64,000 nucleotides of DNA, taken from Eurosta solidaginis. Its lineage: Eukaryota > Arthropoda > Insecta > Diptera > Tephritidae. Each line of letters starts with the position of its first letter. Position 1 is the stretch's first letter. Made by a program: the position numbers and the translations under genes. The DNA is taken from the NCBI RefSeq assembly GCF_040869045.1, contig NC_090323.1, positions 259,288,392 to 259,352,391 on the forward strand. Reading direction: 5' to 3'. The notes under the pieces were generated by a model that searched no databases, had not been told where the DNA came from, and saw only the letters and a list, made by a program, of their open reading frames with translations. Positions 1 through 64,000 of the stretch are shown here, piece after piece.

Positions 1-102
1 ACGCAAACAGCTATTAGCTTTCTGCGGAGACCGAATGGTACCTGGACCAGCACAGAAGCGGAAATCCTAGAGCTGCTCCTGGACACACATTTCCCGGGAA
101 AC

Positions 103-1432
103 ATGACCAACGCACCGGAAGTACCAGCAGCAAACCAAGCTGTGAATATACCCATCACTGAGGAGAGGGTGAGGTGGGCAGTTAAAAGTTTTAAACGTTT
201 TAAGGCTGCTGGAGCAGACGGGATTGAACCCGCTCAACTTACCTACTCTTTGGAGTTATCAGACAACTGGCTGCGGTACATATATACCGCTTGTTTGGCT
301 CTGAACTATATTCCGTGTGCACGGAGGAGCGCCACGGTCATATTCATTCCTAAGGCAGGCAAAGCCTCTCACTACGAGCCGAAGGACTACACACCTATCA
401 GTCTTTCATCCTTCGTACTCAAGACCCTAGAGAGAATAGTTAGCGATACACCAAAGGTAAATCTGCGGAGGCTGCGCTACACAGCCTAGTCTCTACTATA
501 GAAACATCCTTGTTCGAAAAGGATTATTGCCTTGTGGTCTTCCTAGACATTAAAGGAGCTTTCAACAATATAAGTCCAGACGCCGGTAACAATGCTTTAA
601 CTGGTCTGGACGTAAATAGACCCCTAGTGGAACTGATTGATCAACTGCTCAGGGGAAGGAAAGTGCTTTCCTCACTGGGGAAGGTTGATATAACTCGATC
701 GACACGCCCCAGGGTGGTGTCCTTTCACCTCTACTATAGAACCTAACGGTAAACTCGCTACTAAGAGATATTAGTTGGGAGAGCGGGAAGGTTGTGGCAT
801 ATGCTGATGACCTAGCGATTGTCTACAGAGGCAAGTTCCCACAAACTGTATGCGACTTGATGCAGGTAACATTGCGAGAGGTTTCCCTGTGGGCTTCCCG
901 ATGTGGACTCAGCGTCACTTCCGATAAATTTGAGCTTATCTTATATACCAAACGATACAAAATACCATCGTTAAACCTACCAGAACTAAATGGGGTGCGC
1001 CTAAGCCTGGCAGATAAAGCCACATTACTAGGCGTAGTTTTACACAAAAAGCTGAACTGGAAGGACAACGTTATTCAGCGACAAAAGCAAGGGTACATTG
1101 CATTATATACGTGTAAAAGAGCCATTGGCAAAAAATGGGGACTCACCCCCAACATATGCAGATGGATTTATACCGCGATTATCAGACCCATACTGCTGTA
1201 TGGGGTAGTCGTATGGTGGCCAGCATTGAGCAAGGCGTCAAACCTAAACTATTTAGGTAAAGTCCAAAGATCCAGCATGATAAGCATAAGGGGGGCTCTA
1301 AGAACACGGCCTAGCGAAGCTCTTCAGGTCATTATTGACATCCTTCCATTGGATCTAGCTGGTCATCGAGCAGCGGCAACGTCAGCCCTGCGTCTAAGGG
1401 AGTTGTCGTTTTGGAACAACAAGACCACATGA
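103..1432 (+). pseudogene. LOA1 reverse transcriptase remnant
   Basis: Three open stretches in different frames (103-489, 510-746, 794-1432) together cover a non-LTR reverse transcriptase. Visible landmarks are AGADGIEPAQL and a PKDY-PISL block, then VVFLDIKGAFNN (catalytic Asp), a frameshifted TPQGGVLSP block near 705-730, and AYADDLAIVY (the YADD active site) at 797-826. Compared with LOA2, about 60 bases are missing near 440-460, and a stop stands in place of the Trp after GGVLSPLL. The thumb region follows, with MLYGVVVWW-like sequence. It would copy element RNA at a nicked target, but cannot make an intact enzyme now. Confidence 0.85.
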
Positions 1433-1539
1433 CACTCAAGTATACTAAACAAATACAGTTTTCTTCCTCCTAGCACGGATTACTGTGCGACCACTACAAA
1501 TGCGGAAACCAACTTTAAGATAAACAGACCCAGCAGGGA

Positions 1540-2431
1540 TGCCTGGACGGAGTCGGATAAGTGCCTTGCTATGAGCAGCAGCATTTCCATAAACACGGAC
1601 GGCTCCAAGCTAAACGGTAGAGTTTGAGGTGTAGTATATTCAAGGGACCTTGACCTCCAGCTCTCATTCAGACTACCCGACCACTGCAGTGTATTCCAGG
1701 CAGAAGTTGCAGCCATAACGGAAGCCGCAGCTAGGATAGGGACATACAATGTCGGCAAAGAAATGTTTATCTTCGGCGACAGCTAAGCTGCCATAAAATC
1801 TCTTGGCTCCCACTCGTTCAATTCTGAACTAGCACTAAACTTTCGCCGATCTCTTCAAGAGATGGCTCAACAGAACCGTGTACATCTCACATGGGTCCCT
1901 GGACATAGGGATATCGAGGGAAACTGCATTGCAGATGAACACGCTAGGCAGGGTACAACCAGGCAGGTTCTTCCTGGACAAGATCGCTTAGGTATGCCCC
2001 TGTCCACATGCAAGCTAATGCTAAAAGAGCACATTTACCGTCAAGCCGAAAAAACATGTCCTCAAACACCGGGATGTCGAACATCGAAAGAAACCTGGCC
2101 TAAATGGGATGCTAAAAGATCCTGTCACGTGCACAACCTAAGAAGGGATACAATTTCCACACTTGTGGGGGCACTAACGGGTCATTGCCTCATAGGTAGG
2201 CATGCAGAAAGGTTAGGAGCGCCTTATCGTCGTTGCTGTAGGAGTTGTAAAGAGGATGAGCAGGAGGAAACAGTGGTTCACATCATTTGCAACTGCCGAG
2301 CACTAAGCGGAGCACGGCAGCGCTTTCTGGAAGCTCCATTTCTTGATAATCTGAGCCAGGTTGGGGAGCATGACGTCAACGACCTGGTAGCTTTCATCAG
2401 GTCCTCAAAATGGTACGAAGAGGAAAGGTAA
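1540..2431 (+). pseudogene. LOA1 RNase H domain remnant
   Basis: One frame carries the four acidic landmarks of a type I RNase H: NTDGSK near 1592, FQAEVAAI near 1696, GDS-AAIKSL near 1778, and the HLTWVPGHRDIEGNCIADE block near 1883-1940. Two in-frame stops interrupt it: TGA at 1625 and TAA at 1784. The second sits where related elements have Gln, so a C-to-T change is likely. The C-terminal part (about 2100-2431) has a cysteine-rich stretch (CCRSCKEDEQEETVVHIICNC) that is typical of the tail of these proteins. The stretch 1862-2431 is still open. Confidence 0.85.
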
Positions 2432-2515
2432 CGGTGTTTTTCGTGGTATCACAACGGGCCTAATACTACTGGCCTAAGTGTGCCCTCGGGCAGCCACCCT
2501 AACCTAACCTAAACC

Positions 2516-2935
2516 TATTTGAATGATGGTATCACCGAGAGAGAAAACCTACAAACAATATCACTTTGCGAAATTGCATTAAACCCGGGCGTAAAATTGC
2601 GAGTGAGTTCATGGGTTTCGAAAACTGGAATGGATTTGGAAGTTTCGCATATACTCCAATCTGCAGAACTTCAAGTAATCCCAAGCAACGAATGTAAGGA
2701 TCAATATGTGGCTCATTATGCTGCGGAAAGGAGAACTCTCCCAACAACAGCAATTTGTTTAATGGATACGCAGCATGCAAATAATACGTGTTTGGGAGAT
2801 CCTGGTGCACCGGCCGTTGAGGATGGAACACTTTGTGCGATGGTACCAGGTGGGCACCAACATTATCCGATTATATACACAAGTATGAGGAATATTTATG
2901 TTCGAAACTTTATAGCAAGTGCGATAAGATCTTAA
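2516..2935 (+). pseudogene. SPH1: C-terminal half of a trypsin-family serine-protease homolog
   Basis: This is the second barrel of a chymotrypsin-fold protein and aligns along its length with SPH2 (56670-57052). Features include the ENLQTISLCEIALNPG stretch, a VSSWVSK equivalent of the usual GWG strand, ECKDQY, ICL, and YTSMRNIYVRNFI at the C-terminus. The GDSGGP motif that holds the catalytic serine reads GDPGAP, so Ser is Pro and the protein could not cleave. The first half is absent: homology begins exactly where the LOA1 tail ends. A host-gene copy cut by the retrotransposon is likely. An AATAAA lies near 3090. Confidence 0.75.
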
Positions 2936-3248
2936 GTGTAAGGTGTTTTTTTAAATCGACTGTGGAGTTCGCCTAACCCGGCTGAACGCTTCATCTAGAA
3001 CTTTTTTCATAAAGATTTTAGCTTACGTCAAAACATAGAATTTATGCTAAGATAGAGCGTCTTCGCAATATTTCTTTTTGTGTTATATGCAAATAAATAA
3101 TAAGAAATGCAATTGCGATTTAAAAAAAAAATTTGGTTGTATGCATTTAAGATGTGATGCATGCAAATGCCTTAGGTTGTGATATCAAACTTTAAACATA
3201 GCTTTAAAGTTACTTCGCAAACTTGACCACTTCTCTATATGAATTATT
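2936..3248 (+). other. SPH1 3' flank, shared with the SPH2 flank
   Basis: No gene is seen. The stretch matches the 3' flank of SPH2 (57056-57300) in patches: the post-stop segment with TTTAAATCGACTG, the block ACATAGAATTTATGCTAAG, and a block around TTTAAACATAGCTTTAAAGT. The duplication therefore covered the 3' UTR and beyond, and the two copies have since drifted with indels. Confidence 0.7.
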
Positions 3249-4991
3249 AACCGAACATTACATACTCAGTTGAGAGCTATGGTGACAACATAAGGGAAAA
3301 TAACCATGTAGGAAAATGAGCCGAGGGAAACCCTGGAATGTGTTTGTATGACATGTGTATCAAGTGAAAGGCATTAAAGAGTATTTTATGAGGGAATGGG
3401 CCATAGTTCTACAGGTGGACGCCATTTAGGGATATCGCCATAAAGGTGGATCAGGGTTGACTCTAGAATTTGTTTGTACGATATGGGCATCAAATGAAAG
3501 GTGTTAATGAGTATTTTAAAAGGGAGTAATCCTTAGTTCCATAGGTGGACCCCGTTTCGAGATATCTCCATAAAGGTGGACCAGGGGTGACCCTAGAATT
3601 TGTTTGTACAATATGGGTATAAAAAAAGGTGCTAATGAGTATTTTAAAAGGGAGTGTTCCTTAGTTCCATAGGTGGACGCCGTTTCGAGAGATCGCCATA
3701 AAGGTGGACCAGGAGTGACCCTAGAATTTGTTTGTAATATCGCCATAAAGGTGGACCAGGGGTGACTCTAGACTTTGTTTGTACGATATGGGTATCAAAT
3801 GAAAGGTGTTAATGAGTATTTTAAAAGGGAGTTATCCTTATTTCCATAGGTGGACGCCGTTTCGAGATATCTCCATAAAGGTGGACCAGGGGTGACCCTA
3901 GAATTTGTTTATACGATATGGGTATCAAATTGAAGGTATTAATGAGGGTTTTAAAAGGGAGTGGTGGTAGATGTATAGGTGGTCGCCGTTTCGAGATATC
4001 GCCATAAAGGTGGACCAGAGGTGACTCTAGATTACGTTTGTACAATGTGGGTATCAAACGAATGGTGTTAATGGGTATTTTAAAAGGGAGTGGGCCTTAG
4101 TTCTATAGGTGGACGCCTTTTCGAGGTATCGCAATAAAGGTGGACCAGGGGTGATTCTAGACTTTGTTTGTACGATATGGGTATCAAATGAAAGGTGTTA
4201 ATGAGTATTTTAAAAGGGCGTGGGGCTTAGTTCTATAGGTGGACGCCTTTTCGAGATATCGACCAAAATGTGGACCAGGGTGACCCAGAACATCATCTGT
4301 TGGATACCGCTAATTTATTTATATATGTAATACCTGCAAAGATTTCAAGGGTTTTTTATTTCGCCCTGCAGAACTTTTTCATTTTCTTCTACTTAATATG
4401 GTAGGTGTCACAACCATTTTACAAAGTTTTTCCCAAAGTTATATTTCGTGTCATTAACCAATCCAATTACCATGTTTCATACTTTTTTTCGTATTTGGTA
4501 TAGAATTATGGCATTTTTTTAATTTTTCGAAATTTTCGATATCGAAAAAGTGGGCGTGGTCATAGTCGGATTTCGTTCATTTTTTGTACCAAGATAAAGT
4601 GCGTTCAGATAAGTACGTGAACTAAGTTCAGTAAAGATATGTCGATTTTTGCTGTAGTTATCGTGTTAACGGCCATGCGGAAGGACAGACGGACCACTGT
4701 GTATAAAAACTGGGCGTGGCTTCAACCGATTGCGCCCATTTTCACAGAAAACAGTTAGCGTCATAAAATCTATGCCCATACCAAATTTCAAAAGGATTGG
4801 CAAATTTTTGTTCGACTTATGGCATTAAAGGTATCCTAGACAAGTTAAATGAAAAAGGGCGGAGCCACGCCCATTTTGAAATTTTCTTTTATTTTTGTAT
4901 TTTGTTACACCATATCATTATTGGAGTTGAATGTTGACATAATTTACTTATATACTGTAAAGATATTAAATTTTTTGTTAAAATTTTACAA
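3249..4991 (+). mobile_element. Element A copy 1 (A1), truncated at both ends
   Basis: It is homologous to the near-complete copy at 59620-63627. It begins inside the conserved head (AACCGAACATTACATACTCA), carries a tandem 130-bp satellite core at about 3333-4290, then a non-coding tail that contains GTGGGCGTGGTC-type motifs. The tail stops where element T1 is inserted. No protein-coding capacity is seen. It looks like a non-autonomous transposon with an internal tandem-repeat core, an architecture described for some dipteran DINE/Helitron-like elements. I cannot assign the class from the termini. Confidence 0.75.
3333..4290 (+). repeat. 130-bp satellite core of A1 (about 7 units)
   Basis: Units of about 130 bp repeat the motifs TTTGTACGATATGGGTATCA, TTAATGAGTATTTTAAAAGG, AGGTGGACGCC and CGCCATAAAGGTGGACCAGG. 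Units differ by substitutions and short deletions. One at about 3735-3755 is a shortened unit. The minus strand is open in places, but this only reflects the repeat. Confidence 0.9.
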
Positions 4992-5199
4992 TTTATTTAA
5001 TAATTTGGGAAAAATTTAAACAACGTGACATCAGGACGGACAAGGCGACAGCTGTTTCGATTATACCTTGTAAATCTCTTCGAAGCCTTTTCTCCCGGGA
5101 GTGGGAGTCGAACCCGCACCCCTACGATAGTTGAAATTGTTATAAACGCATTCAGCTACGTCATGCCTTAGTTGTTGTAAAGTTTCTCCCAATTGCCTT
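4992..5199 (-). mobile_element. T1: tRNA-like element, right inverted arm missing
   Basis: About 90% like T2 (55942-56199) by eye. The left arm (4992-5044) contains AACAACGTGACATCAGGACG. The core on the minus strand has a Pol III B-box-like GCGGGTTCGACTCCC and an A-box-like TAGCTGAATGCG. In T2 the core is followed by the inverted copy of the arm; here homology ends at about 5199, before that arm. It is inserted in the tail of A1. Confidence 0.7.
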
Positions 5200-5387
5200 C
5201 TTTTTGCATATTTTTATCTTTTACGCACTGAATACTTCGTATGCAATTATGTGTTAAACGTATGCTTGGTACGGCGGTTTTTCAAAGAAACTTTGGTTTT
5301 GTTGCTGTTTTTGTTCTATTTAAGAACTACAACGAATTAACCAATTTTGTCTGTTTGTATGATTTAATCGGGGATTGCCCGTATTAT
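5200..5387. other. Unassigned AT-rich spacer
   Basis: No gene or clear repeat is seen. A short motif, TCGGGGATTGCCC, also occurs near 55878, close to T2, so part of it may belong to a repeat shared by both T loci. Confidence 0.4.
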
Positions 5388-5487
5388 TTTAAGTAGAAGA
5401 AAATGAAAAAGTTTTGCAGGGCGAAATCAAAAGCCCTTGGGATCATGGCAGAAATACTGTTCGTCGTATTACATATATAAATAAACT
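5388..5487 (-). mobile_element. Inverted fragment of element A, left border of the B array
   Basis: Read on the minus strand it matches the part of A that follows the satellite core: TTTATTTATATATGTAATAC, then a TTTCGCCCTGCA equivalent, then TTTTTCATTTTCTTCTACTT. It stops at the first base of the B head. Its partner lies at 34276-34604. Confidence 0.75.
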
Positions 5488-8245
5488 AGCCTTTACCCGC
5501 GACCCCGTCCGCAAGGAGAAAATGAAATATATGGGCTATTGATCCTGCTTATCAAGTTATCTGTTTAAACATTTTTTCTGTCTAATGCATTTTATTTTTA
5601 TAATTGAGTAAAAAAGAACTAAATGAGCTGATAACCTGATAAGATCCCCAAATGATCCCGAATTTATCCAGAAAAAGCCACGAAATGACCTCGACGCTAT
5701 CGCGGACGCATCCCGGAAACCATCCAAAAATCCCCCGAAAAGGTCTCCAAAAGTTCCCGGAATAGTCCCAAAAAACAACGTCCCAAAAATGAAAACGACA
5801 CGATTCTAGACTTATCCAGAGAACCACGCAGAAATCATCCCTGAAGGGTACCAAAATGATCCCGAATAGAGTATGCGGAAGGGTCCCAAGATGATCCCGA
5901 AATAGTCCGGAAATGACCACGATGGGATCCCGCGCGGATCCAGAAATGATCCCGGTAGGGTCCCAAAACTGTTCCGAAAAATTAACAAAAAAATTCCAAA
6001 ATGACTCCTACGGCATACCGGACGGATCCAGAAATGATCTCGGAAGGGTCCGCAAATGATCCCAAAAAGGTCCCGAAATTACCCTGATGGATCCGGCAAA
6101 CCATCAATAAATGATGAGGGAAGGGTCCACAAATGGTCCCGAAATAATACAGAAAAAGTCACGAAATGATCCCTAAGGGGTTCCCAAATTAACCCCGAAA
6201 TAGTCCCGAAAAAGTCCCGGAATTACCCTGATGGGTTCCCGTACAGATCGCGAAATCCATCCAGAAATGATGCTGGACGGGTCCCCAAACGATTCCGTAT
6301 TAGCCCCGAAAAAGTCCCGAAAACCATCCAGAAATGAAACCGTAATAGTCCAGAAGAAGTCCCGAAATGACCCTGACGGGATATCGAACGAATTCCTAAA
6401 TGACCCTGACGTGATCCTGGACAGATCCCGAAATCCATCCAGACATAATTTAAGGAGGGTTCCAAAAAGATCCCGAAATAGCCCCGGAAAAGTCCAGAAA
6501 TTACCCTGACGGGATCCCGGACGAATGCTGAAAACCATCTTTAAATGATCACGAATCCCGAATTGACCCGACGGGATCCCAGAAATGATGCCGGAAATGT
6601 CCCCATATGATCCCCGAAAATCCCCGAATCCCGTATTAGTCGAGAAAAATTCCCGAAATGACCCCGACGGGATCCCGGACGGATCCCGAAACCCATCTAG
6701 AAATGATGCGGAAAAAATACCCCAAATGATCCTGAAATAGTCCCGAAAAGTTCCGAAATGACGCCGACGTGATCCCAGACGGATCCCGAAAACCATTCAG
6801 AAATTATGCCGGTAGGCACCCCAAAAGATCCCGTATTAGTCGAGAAAAATTCCCGAAATGACCCCGACGGGATCCCGGACGGACCCGAAAACCATCCAGA
6901 AATGATACCGAAATGGACCACAAATGATCCCGAAAAAGTCCCGAAATGGCCCCGATGGGATGCTGAACGGATACCGAAAACCATCCAGAAATGATGCCGG
7001 AAAGGTACTCAAATGATCACCTAATAGTCTCGAAATGACGCTGACGGAATCAAGGACGGATCTCGAAAACCATTCCGAAATGATGCCAAAATGGTCCCCA
7101 AAAGATCCCTTATTAGACGCGAAAAAGTTCCGAAATAACCCCGACGGGATCCCGGACGGATCCCCAAAACCATATAGAAATTATACCGGAAGGTAGCACA
7201 AATGATCCCGAAAAAGTCCTGAAATGCCCCCACCTGATCCCGGACGGATCTCGAAAACCATCCAGAAATGATGCTGGAAGATACCCCAAATGATCCCGAA
7301 ATACTCCCGAAATGACCCCGTCGGGACCCCGGACGGTTTCCGAAAACTATCCAAAAATGATGCCGGAAAAGTCCCCAAATGATCCCCTAATATTCCCGAA
7401 ATAACCCCGTCGGGATCCCGGACGGATCCCCAAAACCATCCAGAAATTATACCGGAAGGTACCACAAATGATCCCGAAAAAGTCCTGAAATGACCCCGAC
7501 CGGATCCCGAAAACCATCCAGAAATGATGCTGGAAGATAACCCGAATGATCCCTAAATAGTCCTGAAATGACCCCGGCCGGATTCCGGACGGATCCCGAA
7601 AACCATCTAGAAATGATGCGGAAAAAATACCCCAAATGATACCGAAATAGTCCCGAAAAGTTTCGAAATGACGCCGACGTGATCCCAGACGGATCCCGAA
7701 AACCATCCAGAAATTATGCCGGTAGGTACTCCAAAAGATCCCGTATTAGTCGAGAAAAATTCCCGAAATGACCCCGACGGGATCCCGGACGGTCCCGAAA
7801 ACCATCCAGAAATGATACCGAAATGGACCACAAATGATCCCGAAAAAGTCTCGAAATCGCCCCGATGGGATCCTGAACGGATACCGAAAACCATCCAGAA
7901 ATGATGCCGGAAAGGTACTCAAAATGATCACCTAATAGTCTCGAAATGACGCTGACGGAATCAAGGACGGATCTCGAAAACCATCCCGAAATGATGCCAA
8001 AATGGTCCCCAAAAGATCCCTTATTAGCCGCGAAAAAGTCCCGAAATAACCTCGACGGGATCCCGGACGGATCCCCAAAACCATATAGAAATTATACCGG
8101 AAGGTAGCACAAATGATCCCGAAAAAGTCCTGAAATGCCCCCACCTGATCCCGGACGGATCCCGAAAACCATCCAGAAATGATGCTGAAAGATACCCCAA
8201 ATGATCCCGAAATACTCCCGAAATGACCCCGTCGAGATCTCCGAC

Positions 8246-8476
8246 TGTAGGGTTCTTATTATTTTTATATTAACTTTGTATTTTAGTTACTTTGAACTTT
8301 TTAATTTTTAAATGTATTATCAATATTTTAAGTTTCAATATTGATTTTCAATTTTCAAAAATATTCATGATTGTAAAAAAATAAAAAAAAAATATACTGA
8401 CGCATATATTTAGGCGTTTTAAAAAATATAATTTAAATTTTTATTATAAAATAAAAACGTAGTTTCAATTACTACA
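8246..8476 (+). repeat. LTR1 5' LTR (231 bp)
   Basis: It begins TGTAGGGTTCTTATTAT and ends TTTCAATTACTACA, with TG...CA termini. It matches 13544-13772 apart from a handful of substitutions and small indels. It is very AT-rich. Confidence 0.95.
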
Positions 8477-8495
8477 TTGGCGATCAGCCAGTCTG
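8477..8495 (+). promoter_or_regulatory. LTR1 probable tRNA primer-binding site
   Basis: The sequence right after the 5' LTR reads TTGGCGATCAGCCAGTC. A TGG start at this place fits pairing with the CCA end of a tRNA. Which tRNA is used cannot be settled here; the known CsRn1 tRNA-Trp site is not an obvious match. Confidence 0.55.
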
Positions 8496-8568
8496 TGAAA
8501 CAAAAACATTGCAGTGCAGTTATTTTTTTGCATTTTAACAAATCACAATAAGATACAAAAAAATACGT

Positions 8569-9415
8569 GAAAAGAACGAACAATACCAATACCAGTGCGA
8601 TATTTGTAAAAAAATTTTTAAAACAAAGTCGGTTTTAAATAGACATAAACTATATAATAGCGGAGAAAAGGCCAATAAATGTGATCTTTGTGATAAGCGA
8701 TTTATATATGCTGCGTACTTAAACCAACATATGCGTACTCATACCGGTGAAAAACAATATAAATGCAAATATTACAAAAAAGTGCACTGAATCCGCATTT
8801 ACGTCTACATCTGGGTGATAATATACACAGATGTAAGTTTTGTCCCTTAGCCTTTCGTTTGGCTTCGTAGCTACGGTTACACTCAACTACACATAAAGAT
8901 GAAGATCCAGAGACGCGTGAACAAAATATGGCAGCTTTAAGGGAAGAAGAGGTTAAATTGAAAGTATATAAAACAAAAATATGATTTATAAATCTTGAAT
9001 ACTATATGAAGTAAATAAAGAGATTGTTTAGCTGAAGTGATAAGATATTGAGTAATTAAAGCCAGAAGATAAGGAGTTGGAAGATTTATTTGACAGTTAC
9101 TTTGATCCAATAAGCTAAATGTAAAATCAACAAATTCCACTGTGAAATTATCAACAGCCAACACAATTTAAAAGTACTCAAGTGGCTTCAAAACATTATC
9201 ATCAAACCAATTTCAAACAATTGCTACCGTACATCATCATCATTCATAGGCAAAACCTTCAAACGTTTAAAAAACAACCAAAGGAATTATTATCCTCGAA
9301 TAACTTAAAGGAGAAGCAGTAGCAACGGGAACAACTGCAAACACAACACCATCAAAAGCCATTGCATAAGTATCAGTTACGGCAACAAACTAAATATTCG
9401 CAAGTATTTGAATAA
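8569..9415 (+). pseudogene. Captured C2H2 zinc-finger gene fragment in the LTR1 leader
   Basis: Between the primer site and gag lies host-like coding sequence. From 8596 it reads CDICKKIFKTKSVLNRHK (finger 1, second His lost), then CDLCDKRFIYAAYLNQHM with RTHTGEK linker (a complete finger), then a third finger that meets TGA at 8788. After a -1 frame change, 8787 onward gives another finger, CKFCPLAFRLAS-stop-LRLHSTTH (TAG at 8868), and then KDEDPETREQNMAALREEE, a tail I recognise from dipteran C2H2 proteins, ending at about 8983. Downstream, 9150-9410 is Gln/His-rich in translation with stops. It resembles a reverse-transcribed 3' part of a host transcription-factor gene. No intact product is possible. 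Confidence 0.82.
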
Positions 9416-9547
9416 AAATATCATCTTTTATGTATGTATACTAAAATATAGATATATTATTATTATTATTATTGTAAACTCTCTTTTCATAGAATTACTA
9501 GTTAATTTTACTGTTTTACTAGTGAACTCTCTTCATTTAATTCAATA

Positions 9548-11545
9548 ATGTTTCGTTCACCACAACATAATACACAAACATCTACACTTTCTAATAAACT
9601 AAATGATTCATTTATAAATACACCAAATGACACTCCTCAACAACAAATTACAAATCCATATACAAATGTTACTCAAAATGAAATTTTGGCAGTTTCAGTA
9701 AAACTACCACAATTTTGGACTAATTGTCCGGAAGCATGGTTTATTCATGCCGAAACACAATTTAGTACTAAAAACATTACACAAGAAAACACTAAATACG
9801 AACACATCATTACAGCACTTCCGCAGGAAGTGATAATAACTATTTTGGATTTTATCCAAAATCCCCCCATTAATAACAAATTTACTGAACTTAAAAAAGT
9901 GTTGATAGAAAGACACTCACTTAGCGAAAATTCGAAACTTGATAAAATTTTAAACGATTCTGAGATGGGTGATCGTAAGCCATCAGAATTTTATCGTTCA
10001 TTAATTATATTAGCCGGATCAAATTTTAGTGAAAATATTTTAAAGAAAATTTGGATGCGTAAACTTCCTAAAAATTTGAGTATGATTTTGGCTAGTTCGA
10101 GTTCTAATAATATTACCGAATTAACAAAATTAGCAGATAATATTTGGGAAGTGATAAACAAAAATGAAGTATTTTCGGTTAATAATTTTTCGGATACAAA
10201 AGCACAAAATTCTGTTGTTGAAAACTTGGTTAAAACCACTTCTTTAATGTGTGAAAATTTTCAGAAACTTTCTCTGGAGTTAGCTGAAATTAAAACAGAA
10301 ATGTATCGGAATCAATCTAGGTCGCGTTCCAATTCTAGGAACTATTTTAGAAATTCTTTTAGGCGTCGTTCTAGCTCGCGTAATAATCCAAATTGGTCGT
10401 GCAGATTTCACTACAAATTTGGAAATTATGCTAGAAGTTGTGAACAACCTTGTTCTTATAACAAAAAACAAAGATTCAGCAAACAAAATTCTTCCGATGT
10501 TGCAGCGACGAACAATGGAAATTTAGAATTTTCGACGCGTCGCTTATTTATTTTTGACAGAGAAAACAAACAAAATTTTTTAATTGATAGTGGAGCAGAA
10601 ATTTCGGTATTACCCGCGTCTAAATTTCCTCATACGAAACGTTCAGACATAATTCTCACTGCAGCTAATGGATCAACAATAGCCACTTACGGGAAAAGGC
10701 TTTTAAACGTAAATTTGGGTTTAAGACGTGAATTTCCCTTTACATTTTTGATTGCAGATATAGCCAAGCCAATAATTGGCGCTGATTTTCTTTGTAAATA
10801 TGGTCTTCTTATAGACATTAAACATAAACGTTTAGTAGATCCATTAACCAATCTCTCAGTTAATACAGTATCTTACTTTTGTGATATTCCATTACCCAAA
10901 TTATTTGTGGTTGAAAATAAATTTACAAAATTATTAAAAGAGTTTCCGTCACTTATTTCAGAGCCAGATTATACTAAACCTGTTAAACATACAACAGTAC
11001 ATCGACTTGTAACAGAAGGTAGTCTTCCATTTTCTAAGCCCAGGCGCTTAGATCCGGTAAAATACAAAGTCGCGAAAACGGAGTTTGATTTCTTAGTTAA
11101 AACAGGCATTTGTCGGCCTTCAAATTCTTCAGTAGCATCACCACTTCACCTTGTACCTAAAAAAGAGTTGAATGATTGGCGTCCATGTGGTGATTTTAGA
11201 AGATTGAATATTGTAACTGTTCCTGATCGTTATCCCTTACCTCACATTCAAGATTTTAATATGAACCTTCATAATAAAAATATATTTTCAAAATTAGATT
11301 TAGTTAGGGCATATCACCAAATTCCTATGGCTGAAGAAGATATTTACAAAACTGCTATTACAACTCTTTTCGGTATGTTTGAATTCATGAGAATGCCTTT
11401 CGGACTTAGAAATTCTGCACAAACCTTTCAATGATTCATAAATGAGGTAGTAGGTGACTTAGATTTTGTATATGCTTACATCGACGACTTACTTATTGCA
11501 AGTACAGACGAAGAACAACATTTAAAAGATTTACGTATCCTTTTT
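9548..11545 (+). pseudogene. LTR1 gag-protease-reverse transcriptase, interrupted
   Basis: Starts at ATG 9548 and is open to TGA at 11432. The gag part (residues about 1-320) ends with an Arg/Ser-rich stretch and a C-X2-H-X9-C-X3-C knuckle at about residues 284-301. The aspartic protease motif [12 protein letters not shown] is at about residue 345. The reverse transcriptase has [24 protein letters not shown] and [12 protein letters not shown]. The TGA stands where relatives usually have Arg, which suggests a CpG change. The same frame then continues through YAYIDDLLIAS (catalytic YIDD, near 11476-11508) until about 11545, where the frame shifts. Gag, protease and the start of RT are intact; RT is not. 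Confidence 0.9.
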
Positions 11546-13532
11546 ATCCGGTTTAAACATTAAACCAAGTACTTGTACTTTTGGTGTACCTAGTATCGAT
11601 TTTTTAGGACATAACATTTCTGGAAGAGGTATTCGACCTTCCGATGAAAAGGTATCAGCTATTCGCAATTTCGAACGTCCAAAATCAGTTAAGCAGGCAC
11701 AGAAATTTATTGGTATGGTAAATTATTATCATAGATACATTCCAAAACTAGCAGAATTTACAAACAAAATTTATGATCTAATTAACAAAGTAAATAAGAA
11801 ACGTGACAAAACTTTGGTATGGGATGAGAATTCGAATGAAGCTTTTGAATGCATTAAAGATAAATTTGCATCTACGATATTGTTAAATCATTTTAACAAA
11901 GATGCTAAATTATCTTTAACTGTAGATGCATCTAACACAGCGATTGGGGGCGTTATACAACAAAATTACAATAATAAAATTGAGCCCATTGCATTCTTTT
12001 CTAAAAAATTTTCTCCAACTGAAATTAAGTATAGTGCTTTTGATAGGGAATTATTGGCGATTTATTTAAATATAAAACATTTTAGATATCTTTTGGAAGG
12101 ACGACAATTTACAGTTTATACGGACCATAAACCTTTGACTACTGCTTTAAATTCAAAAACAGAACGAAGTCCTAGACAAACGAAACACTTGGAATTTATA
12201 GCACAATTTACTGATGACATACAACACATTAAAGGAGAATCCAATGTTGTAGCAGATACGCTATCTAGAGCTTTTGAGGTTAATGCAATATATAATACAG
12301 AACTGAATTTTAAAATTTTACAAACTGAACAACAAAAAGATGATGACTTAAATCAACTTGTATCTGATTCTCAATATCTAAATTTAAAGTTAATTAATAT
12401 TCCGATTTTAAATTTTAATATTTGGTGTGAAATTTCAGGAGAAACTCCTAGGCCATTTGTACCGAGTAATTTGCGAAAGACAGTATTTGATATTTTACAT
12501 GGAATAGCACATCCGGGTACAAGAGCTACACGACGGCTCATAGTTAAAAAATATTATTGGCCTAATATGAATAAGGATATTAATATTTGGTCAAAAGAGT
12601 GTCTTAATTGTCAAAAGTCTAAGGTTTATCGTCATACAAAATCCCCTGTTGTCAAAATTCAAATTCCCAAGAATAGATTTGAACACATCCATTTAGATAT
12701 AGTTGGACCATTACCTATTTCAAAAGGACATCGCTATATTTTAACGATTATTGAAAGATTTACCCGCTGGCCTGAGGCATATGCATTAAAAGACATTTCA
12801 GCAACTACAATTGCAAATAAGTTTTTTAGAGAATATATTTCTCGGTTTGGAGTTCCGTTAAAGATAACAACTGATCAAGGTAGCCAATTTACATCGAAAT
12901 TGTTTTCAGAGTTAACTAAATTACTTGGTAGTCACCAAATTACATCATCCGCATATCACCCTCAAGGAAATGGTATGGTTGAAAGGTTTCATAGACAATT
13001 AAAGACTACTATAATAGCTAGAGAGGACACAAATAATTGGTATGACGAGTTACCTGTCATATTACTTGGTTTGCGATCTATTTACAAAGAAGATATTTCG
13101 GCTACACCAGCGGAAATGGTTTTCGATCAGAATTTACGTTTGCCAGGGGAACTTGTTGTGCCATCAGCTAAAAATTTCTCATCAACTGAAGTTTTAAGTA
13201 ATTTACGTGAACATTTTCGAAATGTTAGATCAAATTTAAGTCATCATAAAGATGCTGATACTGGAATTTATGTTCCAAAAGATCTTCAAACTTGTAAATT
13301 TGCATTCGTTCGAGTCATTAATAAACATTCATTACAACAACCATATGAAGGACCTTACAAAATTGTGGAAAAAGACCAAAAATGTTTTAAACTTGAAATA
13401 GATAATAATATTAAAACGATTCCTATTGATAGATTAAAACCTGCAATAATTGAGACAACAGACACAAACAACACAAAGAATTTACATAAAAAGAGAGTTA
13501 CATTCAATTTGTTTAATGATAAATTTTCTTGA
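11544..13532 (+). pseudogene. LTR1 distal RT, RNase H and integrase
   Basis: Open in a frame one base ahead of gag from about 11544 to TGA at 13532. It holds the end of the RT (PSIDFLGHNISGRGIRPS and the NYYHRYIPK block), the RNase H (LTVDASNTAIGG, FDRELLAIYLNIKHFRYLLEG, TDHKPLT) and the integrase. The integrase shows the HHCC zinc motif (HGIAHPGTRA to CLNCQKSK) and a DDE core: HLDIVGPLP, TTDQGSQF, GMVERFHRQL. It ends 11 bases before the right LTR, so there is no env gene. The frame change and a small probable deletion at about 11540 separate it from the first part of pol. This part is otherwise free of stops. Confidence 0.9.
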
Positions 13533-13543
13533 AGGGGGAGTAA
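13531..13543 (+). promoter_or_regulatory. LTR1 polypurine tract
   Basis: GAAGGGGGAGTAA lies directly before the right LTR, the usual site of plus-strand priming. Confidence 0.8.
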
Positions 13544-13772
13544 TGTAGGGTTCTTATTATCTTTATTTAACTTTGTATTTTAGTTACTTTGAACTTTTTA
13601 ATTTTTAAATGTATTATTAATATATTAAGTTTCAATATTGATTTTCAATTTTCAAAAATATTCATGATTGTAAAAAAATAAAAAAATATATATTGACGCA
13701 TACATTTAGGCGTTTTAAAAAATATAATTTAAATTTTTATTATAAAATAAAAACGTAGTTTCAATTACTACA
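13544..13772 (+). repeat. LTR1 3' LTR (229 bp)
   Basis: It starts TGTAGGGTTCTTATTATC and ends TTTCAATTACTACA, followed by the CCGAC target duplication and then B1 satellite. Differences from the left LTR include a shorter A-run and several substitutions. Confidence 0.95.
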
Positions 13773-15400
13773 CCGACGGATCCCGGAAACTATGCAGAAA
13801 TGATGCCGCAAAAGTCTTTAAATGATCCCCTAATTGTCCCGAAATTACCCTGACGGGATCCCGGACGGATAGCGAAATCCATCCAGAAATGATGCCGAAA
13901 GGGTCCCCAAATGATCCCGTATTAGTCGAGAAAAAGTCCCGAAATGACCCCGACGGTATCTCGGACGAACCCCGGAAACTATGTAGAAATGATCCCGAAA
14001 TGGCCCCGTCGAGATCCCCGACGGATCCCGGAAACTATGCAGAAATGATGCCGGAAAGGTCTTCAAATGATCCCCTAATAGTCCCGAAATGATCCCGAAC
14101 GGATCCCGAAAACCAGCCAGAAATGATGCCGGAAGGGACCCCAAATGATCCCGAAAAAGTCGCGAATTAACCCCGACGGGATCCCGGACGGATCCCGAAA
14201 ACCATCCAGAAATAATGGCGGAAGGGACCTAAAATGACCCCGAAAAAGTTCCGTAATGATCCCGGAAACCATCAAGAATTTATCTCTCAAAGGTACGCAA
14301 ATCATCCCGAAAATACCCCGACTGGATGCCGAACGGATCCCGAAACCCATCCAGAAATGTTGCCGGAAAGGTCCCTAAATGTTCGCGAAAAAGTCCCGAA
14401 ATGATCCTGGAATAGTCCCGAAAATATCCCAAAATAACCCCGACGGGATCCCGGACGGATCCCAAAAACTATACAGAAATGATACCGGAAGGGTCCCAAA
14501 ATTATACCGAAATAGTACCGAAAAAGTCCCGAAATGACCCCGGCGGGATCCCGGACGCATCCCGAAAACCAATCCAAAAATGATCCCGGAAGGGTCTCGA
14601 TATGACCGCAACGGGATTACAAATAAGGCGAAGCTAATTGTAGAACCATTTTAATAAGGCAGCAGGCGCGTTGGAGCGAATGAAGAGTTACAAATAAACA
14701 TACAGGTAAAGCTAATAAAAGCGTGCTAATAAAAACAATTGATGGAGGGCGGATGGCGGGAGGAGAAGTACCGCTGCTCGTTTTTCCAAAATTGTTTAGA
14801 TCTCTATATGTGTGTGTCAGATACCAAAAACTATTGATTTAGGAGAAAATTTATATTGAGTTATAACAATTTATAGATTTTACACCAGAGGGGTGGAAAG
14901 GGAGGGAGGTTGAGGGCGGTGGGGAGCGGAGGGTGTCACTGCTCACTTTGTAAGCCCTCGACTTATTTGACCCATTGAGTCTGTGATATTGGTGAAGGCC
15001 AGTATACGTAAAGTTATTATGTGTAAAAATTATTAAAAAGCAATTGCTCGAAGGGGTCGTGGGACCCCGACCCCAATTTCCATGTTCGAAAAAAATTTCG
15101 CTAGTAGACTACTGTCTGTGTCCCAAATTTCATCAAAATCCGTGTAGCCGTTCTGGCGTGATTCAGTCGCAAAGACTAAAAAATATAATAATTAAATTAT
15201 AACAGTTCGTGTGGGGAGGGGACCTCCCCCCTTTTGAAAAATATATAGCTAGTAGATCCTTCTGGACCATTGGCTATATGTGTGCCAACTTTCATCCAAA
15301 TCCGTCCAGCCGTTCTTGCGTGATTGACTCACAAAGACAAACGTCTGGACAAACATCCAAACATCTAAACATCCAAACTTTGCCATTTATAATATACTAG

Positions 15401-18400
15401 CCTTTACCCGCGGCCCCGTCCGCAAGGAAAATTTTAAATATATGGGCTATTCGCGTTAGCCTGCTTATTATCTGTTTAAAATTTTGTTTTCTGTCTAATG
15501 CATTTTATTTTTGTAATTGAGTAAAAAAAGAACTAAATGAGCTGATAACCTGATAGGATCCCAAATGATCCCGAAATTATCCAGAAAAAGCTACGAAATG
15601 ACCCCAACGCTATCGCGGACGGATCCCAAAAACCATCCAGAAATGCCCCGAAAGGGTCTCCAAAAGTTCCCCGAATAGTCCCAAATCCCGAACGGATCCC
15701 GACAACTATCCAGAAATGATACCGAAAGGGCCCGCAAATGATCCCGTATTAGTCGAGAAAAAGTCCCGAAATGACCCCGACGGGATGCCGGACGAATCCC
15801 AAAAACCATCCAGAAATGATGTCGGAAGGGACCCCAATGATCCCGAAAAAGTCCCGCAATTATTCCGACGGGAATCTGAACGGGTACCGAAAACCATCCA
15901 GAAGTGATGCCGGAACGGTCCTCAAATGCTCACCTAATAGTCCCAAAATGACCCTGAGGGCATCCCGGACAAATCCCGAAATCCATCCAGAAATGATCTT
16001 GGTAAGGTCCCAAAATGATCCCGAAATAGTCTCGGAAAAGTCCAGAAATTACCCTGACGGGTTCCCGGACGAATCCTGAAAGCCATCCATAAATGATCCC
16101 GAAAAAGCCCCGAAATGACCCTGACGGGATCCCGAAAGGATTCCAAAAACTATCCAGAAATGATGCCGGAAAGGTCCTCAAATGATCCCCTAATAGTTCC
16201 GAAATGACCGTGACGGGATCCCGAACGGATCCCGACAACTATCCAGAAATTATGCCGAAAGGGTCCGCAAATGATCCCGTATTAGTCGAGAAAAAGTCCC
16301 GAAATGACCCCGACGGGATCCCGGACGAATCCCGAAAACCATCCAGAAATGATGCCGGTAGGTATCCCAAATGATCCCGAAATAATCCCGAAATGACCTC
16401 GTCGGCATCCCGGACGGATACCGAAAATTATCCAGAAATGATGCCGGAAAGGTCCACAAATGATCCCCTAATAGTCCCGAAATTACCCTGATGGGATCCT
16501 GGACGGATCCCGCAAACCATCCAGAAATGATGCCGGAAGAGCCCCCAAATGATCCCGAAAAAGTCCCCAAATGACCCCGACGATATCCCGGACGGATCCC
16601 GAAAACCATCCAGAAATGATGCCGGAAGAGCCCCCAAATTATCCCGAAAAAGTCCCCAAACGACCCCGACGAGATCCCGCACGGATCCCGAAAACCATCC
16701 AGAAATGATCCCGAAAAAGTCCCCAAATGACCCCGACATACTCCAGAAAAGGTTCCGAAATGGCTCCGAGGGAATCAACGACGGATCGCGAAAACCATAC
16801 AGAAATGATTCCGGAAGGATCTCAAAATGATCCCGAAATAGTCCGGAAATGACCCAGATGGGATCCCGCACAGATCCAGAAATGATCCCGGAAGGGTCCA
16901 AAAACTATCCCGGAAAAGTAACAAAAAATCCCGAAATGGCTCCTATGGCATCCCGGACGGATCCAGAAATGATCTCGGAAGGGTCCCCAAATGATCCCAA
17001 AATGGTCCCGAAATGACCCTGATGGATCCGGCAAACCATCAAGAAATTATGCCGGAAGGGTCCCCAAATGATCCCGAAATAAAACAGAAAAAGTCACGAA
17101 ACGACCCCTAGAGGATCCCCAAATGATCCCGTATTAGCCCCGAAAAAGTCCCAAAATGACCCTGACGGGATCCCGAAAGGATTCCGAAAACAATACAGAA
17201 ATGATGCCGGAAAGGTCCTCAAATGATCCCTTAATAGTCCCGAAATGACCGTGACGGGATCCCGACAACTATCCAGAAATGATGCCGAAAGGGTCCGCAA
17301 ATGATCCCGTATTAGTCGAAAAAAAGTCCCGAAAGGACCACGACGGGATCCCGGACGAATCCCAAAAACCATCCAGAAATGATACCGGTAGGTATCCCAA
17401 ATTATCCCGAAATAGTCCCGAAATTACCTCGTCGGCATCCCGGACGGATCCCGAAAATTATCCAGAAATGTTGCCGGAAAGGTTCCCAAATGATCCCCTA
17501 ATAGTCCCGAAATTACCCTAATGGGATCCCGGACGGATCCCGAAAACCATCCAGAAATGATGCCGAAAGGGTTCCCAAATGATCCCGTATTAGCCGCGAA
17601 AAAGTCCCGAAATGACCCCGACGGGGTCCCGGACGTATCCCGAAAACCATCCAGAAATGATGCCGAAAGGGTTCCCAAATGATCCCGTATTAGTCGCGAA
17701 AAAGTCCCGAAATGACCCCGACGGGATCCCGGACGGATCCCGAAAACCATCCAGAAATGATGCCGGATGAGCCCCAAAATGATCACGAAAAAGCCCCCGT
17801 ATGACCCCGACGAGATTCCGGACGGATCCCGAAAACCATCCAGAAATGATGCCGGAAGAGCCCCCAAATGATCCCGAAAAAGTCCCCAAATGACCCCGAC
17901 GATATCCCGGACGGATCCCGAAAACCATCCAGAAATGATGCCGGAAGAGCCCCCAAATGATCCCGAAAAAGTCCCGAAATGACCCCGACGGGATCCCGGA
18001 CGGATCCCGAAAACCATCCAGAAATGATGCCGGAAGGGTCCCCAAATGATCGCGAGATAGTCCCGAAATGATTCCGGAATAGTCCCGAAAATGTTCCAAA
18101 ATAACCCCGACGGGATCCCGGACGGATCCCGTAAACTATACAGAAATGATCCCGGAAGGGTCCCAAAATGATCCCGAAATAGTCCCGAAAAAGTCCCGAA
18201 ATTACCCCGGCGTAATCCCGGACCGATCCCGAAAACCATCCAGAAATGATCTCGGAAGGGTCTTGATATGACCCTTACGGGATTACAAATAAGGTGAAGC
18301 TAATTATAAAACCATGTTAATAAGGCAGCAGGCGCATTGGAGCGAATAAAAAGTTAGATAGAAACATACAGGTAAAGCTAATAAAAGCGTGCTAATAAAA

Positions 18401-19086
18401 ACAATTGATGGAGGGCGGATGGCGGGAGTAGAGGAGAGGACCACTGATCGTTCCTCCAAAATTGTCTAGATCTCGTTCTGTATGTACCAGATACCAAAAA
18501 CTATTGATTTAGGAGAAAATTTAGATTGAGTTATAACAATTTATGGATTTTACACCAGAGGGGGGAGATAAAGGGGGGCGGGCGGAGGGTGTCACTGCTT
18601 ACTTTGTAAGCCCTCGACTTATTTGACCCCTTGAATCTGTGATATTGGTGAAGGCCAGTATACGTAAAGTTATAATGTGTAAAAATTATGAAAAATAATT
18701 TCTCGAAGGGGGGACCCCCACCCCTCTTTCCATGTTCGAAAAAAATTTCGCTAGTAGACTACTGTCTGTGTCCCACATTTCATCAAAATCCGTGTAGCCA
18801 TTCTGGCGTGATTCAGTCGCAAAGACGAAAAAATATAATAATTAAATTATAACTGTTCCTAGGGGGCGGGGACCACGCCGCTTTTGAAAAATATATAGCT
18901 AGTAGATCCTTCTAGACTATTGGCTATATGTGTGCAAAATTTCATCCAAATCGGTCCAGCCGTTCTTGCGTTATTGAGTCACAAAGACAAACGTCTGGAC
19001 AAACATCCAAACATCCAAACATCTAAACATCCAAACATCCAAACATCCAAACTTTGCCATTTATAATATATATTAGATTAGACTAG
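15401..19086 (+). repeat. Element B copy 2 (B2)
   Basis: Head 15401-15555, 89-bp satellite about 15555-18285 (about 30 units), tail 18285-19086. The tail begins GGGATTACAAATAAGGTGAA and carries two diverged copies of a module of about 165 bp, then the ACATCCAA microsatellite at about 19005-19055. In the satellite, 17424-18239 is open for 271 codons on the minus strand, the longest such frame here. It is a by-product of the repeat and not a gene. Confidence 0.85.
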
Positions 19087-22000
19087 CCTTTACCCGCGCC
19101 CCGTCCGCAAGGAGAAAATAAAATATATGTGCTATTCACGTTAGCCTGCTTATCAAGTTATCTGTTTAAAAATTATTTTTCTCTAATGTATTTTGTTTTT
19201 GTAATTTAGTAAAAAAAAAAGAACTAAATGAGAAGACAAGCTGAAAGGCACGCTTTCATGAATAGTACAATACAGTTTTTTCGAATTAAAAAAATACATT
19301 TTGTTTTTAAATTAAATTAACTGATATGAAAGGGGTGAAAGAATTACTACTCATAGAACAAAGGTGTGAAACTACAATTAGCTAAAACTAAAGAGAATTT
19401 TTAGATGAAAATAGTGTTGCTTTTTCAGGTTTTAGTTGATTAAAATATTACAAAAAGTGTAATTATAGTTATAACAGTTCCTTACACTATTATAGAACGA
19501 AAAAGCTGTGTTAGATTGAAGATAAAACATACCGAATTTTAATTACGAATAATTAGCAGCAAATCCACGGCCATAAAAGCTCATAATTTTAAACGGCATG
19601 TGTGCTGAACTACCGGCTTCGAAGAGACCTAAAATTATCCCGGAAGGGTCCCAAAATGACCCCGACGGGATCCCGGACGAATCCCGAAAACCATCCAGAA
19701 AGGATGCCGGAAGGGAGCCCAAATGATCCCGAAAAAGCCCAAAATGACCCCGACGGGATCTCGGAAGGATCCTGAAAACCATCCAGAAATGATACCGGAA
19801 GGGACCCCCAAATGATCCCGAAAAAGTCCCGAAATTACCCCGTCGAGAGCCCCGGCGGATCCAGAAAACTATGCAGAAATGATGCCGGAGAGGACCTCAA
19901 ATGATCCCCTAAGAGTCCCGAAATGATCCCGCGCGGATCCCGGACGGATCCCGAAAACCATTCAGTAATGATGCCGAAAGGGTCCCCAAATAATACCGGA
20001 TAAGTAGAGAAAAAGTCCCGAAATGACCCCGACGGGATCTCTGACGAACCCCGGAAACTATGCAGAAATGATCCCGAAATAGTCCCGAAATGGCCCCGTC
20101 GAGATTCCCGACGGATCCCGGAAACTATGCAGAAATAATGCCGGAAAGGTCTTCAAATGATCCCCTAGTTGTCCCGAAATTACCCTGACGGGATCCCGGG
20201 ATCCCGAAAAAGTCCCGAAATGATCGCGACGGGATCCCGGACGGATACCGAAATCCATCCAGAAATGATGCCGAAAGGTTCCCCAAATGATCCCGTATTA
20301 GTCGAGAACAAAGTCCCGAAATGACCCCGACGGTATCTCGGACGAACCCCGGAAACTATGCAGAAATGATCCCGAAATAGTCCCGAAATGAACCCCGACG
20401 AATCCCGAAAACCATCCAGAAATGATGCCGGAAGGTACCCCAAATGATCCCGAAAAAGTCGCGAAATTACCCCGACGGGATCCCGGACGGATACCGAAAA
20501 CCATCCACATAGGATGCCGGAAAGGTCCTCAAATGATCCCCTAATAGTCCCAAAATGACCCCGTCGGGATTCCGAACGGATCCCCAAAACTATCCAGAAA
20601 TGATGCCGGAAAGGTCTTCAAATGATCCCCTAATAGTCTCGAAATCACCCTGAGGGAATCCCGGACGGATCCCGAAAACCATCCAGAAATGATGCCGAAA
20701 GGGTCCTCAAATTAAATCGTATTAGTCGAAAAAAAGTCCCGAAATGACCCCGACGGAATCCCTGACGAATCCCTAAAACAATCCAGAAATGATGCCGAAA
20801 GGGTCCCCAAATGATCCCGTATTAGTCGAGAAAAAGTCCCGAAATGATCCCGACGAGATCCCGGACGAATCCCGAAAGCCATCCACAAATGATGCCGGAA
20901 GAGACCTCAAAAAATCCCGAAAAAGTTCCGAAATAACCCCGAAGGGAACCGGGACGAATACCGAAAACCATCTAGAAATAATGCCGGTAGGTACCCAAAA
21001 ATGATCCCGAAATAGTCCCAAAATGATCCCATATTAGTCCAGAAAAAGTCCCGAAATGACCCCGACGGTATCTCGGACGAACCCCGGAAACTATGCAGAA
21101 ATGATCCCGAAATAGTCCCGAAATTACCCCGTCGAGACCCCCGACGGAAAGGTCTTCAAATGATCCCCTAATTGTCCCGAAATTACCCTGACGGGATCCC
21201 GGACGGATACCGAAATCCATCCAGAAATGATGCCGAAAGGGTCCCCAAATGATCCCGTATTAGTCGAGAAAAAGTCCCGAAATGACCCCAACAGTATCTC
21301 GGACGAACCCCGGAAACTATGCAGAAATGATCCCGAAATGACCCCGTCGATCTCCCCGACTGATCCCGCAAACTATGCAGAAATGATGCCGGAAAGGTCT
21401 TCAAATGATCTCCTAATAGTCCCGAAATGATCCCCGACGAATCTCGGAAGCTGTACAGAAATGATGCCGGAAAGGTCTTCAAATGATCCCCTAATAGTCC
21501 CGAAATGATCCCTAACGGATCCCGAAAACAATCTAAAATGATGCCGGAAGGGACCCCAAATGATCCCGAAAAAGTCGCGAAATTACCCCGACGGGATCCC
21601 GGACGGATCCCGAAAACCATCCAGAAATGATGGCGGAAGGGACCCAAAATGACTCCGAAAAAGTCCCGTGGTGATCCCGGAAACAGTAAAGAATTTATCT
21701 CTCAAAGGTACGCAAATTATCCCGAAAATACCCCGACGGGATGCCGGACGGATCCCGAAAGCCATCCAGAAATGATGCCGGAAAGGTCCCCAAATGATGG
21801 CGAAATAGTTCCGAAATTATCCCGGAATAGTCCCGAAAATGTCCCAAAATAACCCCGACGGGATCCCGGACGGATCCCGAAAACTATACAGAAATTATCA
21901 CGGAAGGGTCCCAAAATGATCCCGAAATAGTCCCGAAAAAGTCCCGAAATGACCCCGGCGGGATCCCGGACGGATCTTGAAAACCATCCAGAAATTACAC

Positions 22001-22810
22001 CGGAAGGGTCTCGATATGACCCTAGCGGGATTACAAATAAGTTGAAGCTAATTATAAAACCGTGTTAATAAGGCAGCAGGCGCGTTGGAGCGAATGAAAA
22101 GTTACATAGAAACATACAGGTAAAGCTAATAAAAGCAATTGGTGGAGGGCGGATATCAGGAGGAGAAGGAGAGGATCACTGATCGTTTTCCAAAATTGTC
22201 TAGATCTCGATCTGTATGTGCCAGATACCAAAAACTACTGATTTAGGAGAAAATTTATATTAAGTTATAACAATTTATAGATTTTACACCGGAGGGGGTG
22301 ATAAAGGGGGGGGGGGGCGGAGGGTGTCACTGCTCACTTTGTAAGCCCTCGACTTATTTGACCCCTTGAGTCTGTGATATTGATGAAGGCCAGTATACGT
22401 AAAGTTATAATGTGTAAAAATTATTAAAAAGTAATTGCTCGAAGGGGTCGTGGGTCCTCCGCCCCTCTTTCCATGTTAGAAAAAAATTTCGCTAGTAGAC
22501 TACTGTCTGTGTCCCAAATTTCATCAAAATCCGTTTAGCCATTGTGGCGTGTTTCAGTCGCAAAGACGAAAAAATATAATAATTAAATTATAACTGTTCC
22601 TAGGGGGCCGGGGACCACGCCCCTTTTGAAAAATATATAGCTAGTAGATCCTTCTAGACTATTGGCTATACGTGTGCAAAATTTCATCCAAAACGGGCCA
22701 GCCGTTCTTGCGTGATTGAGTCACAAAGACAAACGTCTGGACAAACATCCAAACATCTTCACATCCAAACTTTGCCATTTATAATATATATTAGATATAT
22801 TAGATACTAG
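19087..22810 (+). repeat. Element B copy 3 (B3), with a 400-bp foreign segment
   Basis: Head 19087-19230, then about 400 bp (19230-19620) that is not satellite and not in the other copies, then satellite 19620-22030 (about 27 units) and tail 22030-22810. The extra segment is AT-rich and I recognise nothing in it. The satellite of this copy has more irregular units than B4 or B5. A G-run lies at about 22307-22316 in the tail. Confidence 0.82.
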
Positions 22811-25800
22811 CCTTTACCCGCGGCCCCGTCCGCAAGGAAAATTTTAAATATATGGGGTATTCGCGTTAGCCTGCTTATTATCTGTTTAAAATTTTGTTTT
22901 CTGTCTAATGCATTTTATTTTTGTAATTGAGTAAAAAAAAGAACTAAATGAGCTGATAACCTGATAGGATCCCAAATGATCCCGAAATTATCCAGAAAAA
23001 GCTACGAAATGACGCCAACGCTATCGCGGACGGATCCCGAAAACCATCCAGAAATGCCCCGAAAGGGTCTCCAAAAGTTCCCCGAATAGTCCCAAAAAAA
23101 ACCCGAAATGAGAGCGACACGATTCTAGACGTATCCAGAGAACCACACAGAAATGATCCCTGAAGGTGTTCCAAAATGATCCCGAAAAGGTTCCGAAATG
23201 ACCCTGACGGGCTCCCGGGCGGATCTCAAAAACCATCCAGAAAACATCCAGGAAGGGTCCCTAAATTATCCCGACTAACTCCAGAAAAAGTTCCGAAATG
23301 GCTCCGAGGGGATCCACGATGGATCGCGAAAACCATACAGAAATGATTCCGGAAGGATTCCAAAATGATCCCGAAATAGTCCGGAATTGACCCAGATGGG
23401 ATCCCGCACAGATCCAGAAATGATCCCGGAAGGGTGCAAAAACTATCCCGGAAAAGTAACAAAAAATACCGAAATGGCTCCTACGGCATCCCGGACGGAT
23501 CCAGAAATGATCTCGGAAGGGTCCCCAAATGATCCCAAAATGGTCCCGAAATGACCCTGATGGATCCGGCAAACCATCAAGAAATTATGCCGAAAGGGTC
23601 CCAAAATGATCCCGAAATAATACAGAAAAAGTCACGAAACGACCCCTAGAGGATCCCCAAATGATCCCGTATTAGCCCCGAAAAGGTCCCGAAATAACCC
23701 CGACGGGATCCCGGACAAATCCCGAAAACCATCCAGAAATGATGCCGGAAGGAATCCCAAATGATTCCGTAAAATTCCCGCATTGATTCCGACGGGATCC
23801 CGAACGGATACCGAAAATCATCCAGAAGTGATGCCGGAAAGGTCCTCAAATGATCACCTAATAGTTCCGAAATGACCCTTAAGGGGTCATGGACGGATCC
23901 CATAAACCATCCAGAAATGATCCCGATATAGTCCCCAAATGACCCTGACGGGATCTCGAACGCACCCCTAAATGACCCTGACGGGATCCCGGACAGATCC
24001 CGAAATCCATCCAGAAATGATCTTGGGAGGGCCCCAAATGATCCCGAAAAAGTCCCGCAATGATTCCGAGGGGATCCTGATCGGATACCGAAAACCATCC
24101 AGAAGTGATGCCGGAAAGGTCCTCAAATGATCGCCTAATAGCAAAATGACCCTGACGGCATCCCGGACTGATCCCAAAATCCATCCAGAAATGATCTTGG
24201 GAAGGTCCCAAAATTATCCCGAAATAGTCTCGGAAAAGTTCAGAAATTACCCTGACGGGTTCCCGGACGAACGCTGAAAGCCATCTCTAAATGATCCCGA
24301 AAAAGTCCCTGACTGGACCCCGAAAGGATCCCGAAAACTATCCAGAAATGATGCCGGAAATGTCCTCAAATGATCACCTAATAGTTCCGAAAAGACCCTG
24401 ACGGGATCCCGAACGGATCCCGACAACTATCTAGAAATGATGCCGAAAGGGCCCGCAAATGATACCGTATTAGTCGAGAAAAAGTCCCGAAATGAACCCG
24501 ACGGGATGCCGGATGAATCCCAAAAACCATCCAGAAATGATGCCGGAAGGGACACCAAATGATCCCGAAAAAGTCCCGCAATAATTCCGACGGGATCCTG
24601 AGCGGATACCGAAAACCATCCAGAAGTGATGCCAAAAAGGTCCTCAAATGATCACCTAATAGTCCCAAAATGACCCTGACGGCATCCCGGACAGATCCCG
24701 AAATCCATCCAGAAATGATCTTGGGAGGGTCCCAAAATTATCCCGAAATAGCCTGGGAAAAGTCCAGAAATCACCCTGACGGATCCCGGACGAATCCTGA
24801 AAACCAATATTAAATGATGCCGAAAAAGTCCCGAAATTACCCTGATGGGACCCGGAAAGGATCCCGAAAACTAACCAGAAATGATGCCGGAAAGGTCCTC
24901 AAATGATCTCCCAATAGTTCCGAAAAGACCCTGACGGGATCCCGAATGGATCCCGACAACTATCCAGAAATGATACCGAAAGGGCCCGCAAATGATCCCG
25001 TATTAGTCGAGAAAAAGTCCCGAAATGACCCCGACGGGATGCCGGACGAATCCCAAAAACCATCCAGAAATGATGTTGGAAGGGACCCCAATGATCCCGA
25101 AAAAGTCCCGCAATTATTCCGACGGGAATCTGAACGGATACCGAAAGCCATCCAGAAGTGATGCCGGAACGGTCCTCAAATGCTCAACTAATAGTCCCAA
25201 AATGACCCTGAGGGCATCCCGGACAAATCCCGAAATCCATCCAGAAATGATCTTGGGAAGGTCCCAAAATGACCTCGTCGGCATCCCGGACGGATACCGA
25301 AAATTATCCAGAAATGGTGCCGGAAAGGTCCACAAATGATCCCCTAATAGTCCCGAAATTACCCTGATGGGATCCCGGACGGATCCCGAAAACCATCCAG
25401 AAATGATGCCGGAAGAGCCCCCAAATGATCCCGAAAAAGTCCACAAATGGCCCCGACGATATCCCGGAAGGATCCCGAAAACCATCCAGAAATAATGCCG
25501 GAAGAGCCCCCAAATGATCCCGAAAAAGTCCCCAAATGACCCCGACGAGATCCCGCACGGATCCCGAAAACCATCCAGAAATGATGCCGGAAGAGCCCCA
25601 AATGATCCCGAAAAAGTCCCCAAATGACCCCGACATACTCCAGAAAAGGTTCCGAAATGGCTCCGAGGGAATCAACGACGGATCGCGAAAACCATACAGA
25701 AATGATTCCGGAAGGATCCCAAAATGATTCCGAAATAGTCCGGAAATGACCCAAATGGGATCCCGCACAGATCCAGAAATGATCCCGGAAAAGTAACAAA

Positions 25801-27985
25801 AAATCCCGAAATGGCTCCTACGGCATCCCGGACGGATCCTGAAATGATCTCGGAAGGGTCCCCAAATGATCCCAAAATGGTCCCGAAATGACCCTGCTGG
25901 ATCCGGCAAACCATCAAGAAATTATGCCGGAAGGGTCCCCAAATGATCCCGAAATAAAACAGAAAAAGTCACGAAACGACCCCTAGAGGATCCCCAAGTG
26001 ATCCCGTATTAGCCCAGAAAAAGTCCCAAAATGACCCTGACGGGATCCCGAAAGGATTCCGAAAACAATACAGAAATGATTCCGGAAAGGTCCTCAAATG
26101 ATCCCCTAATATTCCCGAAATGACTGTGACGGGATCCCGACAACTATCCAGAAATGATGCCGAAAGGGTCCGCAAATGATCCCGTATTAGTCGAAAAAAA
26201 GTCCCGAAAGGACCACGACGGGATCCCGGACGAATCCCAAAAACCATCCAGAAATGATGCCCGTAGGTATCCCAAAGGATCCCGAAATAGTCCCGAAATG
26301 ACCTCGTCGGCATCCCGGACGGATCCCGAAAATTATCCAGAAATGATGCCGGAGAGGTTCCCAAATGATCCCCTAAAAGTCCCGAAATTACCCTAATGGG
26401 ATCCCGGACGGATCCCGAAAACCATACAGAAATGATGCCGAAAGGGTTCCCAAATGATCCCGTATTAGTCGCGAAAAAGTCCCGAAATGACCCCGACGGG
26501 ATCCCGGACGGATCCCGAAAACCATCCAGAAATGATGCCGAAAGGGTTCCCAAATGATCCCGTATTAGTCGCGAAAAAGTCCCGAAATGACCCCGACGGG
26601 ATCCCGGACGGATCCCGAAAACCATCTAGAAATGATGCCGGATGAGCCCCAAAATGATCCCGAAAAAATCCCCAAATGACCCCGACGAGATCCCGGACGG
26701 ATCCCGAAAACCATCCAGAAATGATGCCGGAAGAGCCCCCAAATGATCCCGAAAAAGTCCCCAAATGACCCCCACGATATCCCGGACGGATCCCGAAAAC
26801 CATCCAGAAATGATGCCGGAAGAGCCCCCAAATGATCCCGAAAAAGTCCCCATATGACCCCGACGAGATCCCGCACGGATCCCGAAAACCATCCAGAAAT
26901 GATGCCGGAAGGTTCCCCAAATGATCGCGAAATAGTCCCGAAATGATTCCGGAATAGTCCCGAAAATGTTCCAAAATAACCCCGACGGGATCCCGGACGG
27001 ATCCCGTAAACTATACAGAAATGATCCCGGATGGGTCCCAAAATGATCCCGAAATAGTCCCGAAAAAGTCCCGAAATTACCCCGGCGTAATCCCGGACCG
27101 ATCCCGAAAACCATCCAGAAATGATCCCGGAAGGGTCTCGATATGACCCTTACGGGATTACAAATATGGTGAAGCTAATTATAAAACCATGTTAATAAGG
27201 CAGCAGGCGCATTGGAGCGAATAAAAAGTTAGATAGAAACATACAGGTAAAGCTAATAAAAGCGTGCTAATAAAAACAATTGATGGAGTGCGGATGGCGG
27301 GAGTAGAATAGAGGACCACTGATCGTTCCTCCAAAATTGTCTAGATCTCGTTCTGTATGTACCAGATACCAAAAACTATTGATTTAGGAGAAAATTTAGA
27401 TTGAGTTATAACTATTTATGGATTTTACACCAGAGGGGGAGATAAAGGGGGGCGGGCGGAGGGTGTCACTGCTTACTTTGTAAGCTCTCGACTTATTTGA
27501 CCCCTTGAGTCTGTGATATTGGTGAAGGCCAGTATACGTAAAGTTATAATGTGTAAAAATTATGAAAAATAATTTCTCGAAGGGGTCGTGGGACCCCCAC
27601 CCCTCTTTCCATGTTCGAAAAAAATTTCGCTAGTAGACTACTGTCTGTGTCCCAAATTTCATCAAAATCCGTGTAGCCATTCTGGCGTGATTCAGTCGCA
27701 AAGACGAAAAAATATAGTAATTAAATTATAACTGTTCCTACGGGGCGGGGACCACGCCCCTTTTGAAAAATATATAGCTAGTAGATCCTTCTAGACTATT
27801 GGCTATATGTGTGCAAAATTTCATCCAAATCGGTCCAGCCGTCCTTGCGTGATTGAGTCACAAAGACAAACGTCTGGACAAACATCCAAACATCCAAACA
27901 TCCAAACATCCAAACATCCAAACATCCAAACATCTAAACATCCAAATATCTTAACATCCAAACTTTCCCATTTATAATATACTAG
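22811..27985 (+). repeat. Element B copy 4 (B4)
   Basis: Head 22811-22965, satellite about 22965-27150 (about 47 units), tail 27152-27985 with a long ACATCCAA microsatellite at about 27880-27960. Long stretches match B5 in the same order, including variant units such as the one with GGCAAACCATCAAGAAATTA (23567 and 28745). B4 and B5 are therefore a recent duplication of each other. Confidence 0.87.
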
Positions 27986-30900
27986 CCTTTACCCGCGGCC
28001 CCGTCCGCAAGGAGAAAATGAAATATGTGGGCTATTCACGTTAGCCTGCTTATAAAGTTATCTGTTTAAAATTTTTTTCTGTCTAATGCATTTTATTTTT
28101 GTAATTGAGTAAAAAAAAGAACTTTATGAGCTGATAACCTGATAGGATCCCAAAATGATAACGAAATTATCCAGAAAAAGCCACGAAATGACCCCGACGC
28201 TATCGCGGACGGATCCCAAAAACCATCCAGAAACGCCCCGGAGTGGTTCCCGAAGTAGTCCCAAAAAAACCCGAAATGACAACGACACGATTCTAGACTT
28301 ATCCAGATAACCACACAGACATGATGCCTGAAGGGTACCAAATTGATCCCGAAATAGTCCCGAAAAAGTTCCGAAATTACCCTGACGGGCTTCCGGACGG
28401 AACTCAGAAACCATCCAGAAAATATCCAGGAAAGGTCCCTAAATTATCCCGACTAACTCCAGAAAAAGTTCCGAAATGGCTCCGAGGGGATCCACGATAG
28501 ATCGCGAAAACCATACAGAAATGATTCCGGAAGGATTCCAAAATGATCCCGAAATAGTCCGGAATTGACCCAGATGGGATCCCGCACAGATCCAGAAATG
28601 ATCCCGGAAGGGTGCAAAAACTATCCCGGAAAAGTAACAAAAAATCCCGAAATGGCTCCTACGGCATCCCGGACGGATCCAGAAATGACCTCGGAAGGGT
28701 CTCCAAATGATCCCAAAATGGTCCCGAAATGACCCTGATGGATCCGGCAAACCATCAAGAAATTATGCCGAAAGGGTCCCAAAATGATCCCAAAATAATA
28801 CAGAAAAAGTCACGAAACGACCCCTAGAGGATCCCCAAATGATCCCGTATTAGCCCCGAAAAGGTCCCGAAATAACCCCGACGGGATCCTGGACAAATCC
28901 CGAAAACCATCCAGAAATGATGCCGGAAGGAATCCCAAATGATTCCGTAAAAGTCCCGCATTGATTCCGAAGGGATCCCGAACGGATACCGAAAATCATC
29001 CAGAAGTGATGCCGGAAAGGTCCTCAAATGATCACCTAATAGTCCCGAAATGACCCTTAAGGGGTAATGGACGGATCCCATAAACCCTCCAGAAATGATC
29101 CCGATATATTCCCGAAGAAGTCCCGAAATGACCCTGACGGGATCTCGAACGCACCCCTAAATGACCCTGACGGGATCCCGGACAGATCCCGAAATCCATC
29201 CAGAAATGATCTTGGGAGGGACCCCAAATGATCCCGAAAAAGTCCCGCAATGATTCCGAGGGGATCCTGATCGGATACCGATAACCATCCAGAAGTGATG
29301 CCGGAAAGGTCCTCAAATGATCACCTAATACCAAAATGACCCTGACGGCATCCCGGACTGATCCCAAAATCCATCCAGAAATGATCTTGGGAAGGTCCCA
29401 AAATTATCCCGAAATAGTCTCGGAAAAGTTCAGAAATTACCCTGACGGGTTCCCGGACGAATCCTGAAAGCCAACTCTAAATGATCCCGAAAAAGTCCCG
29501 AAATGACCCTGACTGGACCCCGAAAGGATCCCGAAAACTATCCAGAAATGATGCCGGAAATGTCCTCAAATGATCACCTAATAGTTCCGAAAAGACCCTG
29601 ACGGGATCCCGAACGGATCCCGACAACTATCTAGAAATGATGCCGAAAGGGCCCGCAAATGATACCGTATTAGTCGAGAAAAAGTCCCGAAATGAACCCG
29701 ACGGGATGCCGGACGAATCCCAAAAACCAGCCAGAAATGATGCCGGAAGGGACACCAAATGATCCCGAAAAAGTCCCGCAATAATTCCGACGGGATCCTG
29801 AGCGGATACCGAAAACCATCCAGAAGTGATTCCGAAAAGGTCCTCAAATGATCACCTAATAGTCCCAAAATGACCCTGACGGCATCCCGGACAGATCCCG
29901 AAATCCATCCAGAAATGATCTTGGGAGGGTCCCAAAATTATCCCGAAATAGTCTGGGAAAAGTCCAGAAATTACCCTGACGGATACCGGACGAATCCTGA
30001 AAACCAATCTTAAATGATGCCGAAAAAGTCCCGAAATGACCCTGATGGGACCCGGAAAAGATCCCGAAAACTAACCAGAAATGATGCCGAAAAGGTCCTC
30101 AAATGATCTCCCAATAGTTCCGAAAAGACCCTGACGGGATCCCGAACGGATCCCGACAACTATCCAGAAATGATACCGAAAGGGCCCGCAAATGATCCCG
30201 TATTAGTCGAGAAAAAGTCCCGAGATGACCCCGACGGGATGCCGGACGAATCCCAAAAACCATCCAGAAATGATTTTGGAAGGGACCCCAATGATCCCGA
30301 AAAAGTCCCGCAATTATTCCGACGGGAATCTGAACGGATACCGAAAACCATCCAGAAGTGATGCCGGAACGGTCCTCAAATGCTCACCTAATAGTCCCAA
30401 AATGACCCTGAGGGCATCCCGGACAAATCCCGAAATCCATCCAGAAATGATCTTGGGAAGGTCCCAAAATGATCCCGAAATAGTCTCGGAAAAGTCCAGA
30501 AATTACCCTGACGGGTTCCCGGACGAATCCTGAAAGCCATCCTTAAATGATCCCGAAAAAGCCCCGAAATGACCCTGACGGGATCCCGAAAGGATTCCAA
30601 AAACTATCCAGAAATGATGCCGGAAAGGTCCTCAAATGATCCCCTAATAGTTCCGAAATGACCCGGACGAATCCCAAAAACCATCCAGAAATGATGCCGG
30701 TAGGTATCCCAAATGATCCCGAAATAATCCCGAAATGACCTCGTCGGCATCCCGGATGGATACCGAAAATTATCCAGAAATGATGCCGGAAAGGTCCACA
30801 AATTATCCCCTAATAGTCCCGAAATTACCCTGATGGGATCCCGGACGGATCCCGAAAACCATCCAGAAATGATGCCGGAAGAGCCCCCAAATGATCCCGA

Positions 30901-33420
30901 AAAAGTCCCCAAATGACCCCGACGAGATCCCGCACGGATCCCGAAAACCATCCAGAAATGATGCCGGAAGAGCCCCAAATGATCCCGAAAAAGTCCCCAA
31001 ATGACCCCGACATACTCCAGAAAAGGTTCCGAAATGGCTCCGAGGGAATCAACGACGGATCGCGAAAACCATACAGAAATGATTCCGGAAGGATCCCAAA
31101 ATGATCCCGAAATAGTCCGGAAATGACCCAGATGGGATCCCGCACAGATCCAGAAATGATCCCGGAAGGGTCCAAAAACTATCCCGGAAAAGTAACAAAA
31201 AATCCCGAAATGGCTCCTACGGCATCCCGGACGGATCCAGAAATGATCTCGGAAGGGTCCCCAAATGATCCCAAAATGGTCCCGAAATGACCCTGATGGA
31301 TCCGGCAAACCATCAAGAAATTATGCCGGAAGGGTCCCCAAATGATCCCGAAATAAAACAGAAAAAGTCACGAAACGACCTCTAGAGGATCCCCAAATGA
31401 TCCCGTATTAGCCCCAAAAAAGTCCCAAAATGACCCTGACGGGATCCCGAAAGGATTCCGAAAACAATACAGAAATGATGCCGGAAAGCTCCTCAAATGA
31501 TCCCCTAATAGTCCCGAAATGACCGTGACGGGATCCCGACAACTATCCAGAAATGATGCCGAAAGGGTCCGCAAATGATCCCGTATTAGTCGAAAAAAAG
31601 TCCCGAAAGGACTACGACGGGATCCCGGACGAATCCCAAAAACCATCCAGAAATGATGCCGGTAGGTATCCCAAATGATCCCGAAATAGTCCCGAAATGA
31701 CCTCGTCGGCATCCCGGACGGATCCCGAAAATTATCCAGAAATGATGCCGGAAAGGTTCCCAAATGATCCCCTAATAGTCCCGAAATTACCCTAATGGGA
31801 TCCCGGACGGATCCCGAAAACCATTCAGAAATGATGCCGAAAGGGTTCCCAAATGATCCCGTATTAGTCGCGAAAAAGTCCCGAAATGACCCCGACGGGA
31901 TCCCGGACGGATCCCGAAAACCATCCAGAAATGATGCCGAAAGGGTTCCCAAATGATCCCGTATTAGTCGCGAAAAAGTCCCGAAATGACCCCGACGGGA
32001 TCCCGGACGGATCCCGAAAACCATCTAGAAATGATGCCGGATGAGCCCCAAAATGATCCCGAAAAAGTCCCCAAATGACCCCGACGAGATCCCGGACGGA
32101 TCCCGAAAACCATTCAGAAATGATGCCGGAAGAGCCCCCAAATGATCCCGAAAAAGTCCCCAAATGACGCCGACGATATCCCGGACGGATCCCGAAAACC
32201 ATCCAGAAATGATGCCGGAAGAGCCCTCAAATGATCCCGAAAAAGTCCCCATATGACCCCGACGAGATTCCGCATGGATCCCGAAAACCATCCAGAAATG
32301 ATGCCGGAAGGGTCCCCAAATGATCGCGAAATAGTCCCGAAATGATTCCGGAATAGTCCCGAAAATGTTCCAAAATAACCCCGACGGGATCCCGGACGGA
32401 TCCCGTAAACTATACAGAAATGATCCCGGAAGGGTCCCAAAATGATCCCGAAATAGTCCCGAAAAAGTCCCGAAATTACCCCGGCGTAATCCCGGACCGA
32501 TCCCGAAAACCATCCAGAAATGATCCCGGAAGGGTCTCGATATGACCCTTACGGGATTACAAATAAAGTGAAGCTAATTATAAAACCATGTTAATAAGGC
32601 AGCAGTCGCATTGGAGCGAATAAAAAGTTAGATAGAAACATACAGGTAAAGCTAATAAAAGCGTGCTAATAAAAACAATTGATGGAGGGCGGATGGCGGG
32701 AGTAGAGGAGAGGACCACTGATCGTTCCTCCAAAATTGTCTAGATCTCGTTCTGTATGTACCAGATACCAAAAACTATTGATTTAGGAGAAAATTTAGAT
32801 TCAGTTATAACAATTTATGGATTTTACACCAGAGGGGGAGATAAAGGGGGGCGGGCGGAGGGTGTCACTGCTTACTTTGTAAGCCCTCGACTTATTTGAC
32901 CCCTTGAGTCTGTGATATTGGTGAAGGCCAGTATACGTAAAGTTATAATGTGTAAAAATTATGAAAAATAATTTCTCGAAGGGTCGTGGGACCCCCACCC
33001 CTCTTTCCATGTTCGAAAAAAATTTCGCTAGTAGACTACTGTCTGTGTCCCAAATTTCATCAAAATCCGTGTAGCCATTCTGGCGTGATTCAGTCGCAAA
33101 GACGAAAAAATATAATAATTAAATTATAACTGTTCCTAGGGGGCGGGGACCACGCCCCTTTTGAAAAATATATAGCTAGTAGATCCTTCTAGACTATTGG
33201 CTATATGTGTGCAAAATTTCATCCAAATCGGTCCAGCCGTTCTTGCGTTATTGAGTCACAAAGACAAACGTCTGGACAAACATCCAAACATCCAAACATC
33301 CAAACATCCAAACATCCAAACATCCAAACATCTAAACATCCAAACATCCAAACATCCAAACATCTTAACATCCAAACTTTGCCATTTATAATATATATTA
33401 GATTAGATATTAGATACTAG
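27986..33420 (+). repeat. Element B copy 5 (B5)
   Basis: Head 27986-28140, satellite about 28140-32555 (about 50 units), tail 32555-33420. The microsatellite at about 33279-33375 is the longest of the set. It follows B4 unit by unit with small indels. Nothing in it encodes a plausible protein. Confidence 0.87.
33279..33375 (+). repeat. 8-bp microsatellite (ACATCCAA)n at the end of the B5 tail
   Basis: About 12 units of ACATCCAA with a few T-for-C changes. Shorter versions end every other B tail (15343, 19005, 22738, 27880). Translation gives runs such as HPNIQTSK, which are artefacts. Confidence 0.95.
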
Positions 33421-34277
33421 CCTTTACCCGCGGCCCAGTCTGCAAGGAGAAAATAAAATATAGACCTGACGGAATCCCGAACGGATCTCGACAACTATCT
33501 AGAAATGATGCCAAAAGGGCCCGCAAATGATCCCGTATTAGTCGAGACAAAGTCCCGAAGTGACCCCGAAGGGATGCCGGACGAATCCCAAAAACCATCC
33601 AGAAATGATGCCGGAAAGGTCCTCAAATGATGCCCTAATAGTCCCGAAATTACCCTGATGGGATCCCGGACGGATCCCGAAAACCATCCAGAAATGATGC
33701 CGAAAGGATTACCAAATGATCCCGTATTAGTCGCGAAAAAGTCCCGAAATGACCCCGACGGGATCCCGGACGGATCCCGAAAACCATCCAGAAATGATGC
33801 CGAAAGGGTTCCCAAATGATCCCGTATTAGTCGCGAAAAAGTCCCGAAATGACCCGACGGGATCCCGGACGGATCCCGAAAACCATTCAGAAATGATGCC
33901 GAAAGGATTCCCAAATGATCCCGTATTAGTCGAGAAAAAGTCCCGAAATGACCTCGACGGCATCCCGGACGAATCCCAAAAACCATCCAGAAATGATGCC
34001 GGTCGGTATCCCAAATAATCCCGAAATGGTCCCGAAATGACCTCGTCGGCATCCCGGACGGATCCCGAAAATCATCCAGAAATGATGCCGAAAAGGTCCC
34101 CAGATGATCCCCTAATAGTCCCGAAATTACCCTGATGGGATCCCGGACGGATCCCGAAAACCATCCAGAAATGATGCCGAAAGGGTTCCCAAATGATCCC
34201 GTATTAGTCGCGAAAAAGTCCCGAAATGACCCCGACGGAATGCCGGACGAATCCCGAAGACCATCCAGAAATGATGC
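33421..34277 (+). repeat. Element B copy 6 (B6), truncated
   Basis: The head is cut short: after about 43 bases (33463) the sequence jumps into the satellite, which runs about 9 units to 34277. There it meets an inverted piece of element A inside a GGCGTCC junction. No tail is present. Confidence 0.82.
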
Positions 34278-34604
34278 CGGCGTCCACCTATAGAATTAAG
34301 CCCACTTCCTTTTAAAATACTCTTTAATACCTTCCATTTGATACCCATGTCATACAAACAGATTCCAGGGTTACCCTAGGTTCTTTTTCCTACATGGTGA
34401 TTTTCCCCTCTTTGACAAAGTATGAAGGAAAATCGTTCCAAAAAAAACGTCACCCTTGGTTTAAAATTTGGTCGATATTTCCCAAACGTATGTGATATGG
34501 AAATAAAAACCATTAATAAACCATCTACGAAACCCTAAGAAACCAACGCAGCTAAGCTCTAAGCTGAGTATGTAATGTTCGGTTACACCCGAACTTAGCC
34601 TTTT
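34276..34604 (-). mobile_element. Inverted 5' part of element A, right border of the B array
   Basis: Read on the minus strand: AAGTTCGGGTGTAACCGAAC, then an A head longer than in A3, then ACCATGTAGGAAAA, TGTATGACATGGGTATCA and the start of the first satellite unit (TATAGGTGGACGCC), where the B6 satellite begins. With 5388-5487 it forms the two ends of one minus-oriented A element. Confidence 0.78.
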
Positions 34605-34727
34605 TTAAACGGCTTGACTTGACAGGCTGCACGGCCAGCGCGAATTTTGTAATTAAAATTTAAGTAAATTCCCGATAAGCTACAAGCTTGAAACTTGGAA
34701 TATAGTCCAGAATAAGAAAAAAATCGC
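34605..34727. other. Unassigned spacer
   Basis: No gene or repeat is recognised. Confidence 0.4.
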
Positions 34728-34925
34728 CGCTAGGTGGCGCAGGGATCGATATATTCACAAAAATCGTATTTGTGGTCCGATTTGGCTCATATTTGGAAAT
34801 ATTTGACATACAGAAATAGAAACGGCTTTAGTAAAAAAATTCACGCTAGGTGTTGCAAAAATTGCGATATTCAAAAACCCGTACTTGTCTGTCCGATCTG
34901 GCTCTTTGAACAAATATTATATACA
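34728..34925 (+). repeat. Two diverged direct repeats of about 116 bp
   Basis: The motif CGCTAGGT starts at 34728 and 34844. Each copy continues with GATAT-TTCA-AAAA, then TCCGAT-TGGCTC, then ATACAG. Similarity is moderate. No coding potential is evident. Confidence 0.6.
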
Positions 34926-34927
34926 GT

Positions 34928-35150
34928 CCGGTAGAAGTGACATGGAAATACTTTGGAGCACATAAGTTCAAATGTTGTTAGTGAAATTTCATTACAAAAA
35001 TTCATTTCCCGGTAGAAGTGACGTCTGAATACTTTGGAGCACATAAGTTCAAATTTAGTTAGTGAAATTTTAGTAAAAAATTCATTTCCCGGTGAAAGTG
35101 ACGTCAAAATACTTTGGAGCACATAAGTTCAAATTTTGTTTTGACATTTC
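34928..35150 (+). repeat. 80-81-bp tandem repeat, about 2.7 units
   Basis: Units start with CCGGT at 34928, 35009 and 35089. Each contains ATACTTTGGAGCACATAAGT followed by TCAAAT and AGTGAAATTT. The third copy is cut by the next element. Confidence 0.88.
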
Positions 35151-35151
35151 A

Positions 35152-35550
35152 CTAAATAAAATAAATTTAAAAAATTTTTTTAGTTAAACGGTTTTATTGA
35201 AAACAAGGTAGGTCCTAGGTACTAGTCATCATACTCCTCATTAATCTAGGGCGTTGATCAGACAATTAAATAAAAGCGTTGGACGCGTCAAATTTCTATT
35301 GATAGTTATAAGTAAAACCAATTGAACCTTAATCAGGTTATGCTACGCCTCACATTTTTAGAAATTTCACGCGTCCAGCGCTTTTACATAATTGTCTGAT
35401 CAACGCCCTTGATTGATAAGGAGTGTGATGCCTAGTACCTAGGACCTACCTAATTATTTTCTATCTTTTAGTATTATTACTACTTAAGGTAAGTATTGTT
35501 TTCAATAAGACTGTTTAACTTAAACATTTTTTTAAATTATTTTATTATTT
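35152..35550. mobile_element. Inverted-repeat (foldback-like) element of about 400 bp
   Basis: Left part AGTTAAACGGTTTTATTGAA pairs with the right part near 35498-35521 (complement of TTCAATAAGACTGTTTAACT). Inner arms GGTAGGTCCTAGGTACTAG (35202 and, inverted, 35430-35450) and GGGCGTTGATCAGACAATTA (35249 and, inverted, 35386-35410) also pair. Arm identity is roughly 85% by eye. The right arm carries an extra AT-rich insertion at about 35451-35497. It looks like a MITE, with no coding sequence. Confidence 0.75.
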
Positions 35551-35559
35551 GTTATAACC

Positions 35560-36260
35560 AGCTGTACTTGTATACCGGGTATTATAACTTTGATTGGATA
35601 ACGATTGGTTATACAGGTGTAAAGGAATCGAGATAGATATAGACTTCCATATATCAAAATCATCAGTATCGAAAAACAATTTGATTGAGTCATCTCCGTC
35701 CGTCCATCCGTCCGCCTGTCCGTTAACACGATAACTTGAGTAAATATTGGGATATATGCACCAAATTTGGTACACGAGCTTATCTGGACCCAGAATAGAT
35801 TGGTATTGAAAATAAACGACATCGGATGATAACCACGCCCATTTTTATATATATAACATTTTGGAAAAGATAAAAACCTGATTATTTAGTAAATAATGCA
35901 CCCAGAATGCTGCAATTTGACGTGTGGACTGATATTGATACTCTTGATAAAAATTTGAAGAAAAAAATTTCAAAACGGGCGTGATAAAATCAATTTTACA
36001 AATATTATTAATCAGAACTCAAAAATCGTTAAACCTATCATAACAAAATTCGGTAGAGAGATTGCCTGAAGAAAAATTAACGAAAGCGGTTAAGGACCAC
36101 GCACTCTTTTATATAAAAGATTTTCAAAAGGGTCGTGGACGAATAAAATAAGGTATATCTTGCCAAAAAAGAGCTTTATATCAATTGTATTTTATTTCCC
36201 AAGTGGATTTATGACAATAAATAGGAAAAACTTCAACATCCCTGGCACATCCCCTTTTAT
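35560..36260 (-). mobile_element. Inverted 3' end of an element A relative, plus related AT-rich DNA
   Basis: 35560-35870 on the minus strand matches the 3' tail of A3: CGTGTTAACGGACAGGCG-like sequence, ATATATGGAAGTCTATATCT, and the TTATCCAATCAAAGTT block. From about 35870 to 36260 the sequence keeps the style of A tails (CGGGCGTG motifs) but I cannot align it by eye. No gene is seen. Confidence 0.6.
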
Positions 36261-36275
36261 GGCTATGCAATTTTC

Positions 36276-36495
36276 CAGGCATGCTTAACGAACGAAACGA
36301 TATCATTTCGTTACGATAATCAACGTTAATAAACAAAACGAAGTCACTTCGTTTCGTTTATTAACGTTAAGAACGCCAAATTAACGTTAATTTGACGATC
36401 TTAACGTTAATAAACGAAACGAAGTGACTTCGTTTTGTTTATTAACGTTGATTATCGTAACGAAATGATATCGTTTCGTTCGTTAAGCATGCCTG
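36276..36495. mobile_element. 220-bp almost perfect palindrome, hAT-type MITE
   Basis: The two 110-base halves are reverse complements centred at 36385/36386, with only two mismatched pairs (in 36371-36377 and its mirror). Ends are CAGGCATGC...GCATGCCTG. The 8-bp direct repeat CAATTTTC flanks it at 36268-36275 and 36496-36503. CAG-type ends and 8-bp target duplications are the mark of hAT transposons, so this is best read as a non-autonomous hAT element that is all inverted repeat. It encodes nothing. Confidence 0.9.
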
Positions 36496-36503
36496 CAATT
36501 TTC

Positions 36504-36860
36504 TATGTGTCGGGAGCCATAACTCGAAGAAAAATTTGTTCAGAATAGAACCATATGTATATGTATGTATTATTGTGCAGCCTTGTAACACTATGAAGCA
36601 CACAAAACAAACAACAACAGAGCTGGCTTTCCGTAATTCGATGGTCGATACTTGTCGGTACGATACTTCAATTCGATATCGAACCATCGATGAGGCCGTT
36701 TTAGTTTCCCTCTAGTTCTCATATTTTGGGTAGTGTTTGGAAAGTGATTTGTGCCTGTCAAAAACTGTGTGCTATATATAAAAAATAAAAAGCAAAAATT
36801 GTTTAATTGGCGTTATTTTTTGATTTTGGACGATTTTAGTGCGGAAAACTCGTCAGTTAA
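36504..36860 (+). promoter_or_regulatory. Putative upstream region of the Myb/SANT-like gene
   Basis: No gene is seen. Several ATCGAT/TCGATA motifs cluster at 36640-36690 and a TATATATAAA lies at about 36772-36781. About 130 bases downstream, a GT-AG intron candidate (about 36911-36969, donor GTAAGA, acceptor TTTCACAG) precedes the Myb-like region. A promoter is inferred only from this order. Confidence 0.35.
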
Positions 36861-37039
36861 TAGGAGGAGGATAACATATGCATTAAATCCTATGGAGTTG
36901 CCACAAAAACAGTAAGATTATATGTATATCAAAGAGTAAATCTTAAATCTGTATATTTGCATTTCACAGCTTCCAAACAAAATACCGGCTAACCAAAGAA
37001 ATTTTTATGGAAATCTTAAGAGAAATGGTCCTAAGGGAA

Positions 37040-37215
37040 GGTGTACAAAGCACGTATATTCCTCGTATATTGCTACGGAAATTATCCGTTCTTCCATGTC
37101 GATTAAAGAAATGGCATCATATGAACCGCGGCCCGTTCTTTTCAAACTGCTCATGCGAGGTGTTAGTTTGTGTTCCGTATTGTATTTCAGTGCGGTTTTG
37201 ATGCGGTTAATAGCT
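37040..37215 (-). repeat. Inverted duplicate of the Myb/SANT-like coding segment
   Basis: On the minus strand this reads KYNTEHKLTPRMSSLKRTGR followed by a GSYDAISL-like stretch and EERIISVA. The plus strand at 37262-37390 encodes the matching stretch with MNSFKRTGGGSYDAVPL and EERIIAVA. The two arms face each other over a spacer of about 50-80 bases. Confidence 0.8.
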
Positions 37216-37254
37216 GCGACAACATACAAGAACATACTTTTATTTCTTCTAGGT

Positions 37255-37816
37255 ATGGGCTGACTACAAATATAACACGAAACGCAAACTAACAAAACGC
37301 ATGAACAGTTTTAAAAGAACGGGCGGTGGTTCATATGATGCCGTTCCTTTAAACGACACGGAAGAACGGATAATTGCCGTAGCAAAAATAAATGAACATT
37401 TGTTAGGAGTTCCAGGCGCTACGTCACATGGAAGCAATACAGACAGCAATTTTGAGCGCAGAAAGTTCCTCTGGCAACGACGAGAATAAAGCGCCAAGTG
37501 AGTCGCCACGAGATAATATAAGTTCAGGATCAGAAAGCGATAACGAGCCACCACAAACTCCCAGAGCAAGAAAATTTACAGATCTAAAAATGAAGATTAT
37601 TGAAAAAGAAATAGATAAACAGGAAAAATTTCAAAATGAAATGTTAAGGCTCTTAAAAGAAAGCAACGAAATTGGACAAAAAAGCTGCAGTTAATGGAAA
37701 AACAAATTGCAATTGAAGTTCAGTATAAGAAAATTAAAGTTCAAGTAATGGAGGCGGATTTGGAAAAAGTGAAAGTTGAACTCTCTTTGCTGAAACAAAA
37801 AATTAATAAAAAATGA
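37255..37816 (+). pseudogene. Harbinger Myb/SANT-like DNA-binding protein, C-terminal part
   Basis: The N-terminal part of the helix domain is cut off; the remaining piece reads KYNTKRKLTKRMNSFKRTGG, then PLNDTEERIIAVAK, as in zeste/MSANTD-type Myb proteins. It continues in a second frame (from about 37428) with a Ser/Glu-rich linker (SSGNDENKAPSESPRDNISS) and a charged coiled-coil helix. A further frame change in the A-run at about 37676-37682 leads to MEKQIAIEVQYKKIKVQVME and a stop at about 37816. Such proteins help Harbinger transposase enter the nucleus and bind its ends. This copy has at least two frameshifts. Confidence 0.7.
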
Positions 37817-37981
37817 AGCTACCTATATGTTTGTGTTAAATAAGTACAATGTTTATCTATTTTTTATTTAATTAATTCGTCCTATGGGTGAACTTTTACG
37901 ACAATGAAGTGCGCTTTTATGTTATTTATGACCAATTTACAAACAATTTTACTTTATTTGCTACCAAATAAAATGCAATTC

Positions 37982-38567
37982 TTACATAGCTGAATGGAAA
38001 ATATGGTCTTTTATTCTATTTCTTATTCTATCTGCTTCTCGGTTGCCTGTGTCCCGCGGGGTAGTTTCTACCACCCCTTCTTGCCTAGAAGTTATAGCTT
38101 CATTATTGGTACGAAAAGGAATACTACGGCTAATGCACACGTTATGAAGAGCGGCACCCACGTTTGTAATTTTCCCAACAATTTGTTGGGCTATATCTTC
38201 GTTTTCTGTCGTCTGATAATATCCTCAGAGGCCTAAACGGGACGATGCAATTAAAGTTAATATATTTAAAATAGATCTATATAATAATAAACTAACCTTT
38301 GTAAACGCCAATAGTTCTTTCAACAACGCTCCTAGCTTTGCTATGAGTATCATTAAAAAAGCTTTTGCTTTCGTCTGGCGCATCTTCTCGTAACCGGTAC
38401 AGTGTAATTAGCCATGGTTCAAGAGGGTATCCCGAATCACCCAATAGCCACGAGTTTCTATTCCCACTGTTGCATTGTGGCTCCATTAACAATCTCTCTT
38501 TTGAGGCCTTCCACACAAATGAGTCGTGTGGGCATATAGTTTTGATTATAAGTTTATGATCACATAT
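37982..38567 (-). pseudogene. Harbinger (HARBI1-like) transposase, C-terminal exons
   Basis: On the minus strand, 38567 down to about 38290 encodes ICDHKLIIK, HDSFVWKASKERLL, then WLLGDSGYPLEPWLITLYR and KARSVVERTIGVYK. This is the DDE_4 core of HARBI1-like transposases (GDSGYP with catalytic Asp, and the ERTIGVYK helix with catalytic Glu). About 60 AT-rich bases (38231-38300) that look like a small intron follow, then DDRKRRYSPT and, in another frame, ITNVGAALHNVCISRSIPFR, ending at TAA 37982-37984. The frame break near 38190 suggests a small deletion. Exon start 38567 is preceded (minus strand) by TTTATTACAG, a good splice acceptor. Confidence 0.82.
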
Positions 38568-38631
38568 CTGTAATAAAGCATGTCCAATGCGATTACTCAA
38601 TAAACAGTTCTAAAGAAAGGATTTACATAAA

Positions 38632-40906
38632 ACAAGTAAGGAAGGTTAAATTCGGGTGTAACCGAACATTACATACTCATTTCAGAGCTATGGTGGCAAC
38701 ATAAGGGAAAATAAACATGTAGGAAAATGAACCGAGGGTAACCCTGGAATGTGTTTGTATGACATGTGTATCAAATGCAAGGTATTAAAGAGTATTTTAA
38801 GAGGGAGTGGGCCATAGTTCTATAGGTGGACGCCATTTAGGGATATCGCCATAAAGGTGGATCAGGGTTGACTCTAGAATTTGTTTGTAGGATATGGGTA
38901 TCAAATGAAAGGTGTTAATGAGTATTTTAAAAGGGAGTGATCCTTATTTCCATAGGTGGTCGCCGTTTCGAGTTATCGCCATAAAGGTGGACCAGGGGTG
39001 ACCCTAGAATTTGTTTGTACGATATGGGTATCAAATAAAAGGGGTTAATGGACATTTTAAAAGGGAGTGGGCCTTAGTTCTATACGTGGACGCCTTTTCC
39101 AGATACCGCCATAAAGGTGGACCAGGGGTGACTCTAGAGTGTGTTTGTACGATATGGGTATCAAATTAAAGGTATTAATGAATGTTTTAAAAGGGAGTGG
39201 TGGTAGTTGTATAGGCGGTGGCCTTTTCGAGATATCGCCATAAAGGAGGACCAGGCGTGACTTAGAATGCGTTTGTACAATATGGGTATCAAACGAAAGG
39301 TGCTAATGAGTATTTCAAAAGGGCGTGGGGTATAGTTCTACAGGTGGACGCCTTTTCGAGATATCGCCATAAAGGTGGACCAGAGGTGACTCTAGAGTGT
39401 GTTTGTACGATATGGGTATCAAATTAAAGGTATTAATGAAGGTTTTAAAAGGGAGTGGTGGTAGTTGTATAGGTGGTGGCCTTTTCGAGATATCGCCATA
39501 AAGGTCGACCAGGCGTGACTCTAGAATGCGTTTGTACAATATGGGTATCAAACGAAAGGTGTTAATGAGTATTTTAAAAGGGCGTGGGGCTTAGTTCTAT
39601 AGGTGGACGCCTTTTCGAGATATCGCCATAAAGGTGCACCAGGGGTGACTATAGAATGTGTTTGTACAATATGGCTATCAAACGAAAGGTGTTAATGGGT
39701 ATTTTAAAAGGGCGTGGGGCTTGGTTCTATAGGTGGACGCCTTTTCGAGATATCGCCATAAAGGTGGACCAGGGGTGACTATAGAATGTGTTTGTACAAT
39801 ATGGCTATCAAACGAAAGGTGTTAATGGGTATTTTAAAAGGGCGTGGGGCTTGGTTCTATAGGTGGACACATTTTCGAGATATCGCCATAAAGGTGCACC
39901 AGGGGTGAATTTAGAATGTGTTTGTACGATACTGGTATCAAATTAAAGGTATTAATGAGGGTTTTAAAAGGGAGTGGTGGTAGTTGTATAGGTGGTCGCC
40001 TTTTCGAGATATCGGCATAATGGTGGACCAGGGGTGACTCTAGAATGCGTTTGTACAATATGGGTATCAACCGAAAGGTATTAATGAGAATTTTAAAAGG
40101 AAGTGGGCCTTAGTTCTATAGGTGGAGAGATATAGCCATAAAGGTGGACCAGGGGTGACTCTCGAATATGTTTGTGTGATATGGGTATCAAATGAAAGGT
40201 GTTAATGAGGCTTTTAAAAGGGAGTGTTGGTAGTTGTGACCCAGAACATCATCTGTTTGATACCTCTAATTTATTTATATATGTAATACCTGCCAAGATT
40301 TCAAGGGTTTTTTATTTCGCGCTGCAGAACTTTTTCATTTTCTTCTACTTAATATGGTAGGTGTCACACCCATTTTACAAAGTTTTTTTCTAAAGTTATA
40401 TTTTGCGTCAATAAACTAATCCAAATACCATGTTTCATCCCTTTTTCATATTTGGTATAGAATTATGGCAGTTTTTTCGTTTTTCGTAATTTTCGATATC
40501 GAAAAAGTGGGCGTGGTCATAGTTCGATTTCGGCCATTTTTTATACCAATACAAAGTGAGTTCAGATTAGTACGTGTGCTAAGCTTAGTAAAGATATATC
40601 GATTTTTGCTCAAGTTATCGTTTTAACGGCCGAGCGACAGACGATCAACTGTGTATAAAAACTGGGCATGGCTTCAACCGATTTCGCCCATTTTCACAGA
40701 AATAAGTTATCGTCCCAGAATCTAGCCCCTACCAAATTTCACAAGGATTATTAAATTTTTGTTCGACTTATGGCATTAAAAGTATCCTAGACAAATTAAA
40801 TGCAAAAAGGGCGGAGCCACGCCAATTTTCAAATTTTCTTTTATTTTTGCATATTGTTGCACCATATTATTACTGGAGTTGAATGTTGACATAATTTACT
40901 TATATA
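38632..40906 (+). mobile_element. Element A copy 2 (A2), main part
   Basis: Head from about 38632 (AACAAGTAAGGAAGGTTAAA), 130-bp satellite about 38745-40235, tail until 40906, where LTR2 begins at the sequence ACTTATATA. The last 54 bases of an A element reappear at 48570-48623, so A2 contains the LTR2 insertion, and about 550 bases of the tail have been lost. It sits inside an intron of the Harbinger transposase. Confidence 0.82.
38745..40235 (+). repeat. 130-bp satellite core of A2 (about 11 units)
   Basis: Units match those of A1 and A3. Two adjacent units (39650-39775 and 39780-39905) are nearly identical, which points to recent local duplication. Other variants share ATTAAAGGTATTAATGA and the GGGAGTGGTGGTAGTTGTAT motif. 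Confidence 0.9.
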
Positions 40907-41689
40907 AGTTAAGTTATGATGCCTATTGCACATCTCTGCTAAGTCAACAATATGCCTAGCTTCTCTACGTAGCCTCAAACAACTAGTTAGCAACCAAGTC
41001 AAATGGCAAGGTCAATTGATGCAGAGCAAAACAAACCAACAAATGATCATCGCTTGCCTAACAACAATCCAACTCAAATGCCCATCGTTTGCCTAACAGA
41101 GCTTGCCCAACAACAGCGCAACTAATCGCACAAAAGCACTACGTGACGCTACCATAGTAACATCATATGCAAGCCAACAGCATAACAACCCACTGCATAC
41201 GACCACAGCATGGTAACATCATATGCACGGGCTTGGTATGCAACCCAACGGTAGAACAAGTAATCGCGCGTGGTTCTATCATAGCAACGGCAGGTTTAAT
41301 ATCCAGCCCAGCAACGCACTGCACAATGTCACTGCTTGCGCTTGCTTACCATAGCAACGTGATGGTCGTAGGCAGGCATAAAGAGAAGCGTTAAAACTGA
41401 TCGCGCGACGTCGCTGCTTGCACTTACCTAGCAACTTTCACTTATCATAGCATCACATGCGCTAGCAACAACAACTGAATGTGCGACCGTTTTACATATG
41501 ATAACAGCAGCAGCAGAATGGCATTAGGAAAGGTATTTAAGGAGGCATCATTGCCTTTCGAGGGTAATTCAGTTTTATCAGAGAAGTTGCACGGTCAACT
41601 AATGAGCTGCTTAATAAAGTGTATTAAAGCAAAGTGTTGTGTTGTGTTATTTATTTAAGGAGAGCAAGGCCATAAGGACCTGCATAACT
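40907..41689 (+). repeat. LTR2 putative 5' LTR
   Basis: A2 sequence breaks at 40907 and the primer site starts at 41689, which bounds the LTR. Its ends AGTTA...TAACT are inverted, as in gypsy-group LTRs. A TATTTAAGG stands at about 41530 and AATAAAG at about 41613. There is no second copy to confirm the limits. Confidence 0.65.
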
Positions 41690-41699
41690 GGCGCCCAAC
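41689..41699 (+). promoter_or_regulatory. LTR2 primer-binding site
   Basis: TGGCGCCCAAC directly follows the LTR. This is the start of a classic tRNA-Lys-type primer site. Confidence 0.8.
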
Positions 41700-42756
41700 T
41701 ATAGTGCAAACCCAAGAGTTTAAAAAATACCCATATTCTTTAAAGAAGGATTACAATAAAAAAAATAAAAATTAAATAAAATAAAAAACAGTGCGAGTGC
41801 TTTAAAAAAAATTGATATATCCTTATATTAAAACAAGACAGTGCAAGACATAAGTGTTTTTTAAAAACCTATATCCTGTAAAAAAGAATAAAAACTAAAG
41901 GAAAATACTTGTTTCATTCAAAAAAAATTTCCTTAAATATTTATCCTTATCAAAAAAGGAAGTGTTAAAAATAAGGACATAAAAACAGTGACCAACAAAA
42001 TAAACCAGTGTTCGGAAAAACTTTAAATGAAGTGAATATCCTTGAGGGAAGTGTGAACAAAAAAGTAAAGTCAAAGAAAAATTACTGAATAGTTAAAATA
42101 TATTAACTTAAAAGCTATTTAAAAAAAAAGTGTACAGAAAAAGGAAAATAAAATCATCCTTATAAAATAAACCAATGTTTGAAAAACGTTATCTAAAATA
42201 AAAATCCTTGAAAAAGGATAAGTGAAAACAAACAGTAAATTCAAATAAAAATTAGTGAAACAACTTCGAAATAAATACCTATCCTTAAAAATAAAAGAAC
42301 AAGCATATTAATTTAAAGGCTATTAGGAAAATAGACAGTGTAAAAAAAAAGCATATAAAAAGTGGCAGAAAAGTAACCAACAATATTCTAGAGAAGAGGA
42401 AAATTAAATAGTTGTGAAAAAATTTCGTTTTGACGGTAAATTTTGAATTATTTAAATAAAAGAAAGGTACAAAAAAAAAACAGAATACAAATACAATACG
42501 CTAAAACAATAATTATTAAATTGTGCTGAACGTCTTCAAACAGACATTTTTCTAAAAAAAGACGTTGATTTAAAAACTAAAGGCACCCTCTAAATTAAAA
42601 AAAAATCTGGAAGTGGCATCTGTAAATCGCAGGACGAAATACTTCACCAATCAACAGGACCCTCGTTACTTCGATATATATGTACGTATAAAAAATTATT
42701 AGTTTTAAGAATTGCATTAATAAATATCTATATTCCAATTATCATTATTATAAAAA
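41700..42756 (+). other. LTR2 leader
   Basis: AT-rich and non-coding. Short phrases such as TATCCTT and AAAAACAGTG recur without strict period, so it may have grown from imperfect repeats. No gene is seen. Confidence 0.6.
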
Positions 42757-43214
42757 ATGTATAGTGTTTCTACAAAAAATTTTAATAAAAAAATGGATAG
42801 AAATGCAGTGGCTAGTTTACTGGCGTCGACAGTAGAAGTGGTTGAAGAGAACTTTAGGGAACAATTAGCAGAGCTAAGACGTGATTTTCAGAGTATTATA
42901 CCTAAAAGAGTAGAAGTTTTCAGTCCCCTAACTATTGTTGCAGGTACGCAAAGTAGGCATACGGATCTTAATTTGATTAAGTCTCTACCAGAATTTAGGG
43001 GTAAAATATCTGAATATCCAGCATGGAGGGAAGCAGCTAGGTTCGCGATAAACTATTATACCGAGGGCTCGGAGCCATATTATATTGCCATGGGTATTTT
43101 GCGTAACAAAATAACGTCGGCAGCTAACGAAAATCTTAGCGCTTTTAACACTCCGCTAAACTTTAAAGCCATTATTTCTAAGTTAGACCAATTATATGCA
43201 GATAAACGACCACT

Positions 43215-43572
43215 GCGGCCACCGTGGTGTGATGGTAGCGTGCTCCGCCTATCACACCGTATGCCCTGGGTTCAACTCCCGGGCAAAGCAACATCAAAAT
43301 TTTAGAAATAAGATTTTTCAATTAGAAGAAAATTTTTCTAAGCGGGGTCGCCCCTCGGCAGTGTCTGGCAAGCGCTCCGATTGTATTTCTGCCATGAAAA
43401 GCTCTCAGTGAAAACTTATCTGCCTTGCAGATGCCGTTCGGAGTCGGCATAAAACATGTAGGTCCCGTCCGGCCAATTTGTAGGGAAAAATCAAGAGGAG
43501 CACGAAGCAAATTGGAAGAGAAGCTCGGCCTTAGATCTCTTCGGAGGTTATCGCGCCTTACATTTATTTTTA
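43215..43572 (+). mobile_element. SINE copy 1, tRNA-derived, inserted in gag
   Basis: It starts GCGGCCACCGTGGTGTGATG and has Pol III promoter boxes: an A-box-like TGATGGTAGCGTGC and a B-box GGGTTCAACTCC. The body is about 290 bases, ending in a short TTACATTTATTTTT tail. The target duplication TAAACGACCACT (about 43203-43214 and after the tail) is exact, so the insertion is clear. Two further copies lie at 53469-53838 and 55334-55674, both inverted. Confidence 0.93.
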
Positions 43573-44317
43573 AACGACCACTCCACATATTAGAAAATCA
43601 GCTCAATATATTGAGGCAGGGACAAATGTCTATTAGTGAATATTATGATGTAGTTGATAGGCAACTTACTTTGATTCTAAACAAAAATATTATGACATAT
43701 AGCAGTAATGAGGAACTCTGCAATGCGTTTAATGTAAAGGCTAGGGAAAACACTTTAAGGGTATTCATTTCCGGTCTCAGGCGGCCACTTTGCGATACCC
43801 TTTTCTCTGCGAACCCACCAGACTTACAGAGTGCACTAGCGCCAGCGCAAGAGTTGCAACATAATCGAGACAGATATAACTTCGCGCATACATATGCCTC
43901 GGGAAGATTTCCACAAGTACATCAAAGTACCCCATTTTCTAATACTCTTCCTCATCCAAATCGATCAAATCCAAGCAGTTCAGCACAATACCCCGTTCCA
44001 ATGGAAATAGATCAGGGAACCTCTTGTTTCAGAAGAAATCCTCAAATCAGAGACAATCCTTTCGAACAGCGAAATCGGCTAAATTCTCATCAACAGCGGA
44101 CGCGGCAACAAGCCAACAACTTTGCCCAACCTCAACAACAATTCAAGAGACCTTACAATAACACTACCTCCACTCAAGCACCCTTTAACAAACTGCAACG
44201 TATTAACGCTATGGAAAATAATTCATTTTCCACGGCAGTGGACGAGTACGAATACCCTTTGTCGAATGAACCATACTACTCCGAAATGGAAGATAATCAG
44301 CCTCTAGATGAGATAAA

Positions 44318-44324
44318 TTTTTTA
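44318..44324 (+). promoter_or_regulatory. Putative -1 ribosomal frameshift site of LTR2
   Basis: TTTTTTA occurs in the right phase (T-TTT-TTA in the gag frame) just before the gag stop at 44328. Pol is open in the -1 frame from here. This is a known type of slippery heptamer. A downstream RNA structure was not assessed. Confidence 0.75.
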
Positions 44325-44338
44325 GGCTAAGGTCGAAC

Positions 44339-47300
44339 TTGCCCTTCATTACTCGAACTTTACCTAATGGGCAATTTCTTAAAATTCTGATAAACACGGG
44401 AACCGCGAAAAATTACATAAAAAAATATGGTTTTTTGAAAGGAATAACCGCCACACAATATCCCTTTCAACTAAGATCTATAAATGGTGTAAATAAAATT
44501 TCTGAGAAATGTAAAGTCAATATTCTAGGAACGACTGCTACTTTTTATATATTACCCCAATTAGATACTTTTGATGGAATCATTGGATATGATTTGTTGA
44601 AAGATATCGAGGCAAATATTGACACAAAAGCTGGACTGATTTTCCATAAAAACGGAAAAGAGAATCTCAACTTTTTTCAATGTCAGGAAGTTAACATGGC
44701 TCATACTAAAAAAATTGAAACACCTTGTAGTATTGAAACACTTAAACAAAATAATTTTAACGCATTTGCGAACCCCAATAGAGCTCTTCCGTATAACACA
44801 AATGTAATAGCAAGTATAGACATGGTAACTGATAAGCCAATTTATTCAAGAAGCTATCCTTACCCAATATCAGTATCGAATTTTATTAACAACGAAATTG
44901 AGTCCCTACTTAAATACGGCATAATAAGGAAATCATATTCACCCTATAACTCGCTTGTTCATGTAGTTTCAAAGAAAGGGTTAGATGATGACGGAAACCA
45001 AAAGTTGAGAATGGTCATCGACTTTCGGAAGTTAAATGAACATACTACATCTGACAAATATCCAATCCCAGATACTACAGTAATACTCTCAAATTTAGGT
45101 AAGTCCAAGTTATTTACGACACTCGATCTTAAGTCAGGGTTCCACCAGATTTGCCTTCGAGAGAAAGATAGGTGCAAAACAGCATTCAGCGTAAACAATG
45201 GCAAGTATGAGTTTTGCCGTTTGCCATTTGGCTCGAAAAATGCGCCAAGCATATTTCAAAGGGCAATAGATGACATTTTGCGTGAAGACATTGGAAAAAT
45301 ATGTCACGTTTACGTTGATGACATCATCATTTTCTCACCAGACGAAAGTTCCCATTATAGGCATGTCGATTCCATTCTAAAGAAAATGGAGCGAGCAGGA
45401 ATGCGAGTGTCCTTAGAAAAATCTAAATTTTTTAGGAACGAAGTCGAATTTTTAGGTTTCGCAGTCTCGCATAAAGGAATTCAAACATGTCCTAGTAAAG
45501 TAGATGCCATCCTAAATTACCAACAGCCGAAATCGTTAAGATCTCTACGGTCCTTTTTGGGTCTTTCGGGCTATTACCGTAGGTTTATAAAGGACTATGC
45601 GCATATTTCAAAACCACTTACGAAATACTTAAGAGGTGACAATGGCCACGTTACTAGTAGACAGTCCAAAAAGATTAATATCTCATTAGACGAAGAAGCA
45701 ATAAATGACTTCAATAAACTTAAAACTATTTTGGCCTCAGAAGACGTCCTTCTCCAACACCCAGATTACTCTAAGCCGTTCGAGATAACAACCGATGCCT
45801 CATCCGTAGCACTAGGAGCTGTGCTTTCGCAAAACGGCAAACCTATAACGATGATATCTCGTACACTATCTAAGGCTGAGGAAAACTATGCCACGAATGA
45901 ACGTGAACTGTTGGCAATAGTTTGGGCATTCCAAAAATTAAGGCATTATCTGTATGGCATTAAAAACATACATATTTTCACAGACCATCAGCCGCTTACA
46001 TTCGCCATGTCAGATAAAAACCCCAATTCGAAAATTAAAAGATGGACCGCATTTATAAATTCATTTGCTCCGAAATATTTTTATAAGCCCGGTAAAGACA
46101 ACAAAGTAGCGGATGCACTTTCGCGTCAATATATTCACAATCTGGATGACTCAAGCGCTACAGCTCATAGTGAATTATCTCTTTCAGACACAATAAAAAC
46201 CATAAAAAATCCCGTAAACCAATTTAGATCCCAGTTAGTGCTGACACCATTCGAGGTGAACAGCAAATCCACCAAAATTCTATTCCAAAAACTTGTTAGA
46301 CATTCCATATACTTTAAAACTGCAGAATATCTTTTACAAACAATCCGGGAAAAGGTTAACCCAAATGTAGTAAACGGAGTTTGTTGTGATCTCGAAACCT
46401 TAGCCAGAGTTCAGTCGTTACTCTTGTCCAATTTCCCAGGAGTAAAGTTTATACATACGGAAAGGATTGTAATTGACTTAATAAAAAGAGAAGACCAAAT
46501 CGAGGCTGCTACCACGGAGCACAACAGAGCCCATCGCTCAATTCAGGAGAACTACAAGCAGTTGATATCTGAATACTTTTTCCCAGATATAAAGAAAACC
46601 CTTACAACAATTACTAAAAATTGTAAAACTTGTTCGGAGAATAAATATAATAGACACCCATCAAAATCAGAAGTAGGAAAAACACCAATTCCAGAATATC
46701 CTGGCCAAATCCTCCATGTAGACATATTTTCGGTAGATAAATTTCATTTTTTTACCTGCATAGATAAATTTTCCAAATTTACAATTACGATTCCTATCGA
46801 ATCCAGATCAACAACCGATGTTAAAACTGCTCTACTTTTAGTACTGAACAAGTTCAGAAAAACCAAAATAGTTGTTTCCGATAACGAGAAATCCCTTCAT
46901 TCCAATACAATATCCAATTTATTGAAATATCATTTCGAAATTGAGCAGTTTTTCATACCAGCCTTACACAGTAAAAGTAACGGCCAAATAGAAAGAGTAC
47001 ATTCAACGCTAACAGAAATCGCAAGATGTATAAAAGCCGAACAAAATATAACAGATACCAATGAATTGATTTTACTTGCAACATATAAGTATAATAATTC
47101 AATACATTCTACTGTAAATGCGAAACCGATAGATGTAATTAATAATTTTCCCAAAGATCACCTAGACTCAATTAAAGTAGCGCTTACTGTTGCACAAGAA
47201 AATGTCGTTAAAAAATCTGTTAACAATCATAGAAAATTTAATGAAGGAGAAAAGGTATATGTTCGCCGCAATAAACGCCTAGGGAATAAATTAAGCAAAG

Positions 47301-47386
47301 TGTACGTGGAAAACATTGTACAAAAAGATTTAGGAACAACTGTGTTGATAAATGGCAAAAAAGTCCATAAGGATAACTTAATATAA
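44339..47386 (+). CDS. LTR2 pol polyprotein, open over 1,015 codons
   Basis: A protease-like start (about residues 10-110) reads LINTGTAKNYI, where the catalytic Asp of the usual D-T/S-G is Asn. RT follows with VIDFRKLN (about residue 226), TTLDLKSGFHQI and the active site VYVDDIIIF (about residue 324). RNase H has TTDASSVALGAVL (about 484), NERELLAIVWAFQKLRHYLY and FTDHQPLTF. The integrase shows a zinc region (EHNRAHRS to CKTC, about 727-765) and DDE residues in LHVDIFS, VVSDNEKS and SNGQIERVH. It would be made as a gag-pol fusion through the -1 site. There is no ATG at the start. The Asp-to-Asn change should disable protein processing. Confidence 0.88.
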   Translation: MPFITRTLPNGQFLKILINTGTAKNYIKKYGFLKGITATQYPFQLRSINGVNKISEKCKVNILGTTATFYILPQLDTFDGIIGYDLLKDIEANIDTKAGLIFHKNGKENLNFFQCQEVNMAHTKKIETPCSIETLKQNNFNAFANPNRALPYNTNVIASIDMVTDKPIYSRSYPYPISVSNFINNEIESLLKYGIIRKSYSPYNSLVHVVSKKGLDDDGNQKLRMVIDFRKLNEHTTSDKYPIPDTTVILSNLGKSKLFTTLDLKSGFHQICLREKDRCKTAFSVNNGKYEFCRLPFGSKNAPSIFQRAIDDILREDIGKICHVYVDDIIIFSPDESSHYRHVDSILKKMERAGMRVSLEKSKFFRNEVEFLGFAVSHKGIQTCPSKVDAILNYQQPKSLRSLRSFLGLSGYYRRFIKDYAHISKPLTKYLRGDNGHVTSRQSKKINISLDEEAINDFNKLKTILASEDVLLQHPDYSKPFEITTDASSVALGAVLSQNGKPITMISRTLSKAEENYATNERELLAIVWAFQKLRHYLYGIKNIHIFTDHQPLTFAMSDKNPNSKIKRWTAFINSFAPKYFYKPGKDNKVADALSRQYIHNLDDSSATAHSELSLSDTIKTIKNPVNQFRSQLVLTPFEVNSKSTKILFQKLVRHSIYFKTAEYLLQTIREKVNPNVVNGVCCDLETLARVQSLLLSNFPGVKFIHTERIVIDLIKREDQIEAATTEHNRAHRSIQENYKQLISEYFFPDIKKTLTTITKNCKTCSENKYNRHPSKSEVGKTPIPEYPGQILHVDIFSVDKFHFFTCIDKFSKFTITIPIESRSTTDVKTALLLVLNKFRKTKIVVSDNEKSLHSNTISNLLKYHFEIEQFFIPALHSKSNGQIERVHSTLTEIARCIKAEQNITDTNELILLATYKYNNSIHSTVNAKPIDVINNFPKDHLDSIKVALTVAQENVVKKSVNNHRKFNEGEKVYVRRNKRLGNKLSKVYVENIVQKDLGTTVLINGKKVHKDNLI

Positions 47387-48569
47387 GGATTCAGCATATC
47401 ATGTATAAACGCAACTGGTTTGTCAAAAAAAAAACAAAAACTCTTTTAAATCAAAGGTATTAAGTCATCAATTCAACGACTTCTACTGATCACCCAATAA
47501 AAAACAACTAGCTTTAAATTTAATTCAAAACCATGAAACATAGTTTTTACGAAATATTGGATTCCTTAAATTTTGATGTAAAAAAAAAAAAATTTATTTT
47601 TTGATATTAAATTTTGAAAATTATTATATAAATAATCGTACATATGTATACGACAACTGTAGTTTTCTTATAATAATTTTCTTAAGATTCTCTACCAAAC
47701 CAAAATCACATGATTATATAAAAAAAAAAAAAATCTAACTACAAAAATACCGAATGGAAGTAAAATTATTTAATAAGGTAAGTAATTTCGAAGAAAACGA
47801 AAAGCTAATAATTTTCATTTAAGGTTTTCCTAGCTTAACTCGAAATAAAATGTAAATAATACGGAAACAATAATTTTTCGATTAAATTGAGAATACTAAC
47901 TTAGAAAATATGTATACAATTACCTTAAAACGCAAATTATAAAAGTCCGCATAAAATTGTTCTGAAATGTACATATATATATCTAATTTAGTGAAACAAA
48001 AAATTATGAATTTTTGCTATATTTTTCAAGAACTTATAAATAAAATGGAAATAATATTTGAATTAAAAATGTACATATGTATACAAAAACAAAAATATTT
48101 TCAAAACCAAATAAATAAATAAACTATTATTATATTTAAAAATATTATAATTTTTTTCAAAACACTTCTTATAAAAGCTTACTTATAATTTTTCTGAATT
48201 GTAAATAGAGAATTGACATGGTTTAGTACAAAATTTCCAAACATTATAAATATATTTTAAGAGCTTCAATAACTCAAGATTAAAATGGAAATAATAAGTA
48301 TGAAAACAAAGTACATATGTATACGAAACACACTATTTCAAAAATTAAATAAATAAATTATTATTATATTAAAAAAAATCTATAATTTTCTTTAAAACAG
48401 TTTTTATAAAAGCCAAATTCCAATTTTTTTTATGGTAAATATAGAAATATTTTTTATCGAAGCCTAATTTTACGAAGCTACAATAAAATGAAAATAATAA
48501 TTATATAAAAAAACGTACATATGTATACGGAAAACATTATTTACAACATTACAAATCATTTATTACCAC
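47387..48569 (+). other. AT-rich region with degenerate 210-240-bp tandem repeats
   Basis: No gene is seen. A block with ACATATGTATAC, an AAATAAATAAA stretch, ATTATTATATT and CTTATAAAAGC-type motifs recurs at about 48070, 48310 and 48520, with a weaker one at about 47640. It may be the 3' untranslated part of LTR2 or a separate AT-rich repeat. The expected env gene and 3' LTR are absent. Confidence 0.55.
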
Positions 48570-48623
48570 CGTTATCCAATGAAAGTTAATATACTCTGTG
48601 AGCTCTGCTCAACTGAGTATAAA
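48570..48623 (+). mobile_element. 3' terminus of element A2
   Basis: TTATCCAATGAAAGTTAATA followed by TATACTCTGTGAGCTCTGCT and CAACTGAGTATAAAA matches the end of A3 (63575-63627). It closes the A2 element whose other end is at 38632. Confidence 0.85.
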
Positions 48624-48664
48624 AATACATATGTATATAGGAATGTACGTACATATATACTCAC

Positions 48665-48790
48665 AATCATTGCATTAATGCTATGCTTTCCTTTTTTATT
48701 GAAATATATATGTTCATTTTCCACAGGTCTTAGCAACTGCAAATGAGTATCATCAACAGCACCAACGACTGGAATGAATTTAAAAAACTA
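48665..48790 (-). pseudogene. Harbinger transposase, upstream exon
   Basis: On the minus strand it encodes IPVVGAVDDTHLQLLRPVEN and then KKGKHSINAMI, the first catalytic-Asp block of HARBI1-like transposases (GAVDDTH). The exon stops at a GTGAGT donor (48664-48659). The next exon begins at 38567 with ICDHKLIIK, and the codon phase fits across the junction. The intron is therefore 38568-48664 and holds A2 and LTR2. Upstream of about 48790 the homology fades, so the N-terminus is missing. Confidence 0.8.
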
Positions 48791-48904
48791 AACTTTCGTT
48801 ATTGATTTATTGAGCTGCATTAACTCCAGGAAAATTATATTTTTGACAGCAGTATAAATAAGCTTTTTGACCATTATTTGCTTAGTGCAATGCTAAATTA
48901 AACT

Positions 48905-48960
48905 CCACTATTTCGGCTCAACGTTTCGCTAAGCACCTTAGCTTCTTCAGGAGCGAAACT
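48905..48960 (-). ncRNA. Hammerhead-like motif at a Penelope-type terminus
   Basis: On the minus strand: CTGAAGA, then the hairpin GCTAAG-GTG-CTTAGC, then GAAACG. This resembles the CUGANGA...GAAA core of the hammerhead ribozymes known in Penelope-like terminal repeats. One extra base sits before the stem, so activity is doubtful. A Penelope RT fragment follows at 49005. Confidence 0.4.
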
Positions 48961-49004
48961 GAGTTTATTTTGTAAATTTTTTATCACAAACCAGTAATTT
49001 TATC

Positions 49005-49195
49005 ACAACAACAATGTACATCCGGTATACCTAGACCAAAATTTAAGCAAATATTAGACTTTTGCCTGAAAGATAACAATTACTTTATGTTCAATGAAAA
49101 ACTATATTCACACGCACGTTTGGTATGCCTATGGGTAATCCCCTCTCCCCAACCATAGCCAACATAGTCATGTATGACTTACTGAATGAGACTAT
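49005..49195 (+). pseudogene. Penelope-like reverse transcriptase fragment
   Basis: Plus-strand translation gives GIPRPKFKQILDFCLKDNNY and FMFNEKLYSHA, then after a frame change FGMPMGNPLSPTIANIVMYD and LLNETM. The GMPMG-PLSP block is a signature of Penelope-like RT. The fragment is cut at 49195 by the next element. There is no intact enzyme. Confidence 0.8.
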
Positions 49196-49440
49196 GGGCC
49201 GATTTCACCAACTCGACTTAGGCTAAAACTTAGTTGTGACTTAAGTTAGTCCAGATTTGCGGCTTAGTTTTTTTTCGGTTTCACCAACTTAGTTACTTAA
49301 CGAAATTGACATACAACAACCCTATCAACTGTTTTATACATAGTAGTATTTTTTGCTACTCTTTAATTTCACGCAACCCAATCCATTTGAAGTATTGTCA
49401 GTTACGGCTGTCAGCTGCACAACTTTTAATAAAATTATAA
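49196..49440 (+). mobile_element. Probable DNA-transposon terminus
   Basis: Begins GGGCCGATTTCACCAACTCG. The phrase TTTCACCAACT recurs at about 49284, inside the same end. G-rich ends with TTTCACCAAC are what I remember from insect Harbinger elements, but that is memory and not a comparison. No coding sequence is seen. Confidence 0.45.
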
Positions 49441-49442
49441 TA

Positions 49443-49669
49443 AAAATAATAACATCTCATATGCGGGTGTAAGCGGTTTTGGTAGTTATTTAATGTATGA
49501 GAGTGGTACAAGTGGTCTGCTACCTGCAAGCTCTCTGAATTCAATTGGCGCTAACACTGAGGCGACACTTGTGCACATGCATTCAGGTAATGTGCCACAG
49601 AAGCAAGCAATGCAAGAGCAACTACAACGTTGTATCTCGATAAATTTATATTCGGTGCTGCGAGAATAA
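49443..49669 (+). other. Short unassigned open stretch
   Basis: One plus frame is open for about 75 codons to TAA at about 49667, with GSYLMYESGTSGLLPASSLN in it and an ATG at about 49493. I recognise no family. It is more balanced in base composition than its AT-rich surroundings and could be an exon or part of the flanking element. Confidence 0.3.
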
Positions 49670-49763
49670 TATCAAGGGAAGGATCAACAGGTGCCCGAGG
49701 TCGCGACTGAGCCAAGTACACCCATTGAGCCCGCCTTGTCGGGCAGGTGGTCGTACGACCAAG

Positions 49764-51331
49764 ATGAACAACTCATTACCTGAATGTAATAAGGAGGATG
49801 TAAAGAGGAGGACTGAGTCGCAACCCAAGGACGACAAATACGAATTAAGCGATGCGTCGGACTCGGGGAGCGAGAGTAGTGCTGATTCAATGAACTCCGT
49901 GTTGGAGAAGCACACAAATGAAAACGGAGTAGAAGAGTGGAGAAGGGTACGGAGCAGAGGAAGTAAAAGAGCTCTCTCGCAGTACCGTGCAGCACTAAGA
50001 ATTGTACAACGCTTGGGAGCAGTGGTCGACCCAACAGAAGTGGAGATCGAGCGCTTGGAATGGGCCCATGAAGCGGTAGAAGTAGGTCGAAGGCAGTTCA
50101 AAAGAGAAACCCTCGGTTCTGCAACCGGTACGAGGAGGAAGAAGCGTCGAATGGCAGAACAAGCCTGCTTTCAAGAGGCAGAAAGGACCCAGTCCTAGAG
50201 CCGCGAGGCAGGGCAGTCGCATAGACAAGACAAGTAGGCCCAAAGCTGTAAAACAGATGGGTTCCAATAGCGAGGTAGCAACTACCTCGAAAGCTGCCAG
50301 TCAGAGGGAAGTTCCAACTACGGAAGTAGGAGATAAGCCAAAGGGAGATAACGCTAAGACTCCGGCTTTCTCGGTGGCGCTAAAGGGAGTTAACGCGAAG
50401 ACTCCGGTGTTCTCGGAGGTTCCAAAGGGAGATAACACTAAGACTCCTGCTTTTCCCGAGAAGATGAGTTATGTGGCAAAGCAGTCACTGACTGTGGCGC
50501 TGGTTGATCGTAGCAGTCCGTTCGGACAAATGACTACTGGAAGGTGGAGATCTGTGGAAAGGGAGCTTATTAGCTTAATGCTTAAGATGATGCGGGAACA
50601 ACCAAGTAAGCCCCTTCCAACCTTTGATTCGGGGGGATGGTATAATGGTGTGAAGATGATAGCGTGCGACAACATCGCGAGCTTGCGGTGGCTGGAGGAA
50701 GTCGTTCCAAACCTCCAAAGGCAAGGCACGAACGCGCGATTTGAGGTGGTGGATAAAGCGCAAATCCCCACGGTACCAAAAGTTAAGGTATGGATACCAT
50801 GCGTGATGAAGTCGGAGGATACACTGCGACTTCTGCAGAATCAGAATCCGAACATACCGACACAGGATTGGAAGGTACTTACTGTATCTCGGCCTACCGA
50901 GGATGGTCAGTTCTACATCTTCCAAATAAACAAGCAGGCGGAGGATATTTTGTACACGCAGCTTGGCAAAATGTCCTTTGGCACTGGCAAAATTTACATG
51001 CGACTCAGGAAAAGAAGTCCCGAGGATAAAAATCCTAACACGCTGGAAGTGGGCGAAGTCGAAAAGGACCTCAGAAGCCTAAGGGAAAAAAAGACAGGTG
51101 GAGGTCCCCGACGTCACCACGAACGTGCTAGAAGAGGACCAACCGCTAAATGGTGCTGTGACTCGCACAGAGGAACACACGGCACAACATTCACGAGGGG
51201 CTGAAGGGGGCCTCGAATACTCTAAACCAAAAGGGCAAGAGGAGGACGACGACGTCAAGACGAAGGTGCTGGAGGGGGACAAACAGCCCAATGGTGCTGC
51301 GAGTCCTACAGATAAACCTCCAACACAGTAA
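49764..51331 (+). pseudogene. LOA2 ORF1 (RNA-binding/DUF4780-like)
   Basis: Three frames carry successive parts. 49764-50160: a charged N-terminal region. About 50160-51085: a Lys/Pro-rich linker with three KGDNAKTPAF-like repeats, then SLTVALVDRSSPFGQMTTGR and the domain I recall as DUF4780 from LOA-type ORF1 proteins. About 51085-51331: an acidic C-terminal tail ending near TAA 51329-51331. Frame changes lie near 50160 and at the A-run at about 51088. ORF1 proteins bind element RNA. The tail end overlaps the start of ORF2. Confidence 0.8.
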
Positions 51332-53468
51332 AGTGGCGTCGAGCGAACTCCTCCTAACCCTTGAGGAGAGTTCGTTTGACGTGGCGCTGATCCAGGAGCC
51401 ATGGCTCTCATCGGGAGGAAAGGTTTCTGGACTTAGCGCGCGCGGGTTTGGCGTTTAGTACGCACAAACGGAAGGACGGGTGCGAGCTGTAGTAATGGTA
51501 AGGAAACAGCTGCATTCATATATGCTGCCTAATTACACCACCGAGGATCTCGTAGCGGTGGCCGTTGAGCAAAAGAATAAGCAGGCATTTATCCTGGCGT
51601 CCTGCTACATGGCCCATGCTGCGGAGGTTCCACCGATGGAGTGCAAAAGGCTAGTACAGGAGGAAGGGCGCAAAGGGCGGTTGGTCATAGGCGCAGATGC
51701 AAATGCGCACCACAATGCGTGGGGAAGAGCAGATACGAACGAGAGAGGCGAATCTCAATTTTGTTACATCCTGCAAACCAATTTGCAGATAGCCAACAGG
51801 GGAAATGTTCCTACATACATTGGTCCAACATCCAGCAATGTTCTGGATATTACATTGAGCTCCGAGCGTGATATATCAAGGTATGATTGGATGGTTCTCG
51901 ATAGACCATCCTTCTCCGACCATGCGTATATAAGCTTCAGCATCCCACTAAAGAGGGTAGAGAAGGGAGGAACATTTAGAAACCCTAGGGCAACGAATTG
52001 GACTAAATTCCAGAAACATGTAGAAACGAAACTGGGACAACCCAAAGAGGTTGCTAATATAGAGGAACTGGAGGAGTCGAATGAATTCCTAACAAGGACG
52101 CTTATGACTGCGTATAACAAAGCTTGCCCTCTAAGAAGATTCAGAGGAAAAGCAAAGCCGCCATGGTGGAGCAATGAGCTGAGTCTTCTAAGAAGACAGG
52201 TAAAAGAAATGTTTAAACTCGCAAAGACCGCGGAAAGCGAAGCGTGTCGGGACGAGTACAGGGATCTACTGAGGATCTACAAGCGTGAAATTACCAGGGC
52301 GAAGAGAAACTCATGGAAAAGTTTCTGTACGGACATAGAGTGCTCCAGTGAAACAGCACGGTTGAAAAAAGTCCTAGCAAAGGGAAACATAGTCCAGGGA
52401 CTAATAAAGAAAGAGCACGGGGAATGGTCACGTGATAGTGAGGAATCCCTTGAGGTGCTTCTCGATACACATTTCCCATCGGGAGACGGTTTAGAAGAAC
52501 CAGCAGACATCACTCACACTTCGATCACGGAGCTAGTGGTGCCGGGCTTGGTGACCGATACCAAGATCGAGAGGGCAGTGAAGACGTTTTCTAAGTTTAA
52601 ATCAACGGGCCCAGATGGTATATTCCCGGCCATGCTACAAGTCTCAAGTAGGGCGGTCGTGGAATGGCTTAAAATAATATTCGATGGGTGCATAAGACTG
52701 AATCATGTACCGCACTCTTGGAGAACTGCTCGTGTAGCTTTTCTACCAAAGGCGGGGAAGATCGGTCACGTGTATCCCAAAGACTATAGACCCATTAGCT
52801 TAACATCATTTCTGCTCAAAACCTTTGAGAGGCTGATAGATGTGTACATAAAGTCCAACGTGGATGAAAAGCTGCTCTCCACAACACAGCATGCGTACAC
52901 CAAAGGCAAGTCGGTAGACACCGCATTGCATAGGGTGGTAATAAGCATAGAGAAATCCCTGGAATATAAGGAGTATGCTCTAGGAGTCTTCTTGGACATT
53001 GCCGGGGCTTTCAATAATGTTGCAAAATGGGCGATTATGGATGGTCTTAATTACATTAAAGTACATCCTGCCTTAATCAGATGGATCGGCTGCATGTTAA
53101 ATTGCAGAAAGATTACATCACAATGGGGATTGTACGAGGCCACGAAATCAGTGGACAGGGGCACGCCGCAGGGAGGGGTGCTATCACCTCTGCTGTGGAC
53201 ACTGGTCATCAACCAACTGCTCAGGCAATTCGATGAGGGACCCGTAAAACTTACGGCTTACGCAGATGACGTTGCAATTGTCATAAGTGGAAAATGCCTT
53301 CCAACGATTAGTTCTTTGATGGATCGGGCGCTTCGGGATATTCATACCTGGGCATCTAATGTAGGGCTGAAAGTCAATGCGGAGAACACGGATATGGTCT
53401 TGTTTACAAAGAGGTACAAGGTCCCAAATTGGACCAGGCCTAAGTTAGGAGCGGTGACCTTACAGGAG
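51306..53468 (+). pseudogene. LOA2 ORF2: endonuclease and reverse transcriptase, main part
   Basis: The AP-like endonuclease starts near 51306 (LQINLQHSKVASS, DVALIQEPWL with catalytic Glu), has an in-frame TAG at 51456, then VIGADANAHHNAWGR and the FSDHAYISF block with the catalytic His. The RT shows GPDGIFPAML, PKDYRPISLTSFLLKTFERL, LGVFLDIAGAFNN, GTPQGGVLSPLLWTLVINQL and the YADD site in LTAYADDVAIV. The frame is open from 51480 until the SINE at about 53469. Apart from the stop it is well kept. Confidence 0.9.
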
Positions 53469-53838
53469 AAAAAAAAAAAAATAAATAAATGTAAGGCGCG
53501 ATAACCTCCGAAGAGATCTAAGGCCGAGCTTCTCTTCCAATTTGCGTCGTGCTCCTCTTGATTTTTCCCTACAAATTGGCCGGACGGGACCTACATGTTT
53601 TATGCCGACTCCGAACGGCATCTGCAAGGCAAGATGAGTTTTCACTGAGAGCTTTTCATGGCAGAAATACAATCGGAGCGCTTGCCAGACACTGCCGAGG
53701 GGCGACCCGCTTAGAAAAATTTTCTTCTAATTGAAAAATCTTATTTCTAAAATTTTGATGTTGCTTTGCCCGGGAGTTGAACCCAGGGCATACGGTGTGA
53801 TAGGCGGAGCACGTTACCATCACACCACGGAGGCCGCC
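53469..53838 (-). mobile_element. SINE copy 2, inverted, inside LOA2
   Basis: Close to copy 1 over its whole length on the minus strand, with B-box GGGTTCAACTCC and A-box region at about 53760-53815, and an A/T tail (53469-53490) of ATAAATAAAT plus an A-run of about 13. It interrupts the LOA2 RT between the QEK and VKPCTKYLG codons. A clean target duplication is not obvious. Confidence 0.92.
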
Positions 53839-54215
53839 GTGAAACCTTGCACAAAATATCTAGGAATCATCCTAGACAGTAAGCTGTCATGGAAGCTCAA
53901 CGTGGAGGAGAGGGTCAAGAAGGCCTCAACGGCACTCTATGCATGTAAAAGAATGCTGGGGTGTACGTGGGGCCTATCGCCCTCTCTTTCTCATTGGTTT
54001 TTTACAGCGATTGTAAGCCCTATTCTATACTATGGAGTTCTTGTTTGGTGGAAAGCCACACAAAAAACAACATACCTCAAAAAATTAGAGGGGGTATGCA
54101 GACTATCGATGCTTTGCATTACGGGAGCCCTGAAAACAACCCGACGGCTGCACTGTATGCCATTCTGCACATTCCACCTGTAGACCTGGTAGCAAAGAAC
54201 AAAGCGTTAACGACT
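53839..54215 (+). pseudogene. LOA2 RT thumb region after the SINE
   Basis: Continues ORF2 with CTKYLGIILDSKLSWKLNVE, LYACKRMLGCTWGLSP and ILYYGVLVWWKAT, then a frame change near 54135 to NPTAALYAILHIPPVDLVAK. Homology ends at about 54215. Confidence 0.85.
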
Positions 54216-54470
54216 CGCAACAGAGGCACGCAAGCATACGACGTTGACCGCAGCAGAGTTACGCTAATACACGACGTTGGCCACAGCAGAGTACGGCGCT
54301 GGGCGCGGCAGAATCACGCAAACATACGACGCTGGCCGCAGAAGAATTACACGAGCATACGACGTCGACCACAGCAGAGAACACGCTAACATACGACGTT
54401 GGCCGTAGCAGAGGGACGCAAACGTACGACGTCAACCATACCAGAGCTACACTCACGCAGACGCACCGAC
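54216..54470 (+). repeat. 33-bp minisatellite, about 7 units
   Basis: Units start ACGACGTTGG-CC-CAGCAGAG and recur at about 54239, 54272, 54295, 54328, 54361, 54393 and 54426 with many substitutions. Most spacings are 33, a multiple of three, so one frame stays open across it (11-residue Arg-rich repeats). A coding origin is possible but not shown. Confidence 0.75.
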
Positions 54471-54879
54471 ATAAGCCGCAGCAGCGACAGCGTAGTCGCT
54501 AACCGTAGGCGAAACACGCCGACGCAAGTCGTCACTGAGATACCTTTACACATACCCAGACAGCGACCAGTAAAGTGTCCTAAGGGAACGCTCCTAATGG
54601 GACACGAGGGATGGTTAGCCCACCACTAATCAAATAGCAAGCATCAAACGAAGTGAAGAATACATACACATCTTTTTTATTACATTTATATTACAGTTTA
54701 AGGAGTTAAAGCAATAAAGTGAATTTTATATGAGAACGATTTGCAAGGTGTCCCGAAATACAAATTTATTGTAAGCGAACCTTGGAAACGGCGAGTATAC
54801 CACAGCACTTACTGAAGAAGCACCGGGGCACGTCGTTACACCACATACCTATTTGCATACGTCCTATTCGATTTGCCTG
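54471..54879. other. Unassigned region
   Basis: No gene is seen. An AATAAAG lies at about 54712, and the phrase GTCGTTACACC near 54832 could be an LTR edge, but no partner was found. Confidence 0.35.
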
Positions 54880-55330
54880 AAATTTGGTATATAAATTTGC
54901 CTATATTATTATTTACGATGCTTTTTCCGGGAAAGTAGACCAGAGACGGACTGGGCCTGGGATTAGGACTAGGACTGGGACTGAGACTGAGACAAAGACT
55001 CGGAGTGGGGCTGGGACTGAGACTCGGAATAGGACTGGAAGAAAATACATACCATCCTCTGGGATTGGCAATAAGATATGAAGAAGAATGAGAAAAAATT
55101 GTGAGAAGAGAAAAGAGAGAAGGATACTGAGAAAGAGATAGAATGAGTGGAAGATGGAGAAAGATGAAGCAAAAAATCCGGGGGGGGGGGGGGGGGGGGG
55201 GGAGGAGTGAATACAAAGATTAGGAAAAAGTGTAGAGGGGCGAGGGCAGAGTTAGACGGAAAAAGCTTATTAAAATTTATGCAGATAGACCAAATTTAGG
55301 GCAGAACAACGTCTGCCGGGTCTGCCGGGT
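54880..55330 (-). repeat. Element C copy 1, inverted
   Basis: On the minus strand: GGCAGACGTTGTTCTGCCC, a leucine-free stretch of C/T-rich DNA with CTCTTCTC-type runs, and TCCCAGTCCTAGTCCTAATC repeats. The same order is seen on plus at 57885-58205. A run of about 20 G stands at 55181-55201 in this copy. Confidence 0.75.
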
Positions 55331-55333
55331 AAA

Positions 55334-55674
55334 CAAATAAATAAACAAATGCAAGGGCGATATCCTCCGAAGAGATTTAAGGGCGAGCTTCTTTTTCAAT
55401 TTGCGTAGAGTTCCCTTTAATTTTTCCTAAAAATTGCGGGACTGGGCCTACATGTTTTATGTCATTTCAAAGCGACATCTGCAAGGCAGATACATTTTCA
55501 CTAAGCAGTTTTTATGGTAGAAATACACCCGGAGTGTGTGACGAATCACTTCCGAGGGGTGACCCCACTTAAAAAAAATTTTCTAAATTTTTCATGTTAC
55601 TTTGCCCGGGTGTTAAACCCAGAACACTCGGTAGGATAGGCGGAGCACCTTACCACCACACCACGGCGGCCGCC
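55334..55674 (-). mobile_element. SINE copy 3, inverted and diverged
   Basis: Same family as copies 1 and 2, but with many more substitutions; the B-box reads GGGTTTAACACC. The A/T tail is AAATAAATAAACAAAT at about 55334-55350. It ends with GGCGGCCGCC at 55665-55674. Confidence 0.88.
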
Positions 55675-55941
55675 AATTATCATATATTTCATACTCCTAT
55701 ATTGCTACTAAAGGCTGGGTACACTCGCAAACATTGTGTTAATGTTTTTGTTTTGTATTCAATAATCGAATTTAACTAAATTAAAATTTTTTCTTGTCAC
55801 ACTTATGCTGCTACAATCGCAAAAATTTAGTAGACTGTCTTTTTCCAATTCAAAACTCGTTTTTGTAAGAGTTTATCGGGGATTGCCCTATTGCTTTAAA
55901 TGTATGAAAACATTTATTTCAAGCAATTTTTAATTTTATAA
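55675..55941. other. Unassigned AT-rich spacer
   Basis: No gene is seen. The phrase TCGGGGATTGCCC at about 55878 is shared with the spacer after T1. Confidence 0.4.
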
Positions 55942-56199
55942 TTTATTTAATAATTTGGGAAAAATTTAAACAACGTGACATCAGGACGGACAAGACGACA
56001 GCTGTTTCGATTATACCTTGTAAATCTCTTCAAAGCCTTTTCTCCCGGGAGTGGGATTCGAACCCGCACTCCTGCGATAGTTGAAATGGTTACAAACGCA
56101 TTCAGCTACGTGATGCCTTAGTTGTTGTAAAGTTTTTCTCAATTGCCTTGTCCGTCCTGATGTCACGTTGTTTAAAATTTTCCCAAATTATTAAATAAA
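55942..56199 (-). mobile_element. T2: complete tRNA-like element with 53-bp inverted ends
   Basis: The left arm (55942-55994) and right arm (56147-56199) are inverted copies that differ at about one position; both contain CGTGACATCAGGACGGACAA or its complement. The core, read on minus, has a B-box-like GCGGGTTCGAATCCCAC and an A-box-like TAGCTGAATGCG spaced as in a tRNA. It looks like a tRNA-derived unit carried between terminal inverted repeats. T1 at 4992 is a second, cut copy. Confidence 0.78.
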
Positions 56200-56227
56200 C
56201 TTGTTTTTATTTACACAACAAAATTTT

Positions 56228-56300
56228 GTATAAATAGGACCCACACATTTAAATTTACTTCACTTTAAACTTAAAAATCGACAGAAAATCTGTAAGTAAA
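56228..56300 (+). promoter_or_regulatory. SPH2 core promoter and 5' UTR
   Basis: TATAAATAGG stands at about 56230-56239. An initiator-like ACTTCACTT is near 56258-56266, the right distance downstream, and the ATG is at 56301. T2 ends only 30 bases upstream of the TATA box. Confidence 0.65.
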
Positions 56301-57052
56301 ATGAATTTAGGCAGTTCTTTCATTATACTGTTTGTCTTCCTTAGCTGTATTTTTACTAATACGAATTCGGCATATATCGCGTTGTGGGTGGAGGTGATTG
56401 CGATAGAAAGGATAGCCCATATGCGGTGGGAATATTTATTGACAAGGTTTATCGTTGCATGGGTGCTTACATCACATTGAGGAAGGTGCTTACATCTGCA
56501 TTTTGCGTGGATAATTTCCACCCGTCTGGCATCACTATTAAAGCTGGTGTAACCGATTTACGTGAAGCAAAAACAGTTCGCACTGGGGAGCGTATAATTC
56601 GTCCAAGTGATTTTACTACGAGACCAGTAGAAATGGATTTAGTTGTGATTTGTTTGAATTATCCTATCAAGGAAAGAGAAAACCTATAAACAATATCACT
56701 TTGCGAAATTGCATTAAACCCGGGCGTAAAATTGCGAGTGAGTGCATGGGGTTCGAAAACTGGAAAGGATTTGGAAGTTTCGCATATACTCCAATCAGCT
56801 GAATTTGATGTGATCCCAATCAACGAATGTAAGAATCATTATGCGGCTCATTATGCGGCGACAGGGAAAACTTTCCCAACAACAGCAATTTGTTTAAGAC
56901 ATACGTGTAGGGGAGATCCTGATGCACCGGCCGTTAAGGATGGAAAACTTTGTGCGGTGCTATCAGGTGGGTTCCAAAATTATCCGACTGTGTATACAAG
57001 TTTGAGGTATATTTATGTTCGAGATTTTATAGAAAGTGTGATAACATCTTAA
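56301..57052 (+). pseudogene. SPH2: trypsin-family serine-protease homolog, frame broken
   Basis: The ATG at 56301 starts a signal peptide (MNLGSSFIILFVFLSCIFTN). The mature part begins with RVVGGGDC at about 56378, but one frame off, so a base has been lost in between. It then reads YRCMGAYITLRKVLTSAFCV, where the catalytic His of TAAHC is Phe; DLVVICL, where the Asp is kept; TAA at 56687 where SPH1 has Gln; VSAWGSK; and GDPDAP for GDSGGP, so the catalytic Ser is Pro. It is a secreted, non-catalytic protease homolog by ancestry. The frameshift and stop make this copy a probable pseudogene. Sequencing error is an alternative for one break, less likely for both. Confidence 0.8.
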
Positions 57053-57770
57053 TTGCAAGGTGTTTTTTTAAATCGACTGCTGAGTTCACCTAACTTGGCT
57101 GAACGCCCCATCTCTGAACTTTTTTAATAAACATTCTATCTCACGTCAAAACATAGAATTTATGCTAAGATAGAGCGTTTTCGGAACGGCAGCTGAGATA
57201 TGGTGATATGTCAATAAACAGTCCAAATGGCACTAAAGTGTGACACATGCCTTAGGATGTGAGATCAAACTTTAAACATAGCTTTAAAGTTCCCTCGTTT
57301 ATAAATGGAACATGAGACAAAACGAAAATAACGAAATAAGTGAGGCAAACTTGAAGCGTTATGAAAAATTGTTATGAGTGAAATTTTAACGAATGTGGCA
57401 CAAAAGTGAGTTTGTGTGTATGTTCGCTGTGAACTGAAGGCGCACAATTGTTTTGAGTGGGATGTACATTAGACCGGATTGGTTCCCATTAAAACAAAAA
57501 CGTGTGAAGTCCGCCCTTAAATTTGATGCTTATGCTGACAGAGTTTCGCCGAAATTGCTTTTTTGCTTGGATAATTTGACATTCGATTTTTTAATTTATA
57601 CGTCATTATTTTGGTGTTGGAAATCTGCATTTTTGCTTTTAATGTCATTTCGGGCTATGGAGTTGTTTTCACTTGATTAGGTCTCTGAATTGTGTTCTAT
57701 CCCCCTCAAAGTCCCCATTTGTTTTACCCTTGTTGTTAAACTATAAAGTTAGTCGACCAGGTGCAGTTGG
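57053..57770 (+). other. SPH2 3' flank and unassigned DNA
   Basis: 57056-57300 matches the SPH1 flank. After that no gene is supported; an open stretch at 57453-57680 (75 codons) has no recognisable domain and no coding context. Confidence 0.5.
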
Positions 57771-57794
57771 CACTATAATCAATGAATGTTTTTC

Positions 57795-57845
57795 ATTTCT
57801 TCAGTCCCGAAGACGACTTCAGATTGAAGTCGAAATATCGGCAAT
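57795..57845 (+). ncRNA. Second Penelope-terminus-like hairpin motif
   Basis: Plus strand: CCGAAGA, then hairpin GACTTC-AGATT-GAAGTC, then GAAA. It has the same layout as 48905-48960, with C in place of the second U of CUGANGA. It is probably the relic of a Penelope-like terminal repeat. Catalytic activity is unlikely. Confidence 0.35.
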
Positions 57846-57884
57846 AAAAACAATTCGACAAATATATATATATACTACAAGACC

Positions 57885-58205
57885 CGACAGACGTTGTCCT
57901 GCCCCAAATTTGGCCTATCTGCATACATTTAATAATCTGCCATCCCCCCTCTTCACTTTTTCCTAATCCTTTTATTCACTCCTCCCTCCGTCTTTTTCGC
58001 TTCATCTATCTCAATCTTCGTCTCATTCTATCTCTTTCTCAATCTCCTTCTCTCTCTTCTCTTCTCTCAATTCTTTCTCATTCTCCTGCATCCCTTATTG
58101 CCTGTCCCAGAGGGTGGTATGTATTTTATTCGAGTCGCACTCCGAATCTCAGTCCCAGTCCTAGTCCTAATCCCAGTCCCAGTCCGTCTTTGGATAATAT
58201 ATTAC
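57885..58205 (+). repeat. Element C copy 2
   Basis: Starts ACCCGACAGACGTTGTCCTG and continues through a long C/T-rich tract with CTCTTCTC runs to CCCAGTCCTAGTCCTAATCC. It is the direct-orientation partner of 54880-55330. No coding sequence. Confidence 0.75.
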
Positions 58206-58460
58206 TCTGTACTAAAGCACTCATCAACAGCTTTCATTTGATATCCATATTGTATAAACACTGTCTAGGCATTCACTAGCCCACGTTTTGGCCTATATCT
58301 CGAGACCCTAGTCACCCAGGGGTATGAAAATTACCCTCTACTAAAGCACTCATCAACAGCTTTCATTTGTTATCCATATTCTACAAACACATTCTAGGGG
58401 TACTCGGGTCCACGTCTCGGCCTATATTTCGAGACCCTGTACATGGATCGCAACCAAACC
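58206..58460 (-). repeat. Two 129-bp tandem units, distant relatives of the A satellite
   Basis: Units begin at about 58212 and 58341 (CTAAAGCACTCATCAACAGC). The order of motifs (CTTTCATTTGATATCCATAT, then CTAG-G, then GCCTATATCTCGAGA) mirrors the minus strand of the A satellite unit, and the period is the same. Confidence 0.7.
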
Positions 58461-58864
58461 TATGTAGTAACCACCGCGTGAGGTTTACGCAACTTGTGTG
58501 AAAGTTTGAACAAAATCGACCGACTCATCTCTTCAAACACCGGCGGCCAACTAACACACATTTTAGCCTTTCTTTTTATATACATATTTAGATTTTTATT
58601 TTTCACATTTCACTATAATAATAAAACGAAATGCAGATTTTCGTTGCATTTGAAATTCGGCTTAAAAATTGAACATGGAAGAACTAAAGGCTCTCCTGAA
58701 TATGTCATAGTACCTCTAAATCGCGGGCCCCCTCAGAAACCCCTGGCCCGGGGATAATCCCCCCCTAGACGTCCATCGCGGTTAAACATAGTGACGCGTG
58801 ATTTTTATATATTAAGATATATATATATTGTTAAGACACATTTGCTGACTTTTATTAAGCATAT
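58461..58864. other. Unassigned region
   Basis: No gene is supported. An 87-codon open stretch (58494-58757) is low-complexity in part and lacks domains. GTTTGAACAAAATCGACC near 58505 resembles the conserved tail phrase of element B. Confidence 0.4.
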
Positions 58865-59389
58865 TGTGATGAATATTAGCAACACTAAGGGATACTATCA
58901 TCTCTAAGCCAACACTAAGCAGTGACTTGTATGCACATCAATAAATCAATCATTATGTCTATACATATGTCCATACAAGCAGCGGAGAGCAACGCACCAA
59001 CACATGCATACATCTGAGATACTCCCAAAAGTAGGCAATAATTTGTGCAAGTATCACTCACATATACACGCGCATATGAGAAGCTATAAACGTAGTTATA
59101 GCTGGTGATTTTATAGCTGATAACTAACTAGTCAATTCTAGAAATAGAACCGCCTAGAAATATGTCAGCGAGCAAACCAAACAGTATAAAAGCAGCAACA
59201 GTTGAGGCACTACGAATCAGTTTGATTTAAGCAAGCTATCAATTGCGAAGTATAAGTGTTATTTTTCAAGTAGTCTAATAAAGAACATTTTTTACATTAT
59301 TCAATATTGGAGTTATTTATTCAACAGTTTAGTGATTCGAACGTTAGCAGAAGATTTGGAATAAGTGGAATTTCGGTAAATTCGTTACA
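58865..59389 (+). mobile_element. Solo LTR (525 bp)
   Basis: Begins TGTGATGAATATTAGC and ends AAATTCGTTACA (TG...CA). Inside are TATAAAAGCAGC at about 59184 and AATAAAG at about 59277, as expected of an LTR promoter and poly(A) signal. The 4-bp repeat ATAT flanks it (58861-58864, 59390-59393). No internal retroelement sequence is attached, so recombination between two LTRs is likely. BEL/Pao or Gypsy origin cannot be told. Confidence 0.75.
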
Positions 59390-59619
59390 ATATGTATATA
59401 TTGGCCTAGAGCTCAACCATACCTTGAAGAAAAGAATTATTTGCATGCAATTAAAAGATATTTTTTAATGATGACAAAGAAGTATAACTTCTCACGCACG
59501 TACATAAGTACACACGCCCCTTTTTTAATACGCTTATATTAGCTTCACCTCTATGTAAGTTTTTAACTCTCTAGGCTAGGCGCGCAAAGGAGAGTTCCAA
59601 ACAAAAAAATATAGTTTAA
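59390..59619. other. Short spacer
   Basis: AT-rich DNA without a recognised feature. Confidence 0.4.
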
Positions 59620-62600
59620 ACAAGTAAGGAAGGTTAAGTTCGGGTGTAACCGAACATTACATACTCAGTTGAGAGCTATGGTGACAACATAAGGGAAAAT
59701 AACCATGTAGGAAAATGAACCGAGGGAAACCCTGGAATGTGTTTGTATGACATGTGTATCAAATGAAAGGCATTAAAGAGTATTTTATGAAGGAGTTGGC
59801 CATAGTTCTATAGGTGGACGCCATTTAGGGATATCGCCATAAAGGTGGATCAGGGTTGACTCTAGAATGCGTTTGTACGATATGGGTATCAAATGAAAGG
59901 TGTTAATGAGTATTTTAAAAGGGAGTAATTCTTAGTTCCATAGGTGGACGCCGTTTCGAGATATCGCCATAAAGGTGGACCAGGGGTGACCCTAGAATTT
60001 GTTTGTACAATATGGGTATCAAAAGAAAGGTGTTAATGAGTATTTTAAAAGGGAGTAATCCTTAGTTCCACAGGTAGACGCCGTTTCGAGATATCGCCAC
60101 AAAGGTGGACCAGGTGTGATCCTAGAATTTGTTTGTACAATATTGGTATCAAAAGAAAGGTGTTAATGAGTATTTTAAAAGGGAGTGATGCTTAGTTCCA
60201 CAGGTGGACGCCGTTTCGAGATATCGCCATAAAGGTGGACCAGGTGTGACCCTAGAATGCGTTTGTACAATATGGGTATCAAACGAAAGATGTTAATGAG
60301 TATTTTAAAAGGGAGTAATCCTTAGTTCCATAGGTGGACGCCGTTTCGAGATATCGCCACAAAGGTGGACCAGGGGTGACCCTAGAATTTGTTTGTACAA
60401 TATGGGCATCAAACGAATGGTGTTAATGAGTATTTTAAAAGGGAGTGATGCTTAGTTCCACAAGTGGACGCCGTTTCGAGATATCGCCATAAAGGTGGAC
60501 AAGGTGTGACCCTAGAATTTGTTTGTACGATATGGGTATCAAATTAAAGGTATTAAGGAGGGTTTTAAAAGGGAGTGGTGGTAGTTGTATAGGTGGTCGC
60601 CTTTTCGGGATATCGCCATAAAGGTGGACCAGGGGTGACTCTAGAATGCGTTTGTACGATTTGGGTATCAATTGAAAGGTGTTAATGAGTATTTTAAAAC
60701 GGAGTAATCCTTAGTTCCATAGGTGGACGCCGTTTCGAGATATCGCCATAAAGGTGGACCAGGGGTGACCCTAGAATTTGTTTGTACAATATGGGTATCA
60801 AAAGAAAGGTGTTAATGAGTATTTTAAAAGGGAGTAATCCTTAGTTCCACAGGTAGACGCCGTTTCGAGATATCGCCACAAAGGTGGACCAGGTGTGATC
60901 CTAGAATTTGTTTGTACAATATTGGTATCAAAAGAAAGGTGTTAATGAGTATTTTAAAAGGGAGTGATGCTTAGTTCCACAGGTGGACGCCGTTTCGAGA
61001 TATCGCCATAAAGGTGGACCAGGTGTGACCCTAGAATGCGTTTGTACAATATGGGTATCAAACGAAAGATGTTAATGAGTATTTTAAAAGGGAGTAATCC
61101 TTAGTTCCATAGGTGGACGCCGTTTCGAGATATCGCCACAAAGGTGGACCAGGGGTGACCCTAGAATTTGTTTGTACAATATGGGCATCAAACGAATGGT
61201 GTTAATGAGTATTTTAAAAGGGAGTGATGCTTAGTTCCACAGGTGGACGCCGTTTCGAGATATCGCCATAAAGGTGGACCAGGTGTGACCCTAGAATGCG
61301 TTTGTACAATATGGGTATCAAACGAAAGATGTTAATGAGTATTTTAAAAGGGAGTAATCCTTAGTTCCATAGGTGGACGCCGTTTCGAGATATCGCCACA
61401 AAGGTGGACCAGGGTTGACCCTAGAATTTGTTTGTACAATATGGGTATCAAATTAAAGGTATTAATGAGTATTTTAAAAGGGAGTAATCATTAGTTCCAT
61501 AGGTGGACGCCGTTTCGAGATATCGCCACAAAGGTGGACCAGGGGTGACCCTAGAATTTGTTTGTACAATATGGGCATCAATCGAATGGTGTTAATGAGT
61601 ATTTTAAAAGGGAGTGGGCCTTAGTTCTATAGATGGAAGCCGTTTCGAAATATCGCCATAAAGGTGGACCAGGGGTGACTCTAGAATGTGTTTGTACGAT
61701 ATGGGTATCAAATTAAAGGTATTAATGAGGGTTTTAAAAGGGAGTGGTGGTTGTTGTATAGGTGGTCGCCTTTTCGAGATATCGCTATAAAGGTGGACCA
61801 GGGTTGACTCTAGAATGCGTTTGTACGTTATGGGTATTAAATGAAAGGTGTTAAAGAGTATTTTATGAGGGAGTGGGCCATAGTTCTATAGGTGGACGCC
61901 ATTTAGGGATATAGCCATAAAGGTGGATCTGGGTTGACTCTAGAATGCGTTTGTATGATATGGGTATCAAATGAAAGGTGTTAATGAGTATTTTAAAAGG
62001 GAGTAATCCTTAGTTCCATAGGTGAACGCCGTTTCGAGATACCGCCATAAAGGTGGACCAGGGGTGACCATAGAATTTGTTTGTACAATATGGGTATTAA
62101 AAGAAAGGTGTTAATGACTATTTTAAAAGGGAGTAATCCTTAGTTCCATAGGTGTACGCCGTTTCGAGATACCGCCATAAAGGTGGACCAGGGGTGACCC
62201 TAGAATTTGTTTGTACAATATGGGTATCAAAAGAAATGTGTTAATGAGTATTTTAAAAGGGAATGGTGGTAGTTGTATATGTGAAGGCGTTTTCCAGATC
62301 GCGACCAAAATGTGGACCAGGGTGACCCAGAACATCATCTGTTGGATACCGCTAATTTATTTATATATGTAATACCTGCCAAGATTTTAAGGGTTTTTTA
62401 TTTCGCCCTGCGGAACTTTTTCATTTTCTTCTACTTGATATGGTAGGTGTCACAACCATTTTATAAACTTTTTTCTAAAGTTATATTTCGTGTCAATAAA
62501 CCAATCCAATTACCTCACCATGTTTCATCCCTTTTTTCGTATTTGGTATAGAATTATGGCATTTTTTTCATTTTTCGTAATTTTCGTGGTCATTGTCGGA

Positions 62601-63627
62601 TTTCGTTCATCTTTCATACCAAAATAAAGTGAGTTCAAGTAAGTACGTGAACTAAGTTCATTAAAGATATGTCGATTTTTGCTCAAGTTATCGTGTTAAC
62701 GGCCATGCGGAAGGACAGACGAACGACAGTGTATAAAAACTGGGCGTGGCATCAACCGATTTCGACCGTTTTCACAGAAAACAGTTAACATCATAAAATC
62801 TATGCCCCTACCTAATTTCAAAAGGATTGGTTAATTTTTGTTCGACTTATGGCGTTAAAAGTATCCTAGACAAATTAAATGAAAAAGGGCGGAGCCACGC
62901 CCATTTTGAAATTTTCTTTTATTTTTGTATTTTGTTGCACCATGTCATTACTGGAGTTGAATGTTGACATAATTTACTTATATACTGTAAAGATATTAAA
63001 TTTTTTGTTAAAATTTTACTTTAAAAAAAAAATTTTTTTAAAAGTGGGCGTGGTCCTTCTCCGATTTTGCTAATTTTTATTAGGCGTACATATAGTAATA
63101 GGAGTAACGTTCCTGCCAAATTTCATCATGATATCTTCAACGACTGCCACATTACAGCTTGCAAAAATTTTAAATTACCTTCTTTTAAAAGTGGGCGGTG
63201 ACGCCCATTGTCCAAAATTTTACTAATTTTCTATTCTGCGTCATAAACTCAACTCATCTACCAAGTTTCGTCGCGTTATCTGTCTCTGGTAATGAATTAT
63301 CGCACTTTTACGTTTTACGAAATTTTCGATATCGAAAAAGTGGGCGTGGTTTTATAGTCCGATATCGTTCATTTTAAATAGCGATCTGAGATGAGCGCCC
63401 AGGAACCTACATACTAAATTTCATCAAGTTACCTCAAAATTTACTCAAGTTATCGTGTTAACGGACGGACGGACGGACGGACATGGCTCAATCAAATTTT
63501 TTTTCGATCCTGATTATTTTGATATATGGAAGTCTATATCTATCTCGATTCCTTTATATATGTACAACCAACCGTTATCCAATCAAACTTAATATACTCT
63601 GTGAGCTCTGCTCAACTGAGTATAAAA
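59620..63627 (+). mobile_element. Element A copy 3 (A3), near full length
   Basis: The head starts at about 59620 (CAAGTAAGGAAGGTTAAGTT), the satellite core is about 59730-62325, and the tail ends with GAGCTCTGCTCAACTGAGTA and TAAAA. ACTCAGTTGAGAGCT near the start and AGCTCTGCTCAACTGAGT near the end are imperfect inverted repeats. The tail holds a short tandem GGACGGACGGACGGAC at about 63463. No protein is encoded. It is the reference for the other A copies. Confidence 0.85.
59730..62325 (+). repeat. 130-bp satellite core of A3 (about 20 units)
   Basis: Units repeat TTTGTACAATATGGGTATCA, GTTAATGAGTATTTTAAAAG and GGTGGACGCCGTTTCGAGAT. The order of unit variants repeats after 779 bases (for example 60056 and 60835, 60186 and 60965), so six units act as a higher-order repeat. 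Confidence 0.92.
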
Positions 63628-63639
63628 ACCAAAATATAC

Positions 63640-64000
63640 TGGAACTAAGAAGTTAAAAAATAATTTTCAAAATAAGTCGACCAAAAATTTACCAATCCTT
63701 TTGAAATTTGGTAGGGGCATAGATTTTATGACGTTAACTGTTTTCTGTGAAAATGGGCGAAATCGGTTGAAGCCACGCCCAGTTTTTATACACAGCCGTC
63801 CGTCTGTCCTTCCGCTCGGCCGTTAACACGATGAATTGAGCAAAAACCGATATATCTTTACTAAACTTAGTCCACGTACTTATCTGAACTCACTTTGTAT
63901 TGGTGTAAAAAATGTCCGAAATCCAACTATGATCACGCCCACTTTTTCGATATCGAAAGTTACGAAAAATATAGGTGGACGCCTTTTCGAGATATCGCCA
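63640..64000 (-). mobile_element. Element A copy 4, inverted, cut by the window edge
   Basis: 63665-63970 is the inverted A tail (GAAGCCACGCCCAGTTTTTA, CGTTAACACGATGAATTGAG). The last 30 bases (about 63971-64000) match a satellite unit in plus orientation (ATAGGTGGACGCCTTTTCGA), so the copy is itself rearranged. Confidence 0.8.

Follow-up and report, generated by a model that had tools for sequence, protein, structure and literature searches.

Our results suggest that the leader of a Ty3/Gypsy LTR retrotransposon in the 1.9-Gb genome of Eurosta solidaginis is, very probably, composed of pieces of several host mRNAs that were acquired through reverse transcription. In this leader an intron-free two-exon module of a ZAD-C2H2 zinc-finger gene sits inside a piece of exuperantia, which in turn is fused to one from a CCDC85-family gene. 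All the captured pieces are in sense orientation and have increased in copy number together with the element. The leader region appears to pick up host messages repeatedly. The element lies in a 64,000-nt stretch of DNA, C5:259288392-259352391, which we refer to as the window and whose numbering is used below; all features of the element are on the forward strand.

Architecture and affiliation of the element

The element spans 8246-13772 of the window. Its 5′ LTR (TG...CA, 8246-8476, 231 nt) is repeated as the 3′ LTR at 13544-13772 (229 nt), with 6 substitutions and 2 one-base indels between the two copies; the whole is flanked by the target-site duplication CCGAC, with the left copy at 8241-8245 and the right copy at 13773-13777. 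The primer-site region and the beginning of the leader (8477-8536), for which no host source was identified in the sequence, precede the captured pieces, and the end of the leader (9355-9547) is, on comparison of leaders, partly common to other subfamilies. A gag-protease-reverse transcriptase ORF with a CHCC motif and DSGA follows at 9548-11434, and an RNase H-integrase ORF at 11715-13532. The reverse transcriptase is cut short in the window copy, where a single frame covers positions 1-131 of 205 of the Pfam RVT_1 profile before the ORF ends. A scan of viral contigs with the gag ORF gave no match.

The primer site of CsRn1-lineage elements is the complement of tRNA-Trp. The bases after the 5′ LTR of the window element, TTGGCGATCAGCCAGTC, do not look complementary to the end of tRNA-Trp, and its primer site, TGGCGATCAGCC, may in this respect be unlike that of the lineage. 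The CHCC motif of the gag ORF and the GPY motif in the 3′ part of the integrase (YEGPYKIVEK, in the 11715-13532 ORF) are both features of the CsRn1 lineage of Ty3/Gypsy according to one study (PMC3630058), and are common to the window element and to fly members of the lineage such as CsRn1_Cv1 of Calliphora vicina. The window element differs from these in its long host-derived leader and in its target duplication of 5 bp where 4 are typical, and because of this last difference we call it CsRn1-like rather than CsRn1. The same source reports that CsRn1_Cv1 also departs from the 4-bp duplication, with 6 bp (PMC3630058).

The finger segment and its parent gene family

The stretch 8566-8787, between the 5′ LTR and the gag ORF, encodes two C2H2 fingers connected by a TGEK linker (Pfam zf-H2C2_2, 6.9e-13; zf-C2H2, 5.9e-11), as an earlier, sequence-only reading had noticed, and it matches 287 distinct PDB sequences (E up to 1). 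Past 8787 the homology shifts to a second frame that holds more finger sequence, a TAG at 8868-8870 and then the tail KDEDPETREQNMAALREEE. A protein search with the second finger part gave, from 126 candidates, 30 matches with E no higher than 0.001. Every one of them is from Eurosta, and since this part and the tail are 63-87% identical to these zinc-finger proteins, the finger sequence is not a chance occurrence. A ZAD domain (PF07776) is present in 23 of the 30 matched proteins and absent from the captured piece itself, and those of the proteins that were read consist of repeated modules ending in or near ...HKDEDPETRERNMAALREEEAKLKV. In a genome search with one of them (P0002), for which the best 62 of 2109 candidates were scored, 46 places have a match that starts at or before residue 37 of the protein, and 37 of these lie in C4:17.4-21.9 Mb, the site of a large cluster of ZAD zinc-finger genes. 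By homology, the finger sequence at 8553-8971 is one two-exon module of this large ZAD-C2H2 gene family, the parent being assigned at the level of the family, from which, much larger as it is, seven finger modules were read. A 252-aa annotated Eurosta protein (P0031) also has a piece of RVT_1 fused to a finger module of the family, and is either a gene-model artefact or another fusion of retroelement and fingers.

All seven host modules have GTAAGT...ATAG between their two exons. The intron measures 63-83 nt in six of them and 246 nt in L064, where the inter-exon stretch includes a further exon-like copy; another of the seven, L074, contains a stop and is possibly a pseudogene. In the element copies the two exons are joined and the host intron sequence is absent. 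In the window, exon 1 (8553-8699) begins at the base right after the host splice acceptor (AG/ATACAAA) and ends where the host donor would come next, and exon 2 (8700-8971) continues directly from it, with a 16-nt deletion near 8776 and the TAG already mentioned. Because the seven host modules carry an intron exactly where the element has none, what was captured was a spliced mRNA. This absence of the parent intron, the mark of RNA-mediated capture, applies to the finger module only, which is the one captured piece that spans an intron. The translated search for a parent gene that had been suggested in the sequence-only reading thus led to a cellular family with introns that the element lacks. 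That reading had described an intronless 3′ part of a host gene; the capture reading holds, all seven host modules having an intron that the element lacks, and the description as a 3′ part gives way to that of a two-exon module from a gene made of repeated modules.

Exuperantia and CCDC85 pieces around the fingers

The Gln/His-rich sequence behind the fingers had been taken as part of the same gene, so that 8569-9415 as a whole would be a finger-gene piece. Instead, the captured finger part covers about 8553-8971, and the remainder, to about 9354, comes from exuperantia (8980-9109, the SAM_Exu part) and from a CCDC85-family gene (9113-9354, the Gln/His-rich part). A Gln/His tail belonging to the finger gene was rejected on comparison with related leaders: the leader of L065 (on C6) matches SAM_Exu, and the CCDC85-family protein P0032 (PF10226, 4.9e-51) matches the remainder. 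L065 and other leaders that were read contain exuperantia and CCDC85 without fingers. Matches to SAM_Exu (PF18609) were obtained with L066 (E 5.2e-12) and with two open pieces of L065 (6.7e-9 and 1.5e-7), and L066 also matches a PDB chain of exuperantia (2.3e-10). The host exuperantia exon (L067, C3:221799600-221802600) is 88.7% identical to the L065 leader over 450 nt and 78% identical to window 8972-9109. The single host locus of P0032 lies on C3, near 264.69-264.70 Mb, and its exon (L076, C3:264698083-264699414) is 86.3% identical to L065 over 241 nt and 81.8% identical to the window piece. The joint between exuperantia and CCDC85 is common to L065, L070, L071 and the window. On the upstream side of the fingers, a 5′ stub of exuperantia remains at 8537-8552, with near-identical bases in the L065 leader and the host exon; it is 16 nt long in the window copy and longer in several older copies.

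The fingers take the place of the exuperantia segment between NK/IPSV and GYDLQ, and a related leader has exuperantia uninterrupted at this point. This matters for the converse proposal, in which the fingers originated in the element and the host genes descend from it. We regard it as extremely improbable, the host genes having a ZAD domain, several modules and introns. Among the matches listed, 20 further places have an exuperantia/CCDC85 match with no finger match within 3 kb; the fingers were found to be absent in the five of these that were read (L065, L066/L068, L069, L070 and L071), and the other 15 are assumed to be element copies. In L068, integrase-like ORFs lie upstream of the exuperantia-like piece, at 38-1187 in reverse-complement coordinates, and judged by eye are probably another element in a nested insertion.

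The order of events would then be that exuperantia and CCDC85 were captured first and the fingers later. Host mRNAs would have been packaged in the particles of the element, and its reverse transcriptase may have switched template at short matches, through AGATAC into the finger mRNA and through TAT back to exuperantia; these matches at the entry and exit joints are 3-6 nt long. Template switching accounts for exons that are already spliced, for their sense orientation and for joints that lie inside the leader. The germ-line role of exuperantia fits capture in the germ line. The region from primer site to gag would tolerate such changes, as it does not code for any element protein. The exuperantia and CCDC85 pieces, like the spectrin piece described below, each fall within one host exon, and their RNA origin rests on their setting; the same is true of the P0033 coding piece described below, as this comes from a single-exon ORF.

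Reverse transcription without any template switching has also to be considered. If the element had been in or beside host genes, spliced read-through transcripts could have been reverse transcribed, as in classical transduction, and the finger piece does start exactly at the host splice acceptor, with its other end at a host exon end or no more than about 12 nt away from one. However, the fingers are inside the exuperantia piece, which is itself inside the leader, so that both of their joints are internal, and the joint from exuperantia to CCDC85 lies inside the open frame of the host exuperantia exon, not at the exon end. The host genes are also far apart, with the finger cluster on C4, exuperantia and CCDC85 43 Mb from each other on C3, and P0033 on C1. 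We consider read-through distinctly unlikely for these reasons, and favor template switching.

Copies of the finger-bearing element

The finger segment is present in at least 35 places in the genome, with exuperantia/CCDC85 matches near all 35; the best 40 of 335 candidates were scored in this search, and the counts of places are lower bounds. Thirty finger loci, the window copy included, were cut for comparison, of which 29 have an LTR match, 27 a gag match and all 30 the exuperantia and CCDC85 pieces. As expected of a capture, the segment is accompanied by LTR and gag in several copies. The search for further copies, another check that had been put forward, therefore leaves next to no chance that zinc-finger sequence was inserted late and at this locus alone, a proposal that we take as refuted by the occurrence in many places together with LTR and gag. 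We found no evidence in favor of either late insertion or native fingers.

An unrooted tree separates 29 element rows from the seven host modules with support of 100/99, the bootstrap not being fully settled; it omits L001, which is the same as the window, and L027, which is interrupted, and several of its rows are partial. The element rows are 87.6-91.4% identical to the nearest host module read (L061). The frameshift and the stop seen earlier in the window copy are not peculiar to it: the 16-nt deletion (15 nt in L017) is present in 24 of the 29 element rows and TAG at codon 111 in 22. Since both are common to most rows, the element kept multiplying after the finger frame was lost.

Coding potential of the captured fingers

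A different use of the fingers, as a protein that serves the element, for example a DNA-binding or nuclear-targeting accessory, could draw on the five of 29 rows that lack the 16-nt frameshift, one of which is free of stops in the finger frame. The other four have a stop within it, however, and translation would lack an upstream start. In the window there is no ATG in the finger frame from 8477 to 8566 and there is a TAA at 8536, the first ATG of the frame being internal, at 8731; the five deletion-free rows have no ATG within 33 codons upstream, and four of the five have an upstream stop in frame. The ratio pN/pS was 0.60 (0.35-1.11) for the five rows without the deletion, 0.55 (0.30-1.12) for ten rows with it, 0.79 (0.52-1.28) for five host modules and 0.82 (0.60-1.15) between the host and the five deletion-free rows. 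A neutral star simulation of five sequences from the host exon gave 0.62 (0.39-1.03). In this comparison, a test of low power, the ratio of the deletion-free rows resembles the neutral simulation, and there is no support for protein-level selection on the fingers. We consider an accessory protein very unlikely. Because the upstream ATG is absent, the frameshift is shared and pN/pS is like that of the neutral simulation, the fingers would be a non-coding passenger in the untranslated leader, that is, in the genomic RNA.

Leaders of related subfamilies

A genome search with gag listed the best 40 of 1119 candidates, and 30 were cut as loci. The finger-exuperantia-CCDC85 leader is found in 13 of these, window included, and the commonest other type, that of L046, in 10; the latter is about 950 nt long and AT-rich. 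A spectrin-type leader (L033, L057 and L058) and an L053-type leader occur in three loci each, and one locus, L044, falls outside the named types. A host source was traced for the finger, spectrin and L053 types, a set that does not include the L046 type (10/30).

In the spectrin type, a piece of a spectrin-repeat gene is 93.0% identical to the host over 186 nt in L057 and 81.7% in L033, and L058 shares the flanks without the 186-nt core. The host exon matched by L057 has an open frame of 2489 aa in which a spectrin repeat adjoins the matched part. The L053 leader corresponds to the last 51 codons of the host gene for P0033, its stop and about 560 nt of 3′ flank, which we infer to be its 3′UTR, with 80.9% identity over 744 nt. 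The coding end of P0033 matches 20 places besides the host gene, of which three were read and the others are assumed to be element copies. UTP20 was dropped as a source of the L053 type, its Pfam match (E 0.0015) being below the cut-off and P0033 matching 744 nt of DNA. PDB searches with the L057 and L053 leader pieces gave nothing useful.

As judged from these sequence matches, five unrelated host genes are represented at the same leader position of one element family. Leaders have also been exchanged between gag lineages: L033, with a gag 99.8% like that of the window, has a spectrin-type leader, and L007 and L016 have finger leaders with gags 85% like that of the window.

The leader as a probable site of capture

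That LTR elements of plants, and retroviruses, capture host genes is well established. The closest precedent for the window element is maize Bs1, an LTR retrotransposon that holds pieces of three unrelated host genes (PMC13317346, PMC5408686) and so resembles the window element in having several such genes in one LTR element. In contrast to Bs1, the window element belongs to the Ty3/Gypsy elements of animals, has gag-pol ORFs and carries its pieces in the leader before gag. At least five host genes are involved across several subfamilies, and one of the captures is nested in another. In retroviral oncogene transduction, too, a reverse-transcribing element takes up pieces of spliced host mRNA; the captured finger piece, by contrast, shows no sign of a protein function. 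The cases of LTR-mediated retroposition in metazoans collected by Tan et al. 2016 are reportedly mostly single retrocopies, whereas the captured pieces described here are standing parts of multiplying element families. In those cases host mRNA enters element cDNA by switching at short matches, as it would have done here, and a published account describes how the template is switched, at such matches, between the RNA of the element and mRNA packaged with it (PMC5408686). A review mentions occasional captured ORFs of LTR elements downstream of pol (PMC6431247). In the literature searched, which covered few subscription papers, we found no report of an animal Gypsy family that had made serial captures in front of gag. 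Five host genes, a nested capture and leader exchange constitute a natural series for the order, the joints and the fate of captures, and with such a series the rate at which reverse transcriptase switches to host mRNA in the insect germ line becomes testable.

One could go further and propose that the stretch from primer site to gag is a standing capture site, the leader being renewed by host mRNA pieces and its turnover favored, for instance because turnover removes sequence recognized by host small RNAs or in packaging competition. Leader renewal would then have happened many times, the finger capture being one instance. We think this fairly unlikely. In a narrower form, RNA from the captured finger piece may act against the large ZAD finger cluster. 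According to one study, dipteran ZAD finger proteins do not seem to be directed specifically at transposons (PMC10547256), and a simple arms race is less likely for that reason.

Surroundings of the element

On both sides of the element, at about 5550-8245 and 13773-18300 of the window, extends a large array of GATCCCGGACGG-type repeats related to one another, with spacings of, for example, 78, 89 and 100 nt. Window positions 14566-15360 and 18232-19010, about 3.65 kb apart, are piecewise 89-93% identical and are apparently a local duplication.
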